Assembly: GCA_002104905.1 (NCBI GenBank) | Contig: MCFE01000327.1 | Coordinates: forward strand, 30,341 to 94,340 | Direction: 5' to 3' | DNA: 64,000 bases | Source: Basidiobolus meristosporus CBS 931.73 | Lineage: Eukaryota; Basidiobolomycota; Basidiobolomycetes; Basidiobolales; Basidiobolaceae | Shown here: piece by piece, positions 1 to 64,000 of the stretch | How positions within the stretch are numbered: position 1 is the stretch's first letter | Layout: each line of letters opens with the position of its first letter | Notes under the pieces: model-generated | What the model saw: only the letters and a program-made list of their open reading frames with translations | Told to the model about the DNA's origin: nothing | Databases searched by the model: none | Program-made: the position numbers and the translations under genes

Positions 1-110
1 CTTTCCTCAGATCCATGATCCCATGCTTATTCCCCTATCAACAAGACAAAATTAGTACTTTTACCAAACATTATACTCTAACCCTGAGACTGTTACAGAA
101 TGCTCCTGAG
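1..110. repeat. Direct-repeat fragment shared with 2670-2775
   Basis: The first ~105 bases align with 2670-2775: both share a TTACAG end, an ACCAAACAT block and a run over a ccctga(a/g) motif. The two copies flank the uncharacterised repeat that lies between them, in direct orientation. They may be the terminal or unit repeats of a tandem array or element. No coding capacity is visible. Confidence 0.5.
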
Positions 111-280
111 TGTTGAGAAGCCCTCTTTACTTAGTTCCACAGTTGTATTACTTTTACAAAGGTGTGAATACTAAGCTCTCTTATGAATAATAAAATATTC
201 AACTTTTATCATTATTTCTTGATAGGTTCCTCATATCTAAATCACTTCTTAAGTTGTACAATAGAACACTATGAAAATAA

Positions 281-650
281 TTGTAAGGATCCCACTCAAG
301 GCTATTGAAAATTTACAGTCCTGTGACTAAGCAGTGTTGATCCTACCAGGACACAATCCATGGACTGTTGAGAATAATTGTACCCTCAATTTCATTACCA
401 TGTTTGTCAAAATTCTTCACAAAAACAATACACAAGTAGCTTTTGATTGGGTCTCTGCCAATTCTGTCACTTTCTGCTCCCATTCACTCAATCATCCTTA
501 TAGATTGTGTACATTACTGGGCTATTGCCTCTTTTTCATACTCCTTACTTCCTGACTCAATCAATTTTCTTACTATTCATGTATACAAATTAAGATATTT
601 CTGTAGAAACTTCAGTTGTGCCTCAATTGCAGCTTGAAATGTACTATACA
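281..650 (+). repeat. Degenerate LTR-like repeat, left-hand copy
   Basis: The stretch starts TGTAAGGATCC and ends near CTATACA. Its first ~145 bases match the reverse complement of 17411-17557 (shared core agtcctgtgactaag and a ggactgttga block), and its last ~145 bases match 9955-10095. Both halves therefore occur elsewhere in the window, and the TG start and CA end suit an LTR. It lies directly next to the uncharacterised repeat at 651-2560, and a similar LTR end lies next to the second copy of that repeat at 10.2 kb. The two are probably parts of one element. The orientation of the LTR is inferred from its TG end only. Confidence 0.45.
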
Positions 651-2560
651 ACTGATTCCCATATCTCATAGTCTTCAGCTTGCACTGCAAGCTTGAGCAG
701 CTCATTGGCCAGTTGTTGCAACTAATCCTTGCAGTATCATGTAAATTCTTGTGAACACTGCTCTTGAAGAAGTGCTCTCACCTCATAGTGTCCCATCAAT
801 GTTCCAAAACTCCACTGTAGGCCTTACAATAGTCTTTTGAGCTCTTGATATTGTTGCTCTCTCTGTCAGTTGGATCTCCACTCTCTTTACAATGCAGGAC
901 ATAGAGGCAGTGGTAGATAAATCTCTTTTCTCTGCAACCTCATCTACCTAAGTGGAGTGTAGCCAAACTGGCAGTGCTCCCAACTCTTGAGAAGCAGCTT
1001 TTGTCTTGATATTGATTCTTCTTAACTTTGATAAGATTCCACCTTCTCTGGGCTGACAGCATTAATTAGTCAAGGGTGCAGGTTTTTTCTCATGCCTCCC
1101 TGTCTCTGGCTTGGGTAGACTGTTTCTCTTTATCTTGACCTTTATCACTGCCAAGTCTTTAGTTGTTATTGGACTGAGTGCTCATAGTACTGAGCTTCAT
1201 AATTCTAGTTGATGAATGCTGCACTGGTGTATCTGCTTCTGTCTGCTTGTCCCCTGCTGGCACTCTACTGGCACCTGATGTTTCTTTCCTACTTGCATGG
1301 AACTATCAGCCCTGCTTGCAATAGATTCCTGTGAAAGCCGTAGGTGTATAACACTGTCATGTGCTTGATTGCTAATATGACCAAGTGGGTCTTGTATTGT
1401 ACTTTGTATTCTCCATCATGAATGCTGTACCTGTGTATTAAGTTTTGCCTGCCTATCCCTTGCCAGCACACTTTTGGAAACCAAATATTTCTCTGCTGCT
1501 TGTATGCAGCTTCCAGCTCTGCTTCTAGTGGGCTCCTGACAATGACATAGGCTTTTATACTGTTAAGTGTTTCACTTTTACTGCAACTTAATACTGTTTA
1601 TGTTGTACAGCAATTTCTCCTTGATGAATGCTGCACTGATGCATCTGTTTCTGCCTGCCTGTCCCTTGCTGGCCTCTTCTGGTTACCTGATGAATCTTGG
1701 CTGCTTACTTCTTGCTTTCAGCCCTACTTGTGACAAGCTCTTGAGGAAGCTGCTGGATCTTATCTTTGGCACCCTTGTTCTTCTGCATTTAAAAGCTCTG
1801 GCTATTCTGGAGATACTTTCTTAGCATACAAGTGCTGGCCCAAGATCTGGTTGCTTGCCTGAGTCCAGGATAATGCCCATGGAAGATGTTGAACACATTC
1901 TGTTTAGTCTTCAGCTCCTGATGGCCAATGGTATGCTGGCCATTATGTGATGCCATGCCGGACTTCTAACAGCCTGTGATGTATTAGCCCACTGTTAATA
2001 ATTGTATTCAATGGCTGTTGAAATATTGGACCATTTGGTATCATTCAACAGCTAACAACTTATTTAACAACTCTAGACTAGTCTTGGTCACTGTTGGACT
2101 AGTTTACAGCCCTAACTTTAGCCAGTTTCTTTAGATCTATGATTCTTTAAAATTCTCCTATAGAGTGTATAGTGTTCCCCTGCTGCTACACTAAAATATG
2201 GCTCACTTTTTGACTGTGACATTGGGCTACCTGGGTTCCATTCTTGTAGCAAAGATACTGCATTCTCTACCTGGGATATTGTTTTCTCATCACCTTTTAT
2301 ATGATCATCCTGCTTCTGAACTATTTCCAGATTTCTCTGAGCCATTGCATTTATACTGCCAGCCACTGCAACTAACTGCCGTTTAATACTCTGGTATATA
2401 CTGATCACATACTAGCTAATACAGGTAGTGGTGGTGCAATGATAGATACTTGCTGCTCTTCAACCAAATGTACTCCACTACTACATTCTGATCTTCCAGA
2501 GCTTTACAATTTACTGGCAGCCCCATAAAGAGTTTCATTGCCTACCAGGCTAAGAGCCTG
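651..2560 (-). mobile_element. Uncharacterised dispersed repeat, copy 1 (decayed, coding on -)
   Basis: About 1.9 kb that aligns over most of its length with 10200-11856, and over its right-hand part with 21362-21640. Copies keep short blocks of similar peptide on the minus strand, for example an EYYKDLLQRMADKVLDLAVL-type stretch near the C-terminal end and a coiled-coil-like IKRQLVAVAGSINAMAQRNL stretch near 2118-2408, so the repeat once encoded a protein. Stops and frameshifts break every reading frame. Inside it is a module of about 205 bases repeated three times, starting near 1209, 1417 and 1621. I do not recognise the protein. No reverse transcriptase, integrase or transposase motif is visible, and a gag or ORF1-like origin is only a guess. 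Confidence 0.55.
1209..1830 (-). repeat. Internal tandem module, three units of ~205 bp
   Basis: Units start near 1209, 1417 and 1621, each with a gatgaatgctg block followed by a cttgctgg block. Copy 2 of the host repeat has two such units, near 10802 and 11007. The minus-strand peptide of each unit has a VPARDRQ-like stretch followed by QHSSRK-like residues, so the unit was probably a protein repeat of about 68 residues. Confidence 0.55.
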
Positions 2561-2773
2561 AGGATTATGTAGAAATATTGGACTATTTGGCATCATTGAG
2601 CAGCTAAAAGTTTACTTGGCAATTCTGGGATAGTCATGGCTACTGCAGGGCTAACCAACACCCCTAGTGTTGCCACTTTGATAAGATCTTTGATCCTGTA
2701 ATTATTCCCCCATAGTCAAGATTAAGTTGGCACTTTTGACCAAACATAATGCACTACCCTGAAGCTGTTACAG

Positions 2774-3155
2774 TGTTAAAAGTCTTGGTGTAGGAGTTAT
2801 AGAGGAATAGGGATTTTATCTAGTACTGTATTCACTGGCACTTGAACTGATTCTTAGTGAGGTTCCAGCAGCTCCTTATATACATTTTTACCTGATCAAT
2901 TGCCAACTAATTATATTTCCTAATATAGGCTGTGGCTGATGACTCATTTGAGTGCATCAGCATCACCCAATAAGATCGTACTTAATATATCTATTTCTGT
3001 CTAATGAGGATCTGCTGATTCATCTGCTGATTTGTATGCTGATTAATGCTCCTAATTTGATAGATAACATTGATATACTTATAGGCCAAACATATGACTA
3101 AATGATTTGACTAAAAGCTGATCTAAATTAAACATTCAAGCAATAGATCAAAACA
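2774..3155 (-). repeat. Ty3/gypsy LTR, outer copy
   Basis: A 382-bp copy of the LTR also seen at 3269-3638 and (truncated) at 7855-8115. On the minus strand it starts TGTTTTGATC directly after a polypurine tract (GGGGAAAAA, the complement of 3156-3164). On the plus strand it starts TGTTAAAAG. Its right side continues into ~113 bp of internal 3' sequence, which then meets the next LTR, so LTR and internal end are duplicated in tandem. Confidence 0.75.
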
Positions 3156-3268
3156 TTTTTCCCCTACTAAAGTTGAGAGGGTTCTCCTGAATCTCTTATC
3201 TTATGATACCAATATCTTGAAGGTTTAATATTGTTGGCAAGTCTTGCAAGCTTAAATCTGTCTCTATG

Positions 3269-3638
3269 CGTTACAAGTCTTGGTATAAGAGTTGTAGAGG
3301 AATAAGGAGTTTAGCTAGTATTGTATTCACTAAAACTTGAACTGATCTTTATTGGGATTCCAGCAGCTCCTTATATACATTTTTACCAGATCAATTGCTG
3401 ACTAATTGTATTTCCTAATGTAGGCTGTGGCAGATGACTCATTTGAGTGCATCAGCATCACCCATTAGGATCCTACTTAGTATATCTATTTCTGTCTGAT
3501 GAGGATTTGATGATTCATCGGCTGATTAATGCTCCTAATTAGATAGATGACATTTATATACTAATAGACCAAACATAGGACTATATGATTTGACTAAAAG
3601 CTGATCTAACTTAAGCACTCATGCAACAGATCATAACA
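3269..3638 (-). repeat. Ty3/gypsy 3' LTR
   Basis: A 370-bp LTR at the 3' end of the minus-strand gypsy element. The polypurine tract GGGGAGAA abuts its minus-strand TGTTATGATC start at 3638. It is similar along its length to 2774-3155, including a ccagcagctccttatata block and the gcatcagcatcaccca block. Confidence 0.8.
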
Positions 3639-3876
3639 TTCTCCCCTGCTAAAGTTGAGATGATTCTCCTGAACCTCTTTTTTTGTGATACCAATATCTT
3701 GATGGTTCAGTATTATCAGCAAGTCTTGCAAGCTTGAGTCTGTCCATATGCACTAAGTCTTCCCAGATATTGCCTTGTTTGTCCACCAGTTGGTAAGTTG
3801 CAAATGGACATTCTCTGATGATCTTGAATGGTCTTGTCCATTGTGGCTCAAACTTCTTCCAAGTATTGTTTCTCAG

Positions 3877-4931
3877 CTAAACAAAGTTCACAACTGTCAA
3901 TGCTTCTGGAGCTATAGTCTTATCAAATCTCTGCTTCATCTTTTCTGCACGTTGAGATACTTTGGTTTGTGCCTCTTGAGGTCTTTGTTTCAGTTGCTGG
4001 TGTCTACTTGGATGACCGAGTTCATCTTCTAAGGTGTCTGTAAGCTTTGGTTGTGTGAGATCTCCTGGAATCCTTGGTTCACATCCATACATTGAGTAAA
4101 ATGGTGATTGCTGGGTGGTGTTGTGTACTCTGACTCTGCATGCAAAGAGTACTTGGTCTATGTACTCATCCCATCTACTGACAACTCCATTTGCATACTT
4201 GGTGCGCATTTTTCAAAATAATCCATTAAACCGCTCAGTGACTCCATTAGTTCTGGGGTGATATGCCAAGGTTTTCAAGTGTTTGATCTGCAGCATTTCC
4301 AGGTAAGCTTCTGATGTCTTTGCCATAAAGTTTGCACCTCTTTTGGATGGAATCTCTACAGGGCATCCAAACTTCATAAAGATTTCATGGTAGATGAAAC
4401 TTGCAACTTCTTGTTCACTGGCTATAGGTACAGCATTAGCCACTGGCCATTTTGTGGCATGGTCAATTGCCACTAGGATCCAATGATTATATTTCCTTGT
4501 AGTTGGCAGTCTTCCAATAAAGTCAATTCCCCATCATTCTAATGGTCTTACAGGCTCCAGGGAAAGAGTTCAGCACTTCTCTGTGGTTGGCCTTGGTTTA
4601 TTTGGAAATTTGGGGATGTTTTCACTAGCTTCTCAATGTCTGGTTTCATTCTGGGCCACCATGCTCTGGCTTTCACAAGACTATAGTTTCCTTCAATTCC
4701 AAGATGTCCATATCCATTGTGTAGCTTATGTATTAAGTCCAGGCAAGAAACATAAGGGCAATAGGCAATAGGGCTTCCATCAACAATTTGGTAGAGTGCT
4801 TCATCCTGTAATACAGATTTGCTGGCTTCATCCCAGATTATCTTCTTGATATCTTCATCCACCTCATTAGGTATGGCTTGGTCCTCCAAGTACTTTGGTA
4901 ATAGGCTAGGCCAATTGGACTCATGCACCAA
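3877..4931 (-). pseudogene. Gypsy integrase (broken)
   Basis: Integrase joins retrotransposon DNA to the host chromosome. The zinc-binding region is recognisable near 4600-4720 (HKLHNGYGHLG then KARAWWPRM), but the Cys pair of the HHCC motif is lost (SPNFQINQ). The catalytic core lies at 4213-4540: the first Asp is in VAIDHATKWP and the Glu in TNGVTERFNG, but the middle Asp, normally in an SDxGxxF motif, is replaced in PSKRGANF. A downstream piece (3877-4209) has the WDEYIDQVLFACR and YGCEPRIP blocks typical of gypsy integrase. Two frame breaks and the lost Asp mean it is inactive. Confidence 0.88.
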
Positions 4932-4988
4932 GTTGAGTTGTGCAACTTGATCTAATCTTGATAAGGCATCAGCAACCGTATTGTTTTT

Positions 4989-6226
4989 TCAAGGGCAGTA
5001 GACAATCTCCAAGTCAAATTGCTGAATGTATTCACTCCATCTTGTCATTCTTCTAGTAAGTATCTTCTGAGTGAATATATACTTGAGGGAGGCATGATCA
5101 GTCTTGACAGTGCATTTGACTCCTTCAATATAGCGTCTCCCTGTCTTCAAACAGTGTATTAAAGCAAGCATCTCTGTCTTATTGACTGGATGGTCTTGTT
5201 CTGCTGAGTTTGGTTTCTTTGATTTAAAGGCTAGGGTAGTTCTTTCCCTTGTGTTCTTGGCTCAACACTCCACAAATTGCATAATCTGAAGCGTCTGTGC
5301 ACATAGTAAACTTTTTGCTGAAGTCTGGTATTCTTAAGCTTGGCAGCTTGGCAAGTTCATTCTTGAGCATCTGGGAGGCAGTCTCACAAGCTATGTCCCA
5401 CTTGTAGGTTTTGTCTTTCTTGAGGACGTCAGTTGAAGGGGCTGCAATGCTTGCAAAGAACTTGACAAGTCTCCAATAATAGGAAACCATTCCAATGAAT
5501 GATCTGAGCGCTGATATGCTATGGGGCTGCTTCAGATTCTTGACAACTTCAGCCTTCTTAGGGTCTAAGGTTACTCCTGTGCTAGTCACTATTTGTCCCA
5601 GATATTCAATGTGTTCCTTGAAGAATTCACACTTGGCTAGCTTGCCATAAAGCTTGCTCTATCTTAGCTTCTTCAAAACCTTTTCAATGTGCACCAAGTG
5701 ATCCTCTTCTGACTTGCTGTATATCAATATATCATCTAGGTAGATTATGACAAACTTGTCCAAGTACTCCTGGAAGACACTCTGTATCAGGGTCATGAAT
5801 GTTGCAGGGGCATTGGTGAGGCCAAAACTCATGACTAAGTAGTTGTAATGTCCATATCTGTTCCTAGACAACATCTTAGGGATGTGTTCTGGCTTCACCC
5901 TGCTCTGATTGTATCATGACATGAGGTCAATCTTGCTGAAAATAGTGACTCCATTGAGTTGGTCCAAAAGCTCATCAATCTAAGGTATGGGGTACTTATT
6001 CTTCATAGTAAATGAGTTGAGGGCTATGCAGTTAATGCTCATCCCAAGTGTTCCATCCTTCTTTTTTGCAAAAAGCACTGGTGTTCCCAAAGGTGACTTG
6101 GGTCCAATATATCCTAGCTCCAATATCTGATCTATTTGTCTCTTCATCTTCCAATTGCAATGGACTCATTTGATAGGGTGTCCTACTCACTGGGGTGCTA
6201 TCTCCTGTGTCAATGGCCTGATCCAC
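4989..6226 (-). pseudogene. Gypsy reverse transcriptase-RNase H (broken)
   Basis: This part copied element RNA into DNA. The RT palm is at 5659-5898 with [13 protein letters not shown] and the intact catalytic YLDD box in [12 protein letters not shown]. The thumb and connection follow at 5224-5589 (LRSFIGMVSYYWRLV). RNase H starts with CTDASDYAICGVLSQ and ends at 4989-5171 with KTDHASLKYIF. The N-terminal RT part at 6032-6226 is frameshifted. At least four frame breaks separate the pieces, so no full polyprotein can be made, although the YLDD itself is undamaged. Confidence 0.9.
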
Positions 6227-6235
6227 CTCTCTGAC

Positions 6236-7009
6236 TCATTGTAGGCTTACAAGTTCATCTAGAAATAAGTCTGAGCATTCCTTCAGAAGAGTGTGGACCT
6301 TCTGTGGTACTGGAGTAGAGGAATCCTCCAGTAATACTGCCATGAGGAGCAACCAGGTGCCTTTTCTAAGTGCTCTACAGAACTGTGTTTTGCTAAGTTT
6401 ACTTGTTTCACACACACTGGAATTGATTGAGTTGAAATCCAGTCTGGCAGATAGTAGCTCACAGGTCTTGTTGTTATTCTGGATCTGAGTAGCATGCATT
6501 CTCCAGCTGATTGATGGATTACAACAAAATAGCCAGGTTTTTCCAGGTGCAGGGTCAAATTTGCAGTTCCCAAGTACATAGGCCTGTAGGTCTTCTTCAT
6601 AGTCATTGATCTTCATCCTTACTGGCTGAGTAATATGGTTGATTATGTGAGAGTTCCCATCAGCTGTTGAGACTGAAGTTGATTTGGTGGGTTCTGAGTT
6701 GATTTCAGCCCTCAGAGCAAATTTCTCTGATATGTACTCATATAGTGCTCCTGATTCAATCATGATCTTGGCAGGAACTGCTTTAATTACTCTGTTCAAA
6801 TATTTTAGCTTTGCTGGGTTCAAGTTCATCTGGTATAGGTACTCTTCTGTCATATGGAAAGGGGAGTTCTGAGTCTTCTTCAAGTTCATCCTCCATGTTA
6901 CCATGCTCAAGGGCTTCAATATGGCTAAAGGTTTGTGATGGCTGGTGTCCATTTCTTCTCTGAGGGCAGTACTACAAAATATGTCCCTGCTGGTGGCAAT
7001 TAAGGCCAA
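6236..7009 (-). pseudogene. Gypsy aspartic protease region (broken)
   Basis: The reading frame contains a retropepsin-like active-site stretch, VPAKIMIESGALYEYISEKF. The usual catalytic DSG is ESG here. The plus-strand relative at 9590-9630 keeps the DSG form (KIMIDSGALHMYIS), which supports both the identification and the mutation. A downstream NPSISW-type stretch runs towards the RT. The region lies between gag and RT as expected for Ty3/gypsy. Confidence 0.75.
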
Positions 7010-7020
7010 GTCCTTTCTTC

Positions 7021-7830
7021 ATACATTCTTCTGAGGTAGGATTCGTCTGCATGGCATATATTTCAATTGGCACTGCTCCTGATTGTCTTCTTTCATAGTG
7101 ATTGTAGCCACTCTGATCAGTCATTGTGGGCTTCCCAACTCCAAACATAGCTGAGTTGTAGTCAATGGCAATCTTGATGGCTTCTTCAATATTCCAAGGT
7201 CATCACTAGTTGACTTCCGTGCAAGTTCCTTCTTTCAGCCCATCAATAAAGTATTCCACTTGATCCAGGGGGTTCATTCTTTCAACTTGTCCAAGTAGAT
7301 ATCTATATTCATAGGTTTAATCTTGAGCTATTCCTTTCTGTGTGAGTATCTTCAACTTTCTTCTTTGTAGTGTCTGCTAGTGTGGGGGTTCAAAATCATC
7401 CTGATTTTCTAACACAAACTCTCTCAGGTAGAGATTGCAGAGCATCCCATCATGGTGGCCAAACTGATCTTGTTGTGGTACTATTGTAAAGCTACATCTG
7501 GCAGGTAAGAGGCTGCATAATATAACTTACTTTCTGGAGCATTTTCCTTAGCCTTGAAAGCTACTTCAATCTGGAGGAGCCAAGTTCCCAGGTTTTCACT
7601 GACTCTACTATGGTGCTGGTTGACCTTCGCACAGAAGTTACTCTGAATAGGGTTTTGCTGGTTCTGTGCCAGGGTTTTGCTGGCTTTTGGTTATAGTAGA
7701 CATTCCTTGTTGCTGCTGGCTAAGGATCTGGTGTAATTGTTGCTGTTGGGCCAGGATTTGCTGCATCGCATTCTTCCACTCTTGATTTTCTGACATCTTG
7801 GCAGAGGGTGCTTCTTTCATCACAAGGGAG
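7021..7830 (-). pseudogene. Gypsy gag relic
   Basis: This is the capsid gene position, between the primer-binding site and the protease. The N-terminal piece at 7638-7823 is glutamine-rich (LAQQQQLHQILSQQQQGM), a common feature of gypsy gag N-termini. The rest is fragmented, but matches in reverse the better-preserved gag on the plus strand at 8365-9344, for example the YDxAxFG motif near 7140-7170. Confidence 0.7.
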
Positions 7831-7837
7831 GCTTCTG

Positions 7838-7854
7838 GTTGTTGCTGCTACCAA
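7838..7854 (-). other. Primer-binding site, initiator-Met tRNA type
   Basis: Read on the minus strand, the bases next to the LTR end are TTGGTAGCAGCAACAAC. TGGTAGCAGC is the usual complement of an initiator tRNA 3' end (GCTGCTACCA). The position directly inside the 5' LTR supports it. Confidence 0.6.
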
Positions 7855-8115
7855 TGTTACAGCTCTTGGTATAATAGTTGTAAAGGAATAGGGAGTTTAG
7901 ATAGTATTGCATTCACTAAAAGTTGAATTGATTTCATTGAGGTTCCAGCAGCTCCTTTTATACTTTTTGCCTGATCAATTTCTGACTAATTGAATAACCT
8001 AATGTAAGTTGTGACTGACAACTCATTTGATTGCATCATCATTACGCAATAGTATCCTAACTAAGTTATGTATTTCTCTCTGATAAGGATTGGCCAACTC
8101 ATTTGCTCACTAATG
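7855..8115 (-). repeat. Ty3/gypsy 5' LTR (truncated)
   Basis: It begins TGTTACAGCTCTTGG on the plus strand and follows 3269-3638 for about 260 bases (ggttccagcagctcc, ttgcatcatcat blocks). Similarity stops near 8115, about 110 bases short of the expected outer end. Confidence 0.75.
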
Positions 8116-8290
8116 CCAAAACAAATTTATTCATAATGCTAACTATGGCAGGTCATTCTTGAATCCTATATTCATGTATGTACAGTGACTCAACTACAAG
8201 ACTGTCTTAGATTCACATGTAGCTATTTTGGTTATGATCCACTGCTTGAATATTGCAGAAGCCTCCTTTAGGATGTTAAATAATAAAGAA
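8116..8290. repeat. CACTA-like terminal fragment
   Basis: Bases around 8195-8225 share ACAAGACTGTCTTA and the following ATTCAC block with 12006-12035, which lies just ahead of the Tnp2 relic. The string ACTACAAG resembles CACTA-element ends. Nothing else is recognised between the two gypsy copies. Confidence 0.35.
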
Positions 8291-8681
8291 TGGAAGAATG
8301 AATGCAGCAAATCCTGGCCCCACAGTCACAGTTACTCCAGATTCTGAGCTAACAGCAATAAGGAATGACCACCATAGCCCAGAACAGCAAGTCCTTGTTG
8401 AAAGCAACTTTAGTGCAAAGGCCAAATGGTGACATGGTAAAGTCAATGAAAGCCTGGCAATGTGACTTTTTCATCTTAAAGAAGCCTTTAAGGCTTGAGG
8501 GGATGGCCCCAGAAAGCAAGTCACTTTATGCGGCCTCTCACCTAGCAGATGCAGCTTTACAATGGTATCACAACAAGATCAGGTGAGCCACTATGAAGAA
8601 TGCTCTACTACCTCTCCTTGGGAAGAGTTTGTGTTGGAAATTCAAGATGCCTTCAAACCTCCCCACTAGCAGACAATACTA

Positions 8682-9002
8682 CCCTAAGAAAAATCTCAAA
8701 CTTGGAATGCATCTGATTTTTAGCTGGTATTCTGCTGGTATTCTGATGGTATTTTGCTGGTATTCAGCTGGTGTTTTGGGTTCAAAATTTCAAATGCAAT
8801 TTTTGATGGAAGTAATGGGCAGCTAATTGCCAAATTTGGTATGGATGCTAGTTTGCCTAGTCTTTTTGTTGAGAACTTGTTTGCATGCCTGCCCATCAGC
8901 TCAGAACAGAGATACTGAGAGTTGTCAATTTTGAGAAACTTAGAATTCGGTTGATACTATGATGGTATTTTGCTGGACTTTTCTCAATTTTTTCTCTTAG
9001 GG
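8682..9002. mobile_element. MITE copy 1 (321 bp) inserted in gag
   Basis: The ends are CCCTAAG (8682-8688) and CTTAGGG (8996-9002), followed inward by AT-rich, partly complementary sequence. The trinucleotide CTA flanks both sides (8679-8681 and 9003-9005), a 3-bp target duplication as made by PIF/Harbinger-type elements. With the element and one CTA taken out, the gag frame is continuous across the site (QTIL then SSKLKTLRHKG). Relatives lie at 21895-22202 and 22203-22357. There is no coding capacity. Confidence 0.85.
8722..8776 (+). repeat. 11-bp tandem array inside the MITE
   Basis: Five consecutive 11-bp units with consensus (T/A)GCTGGTATTC: 8722-8732, 8733-8743, 8744-8754, 8755-8765 and 8766-8776. 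Some divergent forms of the unit appear in the other MITE copies (complement near 22275-22330). Confidence 0.85.
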
Positions 9003-9955
9003 CTAAGTAGCAAGCTGAAGACACTCAGACACAAAGGAATGGCTCAAGAATACATATATGAGTATAGAATTTTACTTGGACAAATCTGAAGAATGGACAC
9101 CCTTGATCAAGTTAAATACTTTGTTCACAGGTTAAAAGAACAAATCTGCTAGAAAGTGAATTATCAGAGACTGCACACTATTGAAGAAGCCATTAAGATT
9201 GCCATTGACTATGATGCAGCTGTATTTGGAATTGGGAAGCCCACTTTGACTAATCAGAGAAGCTATAATTACTATGAAGGAAAAAAATTGGAAACAGTGC
9301 TAATGGAAATAGATGCTATGCTGAGGAATTCTACTTCCAAATAATGTACATAGGAAGGACTTGGTTACATTGCCACCAGCCAAGGCATATCTCAAGGTAC
9401 TACCAGTGGAAAAGAAATGGACACCAGTCAACAAGAACATTCAACCATATCAATGCCTAAGAGCATAGTCAAATGATGGATGAACTTGTGGAAGATCCAG
9501 AACTTAACTTCTATTTGCCAGAAGAATACTTGTCCTAAATGACCTCAAACTGAGTGAAGCAATTATACTTGAGTGTGGCAATCAATGGAGTGCCTGCAAA
9601 GATCATGATTGACTCAGGAGCATTACATATGTACATATCAGAGCAACTTGCCTTCAAAGCTGGAATTGACACAGAGCCCACAAAATCAACTTCAAGGAAT
9701 AGTTGGATGTGTTCCCATATGAACTTGTCAGCCTACCACCAGTCAGAGACATGGATCATGCCATTGACACAGGAGATAGCCCTCCAGTGTGCAAAATACC
9801 CTATAGAAGGAGTCCATTGCAATTGGGAGATGAAGAGACAAATAGATCAATTATTGGAGCAAGGATATATTGGACCCTGCAAGTCACCTTGGGGAGCACC
9901 AGTGCTTTTTGTGAAAAAGAAGGAAGGAACACTTGGGATGTATATATCAGTGTGC

Positions 9956-10100
9956 ATTGATTGTCTATTGCCTCATTTTGCACTCCTTACTTTCTGACTT
10001 GACTATTTCTCTCACTTTTCATGCGTAGAAATTGATTAATTTCTGTTGAAACTTCATCCGTGCCTTAATTTCCAATTGTATTGATCTATACAAGTCCCTA
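9956..10100 (+). repeat. LTR-like fragment, second copy
   Basis: It matches 500-650 (ctattgcctc, tactcc/ctcctta, ttctgttgaaacttca blocks) and ends in the same CTATACA. As on the left, it is followed by the uncharacterised dispersed repeat. Confidence 0.5.
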
Positions 10101-10199
10101 CACCCCACACTAACATTAAGCCCAACCACTCACTCAACAAGTGACTCCATTAAAATCCACCACTCAATAAGTATTTCTGCTGTAATGCTCTGACTCCAC

Positions 10200-11856
10200 A
10201 ACTCTGGCATGAGCCCAACAGCTTTCACCACTGTTCATTTACTGGTTCCCACACCTCATGGTCTTCAGCCAGCACTGCAAGGTCTAGTACCTTGTCTGCC
10301 ATTCTTTGCAATAAATCCTTGTAATATTCAAGTGCATTTTCTTGAGCACTGCACTTGAAGAAGTTATGTAACCTCTTGGTGGGCATATTGATGTTCCATA
10401 ATTCCACTAAAGGCATTGTGATAGCCTTCTAGTACCTTACATTGTAGCCTTGTCTGTCAGTGGGATCTCCACTCTGTCACCAATGGAGGATATGGAGGCT
10501 GTGGTAGACAAATTACCTTTTTCTGCAAACTAATCTACCTTGCTGGTATGTAGCTCAACTGGCTGCACTTCCAACTCTTGTGAAACCAGCTGTTTTCTTG
10601 TTGGTAATTCTTCTTGAGTATGAAGGGAATTAGTCTGTTTCAGGCTTGCAGCATTAATTGGGAAGTACTGCAGTTTTTTTTGCATACCTCCCTGTCTCAG
10701 GCTTGGGTAGACATTTTTCCCTTAACTGTTTCCTTTACCACTACCAGATCTTTCACTGCTACTTTGGCTGAGTGATTCTTGTAATGAACTACATTTTCTC
10801 CTTGATAAACTTTGCTATACATATGTTTTGGCCTGCTAGCCCCTTGCTGGCACTCTTCTGGCAACCCAACAGTTCTTTATTGCTTTTTTTGAGCACTCAG
10901 TCATTGTTGCAATGGGCTCCTGTAAAAGCTGCTGGTTTTTACCACAGCCAGGTTCTTCACTGCTACCTTGACTGAGTGCTTCTTCAGTAGTTCTATTCTT
11001 TTTCCTTGATAAATGTTGTGCTGGTGCATCCATGTCTGCCTACTGGTTCCTAATTGGAACTCTTCCAGCTACCTGACATCTCCTTGACCCTTGTTTAGAG
11101 CTTTTGTCTGTGATTGTAACATGCTCTTAAGCAAGCCACTTGTTTTTAGCAATAGCACCCTTGTTCTTGTACCTTTGATAGTTTCTGCTATTCTTAGGAT
11201 ACTGCCTTAGCATACCAATACAGGACTAAAATCTGCTTGCCTACTTGAATTTGCAATAATGCTCATGAAACAAGTCAAGTGCATTCTGCTTGGCCTTAAG
11301 CTCCTGATGGTCCCATGGGATACTGGCCTTAAGGTGCTGGTATGCTAGACTTCTGACAGCCTCTTGAATATTAGTCCACTCTTCATTATTGCACTCAACA
11401 GTTTCATGGATCTTCAATGTCTTTTGAAATTTAGGATTTGGTACACACACTACATTGACTCCCTCCCACACTTTGATAGGCTTTTCTGTGAGCTTTATCT
11501 TTGGGCACTGTTGTTGTGCTTCAAAGACTGTATGGTGTTCTTCTGCTGTTACATTGGGATATGACTAAGTTCATGGCTGCAACATTGAGCTATTTGAGTT
11601 ACTTCTTTGCAGCAAAGATACTGCTTTCTCTACCCAGGACATTGATTGCTATACACATATTATCCGCTCATCCTGTTTCTGATCTGTTTTCTGATTTCTC
11701 TGGGCCATTGCATCTATACTATCAGCCACTGCACCAAGCTGCTTCATTAATGCTTTGGTATGAGCTGACAGCATACTTGCTGATATGGGTGGTAGTGATA
11801 TTATGGCAGCCACTTGCTGGTCATCAACTGAGGCTACTGCATTTGCTACATTATAT
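10200..11856 (-). mobile_element. Uncharacterised dispersed repeat, copy 2
   Basis: It aligns with 651-2560 in the same orientation. The minus strand keeps short coding blocks: a terminal KRLHNFFKCSAQENALEYYK stretch at 10225-10416, and EEWTNIQEAVRSLAYQHLKA at 11241-11471, which has a counterpart near 1860-2010. It has two units of the ~205-bp internal module (10802 and 11007), against three in copy 1. Its right end is cut by a copia LTR fragment at 11857. The function is unknown. Confidence 0.55.
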
Positions 11857-11991
11857 ACCTGGTATTGTGGTGAAAATATTCTAAGTAAATCCCAACAAGG
11901 GAATTGGTCAGTATTCTCTAGGATATGAAGGTAATAATCTAAGTGACTCAGTTAGGTGAATATTTAGGTGGAAATACCAATTTTTACAACA
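11857..11991 (-). repeat. Copia LTR fragment
   Basis: It matches the right-hand third of the copia LTR at 36045-36392 (accuracy is high over the ttggtcagtattctctagga and gaatatttaggtgg blocks) and ends in TTACAACA, as that LTR does. Confidence 0.8.
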
Positions 11992-11999
11992 GGTACAAT

Positions 12000-14104
12000 G
12001 TCTCAAATACAAGACTGTCTTAAATTCACGTGATTTTTGTCCAAAAAGGGAGATAATAGCATTGTGTTGTTCAAGGTCAAACTGTTTGCCCCATGGATAG
12101 GACTACTGTGATTCAAAATTGTAAGAGAAGAGAAAAAAGGCTATGTGGCTATTGTAGCAAGCCTCTCAGCCAGGAAGCACACAGACAGCATAGGATGTAT
12201 TACAAGGATCACAGCCAGTATTTTGCCACACAAGTCATATTTGACCATTGATCAATCACTACTGTTCCAACATTATCTTACTAGCCAGTTGATACTTCTA
12301 TATTGGCACCTAGCCATTTTTGTCACCTTGTGCAAACTGAGTCAGGTGTGTTAGTGACACCTTTAGGCTCACATCAGCCTTCTGAATGTGGCATGCAGAG
12401 TGATAGCTCTGATGAAGAAGGTTCACTGATGGATTGTAATCCTATCTCCCCTAACATCAGTACCATGCATGCACCTAGTCAAGTCCCAATATGTAATGAG
12501 TCAAGACCTGTTGGAGCAAACACCAAGGATACTTTGTGGAGCCAAGTAAGCCCAGTAATCCATCTACTGGTGACTGATAAAATGTAGTGGCTAGAGAAGT
12601 GGTGCATTTCCACCAATATCAGTAATGGGGTCTTTGAGAATTTATTGCTACTTCTTGCCAAAATTGTCCTGGGATTCAACCTACTATGTACATGGTACAA
12701 GTGGACAATTGTTATGCAGCTGTCAACCTATGATCCAGAGACTGTCCTGATTCCAGCATGTTATAACAGTTGCATGGCATTCACATCCAAAAATGCTATC
12801 ATTGTAAAATGTCTAAATTGTCAGGAATCCACCACCCTTGAAGGAAAACATTGTTCACACTCTAGATATATTCCAGTAATACTCCATTTAACAAAGCACA
12901 TGCAGTCCAACAAATATTGCAAAGCTATAGAGTACCACACTCAGTATCAATCAAGCACAAGCATTTCCACATATTCAATGGCAAACATTACAAACAGCTA
13001 AGAAGTAAGGGCTACTCAAAAGGTAAAATGACCATGCCTTTGCCTTGGCACTTGATGGATTCTCATTAAAAAAGTACTCTACCAGCAAATCTTGCTGGCC
13101 ACTAATTCTCATCAATCTAAATCAGCTGCCCATCTTACAGTGTCTGAGCAAAAATCTGATGGTAGTCTCACTGGTATCTGGGCCTAAAGCACTGTCCAAC
13201 CTGGATAGCTACCTGTATCCATTGATGGATGAATTTTGTATGCTTTCCGGCTAGATAACAGTAAATGGCCATCATGTAAAAGCGTAAATTATTATCTGCA
13301 TTGGGAATACCCCCAGCCATCAGCAAGATAGCAGGTTTTTCTGGGCACAATGGATGGTATTGCTGTCAATTGTGTGCAATCCAGGGGACTTACTCCATAA
13401 CTCACATATATTATTAGTACCCAAACACCAACACTAAGAACATTGACTTCCCACTGAGAGAATGTACAGAAGCCAGTATGCAATTGCAGTAAAGTTGGCA
13501 AGCTATAAGCCATTGGCCAGAATACAGAATCAATTGGAAGTCAGAGATACTTAATATAGATGGTTCCTGTTGGAGAAAAAGCTTTCAGCTGGTAGTAATG
13601 CACTTGCTTCTCATCAATATCCCCAAACTGATGACCAAGTTGTACATGGGGCATTTCAAGCTAAATGATCCCTTTGAGAGACTGGAGAAATTTGAAGAAT
13701 TGGCAAGATATTACAGAGTATTTGCTACCCTAAGTATTTCACAGAAGCTCCAATCAACACTTATATGCACATGCAATAATAAAGTGCAAGGATTGGATGA
13801 GCTAGATATGTATTTATTCAAGTGGCCTTCTGAAGCCATTGTACCAAGAGTACATTGGAAGCATTGGGAGTCATATGTGAAATGTTGGAATATCTATCCA
13901 GAAGCAGAAAACCAATGGCAACCTGACACATCTACAGCTGTTGTGCAAGGAGTTTGTAATAGGATTTGAGCAGCTATACTACAAACATAAAGCTGAATGC
14001 ATAGATCTCTGCTGCAATTGTATCCATTCTCTACTCCATCATGCTTTATGTGTGGATAATATTGGGCATTACTTCACCTTTTAGGAGTTACCTATAGAGC
14101 AGTA
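12000..14104 (+). pseudogene. CACTA (En/Spm) Tnp2-type transposase, N-terminal and core part (broken)
   Basis: The Tnp2 transposase moves CACTA DNA elements. A zinc-finger-like start, CGYCSKPLSQEAHRQH, is at 12148-12195. Then come a low-complexity acidic region, the block YNSCMAFTSKNAIIVKCLNC with HSRYIPVILHL (12760-12900), the core LDGFSLKK...SCWPLILINLN (13050-13120), GPKALSNLDSYLYPLMDEF (13180-13240), and KLLSALGIPPAISKIAGFSG with CQLCAIQGTY (13284-13390). These follow the order in fungal Tnp2 proteins. The last recognisable part, LYYKHKAECIDL...IHSLLHHAL, is at 13975-14055. Stops and frameshifts are frequent. The coding region is cut at 14104 by a solo LTR and resumes at 15153. Confidence 0.8.
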
Positions 14105-15152
14105 TAGTGGGGTGACAGTGACACCCACTTACAGATGTGCTCATTCCCATATTTTCTACTTCCCTATATCTCTACTACACTTATTTTAGTTTTATCCCAT
14201 TTGTCTTACCTGATCAGTACTATCCCATAAGCCAGTTGACTATAACACCTGCTTACCTTATTGCATAAGTTATCCCTCACTTAATGTAAGATTACTAGCT
14301 GTAAGTACTTCTATATTAGGCAAGCACCCGTGCCAGTACCCGTGACACATGGTCAACCTGTGTCGCCATCCCTACCATTTTCATACCATATATGGTATCC
14401 CTATGTTACACAGGTTTCAGAATACTGATTCCTGATTGGTTGGATGTGCTGTGCCGCTTAGAACCTTCTGGCACCTACTTAGAACATTCTTAGGTCATTC
14501 TGATGTCATTAAGATTTCTACTGATATCCAGAACCTTCTGCAACACCATGATTAGTAATCACTTAGCCAGTAAGAAAAGTATATAAGGGAGGCTATCCCT
14601 CAACAATAAATCATCATCCCTTTTATCAATACACCAACTTGTTGATTAGTGTGATCACTGCTACCTGCTGCTACCTGAACTTCCAACCCCAGACCACAGG
14701 ACACTCCCAGGAAACTGCGCTGATAGCCAACTGACCTTGGAGGCACTACTTGTGAGGAATACTCAGAGTAGGTATCTTTTGTTATAGTTGATTCTTTCCC
14801 AAGTTTGTTCTTGTACAGGCAAAGATACTTTTCTGTCTTTGTAACTATTGACCACAGCTGCATTCTTATCAAGTCCCTGCTGGTGGAGTTTACAGTTGTT
14901 TTGACTTTGGAAGCTTTAGTACATTGTCATCTCAAAGGATGCTGAACCCAGCACATACTTTTGTTAAGACGCCAACTGAATTGGGGATATTAGCTCAATA
15001 GTTTTCCCTTGACAAGCTTCTGGCTTTATTCCCTTTCACATTAGATTAGAGACAGAACCCAAATATTACTAGCAAGCTTTTGCCAGAGGTTATTGCACCC
15101 AGTGAACACCCCACACACAAAACACTTGAGAAGTGTTGGATGTATCTCTCCC
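14105..15152 (+). repeat. Solo LTR (~1.05 kb) of a gypsy family, inserted in the Tnp2 gene
   Basis: It matches the reverse complement of 19241-20281 over its whole length. A TATATAA box is at 14580-14586 and an AATAAA at 14605-14610, as in an LTR U3-R. The right-hand partner is followed by a primer-binding site and gag, which identifies the repeat as an LTR. The Tnp2 relic continues on the far side, so this copy inserted into the CACTA element and then lost its internal part. No clear target duplication could be read. Confidence 0.75.
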
Positions 15153-15780
15153 TTGGACCTATACACCACCACAGCGGATGTGTGGGGAGATAGGAAGACT
15201 AGTCAAGTTGCAGGTATCACCATATCCCAATCTCATCAAGAATATTACCTTCATGTTTGTCATGGATGTTATGAGTTGGCACATGGTGGACAGCCTGGAA
15301 GAGTTGAAAAATACTGAGGACAGATGTGCATGTTGAGACACCTATGCCCCTGGCGTTAAGAAGCTAAGCAGCCCCAATGCATGGGTAAGCAGTTCAGTAA
15401 TGCAAAGTTGGGTTGGGTGTAACATGCACTGATTTTTATTAGGAGAACTCTGCAAAGGTATGTTGGATCTCTCATTGGCAAACAAGAGCCAGATGGCACC
15501 TGTAAGGGGGACCAGAATTCAGCAGGGAGTAGGAATATATTGGCTAAATACCAAGAAGTCCTTTGCAGATATTCAGGAGGTATTCATGGCAGAAGTGGTA
15601 ACAACCAAGCATATGTTTGCAAGATGTATATGTCACCTTCAGTACAAGCTATATGGCAACTTTGCATGTATTACACCAGAAAGCAGTAAAGTTGAGGTGA
15701 TAGAGGTATGCCAATTGCAGCTGGTGTGTGCATTTGTACAGGTTACTAAGCAGGAGGCCATAGTTTTTTTTTGATTTGAA
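15153..15780 (+). pseudogene. CACTA Tnp2 transposase, C-terminal part (broken)
   Basis: Continuation of the transposase after the solo LTR: IGRLVKLQVSPYPNLIKNI (15189-15245) fits the conserved block that follows the IHALLH-type block in Tnp2 proteins, and it is followed by FVMDVMSWHMVDSLEELK. A spliceosomal-looking gap (gtaag near 15386, ttttattag near 15441) may be an intron. The last piece, 15460-15774, has SSKVEVIEVCQLQLVCAFVQ, typical of the end of these proteins. Confidence 0.6.
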
Positions 15781-15786
15781 CTACAT

Positions 15787-16797
15787 GCAGAATACCCAAG
15801 GTAGTAGTGGGTAAGCAAATAAAGAGGGGTGATTCTACAGTGGAATATACAAATTGCCCAAGGGGAGGTAGAAAAGGAAATACCACTTGGTCAATTGATA
15901 TGGTAGTATTATACCCAACCAGCTGTGGCCTGCTGTACTGCCATGATAATGCTTTCAGAGACTGGCAATGGGGCCATTAAAATACCATCAAGATTCTTGC
16001 CATATATGGCAACTGGAAACCCTAGCTGGTTGGATCCATTTAAAATAGTTGTAGAGTGCATTAAGATTGCAACAATGCCATGCAGTTATTGTTACAGCTC
16101 CAATCAAACCCTGTCAAGTTTCATAATTTTGTTTGGCAGTAAAATTAGCATAACACCATTGTAATCCCATCATAAGATTGTTAGAGGGTCACTAATTCCA
16201 AGCTGCAGGTATTATGACAGTCTCCAAACAGGATCCTAATGGCTTATCTGGGTTGGATCCACCTGTGGGACCAAGTTACTTTTCTTAGGGTAGATGTGGA
16301 ATACCCAAGTTATTAGTGGGTAAGCAAATAAAAATGGATGATTCTATAGCTGAATATAATAATGGTGCAAATGCAAGTAGAAAGTGGGAATATCATTTAG
16401 TAAATTGGCACACAAGCATCATACAGAGCTGGTTGTAGGCCTCTGTACTACTGTTGTAATGCCAGCAAAGGTCTGCAATGAGGCCATCAGAACCATGTTA
16501 AGCTTCTTGCCATGTAAAACAAATGGAAGTGTTGACTGGTCATGTCTGCACAAATAAATGTTGATCACATTAAGACCATTGGAATGCCAAGCTGTTCCTA
16601 TCAAGAGGCTGCCAAACACTGTCAAGTTTTGACTTTGTTAGGCAGTAAACTCAGCAAAACACCACCACTACCCTATCATAAGATTATGTACAGGGTTGTA
16701 AGCTCAAAGCTGCAAGCATTATGATGGTCTTATTGCAGGATGCTGGCTGTGATCTGGATTGCATCCACTGCTGGGACCAAATTGTAGCTATAGGGGC
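15787..16797. repeat. Tandem duplication, two units of ~509 bp
   Basis: Unit 1 runs 15787-16294 and unit 2 runs 16296-16797. Both start with a GGAATACCCAAG-like block (15788 and 16297), keep agtgggtaagcaaataaa and end in a gggaccaa block. The offset between the matching bases is 509. No conserved reading frame is seen. It follows the end of the Tnp2 relic, so it may be the element's non-coding 3' region. Confidence 0.75.
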
Positions 16798-17051
16798 TCT
16801 GAGTAGCTCACCCTTGATCATTTATGGTAACTTATTGGATCTCTGCATCAATTATAGCATCAAAGTGGGGATCCAAGTCTTTAAATGATTGCGGTCCCTG
16901 CTGAGATAGTAGACCTGCTCTGTAGGATAGTACCACATTGAGCCATGAGTGGCAATAGCCAATCAATGCACACAAACATAGGAGGTGATAGAGTGTCTGG
17001 GATCAGAAAGTGAGCAAGTTGGCAGGGAACCATTCAAAAGCCACTTATATA
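16798..17051 (-). repeat. CACTA-related scrap
   Basis: A short piece near 16920-16960 (ggatagtaccacattgagcc) is the same as 45058-45077 and belongs to the Tnp2-related repeat there. Nothing else is recognised. Confidence 0.4.
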
Positions 17052-17400
17052 TGTTGTAAAAATTTGTAATTCCACCTAAATATTCACCTAACTTAGTCAC
17101 TTAGATCATCACCTTCAAATCCTGGAGAATACTGACCAAATTCCTTGTTGGGATTTACTTAGAATATTTTCACCAAAACACCAGGTACCCAGAACATGAA
17201 AATTCTCAAAGTTGTCCAAACAGCCCCAAACTTTGCACACATGCTCTTGGGACCTTCCTTAACCTATTCTATGTGTTTGTAATGCCAGGACCAGGTAAAA
17301 GTATAAATACTACTTTTACATTCAATAAATCATTAAGTGAAAACCACATAATCTACTTGTTCTCCCAATCACTTCCAATATCTCCAAGACTCTTACAACA
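17052..17400 (+). repeat. Copia solo LTR (349 bp)
   Basis: A full LTR, TGTTGTAAAAATT...CTTACAACA, nearly the reverse complement of 36045-36392. The flanks ATATA (17047-17051) and ATATG (17401-17405) match at four of five bases and are a likely target-site duplication. It contains agtataaatactac, a TATA-like box, near 17300. Confidence 0.88.
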
Positions 17401-17410
17401 ATATGTTGTT

Positions 17411-17557
17411 GTGATGAAAAATTTGACTAAGTTTTGAGTGAAATCTGGGGTGCAATTATTTTTCAACAGTCCCTGGTTGGTGTCCTGACAAGACCAGTAC
17501 ATCTTAGTCACAGGACTTTATACTTGTGACAGCCTTTTGACAGGATCATTACAACAA
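17411..17557 (-). repeat. LTR-like fragment matching 281-428
   Basis: The reverse complement matches 281-428, including agtcctgtgactaag and ggactgttga. It separates the solo copia LTR from the gypsy-2 gag-protease relic and may mark the insertion that removed that element's pol genes. Confidence 0.55.
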
Positions 17558-17639
17558 TTTTTCATAGAGTGTAGCTGTAGATTAAGTTCTTGTATAGTTT
17601 ACCAAACAGATTCATTTAAGTAATTTTAAGTTGTAGCCT

Positions 17640-19220
17640 TAGTAGTGGTCACCCATGGTCTACTAGGCAGAAGGTGAATGTTTGCCTTCTGGCAGATGAA
17701 GAGGGGATGCCAGACTTGTTCCTTGTACCTTGATAGGGAATCTGTTGACTATACCATAGAGTAGACTAGATCCTGAGTTTGCAACAGTCATGTCCCATAT
17801 GGTTTCTCTGTCAGCTGGCAGTAGCTCCTTGTCTCTAAGTGTCTTCCAAAAGTCTAGAGACATAACACTTATCTCCAAACCACTGTCAATATGGCAGTTA
17901 ACAAGGTCTGAGTATATATATGGATCCTTTCACTATAGTGGTTGCAACTGAGTAAATGGTCCTACATGCTGTGCTATCTTCATTGTTCTGGTGGTTATCA
18001 TGATTTGTGTGAATAATGTAGGTGCCCATATGTTCAACTGCTTGACATATTGTACTATGTTGCTCATCACAGCTCTTCAAAACAGATGATGATACACTCA
18101 TGATCTTTCCAACCAACAATGGGAGGTTCTGCTTCAGCAACTTCTCAGCAATCAGATGAGGGCCTGAGGAACATACTATCTTTGAGGTAATCTGAGAGCA
18201 AGGCAAAAGTTTTGAGTGGGCAGCCTACTTGGCCTCTTGTCAATGATTACCTCAGGTTCTTCATATTACGGTCTTGTAAGGATGGGTTGACTGGCTCCTC
18301 AGCAAGGTGCTTGGGATGGTAAAGGCATCAGCATTATATTCTTTGTTGTCAGGCAAATAGGATGCACTTTGTGTGTCCAAATAGAGGCATTAATGGTAAT
18401 CTTCCTATTTGCTGAATCAGGTTTTTGGAACAGGGCACTCATACCTCCACTTTGGAAGTAGGTGGGGATCCTTTTTCCTTTCTTGTCAGCAAGCATTCCA
18501 TCAGCATTATCTGTCAGGTTGGATTTTAAGATTTTGATAGTGGTGAAAGTCAGTTTTGCTGTTAGGAGAACAACTTCATTGCTGCAAAGCATGAGATGCA
18601 AGACTTGTTGTGTTTGACCGCACATAGGTCAAGTTTCTTTGTCAAGTCTTGGGGAGGCCTTGAGCAAAGCAATGTATCATGGAAAACCCATTATAGCTTG
18701 GGACTCTAGGAGTGGCTTGGCCATATCTCTACAATGTTGAATGAACTTTTCAATTGGTAGCTTGGAAGGTCTAGTCCTCCCAAAGTGTATCAAGTCTTCA
18801 ATTTGACTGTAGATAGAGGGTCTACCATACTTGGCTTTTGGGTGGGTCATCATTAAGGTCCCATTTGTTAGAATGTCTGTTGGATGCAAGAGAAAAGTTT
18901 AACAGAACTCATGAATGGCTCCTTGCCTGAAAAGCTTAGTGGTAATATCATTGTTGCAGTAATAGGCAAAGTCTTCAGCCATTTCTTGTTTTGAGAGGCA
19001 GCACATCTTGCAGAGCTTCTCCCATCCAAATTTGAAGCTTTCCTCATTATTTCCATTAAATTGGAGAGCTCCATGTTGGAGTGGTAATGGCATAGAACTC
19101 ATTTGAAATGGTAGGTTGGTGTTGTAATCTTGATAATATTAGTAGTCTCTTTTCAATAAGTGAATAGTGGCTTGAATCTTCTGGCAAATCTTGTTGGGTC
19201 CTAGGGGGTTGGTATAGTCT
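17640..19220 (-). pseudogene. Gypsy family 2, gag-protease relic
   Basis: Internal part of the element whose 5' LTR is 19241-20281. Gag spans about 19220-18300, with a capsid-like stretch (FNGNNEESFKFGWEKLCKMC near 19050-18990, the usual place of the gag FDG motif) and YSQIEDLIHFGRTRPSKLP. The protease-like part is at 17663-17890: CHIDSGLEISVMSLDFWKTL, followed by VANSGSSLLYGIV, resembles a retropepsin start in which DTG/DSG is kept. Frames are broken by stops. RT, RNase H and integrase are absent, so the element is truncated near 17640. Confidence 0.6.
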
Positions 19221-19237
19221 TCCCATGTTGGGTGCCA
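19221..19237 (-). other. Primer-binding site, lysine-tRNA-like
   Basis: Reads TGGCACCCAACATGGGA on the minus strand, close to the TGGCGCCCAACGTGGG primer site used by many retroelements. It sits directly inside the LTR end at 19241. Confidence 0.6.
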
Positions 19238-19240
19238 AAT

Positions 19241-20281
19241 ATGAGGAGAGATACTTACAACACTTCTCAAGTGCTTTTTGCGTGAGGTGTCTGCTGGGTG
19301 CAATAGCCTCTGGTAAAAGCTTGCTAGGGCTACTTGGGTTTTGTCTCTGCTCTAATATGAAGGGGAATGAAGCCACAAGCTTGTCAATGGAAGGCCATTG
19401 AGTTACAATCCCCAACTTAGTTGGCATCCTAACAAAAGTATGTGCTGGGCTCAGCATCCTTTGGGATGACAATGAACTAAAGCTTGCAAAGTCAAAACAA
19501 CTGTAAACTCTACCAGCAGGGACATGATAAGAATGCAGCTGTGGTCAATAATGACAATGACAGAAAAGTATCTTCTCCTGTACAAGTACAAACTCGGGAA
19601 AAATCTAATCTAATAAAAGATACAGACACTGAGTATTCCTCACCAGCAGTGCCCCCAAGGTCAGTTGGCTGTCAGCACAGTCTCCTGAGAGTATCCTGTA
19701 GTCTGGGATTGGAAGTTCAGGCAGCAGCTGGTGTCAGTGATCACACTAATCAAAAAGCTGGTATAGTGATAAAAGGAATGATGATTTATGAATGAGGGAT
19801 CCCTCCTTTATATACTTTTCACACTGGCCAAGTAATTACTAATCATGGTGCTCCAGAAGGCTCAAGAGATCAATAGAAATCTTAATGATATCAGAATGAG
19901 CTAAGAATGTTCCAAGTAGATACCAGAAGGCTCCAAGAGACACCACATATCCTGCCAATCAGGGATCAGTTTTTTGAAGCCTGTATAAAGTAGAGATACC
20001 ATATATGGGATGAAAATGGTATGGGTGGTGACTTAGTTTGGTTATAGGGACTGGCTCTGGTACTTGTCTTACATAGAAGCACTAAAATCTAGTGATCTTA
20101 CACAAAGTGAGGAAAAATGTGTGTCATAAAATATGCAGGTGTTGTAGTTATCCTGCTTATGTCACAGCATTGATCAGATAAGACAAATGGAATAAAACCA
20201 AAATATGTATAGTAGAAAAATAGGGAAGTAGAAAAAATGGGGATGAGAACTTCTGTCAGTAGTTGTCACTCTGACCCACTA
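19241..20281 (-). repeat. Gypsy family 2 5' LTR
   Basis: Reverse-complement partner of the solo LTR at 14105-15152. A GTATATAAA box is at about 19810 on the minus strand. It ends beside the primer-binding site. Confidence 0.75.
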
Positions 20282-20855
20282 CTCCACCATAATCCCACCA
20301 TATAATTGATTTTCCTGTAGAACTTAGATTGTTGTCTATGTGCTTTGTAGTCTCTTTACAGGTTTATTAACAATGAATATTAGAATACTCAGCAATACAG
20401 GTAATGCATGGGAAGTCTTGGAGCTTTTAGACTTGTAATTGAGGCATGGAAATTCTAGAATGAAAGGCTCTCCCTGTGTTGTTCAGCTGGGGAAGTCATG
20501 TGTATGTAATATGTGGTTTCACTCTTTTGGGCAATTCCCCAAGCAGTACATATAATACAAAGCTAGAACATTGAAGTTAAACAGATGAGACATAGGTGCA
20601 ACAACTGGAAAATTCACTTTTTGGTCAATGCCATGCATAATGTGTAAGGTCTCCAAAGGATTGAAGGGATGCATTTGGTACACATCACCCATTGCACTCT
20701 GAATATAGCTCCAGAGGTCTGTAACCTGTCACAAAAATGCATAGCACCATCTTGGTCCACTGGTACTATCTGGCTCTATATTTGAATATTAGCCTTGAAG
20801 TAAAACCTATACAAAGCACTTATAGTGACAGATAGCACTGGTAGTCCAAAATAGT
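20282..20855. other. No recognisable gene (570 bp)
   Basis: AT-rich sequence with a few short blocks shared with the Tnp2-related scraps (gataactagcaccagta-type motifs near 20830). No long frame and no RNA gene seen. Confidence 0.4.
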
Positions 20856-21360
20856 GCCATGCACTTATGTGACAAATTACAAACATCTGGGGCTGGATTC
20901 AGAGTGCCATGGGTATTTAATATCCAATGCACGCTACAATCCTTCTGTGCTCTTACACATCATCACAATATTGATCCCAAGAAAGAGGTTGAAATATGGG
21001 TTCTCTCCAGCATAGTGGGTGAAACACACAGGCTGCTTTGCATGAATATGTAGAGCTATGCTTCATACTCTGTTGCCAAAAATAGACTTACTTAGCCTTG
21101 CTGGCACATTTCAGCACTATTTAGCACACATGGCCCAATGTGGCACTTTCCAATGGAAAAGGTCTCACATACTCTACAATTCACATACATTTTTATTATC
21201 CCTAAACCAACACCAAGAACACCATCTTCCCACAAATAGAACATAATGAAGTCAGCATGCAATTGCAGCAAAGCTGGCAAGCTATAAGCCATAGGCCAGA
21301 ATATAAAATTAATTAAAACAGATATACTTAAGATGATAGGTATGTCCTGGAGCAAAAGCT
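20856..21360 (+). pseudogene. CACTA Tnp2 fragments (C-terminal and middle pieces)
   Basis: 20860-21060 encodes SGAGFRVPWVFNI, which matches the AARFRVPWILRTES block read on the minus strand at 45200-45393. 21100-21160 encodes ALFSTHGPMWHFP, which corresponds to ALFGTHGSMWYYP in the same relative. 21165-21360 then jumps to sequence matching 13395-13590 (caacaccaagaac and gcaagctataagcca blocks). Two pieces of related transposase genes are joined out of order. Confidence 0.6.
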
Positions 21361-21361
21361 T

Positions 21362-21640
21362 TGCACTTCTTCATTCTCTACCTGGGATATTAATTGCTGC
21401 ACATGCATTACTTGGTTGTCCTGTTTCTGGACAGCTTCCCAATTTCTTTGGACCATCACATCTATCCTGTTAGCCACAACACATAAATGCCTATTGATGC
21501 ATTGGTATATTCTGTCAGCACACTTACAAATACTGATGGTGGTGATGTTTTGACAGTCATTTGTTGCATTCTACCAGAGGTACCGCATTTGCTATATTCT
21601 TATCTACCTGAGCATTGTGGTGAGCTTGCTGCTCTGCTGA
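21362..21640 (-). repeat. Uncharacterised dispersed repeat, copy 3 (partial)
   Basis: It matches 11620-11870 and 2260-2450: tctctacctgggatatt, ccatcacatctatcctgttagcca and gagcattgtgg blocks. Only the part that encoded the coiled-coil-like N-terminal region remains. Confidence 0.6.
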
Positions 21641-21894
21641 TATTCTCAGGTGTCTACTTGACTTAGCACTAGAGCAATCTACATTATTAGCTTCAGTAAG
21701 CACACTGTGAACATTGCCATTTATGGATGTAGTCACGATTGCTACACTGAATGTCAAAGCAGGCTGTTGTCCAACCATTCTTCAGCTGCTTCCTGCAGTG
21801 GGATCTGCTTGGAAACCTGATGACTCTGCTTCATTTTTGGCAGTATATGTATGGAAGTGGGTCAAACCAGTGGGGACATAGTGCTATTTTGAAT

Positions 21895-22202
21895 ATCTAA
21901 GAAAAAAACTTTAAAAAAGCCAGCAGAATACCATCATATTATCAGCTGAATTCCAACTTTTCCAAAGATGGCAAGTCCCAATATCTCATGTATTAGTCCC
22001 ATAGAAGACAAGTAGATATCCTTTCCAGGGGAGACTAGGCCAGCTAGCATATATACCATATCTGGTAATCAGTTACTCTTTACTTCCATCAAAGATTGCA
22101 GCACAAGATTTGAAGCAGAAGCATCAACTGAATACCCAAGAAATACCATTCAGATACCAGCTAAAAATCCAATGAGTTCCAACTTTGAGATTTTTCATAG
22201 GG
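21895..22202. mobile_element. MITE copy 2 (308 bp, reverse orientation)
   Basis: Its reverse complement follows 8682-9002 end to end: aaaaatctcaaagttgg at the start, ttgatggaagtaa and ggcctagtct in the middle, atgatggtattctgctgg at the end. The terminal motifs are ATCTAAG (21895) and CATAGGG (22196-22202), decayed forms of CCCTAAG/CTTAGGG. Confidence 0.75.
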
Positions 22203-22357
22203 AGCATTTATACAAGATTTGGCAATAAGGTGCCCACTACTTCCACCAAGATATTCAGCTAAAAATTGAATGAAAAACACCAGCAAAATGCCAGCAAAAT
22301 ATAGTTGGAATACCAACTGATAGTCAGATAAGTTCCAAGTATGATATTTTTTGTATG
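22203..22357. mobile_element. MITE copy 3 (partial), abutting copy 2
   Basis: Its reverse complement follows the left half of copy 1, from aaaaaatatcatacttggaac through ttttgctggtgttttt to ggtggaagtagtgggca. It stops exactly where copy 2 begins, which suggests that copy 2 inserted into it. Confidence 0.65.
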
Positions 22358-22449
22358 GCTCAGGATCTTGATGGAAACCTTGGAGATATGAAAAGTGATC
22401 AAGAAAGCAGATAGATTGTGAAAACCCCAGGATGGATCCTCCATCAATC

Positions 22450-24171
22450 AAGCACCCCGATGGTACACCTGGGGCATAGAAAATTCCTACCACTCCAAAT
22501 CAGTCCATTTTTTGCCAATCAGCAAGTATATTGGCTGCAAATGAAATGTGGAATCGATCCCATCATTACCGCCATGCATCCGGGCGGAGTGGAAATGGTG
22601 ATTATCGGGTGGATTGCCAATCGACACTTCGAATGGTGGATAGCAGCAAATGTGCTCCGCAAGCGCGTTGCTGCTTGACCGGAAATAGATGACCCGGCTT
22701 GTGCACCCCTCCAGATGGCCGGATCTTGCTTAGCCCAGGGGGAATCACTGGATCGGTTGGGCTCGAACTCGGCAATGATATCCCTTCAGAGGGTTAGTCG
22801 AGTCACTCAGACCTTCACTCAACCTTAAGTAGTGATGATGAATGAACAGCCTCGGTGTATAGTGGTGTTTAGTTCTGTGAGGCCGCAGTATCAGTTCGAC
22901 CAAGCCGTTGCGGAAATGCCGAGTCACCCTACGCTTTCCCCACCCAAACCAAATTCAAAGTTGATGCACGCATCCAGGCTGGATGATCCCGATGGTCACA
23001 CCTCATCAAATCCGGCACCCCACTTTTCCGGGGATGGTGGACATCAATATATGCACCAAGGTGAGTCAATTGTTGCGATTTGCGTGCGGCAACGTTGCTG
23101 ATACAACCTAGCACACATTCATGGGATGAAGGACAATTCACGAAATGATAAGTCGGGTGGGTTACACCAGTCCGAGCGTCGGCTGGCATCCTGTGGGAGG
23201 AGGGCGAAGCCAGCTTCGGGTAAAGCGCGGCAGGTATGGTGGGAGGAATCTGTTGGTCCATGGTGTCGACATGGGGTTGCTGCCCGGCCTTTCCAAATCT
23301 CCCCCGAGGATGAAGCATCCCGTTGACAAGAGTCTATGCAGGTGACCGTTTACGAAAGGGTGACACCCACCTTTTCCTAGCTGCGATCTAGGATTGATTT
23401 TGGGTGGTTTGGAACTCCGCGAGACAATGTATCGACGGTTCTTTACATTCGGGAACTGGGATTCGCAACATAAATTACGAAATCAATGCTGCTGGATAAA
23501 GGGAGCATCCATCTTGGCCAGGAATGGCAATTGATGGTATGAGAGAATGGTGTGGGTTCACAAAGGGAGAGGAGATACTTTTAGCTGCATGTTGAGCCTC
23601 TCATCTCCAGTGTGATAGGGAGACCCAGCCATGTGGAAACCAGCTCTATACCGGATGACTACCAACACCGAGGAACAGGTTCGTTTGATTAGCACGTTTG
23701 ATTGACCATTGATGTTGGTGTAAGTGAAGCCGAAGGTATCAACCATAGTTCCATAATATACTCGGTTGCTGAGACCCCCTATTCGTTGCATATTATGGCC
23801 TTTCGAGCTGGGTGCGAAGTGCTTGATTGCTGTATAATTTGCGATGGCAGTGGTAGTGAATGCTAACCAGGCCATACAGAGATATACAGAGAGATAAATC
23901 GTTTCGTTTAGCGCTATTGTTATGCGGTGTCACCATAGCACTACTCTACGCTTCCCTGCCTACCAATCAAGCTCGGTCTGCTTCCTAACTAGGTGCTCTT
24001 ATCAGGTACCACTGGAAGACACATTGTATAACCCGGCCACTCGATTGTGCCAGTGACTACCTGTTCTTTGACACCGATGAGTGAGTCTTGGCCATCCGAA
24101 GGGATTCTCCTTAAAAGCCGGGACCAGACGCATACCATCTTGGTAGGTTTCTTACGCTTCACACAATCCTC
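22450..24171. other. No recognisable gene; start of higher-GC single-copy region
   Basis: Base composition changes around 22550 from the AT-rich repeats to a more balanced sequence. Open frames here (for example 22929-23318 on -, 129 codons, and 23558-23875 on -, 105 codons) show no signal peptide or domain that I recognise. A tRNA-like scrap near 22747-22826 is discussed under rejected items. Confidence 0.4.
23558..23875 (-). CDS. Hypothetical protein, 105 aa (doubtful)
   Basis: An open frame of 105 codons in the single-copy region upstream of the first chitin deacetylase gene. The product starts MAWLAFTTTAIANYTAIKH and has a TFGFTYTNINGQSNVLI stretch with alternating hydrophobic residues. 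I do not recognise it. There is no clear signal peptide, and no TATA box decides the start. It could be a small gene, the last exon of a longer one or a chance frame. Confidence 0.25.
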   Translation of the reverse strand: MAWLAFTTTAIANYTAIKHFAPSSKGHNMQRIGGLSNRVYYGTMVDTFGFTYTNINGQSNVLIKRTCSSVLVVIRYRAGFHMAGSPYHTGDERLNMQLKVSPLPL

Positions 24172-25323
24172 ATGAAGTCATTCCATCTCCTGATTATTGC
24201 ACTGGCTGCATTGTCCATCCAGGCCGTTCCTTTGGAGAAGCACGCCAATCTGGCACCCCGTGAGATCAAAGGCTCAACGGCTTCTCCCACCTCGAGTGTG
24301 TCCAGCGTGTACGTATCCCAGAGTCCAACCTCTTCCGCAGGAACCACCTCGCACGCTAGCTCCACCCTAGCACCTGCGAACTCCTCGGCCGCCACCAACA
24401 CCCCCACCCCACCGACCAGCCTCGCCCCGAATGCTTTGAGATATCTCGATGAACAATGCGGGGCCCAATACGGTTCATGCGCACCTGGACTGTGCTGCAG
24501 CCAATGGGGATGGTGTGGATACACTTCGGACCATTGCAACTCAGGCTGCCAGAAGAATTACGGCGCCTGCGACGACAAAATAGAGGCGGAAGTGATTACC
24601 AGATGTACGGCCCCTGGCACGTTTGCCGTGACCTTCGACGATGGACCCAGCGTCCTCACCTCAGGCCTGCTGGACTATCTGGATACGGAGAAGGTGAAGG
24701 CGACCTTCTTCGTCAACGGACTTAACCAGAAGAATGCCGACACGAAGAACCCGATCCTGAGTATCTACCAACTGCAGGATGTGGTGAAGCGGGCCTACGA
24801 CTCTGGGCATCAGATTTGCTCCCACACCTGGGCCCACACTGACCTGATCACCGTCGACGAGGACGAGGCCGTCTACGAGATGACCAGACTCAACTACGCC
24901 TTCACCAAGGTCCTTGGTAAGGTCCCTACCTGCATGAGGCCACCTTACGGCGATACCGACGCCCCCGCGCGGAAGATCCTCAAGCGTATGGGGTACACTG
25001 TGGTCACCTGGAATGTCGACCCTGTGGACTGGGACCCTGCCAACACCATTGATGAGATGTATCAGGAATACATTGGCCAAACCGGATCCACCGACCCCAA
25101 GGTCGGGAGATTCATTTCGTTGAACCATGACGTCTGGAACACCACCGCCGACTTCAGACCTGAGAACTACCCCAAGACCATACCACTTGCCCAGCGGGCC
25201 ATCCAGTACCTCAAGGGCCGGGGCTGGAAGCTGGTGAATCTTGCCGATTGCCTGCAAACCGGGCCCCTCTATCGCGATGCCAACCCATCCGATAGCAGCT
25301 GCGGTGACGAGGATTGCGTCTAA
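24172..25323 (+). CDS. Secreted chitin deacetylase with CBM18 domain
   Basis: A family CE4 polysaccharide deacetylase, which removes acetyl groups from chitin in the cell wall or septum to give chitosan. The 383-aa product has a signal peptide (residues 1-18, LIIALAALSIQA then VP), a Ser/Thr/Pro-rich linker (34-84), a hevein-type CBM18 chitin-binding domain (96-133, eight Cys, CCSQWGWCGYTSDHC), and the NodB domain (about 145-360). All five catalytic motifs are present: TFDDGP (154-159), SHTWAH (217-222), RPPYG (256-260), DPVDW (283-287) and LNHD (317-320), so the metal and catalytic residues are kept. A Cys pair closes the C-terminus (SSCGDEDC). No intron is needed. An AATAAA lies at 25397-25402. 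It is convergent with a paralogue 129 bp away. Confidence 0.95.
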   Translation: MKSFHLLIIALAALSIQAVPLEKHANLAPREIKGSTASPTSSVSSVYVSQSPTSSAGTTSHASSTLAPANSSAATNTPTPPTSLAPNALRYLDEQCGAQYGSCAPGLCCSQWGWCGYTSDHCNSGCQKNYGACDDKIEAEVITRCTAPGTFAVTFDDGPSVLTSGLLDYLDTEKVKATFFVNGLNQKNADTKNPILSIYQLQDVVKRAYDSGHQICSHTWAHTDLITVDEDEAVYEMTRLNYAFTKVLGKVPTCMRPPYGDTDAPARKILKRMGYTVVTWNVDPVDWDPANTIDEMYQEYIGQTGSTDPKVGRFISLNHDVWNTTADFRPENYPKTIPLAQRAIQYLKGRGWKLVNLADCLQTGPLYRDANPSDSSCGDEDCV

Positions 25324-25336
25324 CCCTAACCCTAGC
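25321..25336. repeat. Interstitial telomere-like motif
   Basis: TAACCCTAACCCTAGC starts exactly at the stop codon of the first chitin deacetylase. It is two telomere units in the C-strand orientation, opposite to the TTAGGG repeats at 61-64 kb. Confidence 0.6.
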
Positions 25337-25452
25337 CACCAGAGTGCAGATGATTCTAGGAACCCGGTGGATTCTATATTTATTTCTTAGTAGTTTAATA
25401 AAGGTATCTTGGATATAGCATCGCTTGGCGGCAATGGGTTATTTACAGACGG

Positions 25453-26487
25453 CTAAGGGCACGGGTTGGAACCACACCTTTGGTCCGAGGGGGTGGGGTC
25501 ACGGTAGAGTGGTGGCTGGCCAAGGCACGATGCCAGGTTGGTCAGGCGCCAACCCCGACTCTCCAAGTACTCCACCAGCCTCTGGGCGAGCGGAATGACC
25601 TTGGGGTAGCTTTCGGGGCGGAAATCCGCGGTGGTGTTCCATACATCATGGTTCAAGGAGATGAACTTCCCGAGAGTGGGATCGGCGTTGCCAGCCTGGT
25701 CCACAAACGCCTGGAACATCTGGTCGATGGAGTTCGCGGGATTCCAGTCCACGGGATCTACGTTCCAATTCACCACGGTGTAGCCCATGCGCTTCAGGAT
25801 TTTCAGGGATATGGGGTCGGTGCTTCCGTAGGGCGGGCGTATACAGGTGGGGACTTTGTTGAGAATGGTGGCGAACGCGTGGTTCAGACTGGACACCTCA
25901 TAGGTGATGTTGTACTCGTTCGCCTTGGAAAGATCCACATGCCCCCAGGTGTGAGAGCAGATCTGATGGCCAGCTCTGTAGGCGCGCTGGACCACATCGG
26001 ACAGCTCGTAGATACTCAAGATCGGGTTCAGTGTGTTGTAGCTCTTCCAGTTCAGCCCATTCATGAAGAAGGTGGCGGTCACATTTTTGGCCGCAAGGTA
26101 GTCCAGCAGGCCTGTGGTGAGCACACTTGGGCCATCGTCGAAGGTGAGGGCAAAGGTACCCGGTACGGTACATCCAGTGTTGACCGTGGCCATGGCTCCA
26201 TTGTCGCAAGCCCCGTATTGGGATTGGCAGCCAGTTGCGCAATAGTCGGAGGTGTATCCACAAAAGCCGTACGAACTACAGCAAAGCCCAGCAGCACATG
26301 ATCCAATTCCGTTTCCGCAGGATTGATCCAAATACCGTGGTGTTGTGGTCGTCATTGGGTCAGCTCCCCTCTTTCGATGCCCAACGGCGTAGTCTATCGA
26401 ACTGGATGTCACCGGGATGTATGCGGCGGTGGACAAGCTCACCAAAGCCGAGCATATGGCGATCTGGGGGACTAGCTTCAGTAACAT
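25453..26487 (-). CDS. Secreted chitin deacetylase with CBM18 domain, paralogue
   Basis: A second CE4 chitin deacetylase, with the same domain order as its neighbour but a shorter linker. The start is taken at the second Met (26487), because it gives a clean signal peptide (MLLKLVPQIAICSALVSLST then AAYIP). The upstream Met at 26523 would put 12 polar residues ahead of it. The product is 344 aa. CBM18 spans residues 57-94 (CCSSYGFCGYTSDYC). Catalytic motifs are LTFDDGP, CSHTWGHVD, RPPYG, DPVDW and LNHD. An H(S/T)xxxH zinc triad and the basic Asp are all kept. There are several N-glycosylation sequons (NVT, NIT, NTT). It is tail-to-tail with the other gene, so the 3' UTRs probably overlap. Confidence 0.94.
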   Translation of the reverse strand: MLLKLVPQIAICSALVSLSTAAYIPVTSSSIDYAVGHRKRGADPMTTTTPRYLDQSCGNGIGSCAAGLCCSSYGFCGYTSDYCATGCQSQYGACDNGAMATVNTGCTVPGTFALTFDDGPSVLTTGLLDYLAAKNVTATFFMNGLNWKSYNTLNPILSIYELSDVVQRAYRAGHQICSHTWGHVDLSKANEYNITYEVSSLNHAFATILNKVPTCIRPPYGSTDPISLKILKRMGYTVVNWNVDPVDWNPANSIDQMFQAFVDQAGNADPTLGKFISLNHDVWNTTADFRPESYPKVIPLAQRLVEYLESRGWRLTNLASCLGQPPLYRDPTPSDQRCGSNPCP

Positions 26488-26559
26488 GGTGTCAAATGTT
26501 GAATCGCACTGAAAATGCTGCAAAGCTGAGGAAGCGACCCACCGGTTGAGGCGGGCATT

Positions 26560-29435
26560 TATTTAATTCTCGGACTAGGACCATCAGGCCAGAATGCTAC
26601 GTAGCATGTGGCCACCGATATTAAAACGGTGCCAACTTACCGTATTTGGTGTGCGCTATGCTGGCAACTTGGTATGGGAACGTCCTATCACCGTTCTCCT
26701 TGATGAATCGCTGCATCCATAGCTATACCCGAGCCAACTAAAAATAGTTCCCTCTGATCCAATCAGAGATCCGTTGGCGAGCCAAATGGTTAGAAATTTT
26801 TACGACGATTGCTCAGGATGGCATCCCCAGTACCATGATCTAGCCCAATCGATACGGTATGCATTCACCGTAGACCCCAGAGTCGCATTTGGAAGCAGTG
26901 CGTCTTTGTATTGGGCGGCAACCCAAATCACCACCGCATCGTCCCCTTGCCACATCCGCCCATTGGTCTTCCCAAATTGGGCAAGCGACCATGTACCAAA
27001 ATAGCGCTCCGATTACGAGGCGACTGCGATGCCACAAGGTTGCTGCCCATGGGGCATCTAGGAGTTCGCATTCTCAACGCCAACCGAAAAAAGATCCTGG
27101 CACCATGGAAGTATGGAAGCAGGGTGCCGGATTTGCTATCTTCCATGCATTAGCGTTCCACACGATCGTTGCAGTTCAAGCGCCATCTGCACGCGATATC
27201 TGTACTGATATTGTACAGGACCAGCCTTCCTGTTAGTTGGATGCAAACAAGTCTCTACGTCAGGTCGCTTGGGTATCTCTTTCCCGGGGCAGCATCCGTT
27301 GCAGTAGGATCCGGACGGACTCTCCACAGAGAGCTTCGCATTAGATGAATGTAAAACTTTGTTATCGTGTTTAACGCTTCGGTGGGTACAGTTGGTGGAG
27401 TAATCTCGCCAGGAAACCGTATTTGGCAAATACGTACTCTGGCTAATTGCGGAAGGGTTTGGTGCAGGCTGATTGGGACGCGACGGATCCACATGGTCAC
27501 CCGTTTGCTATCCAACTCTTGTCAGATCCCAAGTCTGTTTGAAGTGAGCTCGTATGGCTCACCAAAACCTCATTGTAGGGTATCCACCAAACAGTGAAAT
27601 TACGAATGGTACGGGGTTCGTGTTGATCCTGAGAACGGAAGCCACACATGCAAATGATGACACTCTAGAATTGAACTAAGCCAGACAGTCAAGTTACACA
27701 GCAAAAACCCCATGCCAACCACCCCTTTGTCACTTTTCCAGGGATTCCCAGATGCCTCCTCTACATCCTATACAAGCGTGTTCCCAGAACGTTTGCTACC
27801 ACAGACACCCAGTTGCTCAGGAGATGCAACACGTCTTGAGCAGGCACTCAACAACCTGGTGCCAGATGTGGTGGTGCTTGGTAGTTAATGGTGGATCCAC
27901 TCTTCCACAGCTTCAAGAACTCATGGTGCAGTGATTCTCAGGAATGGCGGTATTGATAGTGAGAGATTTGGATGAATTTCACAGCGGAGTTACACACCAT
28001 CATTTTACCAAGATGCTTATCTTCCACCTGCCATAAATGGCTCCACCAAGCATAAGAGTGCATGCTTCCAGTGACATAAAATCGTATCAAAAATACAGCC
28101 TAGTCCCAATACCTAGAATGGAAATCAACACCACCGCCAGTCACACCTGGCGACATTCGGTTACTGCTTGGTCAATATGTCTAGCGCCAGAATGGGCCAT
28201 AGGTCTATCTAGGCGTACGGCCCCTAAGATTCAGGAGTTTAACCTTTAAACTTTGCGCATGTCATTTCCATCGATCCATCCCCTTTGGACAAATCAGGCC
28301 CTAGGGCATGCCTCCCATATTGGGATACCCTCCGATAAGCCTGTGAGAGAATTGCTCTTAGCATTGAGTGATGTCGTCAAATTACACATCATGGATCGCC
28401 TGGCGGAGTCCTTTCTTGACGTGAGTCGATGGAGAGGAAGGAATACCCCAAGAGCTGTGATGTCCGTAGACCGTATGCAGACCGAAGCGTGTATATCTGT
28501 CTATCTCAGACCCTCTGTTGATAGTAGTCTGCTTCCACCAAACAAATAAAATGTGTAACATAGGAGCGTTGGAAGGTTCATCGCAGTGGGAAGGGCTGGG
28601 TAGATAGTACTGTATACATCGGCCGATGGCTTCCGGTGTGGAAATTGGTGGCCATGATGGACGCTCAAGTTGAGTGCACAGTTTGCCAGCTGGCCATACA
28701 AACCTCCCGGAAACACGCAGCAGTACTACTAGTCCATACACAGTTTTCCGAAATGTTCATCAACACTGGATCATATACTGGTATGGGCTGTGGTCCGTAT
28801 CGCTTACCTTCAAGATAAGGTACACATCGAGCATTATGGAGGCTAATGACATATCATCATCCATCGTTTCCCAAAATTGCATGATAATTAGCTGGATTCG
28901 CACCGTTGCCTGTAGCAATAAGTGAACAAATGATCGCGATCACTCCCAGCTAACTTGACGGATATCCAATGCGTGCATATGGTTTCAAAGCCCCAACCTA
29001 ACTGCACTACTGCTCGAAGGACGCAAGCTGATACTCCCATTGGTTATCTCCGACTGTTGGGACAGTAAACCGAAAATGGCATACGCACTTGACGCTTTGA
29101 TGTGCATTACCGTTGGAAAGATGCTGGACGCATCTTCCAAGAGCTTGTTATGAACCTGGAGCACCTAGAATTCATCTCTTCAGAGTCTTCGGGGATCATA
29201 GCTTTGACTGCCTGCAGGATGATTATATCCTTGCTATGCCCCAGATGCCTCGTTCGATTCAAATGAGTTCTTGGCAACCCTTTTTAAGGCCGAACCACAA
29301 ATGAAGCACTAACCTGGATAGCTAGATTGGTTTTTAGTTGGGTGCATACCAGTGACAATTATGGATTTCCGGCACCGCGATTTTCCCAAAACTTGTTTGC
29401 CAAGACGTATGGTTCGCGTTAGCTGGTCATTGTCG
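26560..29435. other. Long intergenic region without a recognisable gene
   Basis: About 2.9 kb between the second deacetylase and the esterase. Overlapping open frames occur on both strands around 26.8-27.5 kb and 28.2-28.7 kb, but none has a signal peptide or known motif. A 59-codon frame at 27712-27891 (MPTTPLSLFQGFPDASSTSY...) has no recognisable relative. It is single-copy in this window and shows no transposon remnant. Confidence 0.4.
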
Positions 29436-29445
29436 TATATATAAA
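29436..29445 (+). promoter_or_regulatory. TATA box of the esterase gene
   Basis: TATATATAAA, 56 bases before the start codon at 29501. Confidence 0.65.
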
Positions 29446-29500
29446 GCGTTACCAAGAGCAAATACCGCAAACTAAACACACCGCTTGCCTTTACACGCCC

Positions 29501-30619
29501 ATGAAGACTCTCTTTTCCATTGCGCTCCCCATAGCTGCATTGATGACTCTGCGCAACGTGGCTCCTCAGGAGCTTTCTCTACCTGAACCCTCTGGCCCAT
29601 TCAAGGTTGGCACAGTCGCATTAAAGCTGCTTGACTCTAGCCGGATGGACCCCTACGCTCCGAATGCCCAGAAGCGTGAGTTGATGATCCAGATATACTA
29701 TCCTACCAGGAACACCCAATACTCGACCATTTCACCGTATATGCCCCATGCTACGGCTCAGTTTATAAGCCATGAGATTGGGCTGCCCAATAACACCCTG
29801 CAGCGTGTTCAGACTGCAGTCTACCAGGGCGCCCCCATAGCAAATGCCAATCTACCAGTCGTTATCTTCTCGCCAGCTATAACAACATCCCGCCTGGTCT
29901 ATGCGGCATTGCTGTCCGATCTAGCAAGTCGCGGCTACCTTGTGGCCTCCATCGATCACCCTTACGATGCAGATGTGGTGCAATTTCCTGGTGGGAAGAT
30001 GGTGTTCGGAGTTCTTGGTGGTGATATAACCATTGATCAGATCAACCTGGCTGTGGAGGTTCGTGCGGCGGATGCCAGCTTTGTAATCAACCAGCTGGGG
30101 TCTAGGGAGATCCTGAAACACATCCCCGCATTACACAGGAGGCTAGACGTTCGCCAAGTTGTGATGCTGGGCCATTCCCTGGGAGGAGCGAGCGCTGCCA
30201 CCGCCATCATAAAGGACTCGCGCATTGTAGCAGGTGCCAATTTCGACGGAACATTTAGAGGACCTGCGGTGGATATAGGCTTGGACAGGCCCTTCCTCAT
30301 CATGAGCCGTACCCAACACAACAGGACCACCGATGAGAGCTGGGCCAAAATGTGGTCCAACCTGCGATCCTACAAACTGCAGCTCAAATTAGCCAATTCT
30401 GAGCACTATACATTTTCCGACTTCCCGGTGCTTGCCAGCCTGGTGAATCTCACCAGCCCGGAGATAGTGGAAAAAATTGGGGCCATCAATGGACTTCGGT
30501 CATTGAAAATCCAGAGCACCTACATAGCTGCCTATTTAAAGTACATCTTCCGCCGTAAGCGTGATTCTATTCTGGTGGGGCCTGACAAGAGGTATCCAGA
30601 GATCACCTTTGACTTTTGA
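29501..30619 (+). CDS. Secreted PAF-acetylhydrolase-like esterase
   Basis: An alpha/beta-hydrolase of the platelet-activating-factor acetylhydrolase (isoform II) type, which cleaves short or oxidised acyl groups from phospholipids. The true substrate here is unknown. The 372-aa product has an N-terminal hydrophobic signal (MKTLFSIALPIAALMTL). The fold starts with IQIYYPT and LPVVIFSPA. The nucleophile elbow is GHSLGG (Ser226), the Asp is in ANFDGTF (Asp249), and the His is in SEHYTFSDF (His302), which has the spacing and the FSDF signature of this family. It is intact and intronless. A TATA box lies 56 bp upstream and an AATAAA at 30701-30706. It stands alone, with long non-coding flanks. Alternatives are related lipases of the chlorophyllase or dienelactone-hydrolase type, but the EH-x-FSDF motif favours PAF-AH. 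Confidence 0.88.
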   Translation: MKTLFSIALPIAALMTLRNVAPQELSLPEPSGPFKVGTVALKLLDSSRMDPYAPNAQKRELMIQIYYPTRNTQYSTISPYMPHATAQFISHEIGLPNNTLQRVQTAVYQGAPIANANLPVVIFSPAITTSRLVYAALLSDLASRGYLVASIDHPYDADVVQFPGGKMVFGVLGGDITIDQINLAVEVRAADASFVINQLGSREILKHIPALHRRLDVRQVVMLGHSLGGASAATAIIKDSRIVAGANFDGTFRGPAVDIGLDRPFLIMSRTQHNRTTDESWAKMWSNLRSYKLQLKLANSEHYTFSDFPVLASLVNLTSPEIVEKIGAINGLRSLKIQSTYIAAYLKYIFRRKRDSILVGPDKRYPEITFDF

Positions 30620-30700
30620 TTAGGGAACTCATCAGCCATGGAGCCTTGCTGCTATGTGCTAACCAAATAGCCTTGCCAAATATACTATATGCACCTCACA

Positions 30701-30706
30701 AATAAA
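30701..30706 (+). terminator. Polyadenylation signal of the esterase gene
   Basis: AATAAA, 82 bases after the stop codon. Confidence 0.5.
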
Positions 30707-30719
30707 TATTTGGCACACT

Positions 30720-33700
30720 CGTGTGAAGCGAACGATCGTGTTGAGTGGTTGGTGTTTAAGCCATTATCCAGGCCTCTACAAAAGGAGCGTGCACCCCGCT
30801 CACACTTTATCATCACAGACGTAATTGCCGGGCTGAGATTAGCAAATGGAGGCGGCGTAGATCAGTAGCCAACTCCACCAGATCCATGCCAAATTTTCCA
30901 AATGAGCTGAACTCAACTAGGATATTAGTTATGGTGATTGCCTACCCAATGAACACAGTAGCCATGATTCAAGATTTCGAAAGCCTACAAGAAAAATTTG
31001 AATAGATTCTCTCGCGCTAGTAAGATCCGGATTTGTGAGGTGATGATAACCCCTCACTGTTGCATAATGTATAGGCTGTGTATTCTACAGGCAGGTGCGA
31101 GCCAGGTAGCGCTTTTCACTGAAGAGTCACAAATAGCCAACCAAAACACAATCCAGAATCCGCGCCTTAAGAACCCCCGAAAGAATATCCGTCCCAGCTG
31201 GTTATCATCCCACACAGGCTCGAGCATTACCGCCCACATCAATGGGTGGAGCTGCGAACCGGTATTATCTATCAATACCAGTGGGAAACAAAGGGTAGAA
31301 AAAGATTGCTTGGCCATTACGGTTACCAAGCCTTATTGGTACCACGGAATTGGTGCACATTTTAGGCAGCATTGATTGGTGTGTAACTCGGGGATGGTTT
31401 GTCTGGAACTTTACCTAGGATCATAGTTCCCTTCGTTTCGGGGTGAAGTATCGGTTAGGAACAACAAAACAGGCGATTCTTTGTGAGCAAGAACCAGTGA
31501 TCCAGCTGGAGTCTTCCTGAATGACCATTAATATACTGCTCACACGTAATTGTTGGGCCCTCCGGCAGATTGGATGGCGGCCAGTAGTGTGCTGCATCCC
31601 AAAGCTAGCCTCGTATAAGAAAAACCTGTGTACCATCGATGTGCTGATTCGGATTTTATCCATTTTCAGAAACACACTATGAAATTTAATCAAGCATTTG
31701 GTGGGTTAGATCTTACAGATAAAAACAACTCTGACGCGGACATTGCACTGGTTATTTAGCTGATGACCCTGGTGAGTCGTATATCCCGCCTATATTATAC
31801 CATCGAGGATCTTCTTTATCCTTGCTATTCAGGTGTCGTAGGTCAATTATCACCCATTTGCTTCAGTTTGGCTGTTCCGATGTGGTTTGTACCGGAATAA
31901 TGCAGTCGAGTGCCATCGTGATTTTCCACTTGGTGTACTCTTACCGCTGACTAATACATATCTTGCGTAGAATCCTGATGGATTTCCCATTGCAAACAAT
32001 TGGCTTGAGTCTAGGTATGGTACGTATGATTGCACTGCTAATCTCTCTCACAATGGCGCAATCATCAAGTTGTGGAATAGTAGGCGTTCTATATTACGTT
32101 TGTAGATCATACGGATGATGAAAAAATCCTGGAAATCACTCAACGCCTTTGTGCATATTGCATTTTTGTACGTAACCTGCTTGTGCTGTTTGAAGCGAAT
32201 TAAGAGCATAACAACGTATGGTTTGATCTGCTTAGTCGTTACCGTATGTGATGCCATATCTCTGCTACCACTTGGGACTCCTGATGACCTTACTATGTCA
32301 TACCAACACCGCCGACCATATTAATGGAAGTTGACAATAGCTTGATACGTTTATAGTGACGTGATCATCAAGTGGCCGTTGCTACTCCTCAGTAAAGCAT
32401 CTTATGGTAGGCCTCATTTCATGTGAAATTCCATGCTGGAACCCCTCTGAAGCATGCGTCTGCTTCAAACATTCAGATTCTGTTGTATAACTCGATCCAT
32501 ACCTGAAATTTGCAAATATCTATTAGGGCCTCAATTTGCACTATACAATGTTTCCCTATTCCTTCGAGAATCCAGATGACTCACTAACAAAACTGCCCCC
32601 ACGTTGCCTGCACCTTTCCGTATCTTTTCTGAACTCACTCATATATTGGTCTTCATTACTTACTTTTGTATGCTTGACGATGAAAACATAACTCACTACC
32701 ATAGCTTTAGCAGTTATCAATTGGTGTTCTTACTGGGAGAATTGCGCTTGTTAGCATTCATATGTTGATATCTCGAGCCAACATGAATATCTGTTGGATT
32801 CTTAAAGTAACTCTATTCTTTCAGCACGAACTCATCTTGGTATGCCATTCCAGTGCGATATCTTATGCTGCACATCCCTAGTAAGAAAGACATTTGCCTA
32901 GCATTATGGTTGTTATGCATCATTGGCATATGAGAGCCTACCTATCACCTGTAGAACACATAGAAGCCATCCACCGTGATTGCTTTAAACTGTCAGGTCC
33001 AACTCAAATGCATAACTCAGACAGGTAGAAATGAGGCTATTGAAGAGTCCAGAAGACCATATGGCTAAAATGGGCTTGGAAGCTGGCGAGTTTCGATATG
33101 GCGTCAGAGTGAATAGTGTAGTGGCCACGTGGACGACGATTGGCGGTGGAATGCAGCTTTCCAGCTCTAGAGTATCATTGAGCACAGCAGACCAGTAACC
33201 GACCCCATGTCAGTCTATGTCGGATCAGGTGTATTCATTGGCAAGGAAAACGCCCTCGTTAATCGGTAAAAGTTGACTGAATATTAAACTGATGCATGCA
33301 CACCAATTTCTTCCTCTCGAATGCTTCAGTACACAACACTGGAATCACGCCACTCCTCCCGTCGTGAAGGCCGGGCAATCTCTAAGGATGGCTGAGGACA
33401 TGGAAACATCTACTAGCAAATACAATTTGCAAAAATGATATTAAATACATGGATCAATATTTTATAATGCCAAGGGTGGTGCACACCATGCTAACTAGGA
33501 ATGTCGGCTTAAGGAAACATCGTATCTGACACCACCAAGCGCCAAGTTTCATGGTTGCTTGCAAGTGTGGTTGTCACTTGGGGCGGCATTTAGCATGAAA
33601 ATCATTTGAAACCCAGTGAGCACACTGCGGTATCTCGTACCTCTGCCCTGCCACCCGGCTAGAGCGGCTACCGCCATCTCGACTCGACGTATGGAACTTC

Positions 33701-34310
33701 CCGCTGTTCAACCTCATATCTCGTCTGCAAGAAGCACTAGCCTCCTAGCCCCAAGGTCATTATTCAAGGATACAATGTTCAGCCCTTACCCTAAGCACTC
33801 TAGACATTCTTTTTTGCCCCTAGTCCAGGCAAGAGTTAGCATTAATTATTATAGTCAGAGTCTTGACCTAGCTATCATACATGCAAACTCGAATGGACAT
33901 CAATATGTCAACAAGCCATTCAATGGATGTCTGAATAAATAGTAAACCATATCAGTAGTTCATAGTGCTAGTGTTACATACCATACATTCATGGATTTCA
34001 TTACTGCTAACACCCTTTCACCTATTCCGGTCTTGTAGGCGCAAGTTATCCAAGCTAGTGATGCATGCACTGAGAAGAATATAATGGTGCAGTGGGATTG
34101 CTGAAAATAGGCCAAAACAACAGCCACAATGCTCCAGACTAAGGAAGATCCCCACAACTTTGGCAGGACTGCAGTAATATGAGCAAGGCGTATGCAAGAT
34201 TATGTAGTGAGGAGTCATTTGTCATGACCAATGATACTGTTCTGTCGTCGGGTATACAGGTACTCCATACAAGGCAAGGAGGTGGTGATTGAATTCCGAA
34301 AAAAGGTCAC
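30720..34310. other. No recognisable gene (3.6 kb)
   Basis: Single-copy sequence. The longest frame (30998-31375 on +, 125 codons) starts MNRFSRASKIRICEVM and has no recognisable motif. Another at 33616-33942 (108 codons) is Ser/Arg-rich and probably random. No repeats or RNA genes seen. Confidence 0.4.
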
Positions 34311-34319
34311 AAAATGTAT

Positions 34320-34560
34320 TTTCTCCAACACAATTGGTAAAACACTGAGGCTCCTTTTCGTGAAGATGTAGAACTATTTTCACAGTTGGCGGCCAAGTAT
34401 AGGTGTACTATACCTTAAAGACATACTATGGCACTATTTGGTACTCATGCTCAGTGTGGGGCTACCAACAGAACAAGACTACTTCATCAGTGTGACAGTA
34501 GACAAACTCAACCAATTAATCATCTATAGCCCCTTGAATGCAGTGAGGCCTAATATTTAC
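34320..34560 (+). repeat. CACTA Tnp2-related scrap
   Basis: 34362-34520 matches the reverse complement of 44925-45170 (actatggcactatttggtac and tcagtgtggggctac blocks). It is the ALFGTHG region of a Tnp2-like protein and is too decayed to translate. Confidence 0.5.
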
Positions 34561-35009
34561 TTGCTTTGTTCTTGCATAATAGCTTGGATTCTACCTAATG
34601 TTTAAATCTGACTACCTTTAAATGTAGCAACAACCTCTCTTGAAGCTACTGTAAAGGGAAAGGATGCTCATCAGAGTGGTGCTTCAGAAAGAGGGATAAT
34701 CAGAGAAAAAACCTAAATATGGAAATGCTGCAACCACTGAAGATGGACTATTCATATTTGAACTCAGTATGATTACAAACAAGGAACTTGAGATGTGATA
34801 TATAGACACTTGAGCATCTCAGCGTAGTACACATCAATGAGTACTTTTTACCTAACATCAAACAATATGAATTAGAAGATTCCCTTGGAAAGCAGCAGAA
34901 TACTTGATATAATTGGCAAAGAGCTATTGGAGTAAACCTCAGAAGTAAAGAAGGAAGCCACTCACCTACCTTCAAAGAAGTGCCCTATCCACCAGAAATA
35001 GCCAAGAAC

Positions 35010-35830
35010 CTGCTATTATAAGTAAATTCACAACTGAAGGACTCAGTTTCAAATTTGACTGCTCTCAATTTTAAATTACTGATCAAAATGGTACCCATGT
35101 TGCCATGAGTATTGGAGACTGGAATCCATCCAAGTCAACCTATAGTCCATAATATCTGGAAGCCAACAAAAGTAACTTAAATGAAGAAATACCAATGCAT
35201 TGCCTTGCAGATTTTTGCATATCAATCTTGATGATTTGAATAAAATTACCAAATATCAGTCAACTACCAAAGTAAGAATTGGTCCTCCAGCTGATTTGGA
35301 GTATTGAAAAGCCTGCATATATGGAAGACAAGCCATACAGCTGTTAAGAGCTCTGGGCTAACCTAAACTAAGACAAATTTGATGTAATTCACTTGGGTGC
35401 AGCACATAACTGATCATATTCATTGATGGTTATACAAGATATGGATGGGCCTATTTTGCAGCAAGAAAGAAAGATGCGCAGTCTGAGCCCTGGGAGCTTT
35501 AGCTATGATGGAGAGTGAAATTGGTGAAAAAGTTAAGACAATGTGCTCCAGAGATGGTAGTAAATATACCCCAAAACCTTTCATCCAATTCTACACAATT
35601 CATGAGATAAGGCAAGTGACTGCTCCACAATTCTCCCCATGGCATAATTGAGTGTCAGATTATACAAACAGATCTGCAACCAGTGTGGTAAAATAAACCA
35701 ATGGCCAGTTTAATACCTTCATACTGTCAGCTGAGTCCCTAGCTCCACTCAGCTCACAACATTGAAATCTCAGATATCAGCTATTTAGCAGAAAAGCAGA
35801 CTTATATTCTAGGATTTGACTATACTGAAA
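35010..35830 (+). pseudogene. Copia pre-integrase and integrase relic
   Basis: A scrap of a Ty1/copia pol gene in the opposite orientation to the element on its right. The peptide ITDQNGTHVAMSIGD, then YLEANKSNLNEEIPM (35075-35210), is the gag-pre-integrase domain and matches ITDQNGAHITLGIRD and YLEANISNLNEETPM at 39120-39233. Later pieces FITFIDGYTRYGWAYF (35410-35460) and CSRDGSKYTP (35550-35580) are the two Asp-containing blocks of the integrase core. Stops interrupt every 20-60 codons. Confidence 0.7.
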
Positions 35831-36044
35831 AGCAATGATACCAAGCCAAGCAATTAGACACAACCAACTTTCATATAAGGTCTCAATAAATGATCTAACA
35901 AGAAATGCCTACTGAAAGCCAACAACATCTCATCAGAAGCACAGTAGAATCCCAGTAGCTTATCTGTTAAGTGCTGAGCTTGAGACTTTTTATAGCAAGT
36001 TAGGAAGGGGTATTTGGTGGTACATGTGCAGTTAACTAAGTTTT

Positions 36045-36392
36045 TGTTGTAAGAGTCTTGGAGATATTGAAGTGATTGGGAGGACAAGTAGATTATGTGG
36101 TTTTCACTTAATGATTTTTTGAATGCAAAAGTAGTATTTATACTTTTACATGGTCTTGGCATAAAAAACACGTAGTATAGGTTAAGAAAGATCCCAAGAA
36201 CATGTGTGCAAAATTTGGGGCTGTTTGGACAGCTTTGAGAATTTTCATGTTCTGGGTACCTGGTATTTTGGTGAAAATATTCCAAGTAAATCCCAACAAG
36301 GAATTTGGTCAGTATTCTCTAGGATTTGAAGGTAATGATCTAAGTGACTAAGTTGAGTGAATATTTAGGTGGAATTACAAATTTTTACAACA
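36045..36392 (-). repeat. Copia 3' LTR (348 bp)
   Basis: On the minus strand it starts TGTTGTAAAAATT and ends CTCTTACAACA. A purine-rich GAGTGGGAG tract (complement of 36393-36401) precedes it. It matches 40377-40722 and the solo LTR at 17052-17400. Confidence 0.9.
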
Positions 36393-36631
36393 CTCCCACT
36401 CAGCTAAATGTTCATATTGACTAGTCCTAATTTTAACCTAAGATATTTAAACTTGTCTCTAGCTAATGGTTCAGTACATATGTCTTCAATCATTTCATCT
36501 AAAGGAGAGTAAACTAAGGTAACTTATCTATTCTATATAGCTTCACATATGAAGTAAAGTCTAATATCTATGTGCTTAGTTCTAGCACAAAAATATGGAT
36601 TTCTACCTAATTGTATACATCCTTGATTATC

Positions 36632-37380
36632 TTAAAATAAAGTAATATGTGCTTTTTGACATAGGCCTAAATTTGTAAAAAGCTTTCTTAGCCACATTGC
36701 TTTTTTTGTAGCTTCACAGGCTGCCATGTACTCTGCCTCTGTGGTAGAAAGTTCTATGGTTGGTTGCTTTCTTGAATTCCTTGAAATTGCTCCTTCACTG
36801 TAAAGAAAGGTGTATCCTGTGGTGGACTTTCTGTCCTCCAAATTTTGTCCTCAATCAGCATCAGAGTATCCCACAAGATTCTGTTCTGAATACTTACAAG
36901 TGTATCTTAAGCAGATATCAGCAGTTCCTGTTAGGTATCTAAAATCTGCTTAACTGCTGCAATATGATCAGATCCATAGTTCTGATTATGTTGGCTGACA
37001 ACTTCCACTAAATATGATATATCTGTACATGTTTCAAGCAGGATATACATCAGACTGCCAACTATAGATTGATAAGAAAAGTCAGGGCTTTCAGATGACA
37101 CCATGCACTCTTGGTTTGGTTGAGTTTTGACTAGGTTAAGGTTTGTCTCCATTGGTGTAGCTGCTGGCTTACAGTCTTCCATTTAGTACTTCTTTAGTAT
37201 ATCTTGAATATACCTGGATTGGCTTAGGGTGATAGTCTGGGTACTTCTGTCTATGGAGTACTTAATCCCTAAGTAGTAACTGAGCTCTCCCAGATCAGAC
37301 ATCTTGAACTCCTTATATAGGCTGGATTTAATCTCTTCCAATGTTTCTAGGTTATTGGTGGCTATAATAAGATCATTCAC
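36632..37380 (-). pseudogene. Copia RT C-terminal part and RNase H (broken)
   Basis: RT palm end: YVNDLIIATNNLETLEEIKS, then LGELSYYLGIKY and QSRYIQDILKKY. RNase H side: GSLMYILLETCTDISYLVEV, ADxxWA-type region lost, then EDRKSTTGYTFL and QPTIELSTTEAEYMAACEA. These are diagnostic of copia. The normal catalytic YVDD box reads YVND here (codon AAT for the first Asp), so the enzyme would be inactive even if the frames were intact. A further stop lies after the QILDT block. Confidence 0.9.
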
Positions 37381-37478
37381 ATATAGAGCTCATATCACTG
37401 GATTTGCTCTATGTGGCTTATAGCATATACTATAGTTGGCATTACTCCTTTTGAAACTCAAAGATTCCAAATAAGAAT

Positions 37479-38226
37479 CTATCTTGCAATTCTAAGCTCT
37501 GGGTGATTGTTTAAGACCATATAGGGACTTTTAAGCTTGCAGACCAAATGGGGGTTATCTTGGTCAACAAACCCATCAGGCTGGTCCATATACATGTCCT
37601 CATCAAGTGCACCATTCAAAAATGCAGCTTTTACATCCATATGTTGTATAAAAAACTTATATTTGGCTGCAATAGCCAATATTAATCTGATGGAATTAAC
37701 TTGGCCACTGGTGCAAAGGTCTCAGTATAGTCAAGTCCTTTTGTTTGAGAGTATCCTTTGGCCACAAGTCTTGCTTTGTATCTTTCAATGTACCATCAGC
37801 CTTGTATTTTGTCTTGAAGACCCATCTGCATTCAATTGATTTTTGGTTGATTGGTAATTTGACTAAGTCCCAAGTTTGATTTTCCATCAGGGCCTGATAT
37901 TCCTCAGTCATTGCAGATCTCCAAACCTTTGTCTGAGGACAATCTAGGGCTTCTTTTACAGTCTGGGGCTCATCAATATGGACTGAATAGGCATAGGCTA
38001 TGTTTGTCCCCTCATTGATATAGTAATTTGGGCTATTTCTTGTCCGATTGGATCTCCAGGCATTTGATACTGGAATGATCACTTCTGGGATATTCCTGTG
38101 CACTGTTTCAAGCTGAACCATGGTTGTAGAGTTCTCTGGAGTGAAAAAATTTTCATAGTTTTGCTCTGATTCAATCCTGACAATTGGTGGACTTGAGATC
38201 AGATTTTTGTCATCATCTGATGTCAT
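37479..38226 (-). pseudogene. Copia reverse transcriptase N-terminal part (broken)
   Basis: Conserved start of copia RT: EALDCPQTKVWRSAMTEEYQ, NQTWDLVKLP and [16 protein letters not shown] at 37700-37990. QHMDVKAAFLNGALDEDMYM (37560-37640) holds the first catalytic Asp (MDVKTAFL motif). A frame break separates the two pieces. Confidence 0.9.
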
Positions 38227-39233
38227 TTTTTGTGAAAATTATGAATTTTCATCAAACAACACATTCCTGGACTTAGCCAGCTTGTTTGCTTTGGTATTGT
38301 AGAGTCTGTATGTCTTACTTGCATAGCAGTAGCCAAAGTATATGAATTATACACCTTTTGGCGCAAATTTTGACTGATTTCCAGGCAGTTTCTTGGTATA
38401 TGCTGTACACCCAAATATTCTTAGATGTTCTGCACTTGGTCTGTACCCATACCATGCTTCAAATGGAGTAGAATCACCAAGTACTCTGTTATAACTCCTA
38501 TTTTAGAGGTATACTGCAGTGGCAACTGATTTGGCCCAAGAATCATAGGATAATTTTTGATCATGGATCAAAGATCTTGCCATATCAATTATTGATCTGT
38601 TAGCATGTTCTGCTACTCCATTTTGATATAGGGCAAATGGTCCGGTAGTCTCTTGCTTTAGCCCATGAATTTTGCAGAAGTGGATGAAGAGTTTTGAGGT
38701 ATATTCTCCACCATTGTCAGAGCAAATTTTCTTGATTTTTTCACCAGTTTTTCTCTCCACCATGGCTTTGAGCTCCCTGAGCTTAGACAGAGCTACTTCC
38801 TTTCTCTCCATGAAGTAAACCCATGTGTGTCATGTATCATCATCAACAAAAGTGATTAAATATTTCATCCCACCTAAGGATAAATTTGCATAGGTCCACA
38901 CAGATCTGAGTATATTAGATCTAATTTTTTCTTAGTATTGGTCAATCCAGAGCTCTCAAATCATTGTCTGGCTTGTTTTCCATTTATGCAGGCTTCACAA
39001 TGCTCCAAACTAGCGGGGGGATCAATTTTTACTCCGGAAATTAGCTGATCTTTGATCATTTTGTGCAAATAATCAAAATTGATGTGTCCAAATCTCCTAT
39101 GCCAAAGCATTGGTGTTTCTTCATTCAAGTTACTTATATTGGCTTCCAGATATGATTGAATATAAGCCAACTTGTATATATCTTGATCTCTGATGCCCAA
39201 AGTAATATGGGCACCATTTTGATCAGTGATCAT
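38223..39233 (-). pseudogene. Copia integrase (broken)
   Basis: HHCC zinc domain and pre-integrase: ETPMLWHRRFGHINFDYLHK with CEACINGKQARQ (38961-39130). Core: FVDDDT near 38845 holds the first Asp and is followed by an in-frame TGA; CSDNGGEYTSKLF holds the second Asp; and NGVAEHANRSIIDMARSL holds the Glu (38580-38720). The DDE residues remain, but the stop and the frame changes break the gene. Confidence 0.88.
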
Positions 39234-39541
39234 GCAACCAGAATTGTCAAAGCTGAAACTGAGTCCTTCTGCTGTGGCCTTGCTTACAGATAGTAGGTTC
39301 TTGGCTATTTCTGGTACATAGAGTACTTCATTAAAGATCAGTGTATTGCCTCCTTCACTGCTTCAAAGGTTTACTTGGATGGTTCCTTCTCCCACTGCAT
39401 CAAGTGTTCCATTGTCACCCATGAAAACCTTCTTTATTGGAATTTCTTGATAATGGGTAAGAAGTTCTTTTTGGTGTGTTAAGTGTTGAAATGCTCCAAA
39501 GTCTATATACCACATCTGAGAATCCATGTTTGTGATCATTT

Positions 39542-40369
39542 TTAGTGCAGATGCAAATAGTCTATCTTCTGTTGTTGCAGCATTTCCATATTCAGGCTTC
39601 TTTTGCTGATTATCTCTCTTTTTGAGACACCAGTCTGATGTGTGTCCTTTTCTTTAGCAGTAGTTGCAAAACAGGTTTCTGTTGCCTTTGTAGGGTCTTG
39701 GGTACCTCCTTTGTTGGTTATCATTGTATATTAAAGCATTTACTTCTTCTTTCTTATTGGTGCCTGATTTTCTTAATTCTTCATCCAGGAGCCTTCCATA
39801 TATATAGTTTAAGGTCATATCTTCAGTTCTGGACTCTAGGACTGATACAAGGCTCTGAAACTTGTGGTCAGGCTATTCAGGATGGTTACTATCACATCCT
39901 CATCAGTAGTTGGTATGTGCATAGATTCCATTTCATCCACCAGCAGGGTAATTCTGTTAATTAGATTTTTCATTTCTTCTCCTGGCAGCATCTTTGCAGT
40001 AAGGAGTTTTTGTCTCAGATACATTTCCTTAGTAGCTGAACATGACTGGCAGGTGGCTTCTAATACTTTCCAGGCATTCTTTGCCATTTTTGCTCTTGAG
40101 CATTGAATTAGCAATTTGTCCTTGGCATTAAAGCAAATGCAGTTAAAGGCACTTTGTACTTTCAACTGGTGCTTTATGGCTTCCTCTCCCACATTTTTAG
40201 GAGGGCATTCTTCTCCCATGACATTATCCCAAAGGCCTCTTTCTTGTAGCAGCATCTTCATCTTTGCCTTCCACACTTGGTAGTTAGATCCATCCAACTT
40301 TTCAGCAGAGGGAAAAATTCCAGTAATAGCAGTAGTAGACATTGCCGAGAGTGACAGCTTAGGGCTCAT
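39542..40369 (-). pseudogene. Copia gag with zinc knuckle (broken)
   Basis: Capsid gene of the element. The first ATG inside the 5' LTR boundary is at 40369, with a second at 40342 (MSTTAITGIFPSAEKLDG). The UBN2/copia-type gag domain (39836-40342) has LDGSNYQVWKAKMKMLLQER, KNAWKVLEATCQS and LINRITLLVDEMESM. A frame break follows. A C-x2-C-x4-H-x4-C zinc knuckle (CNYC...GHTSDWC) is visible near 39630-39665, with a stop codon inside it. Confidence 0.85.
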
Positions 40370-40376
40370 AACCTCT

Positions 40377-40722
40377 TGTAGGAGTCTTGGAGATATTGGA
40401 AGTGATTTGGAGAACAAGTAGATTATGTGGTTTTCACTTAATGATTTATTCAATGTAAAAGTAGTGTTTATACTTTTACATGGTCTTGGCATAACAAACA
40501 CATAGTATAGATTAAGAAAGGTCCCAAGAACATGTGTGCAAAGTTTGGGGCTGTTTGGACAACTTAGCTGATTTTCATGTTCTGGGTACCTGGTATTTTG
40601 GTGAAAATATTCCAAGTAAATTCCAACAAGGAATTTGGTCAGTATTCTCTAGGATATGAAGGTAATGATCTAAGTGACTAAGTTATGTGAATATCTAGGT
40701 GGAAATACAAATTTTTACAACA
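40377..40722 (-). repeat. Copia 5' LTR (346 bp)
   Basis: Partner of 36045-36392 with a small number of differences. Its inner end has lost the terminal ACA of CTTACAACA. Confidence 0.88.
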
Positions 40723-41453
40723 TTTACAAGTGAATTAAGTGAAGGGTCATTTTGATAATGCTCACAGAATCGTTAATACAACAAAGAGGAGTCAAAATAG
40801 AGTTAATTGGCACTGGAGGCATAAAAAAAGAAAGTAGCAGCATAACAGCAAATATGGCCAATTTGAACACCTGTGAATTGCAGGAAAGCAGAGTATGCTG
40901 ATGCAAGTAGCCCTTCCTTAAAGTGGGGATGTGTATAGCATATACAAGTGCTGGGTCTTTAGTATGTTAAGTATGATGTGTAAACTGCTGTATCTGAGGG
41001 TCACCATCTGTATTCTCTAACAGGATTGTGTGTAGCATGATGATAGCAGTACCATTGTCTAATAAATGGGTTCTGACATGGCCAGAGTCTCAAACTGAGC
41101 CTGGCTCTGAAATAGTGCATTTTGATAGAGTAGGAAAGAGACATAAAGGCACTTGGTAGTGTATTTCTGCAAGAGGTTTGAGGGAGATATGGAGCTGTGT
41201 AGTATAGGCAGTGAGCCATGCACTTCTCAAGCACAGTGTTATCTCTTGCTGAAAAATTAAGTAGAGGGAAACCAAGATCCAGCACTGGTAACACAAACTG
41301 CTTCAGAAGAATCTGAGCCCTTGACAGCGGAGTTATAGGTGAAGTAACATCTATCGACTTGGGCAGTACCTGCTTAGCCAAGTGAATCCTGGTTTTCAGA
41401 TGGGCTTTGCTGTCAATAGCTTCAGGTAGAAATAGGAACCTAAGACAAGTGAC
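40723..41453. other. Unidentified repeat-like sequence
   Basis: About 730 bp between the copia LTR and the LPMO remnant. A 126-codon minus-strand frame (41001-41381, with PITPLSRAQILLKQFVLPVL) is not recognised. Since the LPMO gene is cut at its right edge, this piece probably arrived with a rearrangement or element. Confidence 0.35.
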
Positions 41454-41903
41454 TGTGTTAATGCGGAAGGAAACAAAGAGTACTACATGAACTGTATTGA
41501 CATTGTTGTTGATGGCGGAACCCTAGGTGGAACGGTCACTAACCCCAAGCTGATAGTGGTTAACCTTCCTGGCTACCCTACCATCTCCGAATTTGCTTTT
41601 GGTCAGGGAGATGGCCATGAGCTGCTAGATAAACGGCCCATCATCTCGGCCGGGGCTACGGATGGCGGTTCGACTCCTGATCCTACCACCACTTCCACCA
41701 AACCAACTGCCAGCACTAACCCAGGCTCATGTGCCGGGGTAGTCACGTGGAAGGCAAGCTCCTTATACAATACTGATCAAAGAGTGGCCTATGGCGGCCA
41801 TCTTTGGCAAGCCAAATGGTGGATGCAGAATGAAATCCCAGGCCAGCAAGGAGTTTGGACTGATTTGGGGGGGCGTGCTAATTCCGAATTTTGTCTTCAT
41901 TGA
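41454..41903 (+). pseudogene. AA11-like chitin LPMO C-terminus with CBM5/12 (5'-truncated)
   Basis: The remnant of a lytic polysaccharide monooxygenase that would oxidise chitin. The frame upstream of the first ATG (41487) is homologous too: VNAEGNKEYYMNCIDIVV carries the YMNC block and active-site Tyr typical of the C-terminal half of AA11. ANLPGYPTI-like NLPGYPTISEF and LLDKRPI follow. After a Pro/Thr linker comes a CBM5/12 domain (TWKASSLYNTDQRVAYGGHL then WQAKWW and GVWTDLGG). The N-terminal half with the His-brace residues is missing: the homologous sequence begins at about 41454, where the unidentified repeat-like piece ends. No promoter is seen, so it is not expected to be functional. 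Confidence 0.65.
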
Positions 41904-41965
41904 AACAATAAACAAACCGATTCCACCAAATCATCGTAGAAGTGCATGAAATTGGGATGAGATGA

Positions 41966-42084
41966 ATCGCCATTGCTAATTGGGGTGCATTGTGGTGTAT
42001 TGCCATTGCTTATTCGGATGAGCTGTGGTGTATTGCCACCGGTGATTAGGACGAGCTATGGTGTGTTTTCACCGATAATTGGGA
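41966..42084 (+). repeat. 33-bp minisatellite
   Basis: Units 41966-41998, 41999-42031 and 42032-42064 and a partial one to 42084, with consensus ATTGCCATTGCTTATTCGG and then a GAGCTGTGGTGT end. The period is exactly 33, so it reads as an 11-residue repeat (CGVLP..IR.S) in one frame. It lies between the LPMO remnant and the chitinase pseudogene. Confidence 0.85.
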
Positions 42085-42266
42085 GCAGTAGACGAAGGTT
42101 CAAAGAGAGTCCCGAAAGGTCAGGTAGAGATATTTGGAATAGGAAGGATCGACAAATTCGTGACCATGTCAGCGGATTCCCATAATTGGACTAATTGACA
42201 GTTAGCATTCTTGACATTGATCAGTTCTTTCCTGAGTCCGCACCTCTACATTTGGTAGGTAGCAGC

Positions 42267-42274
42267 TATAAAAG
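42267..42274 (+). promoter_or_regulatory. TATA box of the chitinase pseudogene
   Basis: TATAAAAG, 20 bases upstream of the first in-frame-type ATG (42287) and 27 upstream of the ATG at 42294. Confidence 0.5.
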
Positions 42275-42293
42275 CTTCCGGACCCTATGGTGT

Positions 42294-43157
42294 ATGGCAA
42301 CAACGAAATATGCAGCTTACTGGATTTTTGCTCTCCGCCCTCTCCGTTTGCCATCATCCTTGCCCCCACAGTGCTAGCCGCCGATGATAAGGTGATCGTT
42401 GGGTACTACGTTCCATGGGGGAATGTGCAACCCAGCCAGCTTAGCTTCGACAAGGTCACCTATATCAATTACTGTAAGCTCCATTGGGTGGTGATGGCGG
42501 ATCCAGGTTACTAATCTCACATTTCTCCCGAAGGATTCGGGGTGCTAACCGAGAAAAACGATCCAACCAACATCTTCATCGACACTGACTACGATGGGCC
42601 AGCCATCCGTGAGCTAAAGCAACGGGCCGCCGCCAAAGGAGTCAAGGTTCAGATCTCCCTTGGGGATGGACAGGGAGCCAAACGCTCTCGCCGGTCTAAG
42701 TTTCGGCCTTCGTCCCCTACTTTGCCTTCATCAACATCATGGCCTACGATATGAACGGTGGCTGGTTAGCTACCATCGACCCGAACGCTCCATTCGACTA
42801 AGACACCAAGGGTGGAGATCCATTCTCATTCCGTCAAGCGTCCAAGGCCTAGAGCTTCCGAATGCCGTCCAGGTTGTCCGTCAGCCAGATACCACTTAAC
42901 CACCAACATCTAGTGTAACAATGACTTCCACCACTTGCTCAGCTACCAAGCCCACCACCACCTCAGCACCCACCGCGACCCCAGCACTAGGAACCGGTGT
43001 TTGCGATGGAGTTTCCGCCTGGAAATTAACAGTCGCTTACAACAGGACACGAAAGGTAACTTACAACGGTCATATCTGGCCAGTCAAATGGTGGACTCAG
43101 AATGATACTCCCGGAAACAACGGCCAAAATGTGCGGACCGATCTTGGCGCTTGCTAG
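42294..43157 (+). pseudogene. GH18 chitinase with CBM5/12, broken and lacking the active site
   Basis: A secreted chitinase relic. MATTKYAAYWIFALRPL starts a signal peptide, then a frameshift leads to VIVGYYVPWGNVQPSQLSFD (first barrel strand). A probable intron follows (GTAAGC at ~42475, TACTAAT at ~42511, AG at ~42534). Joining these ends makes a TGA codon at the junction, so a mutation has occurred. VLTEKNDPTNIFIDTDYDGP and VQISLGG-type sequence follow. A one-base deletion and a large internal deletion remove the DxxDxDxE catalytic motif. The barrel resumes at FINIMAYDMNGGW, with TAA and TAG stops after it. A Thr/Ser linker and a CBM5/12 domain (AYNRTRKVTYNGHIW, VKWWTQND) end it. Confidence 0.8.
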
Positions 43158-44420
43158 ATAAGTCGAAGCGAAGGGGGAGCAAGTGCGAACCAATTTTTGC
43201 CTCCCCATCTCTGAAATCACCAACTTGATTCTTTCCTAACTTGGAGCTTAGATTCATTACTTTGTATACTTGTCTCATACATGTCAGCCTGATGGTTGGT
43301 AACATAGTCCTTGTGCTGTTACCAGGTAGTCAGGTCGGAACGCGAATGATTTTGTGAATTCGGCTCAGACAACTGTATAGACAGAATAGCCTATGCTATC
43401 TAAACCTAACTCCATGTCGCATTTATAACTAACCGGCCAAATCAACTAGCACCTCAAATAACTTGATTTTCAACCAACCGGGGATTCTTTCGGGCCACAA
43501 TGGAGTACATGTCGAATCATTCATCACTAGCTATACAATAAAATAAACGACTTTTTCCCGCTCAAATACAGTTGCTGGGATATCTTACAGGAGCAGACAT
43601 ATGGCGCAACAACCATCTTCGACTTGTGACTTTTGCTCAGTTGTACATCAATATCATTGGTCCAAGATTTGCCATTGTCATGACGACCATAGGTCATGCT
43701 GTTGATAGACACTCAAGTGGCGTTTGGCAAACCTTTGATAACTTTCAATCCATTTGTATTTATGAGTCTGAGAAGAGTGTCTCCGTCCGATATTTAGGCA
43801 ATTGGAGACAATGCCACAGTATTTCTGCCACCTTAGTAAATATCTCCCCCAATTAGCTGGACAGTTACGTGGAGACAGCATTCTCTCTCACTTGGCCTAT
43901 TTGATCAAACCCCACACAAAAGGCAACACAAATCTGCTCCATCCTGAGTTGTGTAAGGCTGATAGTCCATGTGCTAATCGTGATGAGTTGTGTAGGTATT
44001 GACCCGGTGGGATTCGAACCTTGAACGATAAGTATGCGACCAATCACTTGGTACTCAACCGAATGGAAATAGAAGATTGGAACCATACGCAAGTAGAAGA
44101 TCCCTACTATAAAAAGTATCCAGCTCATCCACGTTGAGCAAACAAACGAGTATTCCACATCGTCTCCTCCCAATCACCATCACGACTCTTGACGTAATTG
44201 AACGACACATGCTGTCCATTCGCTCTGGGAGCCGCCGTAGCAGTCAAGCTAATAAATACAAATGCTCGAGGTACAGCCGTTAGTATACTGAGAGTGAGAC
44301 AAGGCGCCTATCGTACCAGACTTGAGTTTCTCACACGTACACTAGTAATAGTGATATATACATGATTTCACCTTACCATGGCATGGGAAAAGAGTAGGGT
44401 GGTACAGTGGGCAGATTCGA
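43158..44420. other. No recognisable gene (1.26 kb)
   Basis: A tRNA-like scrap on the minus strand lies near 44000-44060 (see rejected items). Otherwise nothing is recognised. Confidence 0.4.
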
Positions 44421-44422
44421 CT

Positions 44423-44429
44423 ATATAGG
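44423..44429 (+). promoter_or_regulatory. TATA box of the cysteine-rich precursor
   Basis: TATATAG, 32 bases before the start codon at 44461. Confidence 0.6.
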
Positions 44430-44460
44430 AGGACTCTTCCGTGCTTGATGTTCAGCAATC

Positions 44461-44625
44461 ATGAAGTTCTCATTCATCGCAATACTCGCCGTCCTCGTTG
44501 CAGTCAACGCAACTCCAGTAGTGGATCCCTCTAGCAATGAAGGCACCCTCGAGGCCCGTGGATGCTGCCATAGATGGGGCTGTGGACCAAACGGTAGCAG
44601 ATGCTGCTACATGGGCCCTTGCTAA
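44461..44625 (+). CDS. Small secreted cysteine-rich peptide precursor, 54 aa
   Basis: A 54-codon gene. Residues 1-17 form a signal peptide (MKFSFIAILAVLVAVNA), followed by a short acidic propeptide (residues 18-33, PVVDPSSNEGTLEAR) that ends in Arg, a possible processing site. The predicted mature part starts GCCHRWGC and has six cysteines (35, 36, 41, 48, 49 and 54) in the pattern CC-x4-C-x6-CC-x4-C within 21 residues, dense enough for three disulphides. TATATAG lies 32 bp upstream and AATAAA at 44723-44728, so the transcription unit looks complete. I recognise no family. The layout is that of small secreted effectors, defensin-like peptides or peptide toxins, and I make no functional claim. 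It lies between the chitinase relic and a transposon scrap. Confidence 0.78.
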   Translation: MKFSFIAILAVLVAVNATPVVDPSSNEGTLEARGCCHRWGCGPNGSRCCYMGPC

Positions 44626-44722
44626 TCTGCAAGCCCTTCAACTTTGAATACCAGATGGAATCTAACGAATTTATTTGCATGGATTATGGACAGTGCATTG
44701 AACATGGCCATGAATAACCCTG

Positions 44723-44728
44723 AATAAA
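44723..44728 (+). terminator. Polyadenylation signal of the peptide gene
   Basis: AATAAA, 97 bases after the stop codon. Confidence 0.45.
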
Positions 44729-44924
44729 CTGTTGTCATACGAGATCTCTTTATTCCCATAGAATTGGATTCCTGGGTCAGGTCATTCGCACATCTTGCCA
44801 CCTAATCGGGTTCTTCTCTTGATTCTAGTCAGGTTGGAAGTTGATCGTACCAAGAAATGCCCCATGAGGACCCTGTGCCATACACGAGGAGAAAGTAATA
44901 TAGAATCACTGCAGCTTCGTAAGC

Positions 44925-45400
44925 GGCTTACGGTGGTTGCTGGTCTCCAGAAGGGAACCTCCATGTGTTAATTGTGGGATGGCACGACACTCTTGAGACA
45001 GCAGTTGACGGCACTGTGGATAAGTGACCATGCACAGTGCACAATAGACTTGTCCTGTTGGATAGTACCACATTGAGCCATGAGTGCCAAATAGTGCCAT
45101 AGTATACCGGAAAGGCAAAGCAGACCTGTACTTGGCCACATATAGAGAAGCACAGTTTTACATCCTCCTGCAAAGTAGCCCCTGCGCTTCACTTACTGTT
45201 CTGGAGAAAACTCATATCTTGACCTTTTTTTTGGAGTCAATGTTGTGCATGATGAGTAAGAGCTCAGAATGATTGAAGGCATGGACTCAGTACGCAAGAT
45301 CCATGGCACTCTAAATCTAGCTGCAGGGGTCTGTGGCATGTCAACAACATGCATGGCACTATCTTGTCCTACTGGTATCATCTGGCACTGCAAGTGCTTT
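44925..45400 (-). pseudogene. CACTA Tnp2 C-terminal fragment
   Basis: The minus strand encodes ARFRVPWILRTESMPSIIL (45393-45200) and ALFGTHGSMWYYPTGQVYCA (45100-45000). Both match the pieces at 20860-21160 on the plus strand, and the second one also matches 34362-34520. No other part of the transposase is present. Confidence 0.6.
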
Positions 45401-45474
45401 ATATCAGTTTTACTCTAGGGTCAATATCTAAATATAGTGCCAGATAGCACCAGTAGGTAGTAGTAGTATTTTGC

Positions 45475-45715
45475 GTAGTCTTGGCAAGATAAACATGTAG
45501 AATATGCTTAGGAAAGTCCCAAGAGCATATGTGCAAAGTTTGGGGCTGTTTGGACAACTTTTAGATTATTCATGTCCTGGGTCCCTGATATTTTGGTGAT
45601 ATATTCTAACTAAATCCCAACAAGGAATTTGGCCAGAATTCTCTAAGATTTGTAGACTATGATCCAAGTGACTAGGTTAACTGAATATTTAGGTGTAATT
45701 ACGAGATTTACAACA
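45475..45715 (-). repeat. Copia LTR fragment
   Basis: It matches 36045-36392 in two blocks with an internal deletion (the middle ~60 bp around 36070-36150 is missing) and ends in TTACAACA. It sits directly right of the Tnp2 scrap. Confidence 0.8.
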
Positions 45716-46330
45716 CTGATGCAAAGAAAATATCTCACAACAAAAGGATGTAAAACATAGAGTAATATGTTGCCGTAGATGGATATAAAGATTGAGGTTG
45801 TAATCCGTGTTGCCACAGATACTACAGAGGGACACGCATATGAAAGCAAGCTTCCATTTCAAGGAGTCAAGACATTGCGAATAGTTTATGACCTCTTGTG
45901 CTGCTGATTCCCACCGTTATAATGGTCTATTCCTGCCTAGAATCCTCCACCAAATGAGTAACTCCATAGAGTCGTTAAAGATCTGAATCAGTACGGAAAT
46001 TCTCCAACTTACAAACCTGTACAAGTTGAACTGAATCTATGTTGAGCATATAATCACTGCTCTGACATGTTTACTGAGTGGAGTGGCTGCATGCATATGA
46101 ATCTTGGAGACCATAAAAGGCTATTTTTCTTGAACACTTCAGACACATGGTCAATTTTACTACGGACAGTCCACTAGGTGATCGTTTCGATTTATGCATG
46201 ATTCACGGAATATTGGATAATAGCGCGAATATCTTGTGCGGGATTTACGAAATGTTGGATACCAACTAGAGCAGCCGAAGTCATCCAAAATTTTAGCAGC
46301 CCATCCCATAATTACTTAAAAGAATCTACG
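45716..46330. other. No recognisable gene
   Basis: About 600 bp of AT-rich single-copy sequence upstream of the U1 gene. No frames or repeats of note. Confidence 0.4.
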
Positions 46331-46331
46331 C

Positions 46332-46339
46332 CATATATA
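46332..46339 (+). promoter_or_regulatory. TATA-like box of the U1 snRNA gene
   Basis: CATATATAG-type box about 30 bases before the first base of the U1 RNA. In fungi U1 is made by RNA polymerase II from TATA promoters, so the spacing fits. Confidence 0.5.
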
Positions 46340-46366
46340 GTAGCATCAAGGAATTCGTTTCAACTC

Positions 46367-46538
46367 ATACTTACCTGGCAGGAGCAGTCTGTGATCAAGA
46401 AGGCAGGCTGTTCGTTTTAGAACTTGAGCATTGCACAGCGCCTCAGGGTCTTTAACGCGAACATCCTTCGGGGTGTCTCGGCTGTTAAATTTTTGTTTGT
46501 GGGAAGTGAGCGCTATGCGCCGCCTCCTGCCTCTCCAC
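46367..46538 (+). ncRNA. U1 spliceosomal snRNA
   Basis: The RNA that pairs with 5' splice sites. The 5' end ATACTTACCTG is the universally conserved U1 start, complementary to the splice-donor consensus. Stem-loop 1 has perfectly matched arms CAGTCTG/CAGGCTG and the loop GATCAAGAAGG, very close to the U1-70K-binding loop (GATCACGAAGG). Stem-loop 2 (CTTGAG...CTCAGG) carries ATTGCAC, the U1A-binding loop. Stem-loop 3 has a TTCG tetraloop (ACATCC-TTCG-GGGTGT). An Sm-type site, AATTTTTG, follows at about 46487, then the last stem. The length of ~172 nt is close to the usual ~164. Each part is in the right order, so this is very unlikely to be chance. The exact 3' end is inferred. Confidence 0.93.
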
Positions 46539-46539
46539 T

Positions 46540-49500
46540 ATAGCATCAAACTTATTGAATATGAACATTCTTCGGATACATGACTAAAGTTAACAACTCA
46601 GATCAAAGGAATATGCTGCCAATCGCTACTTAATATTAAATTATGCACACCTACTTGCATGCTGGTGTAGTGCAGAGTTAGTCATCTGGTATGGCCTTTA
46701 CAATGGAGCTTTCCACAGACTGCCAACATACAAATATAAATTGAGCTTTCTTGTAAGTAATACTAATGTGGTGAAAGACCCAACGCACTGCAAAGTACGA
46801 AACGCAAACATTAATTTACCCCTAGTTAAGAATGCCGATCAATTAATAACGTTATAAACTGATTTGCTGATTTAAGCGCAATAGTATAAAAAGCTTATTT
46901 TGAATCTAGCAAGTCATTGTCCCAAAATAATCTCTATAACACTTTATCACGTTCTTGTGATGTATATTCACAGTGCCAAAGATTCTTAACGTAGCTTCGC
47001 GAAAGTCCAAGCTTTGAATCGCCTAAATCATTGTTGCCGCAACTAGATTAGAGGTTATATATTTATTTACTGCTTTAGAAAGTTGGCTTGTCTACAACAA
47101 CGGAAAGACTCTGCATTTGAATGTCGGAATTCTAGCGGCATCACCGGCAACGAAGGGCTACTCGGTCTGATGAGTTGCGTACATCTCGGAAGTAGAACCA
47201 ACAGTCTTCTGCTGTATAGGAACTGGGCGTTAAGAATCTACGGCCTCTGATGTAGTGGTTTTATACCCTCACCTGATGACGTATCCCAGGTCAGTAGACC
47301 CATGTAAAGCGAAAGAAAAACATGAGTGAATGCTAACTTGAACAGCGAATGGATGGTTGGCTTTTCATATTCTGACCAAATCGAAATTCCGTGTTGTCGC
47401 AGAGTTCAGCGTGCCCGCAATATCCGTGATATCAACCAATCCTGCTTAGATACAATTCCGATCTGCACCATTGGGACGCTGCTCATATATGGTTAGTCGA
47501 TCCACACGCGTAAACTGGATGTATCTGATCGACGATCGGGTACTGCGCCAATTTGGATTATTGACTGGAAAGCGATTTCCACAGCCGCTGATGTGAATCA
47601 ATCCTGACTGTACTGTTCTAGAGTATTAGCTGCGATATTTAGTGATGTCGCGCTGAGCAGGTTATCCAATTCTTCGGTGTCATGTCAACATAGCTTCTAT
47701 CATCAATGAGTATTTGCAAATCATGGAAATGAAGCTTAGGATATGCACATAATTTAAGGGCAAGCTAAGTAATTATAACACTATCTACCCAAAAATCCTC
47801 AAAAGGTTGAAGGCAAGTGTATTGTAGCGTTTAAGCTTGGCAGCTTTTAAGTGTTGCTGATATAAGATGGAGAATTTGATAGCAAAAGGTAAAGTGGACT
47901 TTGGAAGATGAGGAGTTTTCTGCATTATGACCGGCTCCAATTCCAAGGGTGGTAAGCTAGGAAGCTATACTTTATACTATCAGCCAAGCTTTTGAATACA
48001 ACACTTTAGCCACTTTACCAGCTTGTTGGCTGAATCGTGACAGACCCTCAGAGCTAGGCGCCTTCCCGACTTCCAAAGAAATGGATTTTGGATGATCTGA
48101 ATGCACATACGCAAAGCCAATCGATAAAACACTTACCCTCGGAACGATATAACAATCTTCTTCTCGGCCCTGCTATATCCTAGATATCCAGCAATTCCAG
48201 TGCTTTTGTCCGAGAAGTAGGAAGTTATGTTCAGCCGACCCACGCAGTCTTTTCCTCACGACCATCTCTCCAGTTTGGCTTGCGGGCAGTAAGGAACCAA
48301 AAGTGTGCTATTGAAAACCTTACAGTACTTTTACTTTTATAACATAATACGCAAAGTATCATGCAACTTCCGTCCTCTCTCTTGGGCGTCGTGAATCAAG
48401 CGAGAGGCCGTAGATTTTCCTTTACTAACTTCTGTGCAACAAATATAGGGCCACGTGCCTTGTCTGGATTTGGATCAATGCTTGAGTAATCCAGGGCATA
48501 TATCCTCCTGCTGTTCATCAACAAACAAGCTTGCTGCAAAGCCCACTGTTGGATTCGTTTGTGCATTGAACACTCCAAAAGTGGCCCTGGGAAGTTGCGA
48601 AACCCAATTTGATTAACTACTAGTTATTCCATTGGAGAAACCATTTGCAGGATATTTTTGTATATATGTCCCCGTTTGAGATTCATATTTGTATAATTCG
48701 TGACGCTCTTTTCCAGTACAGCATATCGGTCTGACTGGTCTGTTGGTGTTCGATCTCCAACAGCCTCATCGTAAAACCCCACTGGTGCAGAACATCACCT
48801 GTGTCAGGCGTAACCCCAGATTGGATACTTCTCGCCAAAAACCTAGCCCAAGGAAAGATGGGGAAAAGATAAAAAGCGATGCATGCCATTACTTTGTGGT
48901 TTTCCAGCATGCACAATGAAATGAGTGGTGCCAAAGTACGCCCTATGGTAATCATACCGCTTGGAATGTTATACCTGCACATCACACCAAGAGTGAAAAG
49001 CCCCTTGTTTCCAAACGCAGTCGATAAAAGTGCCGTGGGGCTTTTGAGCTAAATGCCTGTGCTAGTGCCCATTTATGGTAAGAAGGAGAATCTATGCTGT
49101 ACAGATGAAGCCATTGTTTGTGGGAATAGCGCCAGGGCAATGAGCCTCAGAGCCAGCTTATAATGGATGCCACGAGTTCTCAGATATACTGCTATAGGTC
49201 GATATGACTTATGAAATTAGTTCTTTCGACGCAAGTTTCTGGTTTTTGAGTGAGCCGGTTGCTTCACATTTCAAATTCCAGCAGGAAATGGTTTGCCTAC
49301 TACTAGGCCTGAAGTGGACTATCTTACACCGGAGAAACAGCAAATGGATATGGTCCTGAGTTACGGTGCACTGTCTTCTCAAGCAGTAGCTTCAATGGAT
49401 GAGTAGGAGCAAAGCGATACGTCTACCCAACTGGAAAAATATCATAATACGCTACTTGAATGATATGCAGCCAAAATGTGGATGGGATTGGTTTTAATAC

Positions 49501-50222
49501 GTTGAACCATCGGATGAGGAAAATTCCATAACACTCTCCACCGTTATCGTAATCAAACCAGGAAATCATTTCGGTATCGATTTGGTGCTACTACTGAGTG
49601 GCTTTGACGGATGCAAAATCGATTGTATTGAAAAGAAACGCACGCACGCACAGGACAAGAGTATTTGTCGACATCTTGGTGAGCGATTCCTGTTTGTGTT
49701 ACAATCTTCCCATTCCAATCAAATCACATAGAAGGCCTCCACGCAGTTAGCCTGAAACATACGAGTTATGTTTATACAGCTATTCTGCGTGAAATGAAAT
49801 GAATAAGCAAGAAGCCATGTTTATTTGAATGCACACTTAATACACACATGCCATTGATTTGTTGCTACCTAACCACAATTACTGAATATCAACAGACAAC
49901 CAGAAATAGGCCGACTCTACCTAGCGTGTTTCAGTCTATTATTAGAACGTCAAGGGGTGGTAAATTGGGACTGGTGTTTACAAAATAGCGCCATCAGCGT
50001 TACGCAAAGCATACTTAGGATCGACAAATTATGCACATTATGACGTTTTCTTATACGAAATTCATAGCAACGCTTCTGTTGATAGTCTATGGGTCTTCCT
50101 GACCTAACTGGATTCAACGTCGTACGAAGTCATTCGGCGCTCTTCGATGTCACCTAAGATTCGCTTAATGAGAAGACACTAGGATTCAAACCTCTCAGCA
50201 AATGTGGAAGTTGAGCTACTTC
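46540..50222. other. No recognisable gene (3.7 kb)
   Basis: Single-copy, moderately AT-rich sequence. The two largest minus-strand frames (48396-48578 and 48683-48985) have no recognisable motif. No transposon relic or RNA gene seen. Confidence 0.4.
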
Positions 50223-50230
50223 TATAAATA
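50223..50230 (+). promoter_or_regulatory. TATA box deciding the start of the CBM19-like gene
   Basis: TATAAATA lies 21 bases downstream of an upstream ATG (50202) and 68 upstream of the ATG at 50298. Transcription would thus start after 50202, so the second ATG is the likely start. Confidence 0.6.
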
Positions 50231-50297
50231 TAAGAAAGCAGTTGACTCCACTAATCACAAGGTACCATCACCACTTGAGCTTCTCGACAACATCCAA

Positions 50298-50846
50298 ATG
50301 CGCCTCTCCAACGCCATCGCTACTATTGTGCTTGCAACTTCGGTTGTTGTTTTCGCTGTGCCCTCGGTTCCATGCAATCAAAGCAGTGGTGTCTCTTACT
50401 TCTGCGAAGGTCAAAGCTTCTATCAATGCCAAACCTCAACCGGAACCTGGCTCCTACAGAATATCTGTGCTGGCGATTGTTGTGACCTCCCGGCGTATGC
50501 TGCATTTTGCCCTAACTGCAAGAATCAAACTACTACCAAGACTACCACGACAACATCAAACACTACCAAGCCTACCGTCAGTGAAACCATCTCAACCACT
50601 ACTACTAGTACTAAACCGACCACTACTAAGAGTACCACCTCCAAGACCAGTACTACAACTACCACCAAGACAAATCAACCTGACCCTACTGTCGCTCCTG
50701 GTGCCCCATGTTTAGTGAATGGCAGATACGGTTGCAAGGGCTCGTACTTTTTGGTTTGCCAAAATGGTCAATGGGCGGTACAAAATGACTGCGGAGGTAC
50801 CTGTTGCGATATGTTCCAGTATGCGCAATACTGCTACAACTGCTAG
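50298..50846 (+). CDS. Secreted protein with two CBM19-like cysteine-rich domains
   Basis: An intact 182-aa product. Signal peptide at residues 1-21 (VLATSVVVFA then VPSVPC). Domain 1 is at 26-74 and domain 2 at 138-182; each has eight cysteines with the same core spacing (C-x7-C-x10/12-C-x3-CC-x8-C-x2-C). The second contains CQNGQWAVQNDC, close to the pattern of CBM19 chitin-binding modules. Between them is a Thr-rich linker (residues 77-132), probably heavily O-glycosylated. It has no catalytic domain, so a wall-bound chitin-binding role fits, but this is inference. The start at 50298 is chosen because the TATA box follows the upstream ATG. AATAAA occurs near 51005. Confidence 0.8.
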   Translation: MRLSNAIATIVLATSVVVFAVPSVPCNQSSGVSYFCEGQSFYQCQTSTGTWLLQNICAGDCCDLPAYAAFCPNCKNQTTTKTTTTTSNTTKPTVSETISTTTTSTKPTTTKSTTSKTSTTTTTKTNQPDPTVAPGAPCLVNGRYGCKGSYFLVCQNGQWAVQNDCGGTCCDMFQYAQYCYNC

Positions 50847-51214
50847 TTATAATCAAATCAACTCTTGGGATTCTATAATGAGGTTTATGTGCCTGTGTAT
50901 GTTCAAAGAGCTAACAACAGATATCTAGGAACTATGTTGTAAAGGCACTTCACTTTGTACGAATGCACGATACTTGATGCTTAAAAATATCTGTAGAAAC
51001 CCTGGTAAATAAAACACCCCGCACTCTGCTACTAGTTGGAATTTCGTTTCTAGGAGGCAATCGCAAAATGGTGTAGCGCCTATCTACCAAGAGCAAATTG
51101 TTAGGAGATTAAGCCTATGCAATGCCTCTTTTACCATCATGACAAGTGCCACCTTTATTTGAATCCAAGCCTAATATCACTCTTTGCTCTATGCCTCTAT
51201 CCATTATAATGCAT

Positions 51215-51480
51215 CCAACCACATATGGAAGTGCAAATATAGGTTATATTGTGACAGAACATATATGCTATGTCACGACTTTTAACCATCAGGAATTAGT
51301 ATTGGTGCCACTGGTAACAAATGCATCTGCAAGTACACAAGCTTTTGGCTCCTTCCTAAGCATGTGTTTGCCTTACCAAGATCTTGAAGAAGTATAAATG
51401 TTGTTTTATACCTAATGAAATATTGAATGATTACCACTTACTCTACTGGCTCTCCTAATTGGCTACAATTACTTCACAAA
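51215..51480 (+). repeat. Distantly related copia LTR
   Basis: 51350-51480 resembles the second half of the copia LTR (catgtgtttgcc, agtataaatgttg, aatattgaatgattaccactta, tctactggctctcc). It begins TGTGACAGAACATATATGC, with an imperfect inverted repeat GTGACA...TGTCAC. It is a more divergent member of the family. Confidence 0.5.
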
Positions 51481-52330
51481 CTTCTACAGCCAGCTATGAG
51501 CCCAGGAGAACACTCTTGGGATATATTTCTACTCCTCAAGTGACTACAAGCATTGGCAGATTAATTGATGCAATGGAATCCATAGGAGTGCAATCTATGG
51601 ATTAAACTATCATAGCTACCATCCAAGAGTCCTGCCAGTGTTAAAATTGGGATTTTTGTCAAGTACTAGAAAATATGGAAATATGTTGTACATAGAGTTT
51701 ATGCTCCATATATGACAAGAAAATTCCTGAACAACTACATTAAATATGTATCCCAACAATAAACAATAATTGTGTACAATGATCTGCAAACATTTTGAAA
51801 GAATTCTTTTGGTACTCTGCTAGTGTATTACTAATTTGTTGACTTGATTTTTGTGAATGGTAGACAGCAAGGTCTACTAAGAGTATTGACAGTTTACTAA
51901 TTGGACTAGATAGTGCAATACTTACTGCTAAATACCAAATATCAGATTCATCATACTTGAGAGATGCATACATCCTAGAAATGATTATATACCGGAAAGA
52001 GAAGCTTCCAAGAAGTTAATATTTCATTTACACAGGAGCTCAATGTGGCGGTAATATTCAATCTTTAATGAAGATATGATAAATATAACTAATGTTGAGA
52101 TAGCCTCCTTATGCACTTGCAGTTATAATATACTTAGACTTTAGTAGATATACATGCCATGACAAAGAGTATTATAATCTTATTCACATTGAAGGCTTCT
52201 ATGACTGCAAGATATAGTTAGGAGTAACAGCTAGGAGCTTGTGGAGTACCTATCTTGCCACAATGATTCTTGCTTTCAGGTGTGCTCCAGAATCTTGTCT
52301 AATAGGAAGGAAAGAAAAGCCTGCTGCAAT
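51481..52330. other. No recognisable gene
   Basis: AT-rich sequence between two LTRs. Nothing is recognised in it. Confidence 0.35.
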
Positions 52331-52333
52331 ATT

Positions 52334-52669
52334 CTGAGGAGTATTGGAAGTGATGTGGAGAACTAGATGACTTACATGTTATTCACATATAGATTTATTG
52401 ATCAAATATATGGTATTTATACTTTTATATAGTAGAGCAGACAAATGTGTAGAGTCTGTTAAAAAAGGTCCCAAGAATATGTGTTCAAAGTTTGAGGGCA
52501 TTTGGACAACTTTGAGAAAGATCATAATCTGGGTACCTGATAATTTGGTGAAAATATTCTAAATAAATCCCAACAAGAAATTTGGTCAGGACAAAATGCT
52601 AATCAAAGAGTAAGATCTATGTTACCAAGTTAACATGAATATTTAGGTGACAACTTAATAATTACAACA
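52334..52669 (-). repeat. Copia LTR (solo, divergent)
   Basis: It follows 36045-36392 from gagtattggaag to the final acaaca, with a ~12% rough divergence judged by eye. No internal copia sequence adjoins it. Confidence 0.7.
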
Positions 52670-52744
52670 AATCCAAGGTATGTGGCAGAGACTTAAGCAG
52701 GTAGAGTTGTATTTTTAGGTAGATAGGGCCATCTAAAGGTAATG

Positions 52745-53330
52745 ACTTAGCAATGGAAAGCTGGGGATTGTTCTTCTGGAGATATTGATGGATGGTCTGG
52801 GGGTCTTACTGGGCATTGGAGAGGATTGTGATTTTATTGGCACAGAGGGAAACTAGGTAGTCAGCTGAGAGTCTTGGAAAGTCATTCAAGGATATGAAAC
52901 ATTGAATAGGGCCCAGCACAGAGCCTTGAACAACACTATTAGCAACTGTGAATACCACTGATTGCTCACTTGAGTGCAGAATCCTTGCTTGGGGATCCAG
53001 AAACACAGACTAGATTGGATCAGAAGCATGGATTGGTAGTTTCTGGCTGAGTGAGAAGAAGTGGAAAGTATGAATAGACTTTTGTGTAGCAAAAAGAGGA
53101 ATGATAGTTTCAGAAGCAGAGGAGTAGTCAGAGGTTGGCAAGTCTGAATGAATGGGTAGTAGTAGCTGCTATAACAAAGTTCGACTACCAACCAACTCTG
53201 TTTTTGATTCAAGAGCAGATTCTTTTTGTAGTTGACCTGAAATTGCATGATTTAGTCCAACCTACTGTTCCCTTGATTTATAGCATTAGTTTGGAGTATT
53301 CATTCAAATTTCACTGTAAATCCCTCCAAG
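52745..53330 (-). pseudogene. Non-LTR (LINE) reverse transcriptase relic
   Basis: The minus strand encodes FTVANSVVQGSVLGPIQCFI followed by LNDFPRLSADYLVSLCANKI. This matches the core of LINE reverse transcriptases (SGVPQGSVLGPLLFLLYIND then the FADD box), with the catalytic FADD decayed to LCANK. An upstream piece (53045-53130) has the FL-D-type stretch. Frames are broken. It is a separate family from the telomeric elements, as far as can be seen. Confidence 0.65.
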
Positions 53331-53457
53331 GATTTCGACTTGAAGGCAATTCCAGGTAGCAACAAAAATGATGGAAATACTTATTTGGCACCCAAGAAAT
53401 CAGCAAAAATACTTTCTTGATGGATTGTTAGGTAATATCAACAAAGATATTATGCGC

Positions 53458-54230
53458 CTAGATATTACCTCTGAATATTGTTGATGGAACACCACTCCGG
53501 TGCACTTTGCGGAGGTGCTGCATATCCGATACCAAACGAGATGATCCCCACTCCACTATGGCACTGAATACCTTATAAGCGACTGTTTTTGCATAGAAAG
53601 CTCCATGCCAACTCTCCATTGTTGCAGCCGCAAATATCCTTGCCCCCCCCCTTGGCTTCGTTACTCCACAGGCGAGGTTTGATTTCTCCCAGCTTTTTAC
53701 AGTCTGCTCAAAACGGTCAAGAGCATTAAAAAGCACGTCGACCCCATTGTATGCATCAAGGCCGCGCTTCTTAACCTTGCTGTGTATGAGTGAATCCTTG
53801 GATCATCTTCACACACTCATCAAACCTAGCTTCCTTCCCAGTAGGAATGGCCTTCAGTGAGGCAGGAAATTCTGGCTCATGCCTACGATAAGGTTAGAGT
53901 TCTTCATCAGTTTATGAGCAAAAGAACGCTTACTTTAGAAATGCTCCTTGAGACGTCCAGCGTGGAAAGTCATGCAAGGTTTGAAGATGGGTAACATGCG
54001 GCTCCAAGGTGTCTCCACCCAGAGCTTATTGCGTATCAATCAATTGGTTGTGATACTTGCTAAAGTCGGTGGTGAGATTGAGCATAGTTCCAGGGAACTT
54101 GCTTTTAACGCCCTGACAATATCGGAGTCAGCATTAGATAAATCTCCTCCAGAAAAGACGGCAATCTTTCCTCCTTCAGCAAGCGCCTCTTTATAGAGTC
54201 TTTGAAGCTCAGCTTCCTCTCTCTTCAGAT
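53458..54230 (-). pseudogene. Periplasmic-binding-protein-like secreted protein (broken)
   Basis: The minus strand reads KEALAEGGKIAVFSGGD, a frameshift, then KFPGTMLNLTTDFSKYHNQL and THLQTLHDFPRW. This resembles fungal proteins of the bacterial iron-transport solute-binding fold (type II periplasmic-binding-like). The C-terminal piece at 53458-53760 (LDAYNGVDVLFNALDRFEQT, ESWHGAFYAKTVAYKVFSAI) continues in the same direction, but I cannot place it in the family with confidence, so it might belong to a different gene. At least three frame breaks occur. Confidence 0.5.
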
Positions 54231-55150
54231 ACTATATCAAAGCCTACAGCGCATGTTTAATTGTGTAATAAATACCTGCGTAAACAGCAACGACATTTTG
54301 CACCGGTGCATCTATAAAAGTCACCTTGTAGCTCAGGAAAATATATTCAACCATGCAACACTTCAACAAGACTTTAACTGTTTGTACGTATACTACAACC
54401 TGAATCACTTGAGATCAGTACCAATTCTAATGAAAGTGAAGCCTCTTGGCCACAGAGTGGATCCATGTTCAGGTCTATGATTGGACATGGAAATTACTCG
54501 GCAGGGAATATTGTTGAACATTCTGCTAGCCAGCCCTTTATAGATTTCCGCTTGGCCAAGGCCACTTTTACTTGTCACGAGCGTATGTTTCACGCAATTA
54601 TAAGACCAAAGATGTTGTGCAACACTATTCAGATCAATCCAACTCACATTACTAATTAACATGATACGCGCAAAGGTGAGCAATCTCATCTTCAGTTGGT
54701 GTCAGTAGATGACTATACGCAGTTCCATTGCAATATCAATGATATGCATAGGAAAGTTGTACAACTCATAGAGCAAACCAAACTAGCGTTACAGGAGCCG
54801 TAAGGTAAGAGTAGCGCAGAGAAGATAGTTTCAAGATTCACTAAAATTATAGATGCCAATATGGATATCAGGCCGCGGATTTGATGAACTCCAATCCACC
54901 CTGTTTACCATGTTGACCACCAATTGTACCACACCACACTTGCCTCTGTTGCAGGCGGCAAGCATGACCACTTTATTTCCAAATGCAGGAGGATGGTTAG
55001 AAACATTTCAACACGAGCAACAAGGAAGCTTGAACAATCCATGAGGCACTATGTTCAATGGCTAGGTCTTCTTACGGCTATGTCAGCTGCAATGCCTCGG
55101 CAACTCCGGGAATTACCACTATTTCCTGAATAGTTGGTCTTTGCAATGGC
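54231..55150. other. No recognisable gene
   Basis: Several open frames of 60-94 codons on both strands (54405-54689 on -, 54853-55044 on +), none with a recognisable domain. Confidence 0.35.
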
Positions 55151-55160
55151 TGCCAAAAGT

Positions 55161-56000
55161 TTAGATATGAGACAAAATGTCAATCCGGTCGCTATTACTA
55201 ACCTCGGGGTCAAGCATCCTGCGAAGTAGACGTAGCATAGATTGAGGGTAAATGAGAGGGATTTCTGGAGGAGGCTTCAGCTTCATTTGCTTGAGCAGTT
55301 CCTCCTGGTTGTTGGCATGGAACAAGTATTTTAGGCAGCAGAGCTTGTACGACAGCAGCCCCAAAGCCCATATGTCCACCTTATTTGAATATGGCTAATT
55401 TTGAAACATCTCCTATATAAGTAGCAGACTTGGTAGGATATGTATTGAGCGCAACTAAATACCCACTGGCGCCGTATAGAGCGGAGTCTAAGAAGATTGG
55501 GTTAGCCTGATTCAGTGACCATGATTCCATACACTTACTCCAACAAATGAACATGCGACAGATCTTTGGGCAAGACTCCGGTACAAGCCAAAATCGCCAA
55601 GCTTATAATTATTATCTGCGGTGATGAAAACTCCAAAGAATTAGTCATTGTCATGCCAATGATCACTTGTCGTACCACTTTCTGGCTTGATGTCCCGATG
55701 GACAACCATTGGTGACTGCAAATGACACCAGTGCACGGCATTGACCACACTTTTTCTGGCCGCACTCGACAACTTTTTTTTCAACACCAATGTTAGTGCA
55801 ACTTTCTTGGTATCATGGTGAGAGCTCTGTTACCTATTCTCTCGGAATTCTTTGATGAAAAAGGCCAGATCCCGGTGCCCACAATATTCCATGACAATGT
55901 AAAGCAGTTCTCTTGCAGCATCGTGGACATATTCCTCAATGTACACAAGGTTCGGGTGCTTTACTTCACGCAACAACGGCAAACTCTGATATAAATCTCT
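55161..56000 (-). pseudogene. Ser/Thr protein kinase, NEK/NIMA-like (broken)
   Basis: Minus-strand pieces of a protein kinase domain in order: EVKHPNLVYIEEYVHDAARE with LLYIVMEYCGHRDLAFFIKE (55845-55980), HRDIKPES (about 55690-55710), KLGDFGL (about 55585-55605), and VDIWALGLLSYKLCCLKYLF (55320-55380) with LLRRMLDPE. The LYIVMEYC-G-DL hinge suggests the NIMA-related family. The HRD, DFG and D-WALG motifs remain, but frameshifts and stops separate them, and the N-lobe start is not found. A few breaks could be introns, yet at least two in-frame stops are not removable that way. Confidence 0.7.
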
Positions 56001-57020
56001 TAAACAAAGATCGATTATCGCAGTAACATGACTCTTTCAATACAAGGCTAACCAATTGCTTAACAAGCTTGAATACAACGAAATCCAAGCATGAATCTTA
56101 CATCATATATTCCCAGTCATAGTTGCACAATCCTAATTACCTGCATCATTACGAACACTTCTTGCATTTCCATAGGCATCACACACCCTAACAAGGTTAG
56201 TGTAGTGACTTTCAACATTTATATGTACATCTCTTATTAAGTTATTAACCGGCGTGTGTAGGAATCTAAATGGAAATGCCATAATTGTGCAATACAATAC
56301 AGTATTTGCATTCTTGTTGAAGTGTACGAGAGACTTTACAGTACTCAAAGGTTGTTACCGACTCACTGTTCATACCAGTTGTCATATTTGGCACTCCTCA
56401 CCTGCATCAGTAGCCTGATAAAATCAACCAATCTCAAAAAATAGCCATGTGTATTGATGGCCAATGCTTCCTTCTATCAAGTGCCAAATGTCCACAAGGT
56501 ATGCTGTGTACCAGCTTTCTTAAGGCCCAGATTTCACTCCACTCCGGCTTAAACTGACTGGTTGCAAATAAAGTAGCAGTGGAAAAAGAGCAACCAGCTA
56601 AGGTGCTTGAGAGAATGAGCATATTGCAAGTTCCGAGCAGGACCATAGTGCTGCATCTGCAAATCAGGTCTCTAGCTGGGTTTTCTAAATGGCGGCGCTC
56701 ATTTGGTACAAGCATACACTGTGCACCCTGGTATTTAATGGCAGCCGGTATCTTGGTAATACAAGGTTGACATCATCACTACTGAACAAAGATTGACAGG
56801 TGTTCATCTTGATTGTGTATAGATAGCCGATTAACAGCCCCAACTAACTACTTCACTGTTAATCTGCGCACTCTGGTGACGGCAGCAACTAGCCGCTGTC
56901 GATCTGCGCACTCCAGTGAGAAGGGTCAATTGGCTTATATATGATTGGCGGTATGCTATTCATATTGTAGGTGTGACTTCGTGGTAGGCTAATGGAATAG
57001 GAATCGTTGAATCACCATGT
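56001..57020. other. No recognisable gene (1 kb)
   Basis: A 93-codon minus-strand frame at 56434-56715 is not recognised. A short near-duplication (gcgcactctggtgacg and gcgcactccagtgaga) lies at 56860-56920. No other structure seen. Confidence 0.4.
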
Positions 57021-57029
57021 GTTTCCCAG

Positions 57030-58100
57030 CCCTCTTCTATTCAGCGTACTCGAATGCTTCAAGACTGGGGCCAACTTGATACTTCAAATTCAGGCAGTGT
57101 TCAGATCATCGTACTTTCTGGTAACGGTAACAAACACCTGTTGCAACAGTGGGACATAAATGAAGCAATCGTTGTTTATATGATTCTAATATTATAACTG
57201 GGGTAAAGTAGCTTGCAAATTAAGGTTGTTGATGTTTTGAATTAGTATAGGGTGACTCAATGGTGATATTTATCTTAATATATAGGTTGCCAATCTAAGT
57301 ATTTCTTATCACGGAAATATCTAATCCTCAAGTGCTTGTGAGCTGAGTCTTTGTACGTCTTTTGGTGGCCACTATAGCCATGAGCTGGTGGCTCAGTGAT
57401 GATGATTTGAGGCTTTTGCTGCTTTGACTGATGCGAAATCATATCTATGGCATCAAATTAGTTTAAATCCAATTTTGGGCTGATCTCTACTTGTAATGAG
57501 TGGACAAAACGCTTTGCCCACCGTTCAATAGTTGCTACTGCACAAGATGTGTTTGCTTTATTTTGATATCTCTACCGCTGCAATCCATATACCCTTGATG
57601 TTATGTACCTTGCCTTCAAGCATACACTTGATCTTAACTTGGTTAATCAATGTAGCAATAATGACAGACAAATGTAGTGTATTATAGATCGATTAGATAT
57701 TGTGGTGATTATGAGTCATTAAATCATTAAATTTTCTCAGTGAGATCGCCGATCAGGATGATTCTTGTCAGTGTGTTGGCAGTTGGCTCAACTCTAGTGG
57801 AGGCTCGAATTGCAACACTTACGGCTCCACCGGGAACTGGTTTATCACAAACAAGGTGACAAACTGAATGAGTTATGGTAATTTATTGGATTTGGCATTT
57901 GCCAGTCTACGGGCATGCATCAGTACATTGCGTATCTTCCATAGGCTCAGTGAACTGATCAGCGCATTTATCGCCACACTGAATGTCTTCCATAGATTCT
58001 GTGTACTCAGTATCCTGGTCAGAGCACCCTTCAACACAATGGGTGTCCATTACGGGTGCTGAATACTGGGTGTCTTGTGAGGGCTGAACCATGAGATATG
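57030..58100 (-). pseudogene. Secreted acidic protein family, broken copy (A)
   Basis: Pieces of the tandem family: 57890-58092 (HCVEGCSDQDTEYTESMEDI and a DIQCGDKCADQ repeat) matches the middle of the intact protein. 57290-57480 (RLSSQALEDLDISVIRNT on the opposite sense; minus-strand AHGYSGHQKTYKDSAHKHL) matches its C-terminus. 57030-57150 matches its N-terminal part (VTVTRK and YQVGPSLE). A non-homologous insert separates them. No signal peptide or intact frame remains. Confidence 0.65.
57757..57868 (+). pseudogene. Cysteine-rich scrap
   Basis: A short plus-strand frame, DSCQCVGSWLNSSGGSNCNT and YGSTGNWFITN, ending in a stop. It looks like the end of a small secreted cysteine-rich protein but has no start or signal peptide. 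It lies inside the tandem region and could be a chance frame. Confidence 0.25.
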
Positions 58101-58274
58101 ACTTGTTATAGTGATAGACGTAAGCTTAATAAATAAGAATACTATCAACATTCATTGTCCAAGTTCCAACATTGTGTTTGCAGTATGATAGTTTGCAAAT
58201 TAAATGTGATGTTTCAAGCTAATATATAGTCATTTCAGATGATGTATTTATTCATAATACGTAGGTGACCACTG

Positions 58275-59345
58275 CTAGTATCTACTCCCACCGGAATATC
58301 TGATCTTGAAGTACTTGTGAGATGACCTCTTGTACTTCTTTTGATGACCACCATGGGCACGGGTAGCAGGTTCAGTGATGATGATTTGAGGTTGTTGCTG
58401 TTTAGGCTGATAGAGGGTTTGATCGATGACCTGGGCTTGGTCAAATTGATTGGAGTTCGATAGTGCATCGGCGTTATTGGATGAATGGGCCTTCACATTG
58501 TCCAACAAGGCCTCCCTCGGCTGGATGCCGACTACATTGAAGGCTGGCATACCAGACTCTGAGGAATCTGGTTGGGTTGTAGTATCTTCCATTGAATCAC
58601 CACCCTTAACTTCACCCTCACCCACATTCATATCTTCCTCATCGCCACCGTCTTGTTCAAGTTGATTATCATCTACTGGCTCCGATGCTAATTGTCCTTC
58701 TTGGTAGCAGGGACTAACTTGCTCTCCACACAAATTTTCACCGTGGATTACCTGAGAAGAGCCATCTTCTGTGACAGGAATCGCTTCATCCATAGGCTCA
58801 GTGGACTGATCATCGCAGTTATCACCACACTGAGCGTCTTCCATAGGTTGTGTGTACTGAGTATCTTGGTCAGAGCAACCTTCAACACACTTGGTCTCTA
58901 CTACGGGCGCAGAATACTGCACATCGTGTGAGGGCTGAACCACAGCAATGGGATATGAAGTGCCATCTTCGGAGTGTTCAGCTCCCTTTTGCTTGGTGTA
59001 CTCGGCTGCACTTGCTTCACCTTTTGCTTCGAAGCTGGGGCCTGCTTGATACTTTATGTTGAGGCTCTTGTCACTGTTGGCATTTGCAGTGTTGAGATTA
59101 TCATTTTTTCTGGTCACTGTGGTGAACACCTGTCGCAATAATGGAACTTGGTCATCTGACGGTTTGACGGTGGGTTGAACTTGGGCATTCTGGTAGCAGC
59201 TGTTTGCGTAATGGGAGCACAGTGAACCGCGATATTGGACTCCTCTGTATTCGCGGGCACATGGAGAGGAACAAGCTATTGGAGCAGCTATGATAGCACT
59301 CAGAGAGGCAAGGCCAAGGATTGCTGTAGTAGTAGTTGCACGCAT
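58275..59345 (-). CDS. Secreted acidic protein with repeated C-x3-C motifs, intact copy (B)
   Basis: The 356-aa product is the only intact member of a tandem family. Start taken at 59345, because it gives the signal peptide MRATTTTAILGLASLSAIIA (cut near AAPIA) and lies ~45 bp after a minus-strand TATATATA at about 59384-59391. An in-frame ATG at 59375 is too close to that box. Four Cys lie at 25-50. Two related C-x3-C segments at 153-157 (CVEGC) and 173-177 (CGDNC) share the DQ-x-Y-x-PMED motif. The middle is highly acidic (residues 140-265), and the end is basic and Tyr-rich (KKYKRSSHKYFKIRYSGGSR). It may bind cations or the wall, but I do not know the function. Its relatives flank it on both sides. 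Confidence 0.75.
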   Translation of the reverse strand: MRATTTTAILGLASLSAIIAAPIACSSPCAREYRGVQYRGSLCSHYANSCYQNAQVQPTVKPSDDQVPLLRQVFTTVTRKNDNLNTANANSDKSLNIKYQAGPSFEAKGEASAAEYTKQKGAEHSEDGTSYPIAVVQPSHDVQYSAPVVETKCVEGCSDQDTQYTQPMEDAQCGDNCDDQSTEPMDEAIPVTEDGSSQVIHGENLCGEQVSPCYQEGQLASEPVDDNQLEQDGGDEEDMNVGEGEVKGGDSMEDTTTQPDSSESGMPAFNVVGIQPREALLDNVKAHSSNNADALSNSNQFDQAQVIDQTLYQPKQQQPQIIITEPATRAHGGHQKKYKRSSHKYFKIRYSGGSRY

Positions 59346-59654
59346 CTTCAAGTTCAACTGAATACATTGCTTCATGCCCGAGGGAATATATATAGCATGG
59401 TAGGCTATATAATATGGTTTGGATATCGATGGAGGCAACAGTGTAAATATGCTAATGAATTACGATATTGCTAGATTGTAAGTGTGCTTTTGAACAGTCA
59501 TCAATCGTCCAATTGCTGTGTGGTAGCTGGTTATCATGATGAATGCATGATAAATAAATAAAAATACTATAAACACTCGTTGTTCAAACTCCAATATTAC
59601 GGTTGTAGTACGGCAGCTTGGTTGCAAATAATATTGAGATTTCAGAATCAGTAT

Positions 59655-60822
59655 TTATTCATACCGCATTGGTGACCATTGCGAGTATCTGGAATATCTG
59701 ATCTCCTGTACTTCTCTTGGAGTCCACCATGACCACGGGTAGCTGGCTGTGTGATGCTGTTTAGGCTGATAGAAGGTTTGATTGATGGTCAACCGGATTG
59801 GCGTTCGTAGTTCATCAGCATTATTGGATGAGTGGACCTTCACATCGTCCAACAAGACCTGCCTCGGCTATAAAGCCTGGCGGTGTTGTAGTGTCACCCA
59901 TATTGTTATCTTCCGCATCTGGCTGATAGTTATATTCAGGCGATTGTATTTTCATTTGAAAGATTCAAACCCATAACATTGTTATTTCTTTTTCTTCTGA
60001 CGGGTGATTAACTCATTATGTCTATAATGCTCACTACATCTGTAAACACCGTTGGTTCACTGAGAGTGAAACGATCATTGCCTTTACTCATTTAGCTGTC
60101 GTGAGTTGAGTGACAGATAAATGTAGTGATTGATTGGTTTGACATTGTGGTGATAATGAGTCTTTGGAACATCCAGTTTTCTCATTGAATGAGCAATGGT
60201 GATTTCTTAGATATGGGATTTGCCAGTTTACGGGCACGCATCAGTACATAGGCTCAATGGACTGATTAGCGCAATTACCCCCACATCCTGCATCGTCCAT
60301 AGGTTCTGTGTACTGCATATCCTGGTCGGCGCAGCCTTCAACACATTAGATGACAACTTCAGGTGCTGAATACTGAGTGTCTTGTGAGGGCCAAGCCATG
60401 ACAATGGGATACGAAGAACCATTATTCGGAGTGTCCAGCTCCCCTCTGCTTAGCGTAATCAGTGGCACTAGCTTCACTCTCAGTTTTAAGACTGGGGCAT
60501 GCCTGACGCTTTGTATTGAGGTTATTGCCACTGTTGGCATTTGCAGCGTTCAGGGTTGTCGTTCTTTCTAGTAACGGTGGTGAACACCTGTCACAATAAC
60601 GGAACCTGGACATCTGACGCTTCGACAGTGGGTTGAGACTGGGAATTCTGGAAGCGGTCATTTGCATAGCGGGACCACGGCGAACTACAATATAAGGCTC
60701 TTCTGTATCCGCGTGCATATGAAGAGAAGCAAGCAATTGGCGCAGTTGTGGTAGCATTTAGAGAGGCAAGGCCAATGATCGCTGTAGTCTTCAAGTACGG
60801 CTGAAGACATTGCTTCATACCT
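59655..60822 (-). pseudogene. Secreted acidic protein family, broken copy (C)
   Basis: N-terminal part at 60228-60822: GMKQCLQPYLKTTAIIGLAS, then IACFSSYARGYRRALYC, parallels copy B's MKQCIQLNLK and IACSSPCAREYRGVQY. The middle is similar to AKRQACPSLKTESEASATDY. C-terminal part at 59655-59855: LDDVKVHSSNNADELR and YQPKQHH, with the GGSRY-type tail lost. The acidic middle is deleted between the two and frames are broken. It is oriented like copy B and lies ~300 bp upstream. Confidence 0.75.
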
Positions 60823-60885
60823 GAGAAGATACACATCGTGTAGTACTCTGGACGTTGATCCATATGCATCCGCATACTACCCACT

Positions 60886-61102
60886 GGCTACTCCAGATAC
60901 CTATCCACTACTGGGTAATGCGCAGACCGGTTCCACACAAGATGCCCAGGCACTTTCCCACTCAAATCAATATGATCAAGTACAGCTAGTAGATCAAACG
61001 CTGTTCCAGCCCCCCGAGCCCACATTCGCGCAAAGGTATTTTCTGAATGAGGATCAAGACACTGACTCAAGTGAGGGCAAAGATAAGACATTATGTACAC
61101 GC
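60886..61102 (+). pseudogene. Secreted acidic protein family, inverted C-terminal fragment (D), ending in telomere repeats
   Basis: The plus strand encodes ALSHSNQYDQVQLVDQTLFQ, which matches ALSNSNQFDQAQVIDQTLYQ of copy B, then NEDQDTDSSEGKDKTLCTR. The reading frame then runs straight into TTAGGG at 61103 (LGLG). It is the only family member on the plus strand. The N-terminal part is missing. Confidence 0.8.
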
Positions 61103-61121
61103 TTAGGGTTAGGGTTAGGGG
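61103..61121 (+). repeat. Telomere repeat block 1
   Basis: TTAGGGTTAGGGTTAGGGG. The G-rich strand reads towards higher coordinates, which is the orientation of a chromosome end on the right. Confidence 0.95.
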
Positions 61122-61772
61122 TCTAAATTCTTTTATTGAATCTGATCAAGTATAGTAATACCATTTCAACTTGATTCAAGTTGAGTAGTGCAAATTGTAC
61201 AAAGAAAATATATCTATGGTAATGTGAAGGTAAATATACTGCTTAAGTTGAGTTGAGTTCTGAAAAGAAATTTGTCAACAAATCAGGCTAGAAAATGAAG
61301 TAAAGCTGGGAGTTATTGAAAGCAAAGCACCAAGGGAAAGTGTAGAGCTATACTACCACTTCCTGGAAGGTAGGGATCTCACAGGAAGGCAGAAGCTCAG
61401 GTCTAATTGCAGATATGATAGCAGAATGTCTCTGGATGAGCTCCCTTTGTTTGTGAAATTGGAACAAAGATTGGGTATCTTTGAACCCAAAGCAGCTCTC
61501 TGCATGACAGAAGTAAAAATACCTGCTACAGTAGGGGCACTTGGAACCCAAGCAAAGTGTTTTCATTCTCCACCTTATGGCCTGGAAGGCAAAGAAGGAA
61601 CTCCTGATGTAAAGGGATATGTCTGCTTCACTATGGGAATGTCCACTCTCATGAGAAATAGGTCCAACTCTGTCTTTTGAGCTAGCAAATCTGGTGATAT
61701 TCTCCAACTTCCTTTTATACATTGCTACAGAGAGAGGAATATGCTCTCTAGGTGGCTTGGCACTGTTGGAGT
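61122..61772 (-). mobile_element. Telomere-adjacent element E1 (5'-truncated)
   Basis: Its minus-strand 3' end is AATAAAAGAATTTAGACC joined to CCTAACCC (block 1). At its other end it stops at telomere repeats near 61773-61781. It carries the C-terminal ~140 codons of a frame (61348-61770; CPYCSRYFYFCHAESC and a following H-x-KQREL part that looks like a zinc-binding motif) with a stop at 61348 and ~225 nt of 3' UTR. The layout is that of a 5'-truncated non-LTR retroelement. I do not recognise the protein. Confidence 0.55.
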
Positions 61773-61781
61773 GGGTTAGGG
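61773..61781 (+). repeat. Telomere repeat remnant
   Basis: GGGTTAGGG, at the junction between element E1 and the 3' tail of element A1. Confidence 0.7.
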
Positions 61782-62045
61782 GGAGACAGTCACCATCAGG
61801 TGAAATCTTTATTTCAGTTGAAACAAAGAAGCCAGCACTACCATTGTAGCATTGATACAAGAGTGTGTAGCTGAGGGGAATTTGTAGGTAAGTTAACAAG
61901 AAGTGATGATAGTTCTTCAGTGCTCAAGACACTGTTCAGTGGGAAGGGGGGTAGCAAGAGAGGTAAGAATGACTTGTGAACAACATTAATGAGGGGAATG
62001 TGATAAGGACTGATATTCAACATAAAGGGAGTGTGCTGCTGCAGA
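61782..62045 (-). mobile_element. Telomeric element family A, copy A1 (3' part)
   Basis: A ~260-bp piece, 3' end left. It contains the end of a frame, INVVHKSFLPLLLPPFPLNS (61838-62040), followed by ~58 nt of 3' tail with AATAAAG, the hairpin TCACC-ATCA-GGTGA, and CTCCC joined to CCTAAC. Copies A2 and A3 share all of this. A1 is cut on its right by TTTAGGG and element B1. Confidence 0.75.
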
Positions 62046-62052
62046 TTTAGGG
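62046..62052 (+). repeat. Telomere repeat remnant
   Basis: TTTAGGG, between copy A1 and the tail of B1. Confidence 0.6.
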
Positions 62053-62573
62053 GGAGGAAAGTCACCAAGTGGTGAAATCTTTATTTACTTATGACAAGTA
62101 TCTAAAGAAGCCATGTTAATCTGAAGTAATTCCTAGAAAGCTAGGTCTGAGATATATGTTCCTGGTAAGCCAGGTCTGATAGTTGAGAAGCTGAGTGGTA
62201 CTGTATTTCCTAGTTAGCTAGGTCTGAGAGAGGTTTCCTGGAAAGCCAGGCCAGAGAAGTGAGAATCTGAGTATATCTGAGGTGAGTTGTACTGATTTGC
62301 GGTAGCTGAATTGTGGCCGGAATGGCCAGTAGACTGGGGGAACTGAGAGGAATATCTAGGCGATCACTGGCCAAATTTACTAGGCAAATCTGACCAATTG
62401 GCATTTCAAGGATTTCAGCCAATCAGAGCCTTTACTTTGCCCGATGGTTGATCAAGCCATCTCCCAATGAGCACACATCAATTTATTGATCAAATTTTGT
62501 TGGATCCAGGATTTGAACCCACAACCATGGGTATGGAAGGGTTAGGGATAACCACAAGGCTAAGTGTTCTTGG
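62053..62573 (-). mobile_element. Telomeric SINE-like element, copy B1 (full length, ~520 bp)
   Basis: Read on the minus strand from 62573. The first ~70 bases are tRNA-like, with an A box TAGCCTTGTGG (62562-62552) and a B box GGTTCAAATCC (62519-62509), separated by 32 bases. The body holds four 14-nt hairpins (62237-62250, 62209-62222, 62161-62174, 62132-62145). The tail is AATAAAG, TCACC-ACTT-GGTGA and a C-run, the same kind of end as family A, joined to telomeric CCTAAA. There is no coding capacity, so it depends on another element's enzymes. It is intact in form compared with B3. Confidence 0.8.
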
Positions 62574-62579
62574 TTAGGG
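62574..62579 (+). repeat. Telomere repeat remnant
   Basis: TTAGGG, between the head of B1 and the tail of B2. Confidence 0.6.
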
Positions 62580-62906
62580 GGAGGAAAGTCACCAAGTGGT
62601 GAAATCTTTATTTACTTATGACAAGTATCTAAAGAAGCCAAGTTAATCTGAAGTAATTCCTAGAAAGCTAGGTCTGAGAGATATCTTCCTGGTAAGCCAG
62701 GTCTGAGAGTTGAGAAGCTGAGTGGTACTGTATTTCCTAGTTAGCTAGGTCTGAGAGAGGTTTCCTGGAAAGCCAGGCCTGAGAAGTGAGAATCTGAATA
62801 TATCTGAGCTAAGTTATACTGGTTTGCGGTAGCTGAATTGTGGCTGGAATGGCCAGTAGACTGGGGGAACTGAGAGGAACTTCTGGGCAATCACTGGCCA
62901 TATTTA
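62580..62906 (-). mobile_element. Telomeric SINE-like element, copy B2 (5'-truncated)
   Basis: It matches B1 from the tail through all four hairpins and the gccggaatggcc-type block, but stops at 62906 in telomere repeats. The tRNA-like head is absent, as expected of incomplete reverse transcription. Confidence 0.8.
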
Positions 62907-62908
62907 CT

Positions 62909-62946
62909 AGGGTTAGGGTTAGGTTAGGGGTTAGGGTTAGGGGGGA
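62909..62946 (+). repeat. Telomere repeat block 2
   Basis: AGGGTTAGGGTTAGGTTAGG followed by GGTTAGGGTTAGGG: about six units with slippage variants, the longest run in the window, again in the rightward orientation. Confidence 0.9.
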
Positions 62947-63189
62947 GACAGTCACCAACAGGTGAAATCTTTATTTCAGTTGAAACAAAGAAGCCAGCGC
63001 TACTGTTGTAGCTTTGATACAAGAGTGTGTAGCTGAGGGGAATTTGTAGGTAAGTTAATAAGAAGTGATGATAGTTCTTCAGTGCTCAAGACACTGTTCA
63101 GTGGGAAGGGAGGTAGCAAGAGAGGTAAGAATGACTTGTGAACAACATTAATGAGGGGAATGTGATAAGGATTGATATTCATCATATTT
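62947..63189 (-). mobile_element. Telomeric element family A, copy A2 (3' part)
   Basis: It holds the coding end 63000-63185 (PYHIPLINVVHKSFLPLLLP, near identical to A3) with its stop, then the AATAAAG and TCACC-TGTT-GGTGA tail. It is 5'-truncated at 63189 against TTAGGGTTAGGG. Confidence 0.8.
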
Positions 63190-63201
63190 TTAGGGTTAGG
63201 G
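63190..63201 (+). repeat. Telomere repeat remnant
   Basis: TTAGGGTTAGGG, between A2 and the tail of B3. Confidence 0.75.
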
Positions 63202-63644
63202 GGAGGAAAGTCACCAAGTGGTGAAATCTTTATTTACTTATGACAAGTATCTAAAGAAGCCAAGTTAATCTGAAGTAGTTCCTAGTTAGCTAGGTCTGAG
63301 AGAGGTTTCCTGGAAAGCCAGGCCTGAGAAGTGAGAATCTGAATATATCTGAGCTAAGTTATACTGGTTTGCGGTAGCTGAATTGTGGCCGGAATGGCCA
63401 GTAGACTGGGGGAACTGAGATGAATTTCTGGGCAATCACTGGCCAAATTCACTAGGCAAATCTGGCCAATTAGCATTTCAAGGATTTCAGCCAATCAGAG
63501 CCTTTACTTTGCCCGATGGTTGATCAAGCCATCTCCCAATGAGCACACATCAATTTATTGATCAAATTTTGCTGGATCCTGGATTTGAACCCACAACCAT
63601 GGGTATGGAAGGGTTAGGGATAACCACAAGGCTAAGTGTTCTTG
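63202..63644 (-). mobile_element. Telomeric SINE-like element, copy B3 (two hairpins)
   Basis: Full at both ends, with tRNA-like head (A box 63634-63624, B box 63591-63581) and the standard tail. It lacks ~75 bp that holds two of the four hairpins: tcctag is followed directly by ttagctagg, as if recombination or slippage joined hairpins 1 and 3. Confidence 0.8.
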
Positions 63645-63651
63645 TTTAGGG
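63645..63651 (+). repeat. Telomere repeat remnant
   Basis: TTTAGGG, between the head of B3 and the tail of A3. Confidence 0.6.
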
Positions 63652-64000
63652 GGGGAGACAGTCACCAACCGGTGAAATCTTTATTTCAGTTGAAACAAAG
63701 AAGCCAGCGCTACTGTTGTAGCTTTGATACAAGAGTGTGTAGCTGAGGGGAATTTGTAGGTAAGTTAATAAGAAGTGATGATAGTTCTTCAGTGCTCAAG
63801 ACACTGTTCAGTGGGAAGGGGGGTAGCAAGAGAGGTAAGAATGACTTGTGAACAACATTAATGAGGGGAATGTGATAAGGATTGATATTCATCATAAAGG
63901 GAGTGTGCTGCTGCAGATATTGCTGCCAAAGGTCTGTCAAGTACTTCAGGTAGGCCAGCTTGGGTTTTTCTGACTTCAGAATAAATTCAGCAAACTTCTT
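63652..64000 (-). mobile_element. Telomeric element family A, copy A3 (runs off the window)
   Basis: The longest family A piece. The frame stays open from the window edge (64000) to a TAG at 63710. Its last ~95 codons read KFAEFILKSEKPKLAYLKYL, TDLWQQYLQQHTPFMMNINP, YHIPLINVVHKSFLPLLLPP and end LVSKLQQ. The 3' UTR is 58 nt, with AATAAAG and the hairpin TCACC-GGTT-GGTGA. I do not recognise this C-terminus; a retroelement protein is likely from context. The rest of the gene lies to the right of the window. Confidence 0.75.

Follow-up and report, generated by a model that had tools for sequence, protein, structure and literature searches.

The right end of the window (the whole 64,000-nucleotide stretch of Basidiobolus meristosporus DNA that was analysed) carries seven units, E1, A1, B1, B2, A2, B3 and A3, which share one orientation, with every 3' end on the left and joined to TTAGGG. 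This one-way array had been described in the initial annotation, and direct reading of the window confirmed it. Its proximal boundary, identified by reading and by repeat matching, is a run of three telomere repeats, (TTAGGG)3, at 61,103-61,120 on the plus strand. The window ends exactly where its contig ends (C566, 94,340 bases), so that the last unit, A3, cannot be extended to the right. A TCACC/GGTGA tail is found at 61,788, 62,060, 62,587, 62,950, 63,209 and 63,660, in all cases on the plus strand and with TTAGGG(G)n or TTTAGGG(G)n as its left neighbour. The sequence TTAGGGTTAGGG has four matches in the window at three places, all inside 61,103-63,201, and none in 100 shuffles.

All seven units lie on the minus strand. 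E1 (61,121-61,774), already suspected of belonging to another family, is a 5'-truncated copy of a separate APE-type LINE, family E, whose own tail lacks the TCACC/GGTGA hairpin and of which a longer copy was found at locus L079. It contains the C-terminal 133 aa of the family E ORF2 (61,351-61,749, minus strand), including a CPYC..H..C zinc-knuckle-like motif; this protein has 59 matches in the genome, the longest open frames reaching 1,027 aa. A1 (61,784-62,046) and A2 (62,946-63,186) are 5'-truncated copies of LINE family A, while A3 (63,656-64,000) is cut by the contig end and encodes the C-terminal 96 aa of the family A ORF2, the reverse transcriptase protein (63,713-64,000, minus strand), with its TAG stop at 63,710-63,712, 54 nt ahead of the C-run. 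The B units, none of which has a long frame, belong to SINE family B: B1 (62,055-62,573) is full length, B2 (62,582-62,907) is 5'-truncated, and B3 (63,204-63,644) reaches the 5' end but is shorter inside than B1, with about one internal repeat unit missing. Between B2 and A2 lies the longest internal telomere tract of the window, an imperfect one (62,908-62,942, plus strand), which is also the longest of 89 measured.

Genome-wide, the tail occurs 1,127 times, and the reversed pattern does not occur at all. TAGGG stands 3-11 nt before the tail in 1,023 of the 1,127, a count in which one tail could in principle figure twice if two TAGGG fell in range. We measured the distance to contig ends for 94 of 100 listed tails (of the 1,127), six being left out; 62 of them, on contigs of about 17-20 kb, are uninformative on terminal location and were excluded. 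Of the remaining 32, on 12 contigs longer than 100 kb, none is more than 18.4 kb away from the end that its 5' side faces, against an expectation of 10% in 20 kb. The tails examined therefore do not include many internal copies away from TTAGGG. These other copies in the genome also support the earlier proposal of a telomere-attached LINE and SINE with a common tail.

That tail is longer than first described. In place of a shared end of about 35 bases, the common part in the aligned sequences spans approximately 58-78 nt and consists of TGGCTTCTTT, a second hairpin, the TCACC/GGTGA hairpin and a C-run, which is joined to CCCTAA; there is no 3' poly(A). In A3 the TCACC-loop-GGTGA hairpin lies at 63,662-63,675 and the second hairpin (UCUUUGUUUC AACU GAAAUAAAGA on the element strand) at 63,678-63,701, both on the minus strand. 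The tail is common to five families, namely LINEs A and C, the ORF1-only families D and F, and SINE B, and the same two hairpins appeared when one tail from each of the five was folded. The arms of stem 1 are invariant in the tails counted and so show no covariation, while one tail (L056/L073) has changes in this stem. Stem 2 shows modest covariation, with a score that 17 of 500 shuffles attain and a single pair changed on both sides, a count attained by 148 of 500. The tail here is most likely recognised by the A/C enzyme. Tail recognition has been reported for stringent LINEs (PMC5135761).

The initial annotation had placed the enzyme outside the window, and long A copies elsewhere in the genome do code for a reverse transcriptase together with a predicted endonuclease domain of the APE type. 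These copies have an ORF1 frame of 523 aa and an ORF2 of 922 aa; in the genome search, 29 of 150 scored ORF2 matches sit in such 922-aa frames. The Pfam family RVT_1 matches ORF2 at 1.5e-24 in A and 1.3e-20 in C. In a PDB sequence search the best match was LINE-1 ORF2p (2.3e-12), and the best Foldseek match of the A ORF2 model was full-length human LINE-1 ORF2p (E 4.7e-26, TM approximately 0.44). Pfam matches to a zinc ribbon in A ORF1 were weak and below the cut-off.

The catalytic residues of APE-type endonucleases are N, E, Y, D-N, D and S-D-H. In an alignment with 17 other sequences, family A has N, Y93, D126, N128, D171 and S200-D201-H202; at the position of the usual metal-binding Glu, A, C and the sequences P0001 and P0003 have Asp, whereas all 15 others that extend to this column have Glu. 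Exo_endo_phos_2 scores 21.1 bits in A, under its Pfam cut-off of 27.4, and the Pfam search listed no endonuclease family for C. In A, C and E the APE-type domain makes up the N-terminal part of ORF2, and by their sequences A and C are two-ORF LINEs with a reverse transcriptase and a probable APE-type endonuclease domain. The enzyme appears to be of the APE type and not of the restriction-like type known from MoTeR, one of the systems to which the initial annotation had likened the set. The ORF2 proteins of A and C are 47-50% identical, with synonymous sites saturated. Among four intact A copies (six pairs) the differences in ORF2 are mainly synonymous and dN/dS is 0.12-0.16, which shows purifying selection on the A ORF2 among these copies.

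In both A and C, ORF1 and ORF2 share one frame and are separated by a single stop, in the context UGA CUA, which has been kept in both families despite the saturation of synonymous sites in ORF2. With the stop left open in the search pattern, the family A junction matched at 131 places, and all 100 listed of these 131 have TGA. No Met occurs in ORF2 before residue 142 in A or residue 59 in C, and in the structure model the first strand of the endonuclease already starts at residue 3. UGA CUA is described as a readthrough context in fungi and animals (PMC4207609, PMC4359377). Because ORF2 lies in frame behind this single stop, readthrough of the stop codon, yielding an ORF1-ORF2 fusion, is the most likely way in which it is produced. 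A stimulatory RNA structure 3' of the UGA was not convincing (folding energy z of -1.7 in A and -1.3 in C).

Another way to produce ORF2, which we think rather unlikely, would be reinitiation or a non-AUG start just past the ORF1 stop. Stop-start coupling is reported for SART1 and proposed for L1 (PMC5972666), and family E, the other LINE here, has an overlapping ATGA stop-start between its ORFs. In A, a near-cognate in-frame CUG lies 12 nt past the stop and could serve as an alternative start, and the database entry of P0001, the closest relative with a complete N-terminus, starts with Met at this place. However, neither A nor C has an AUG near the stop, both have kept ORF1 and ORF2 in a single reading frame, and the hexamer that they keep is the readthrough context itself. 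A literature search for UGA CUA, stop-codon readthrough and retrotransposon found no paper, and among the papers listed no title or abstract opening mentioned UGA CUA readthrough in non-LTR elements.

Families D and F have only an ORF1-like frame before the tail, and the next unit is in the same orientation. With part of the A ORF1, the D protein shares 30% identity and the F protein 36%, and their frames end in TAG without CUA. One pair from each family gave a dN/dS of 0.17 (D) and 0.36 (F), and 69 of 71 F-type matches have no internal stop. The structure model of this ORF1-like protein shows a coiled coil and an RRM-like domain; residues 126-192 of the D model run strand-helix-strand-strand-helix-strand, which fits RRM topology, and the D model had no match in the PDB with E below 0.001. 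This frame may work as a Gag. The family D protein has a relative in Basidiobolus ranarum at 60%, and for one host protein the nearest named relatives come from B. ranarum (79%) and B. meristosporus (76%). A chytrid host, considered at first on account of chitin deacetylases that carry chitin-binding domains, was rejected on these grounds.

SINEs of the tRNA type that share a LINE tail have Pol III boxes at the 5' end, the LINE tail at the 3' end and no frame. SINE B follows this plan: scored against Pol III box consensus sequences, B1 has a perfect B box (11 of 11) and an A box matching at 10 of 11 positions (62,509-62,562, minus strand), and none of 5,000 shuffles was as good. The tRNA-like head proposed for the family holds for these boxes but not for a tRNA itself, as ARAGORN called no gene and Rfam gave no tRNA match in the B head. 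B does share its tail with the LINEs, and the B tail is closer to that of C than to that of A.

To describe the junctions, we used tails fitting AGTCACC-4 nt-GGTGAAATCTTTATT, a pattern that leaves out C, D and F, and dropped those with a flank under 60 nt on the left or 40 nt on the right as well as duplicates of the same 40 + 40 nt. In the resulting 89 junctions the telomere tract before the tail has a median of 6 nt and a maximum of 32 nt, and 21 lack even TTA before the G-run. The suggestion of insertion in telomere repeats agrees with the TTAGGG that adjoins the units, but the tracts give no support to insertion into long telomere repeats, since most of them are shorter than two repeats. 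Terminal tracts measured 182-236 nt at six contig ends. Nine loci reach a contig end, of which these six gave a tract length; L027 has TTAGGG repeats with odd last bases and was scored 0, and L037 and L047 end in other sequence. The junctions are in telomere phase.

Telomere-type sequence also follows the 5' breakpoint in 26 of 32 cases for A, 27 of 32 for B and 3 of 5 for C. The loci, for the junctions as for the breakpoints, were not a random draw: most came from the 30 tails listed first and from the 30 top-scoring protein matches. Matches running to the end of a locus were left out, which hides long copies, above all of A. Of the 13 breakpoints (of 69) that are not telomere-type, some resemble insertions of later date, and at least B3 merely reflects a break in the alignment. 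The host genome has a telomerase RNA-binding domain (PF12009) in two pieces on contig C880, at 40.5 and 34.7 bits against a cut-off of 25, one of them with an internal TAG that possibly lies in an intron.

We think it moderately probable that the array is part of a retroelement consortium that builds onto chromosome ends through very short telomere ends, with capping by telomerase. In this scheme A and C would be the autonomous LINEs supplying ORF1 and ORF2 (endonuclease and reverse transcriptase), D and F would supply only the ORF1-like protein, and SINE B would supply none. The C-run of the tail would pair with the GGG of TTAGGG, and a telomere that is eroded or very short would offer its 3' end as primer for reverse transcription. 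The element's 3' end would then face the centromere and its often truncated 5' end would face outward, to be capped by telomerase or by the next element, and repeated rounds would yield one-way stacks. More tentatively, the system may amount to a second, retroelement-based end repair beside telomerase, in which element RNAs with the C-run, and perhaps also copied CCCUAA, at their 3' ends act like a telomerase template and are joined directly to ends that are critically short or lack a telomere, with a readthrough LINE polymerase, ORF1-only helpers and a SINE passenger all using one two-hairpin tail.

Priming at ends has to be weighed against ordinary telomere-specific target-primed reverse transcription, in which the APE endonuclease nicks double-stranded TTAGGG, as in TRAS/SART, and the tracts later contract through slippage, breakage and re-healing. 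Pure end priming would not need an endonuclease, and the retention of this domain in A and C is a point against it; all four A copies compared have the domain in frame, in an ORF2 subject to purifying selection. Short tracts could equally be left by a cut at the inner telomere edge or by later contraction of interstitial tracts, and the telomere phase of the junctions also suits a nick within the repeats. For Pyricularia, interstitial tracts longer than four repeats are reported to be extremely rare (PMC8381367), and the 3' tracts of FoTeR are typically three to seven repeats, with a maximum of eight in the published table (PMC12857005). Nevertheless, random insertion into telomeres of about 200 nt should leave many tracts longer than 32 nt, and none of the 89 is; the junctions without TTA are hard to fit as well, and for SART1 a minimum of three repeats has been reported as necessary (PMC7265360). 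On this balance we regard target-primed insertion as doubtful.

A further possibility is that the stacks spread mainly by recombination between ends (break-induced replication or telomere attrition-induced replication) in place of new retrotransposition. Amplification of MoTeR arrays of this kind is described in telomerase knock-outs (PMC8381367), but the 89 junctions, distinct because repeats were dropped, have many different neighbours, G-run lengths and truncation points, and the dN/dS of the A ORF2 requires repeated passage through a stage where its function is needed; we consider this explanation improbable. That the array consists of dead subtelomeric repeats without any function today is hardly credible. 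Truncation is common: it affects 19 of 32 B rows (including B3, where only the alignment breaks) and 31 of the 32 breakpoints seen in A, a family whose full-length copies are hidden by the 3-kb size of the loci. Against this stand the A matches in full 922-aa frames, the nearly complete absence of internal stops from F-type matches, and, for the pairs compared, dN/dS values clearly below 1.

Several fungi, as well as insects, are known to have telomeric retroelements. The fungal MoTeR, FoTeR and Cnl1 resemble the elements here in that they too are LINEs attached to telomeres, have truncated copies and show short stretches of interstitial TTAGGG, but they form one clade with restriction-like endonucleases (PMC12857005), whereas A, C and E are APE-type; membership of A and C in the MoTeR group is ruled out by this enzyme. 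SART1 and TRAS1 of Bombyx mori are likewise telomere-specific LINEs beside TTAGG repeats, and SART1 has two ORFs and an AP-like endonuclease, as A and C appear to do, and is inserted relative to the G-rich TTAGG strand, the strand carrying the junction here (PMC7265360). SART1 ends in poly(A), however (PMC7265360), in contrast to the two-hairpin tail and C-run of A and C, and it uses a UAAUG stop-start (PMC5972666) in place of an in-frame UGA CUA. The parts of the SART1/TRAS1 literature covered mention no tail-sharing SINE or ORF1-only partner.

With the Basidiobolus elements, the list would gain a fungal lineage whose chromosome ends are shared by telomerase, APE-type LINEs, Gag-only elements and a SINE. 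Three questions could then be addressed in a single genome: which RNA feature a LINE enzyme recognises, as five families have the two hairpins in common but otherwise diverge; whether retroelements can heal ends while telomerase is also at work; and whether readthrough of UGA CUA serves a LINE to set its ORF1:ORF2 ratio. Compared with tRNA-type SINEs that carry the tail of a stringent LINE, SINE B differs in being telomere-attached and in sharing its tail among five families, ORF1-only ones included. Bdelloid Penelope-like elements have short telomeric stretches at their junctions. Those without endonuclease are associated with telomeres (PMC3846280), as are the elements here, but they belong to another polymerase group and, unlike A and C, have no endonuclease. 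HeT-A, TART and TAHRE of Drosophila form one-way head-to-tail stacks, include an element without its own polymerase beside polymerase-bearing ones, and are added at the chromosome end (PMC5537684), as we propose here. Families D and F are HeT-A-like in being ORF1-only and standing in one-way stacks with polymerase-bearing partners. Drosophila is an exception in lacking telomerase (PMC5537684), whereas the genome here combines a telomerase domain, TTAGGG caps and a SINE.

On the plus strand of the window, from 61103 to 64000, the sequence reads (TTAGGG)3, E1, A1, B1, B2, A2, B3, A3. All seven retroelement units lie on the minus strand with their 3' ends leftward and attached to TTAGGG, so that the single orientation reported in the initial annotation can be read directly in the sequence. 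Hairpin tails occur at 61788, 62060, 62587, 62950, 63209 and 63660, and TTAGGGTTAGGG has four matches in the window against none in 100 shuffles. Because the window ends with its contig (C566, 94340 bases), the array cannot be traced rightward in the assembly.

As the initial annotation had proposed, the enzyme lies outside the window: four family A stretches elsewhere in the genome carry a 922-aa ORF2 with a reverse transcriptase domain (RVT_1, 1.5e-24). A search with the C-terminal 96 aa of A3 gave 1254 candidates and 150 scored places; open frames of 922 aa hold 29 of the scored places, and a 951-aa frame holds one; in the longest copy, L072, a 523-aa ORF1 frame precedes ORF2. A candidate for the endonuclease expected in a full element is also present. 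Judged by aligned motifs, the N-terminal domain of ORF2 appears to be an APE-type endonuclease: its Pfam score is below the cut-off (21.1 vs 27.4 bits), but N, Y93, D126, N128, D171 and S200-D201-H202 are all in place when it is aligned with other LINEs. The usual catalytic Glu position is Asp in A, in C (a second LINE) and in two database relatives, P0001 and P0003, whereas Glu is kept in 15 of the 15 other sequences that reach the column. The predicted ORF2 model (mean pLDDT 78) best matches full-length human LINE-1 ORF2p (E 4.7e-26, TM about 0.44). Differences among the four intact copies are mostly synonymous, with dN/dS of 0.12-0.16 over six pairs, and the nearest database relatives are five proteins at 48-80% identity.

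The ORF2 of C (949 aa) is 47-50% identical to that of A, with synonymous sites saturated; of 101 matches, 15 fall in frames of 949 aa, and for one of these 15 a stop is reported within the matched part. E1, which had been suspected of belonging to another family because of its tail, does belong to a separate APE-type LINE, E, with an ORF1 frame of 236 aa and an ORF2 of 1027 aa. Its tail differs from that of the other families, but its attachment to TTAGGG is the same, and its ORF1 resembles A ORF1 over a weak stretch only (57 aa, 30%, E 2e-05). The C-terminal end of E ORF2 (L079:325-3405) is a CPYC..H..C zinc-knuckle-like motif, and in many relatives of this ORF2 the part that matches is listed as containing one TGA.

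Family B is a SINE-like unit of 521 nt that contains no TTTT. The tRNA-like head ascribed to it holds in its promoter boxes, with an A box that fits 10/11 at position 14 and a B box that fits 11/11 at position 57, a result equalled by 0 of 5000 shuffles, but neither ARAGORN nor Rfam found a tRNA in it. Families D and F each encode one protein, directly before the tail, which aligns with roughly residues 352-508 of A ORF1 (30%, E 2e-17 for D; 36%, E 2e-21 for F). A search with the D protein gave 145 matches: 74, at 67-100% identity, are of D type, and the other 71 were taken as F type on the basis of 46-49% identity to the D protein; 69 of these 71 are stop-free across the match. One pair each gave dN/dS of 0.17 for D and 0.36 for F, and Basidiobolus ranarum has a relative of the D protein at 60% identity over 99% of its length. 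The D model (mean pLDDT 70) predicts a long helix and a strand-helix-strand-strand-helix-strand domain that would be RRM-like by topology; no PDB structure matched the model below E 0.001. In L071 (about 1160-1440), upstream of a family D frame, copies of TTAGGG are spaced 103 nt apart, as if the D 5' region were a tandem repeat carrying telomere units.

The tail said to be common to A and B is indeed shared, and C, D and F have it too. Its shared parts are, in order, TGGCTTCTTT, the hairpin UCUUUAUUUN...N'AAAUAAAGA (stem 2), UCACC...GGUGA (stem 1) and a C-run. Both hairpins form in folds of one tail per family, with extra outer pairing in A and an internal loop in B. By score, the B tail is nearest to that of C, then F, D and A. 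In six strings made up of the arms alone, pairing holds in 97.8% of cells, and stem 2 is closed by C-G, A-U or G-C. The covariation score was reached by 17 of 500 shuffles, and the single pair changed on both sides was equalled in 148 of 500. Support from covariation is moderate, because all of stem 1 and half of stem 2 are invariant in these strings, the structure was chosen from the sequences used for the test, and stem 1 is altered in one tail (L056/L073). Another tail type (TTAGGGTTCTAGTGCTTTATTG...) is attached to telomere repeats in L040, L041 and L073 (about 3450), and further sequences follow TTAGGG in L011, L068 and L072.

Genome-wide, the tail pattern occurs at 1048 + 79 places (reversed control, 0), and TAGGG stands 3-11 nt before it at 1023. 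On 12 contigs longer than 100 kb, each of the 32 tails listed is 0.4-18.4 kb away from the end faced by its 5' side, against an expected 10% within 20 kb. The telomere tract that precedes the G-run measures 1-32 nt (median 6) over 89 distinct junctions, of which 21 lack even TTA there; terminal tracts at six contig ends measure 182-236 nt. Of 69 breakpoints at 5' ends, 56 are followed by telomere-type sequence or by the next tail (A 26/32, B 27/32, C 3/5). Among the other 13, some resemble insertions made later by other elements, and one, in B3, is a break in the alignment. In L075:1-1458, a Ty3/gypsy-type pol frame stops at short telomere repeats bearing a B tail, beyond which come B and A units and not the remainder of the gypsy element; this junction looks like a broken, healed end. 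A (TTAGGG)3 also occurs at G000:C1:184730, deep within a 345-kb contig and far from its ends.

The stacks run one way, the 3' ends of the units face the centromere, the telomere remnants are tiny, and the 5' ends point outward and carry TTAGGG caps. This layout favors a model in which reverse transcription of the element RNA would be primed by a telomere 3' end that is very short or eroded, after which telomerase or the next element would follow; we consider such priming somewhat probable. The host genome has a telomerase RNA-binding domain. The endonuclease kept in A and C fits instead with cutting inside telomere repeats and later contraction of the tracts, and contraction of interstitial tracts is plausible (PMC8381367). 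Such cutting predicts long remnants at first, however, and none of the 89 tracts exceeds 32 nt, which leaves this course rather unlikely.

In family A, ORF1 closes with GCC TGA CTA and ORF2 carries on in the same frame; 13 bases at the junction, TCTGCCTGACTAC, are identical and in the same place in A and C. With the stop codon left open, the A junction matched 131 places and TGA stood in all of the 100 matches listed, a count tempered by the youth of the copies and by a pattern that admits solely otherwise unchanged junctions. ORF2 lacks a Met upstream of residue 142 in A and of residue 59 in C, and in the predicted model the endonuclease already enters its first strand at residue 3, so an AUG start would remove some or most of the domain. 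For fungi and animals (PMC4207609) and for humans (PMC4359377), UGA CUA is described as the readthrough context, and we infer that ORF2 of A and C is made by readthrough of this stop. Counting against this, P0001 is listed with a Met start at the place of the junction, and in A a CTG stands in frame 12 nt past the stop. The ORF1-only families D and F end in TAG without CUA, and ORF1 and ORF2 of LINE E overlap in ATGA.

Among known systems, TRAS/SART come nearest in the type of enzyme, MoTeR/FoTeR in host kingdom and layout, and HeT-A/TART in division of labor. The combination here, of APE-type LINEs, ORF1-only partners, a SINE, one common tail and TTAGGG caps, was not found in the portions consulted of the descriptions of these systems. 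Among the open-licence papers listed, one mentions Basidiobolus, telomere and retrotransposon together, a work on DNA methylation in Mucorales; absence from this literature counts for little.

Elsewhere in the window, positions 57055-61102 hold a partly decayed tandem gene family; its intact copy, at 58275-59459 on the minus strand, has no Pfam match at E 0.001. A forward-frame piece at 60788-61126 looks akin to this family and reaches the telomere repeats at 61103. At 24115-26562, two chitin deacetylases with a chitin-binding domain lie end to end on opposite strands, the first with its nearest named relatives in Basidiobolus.
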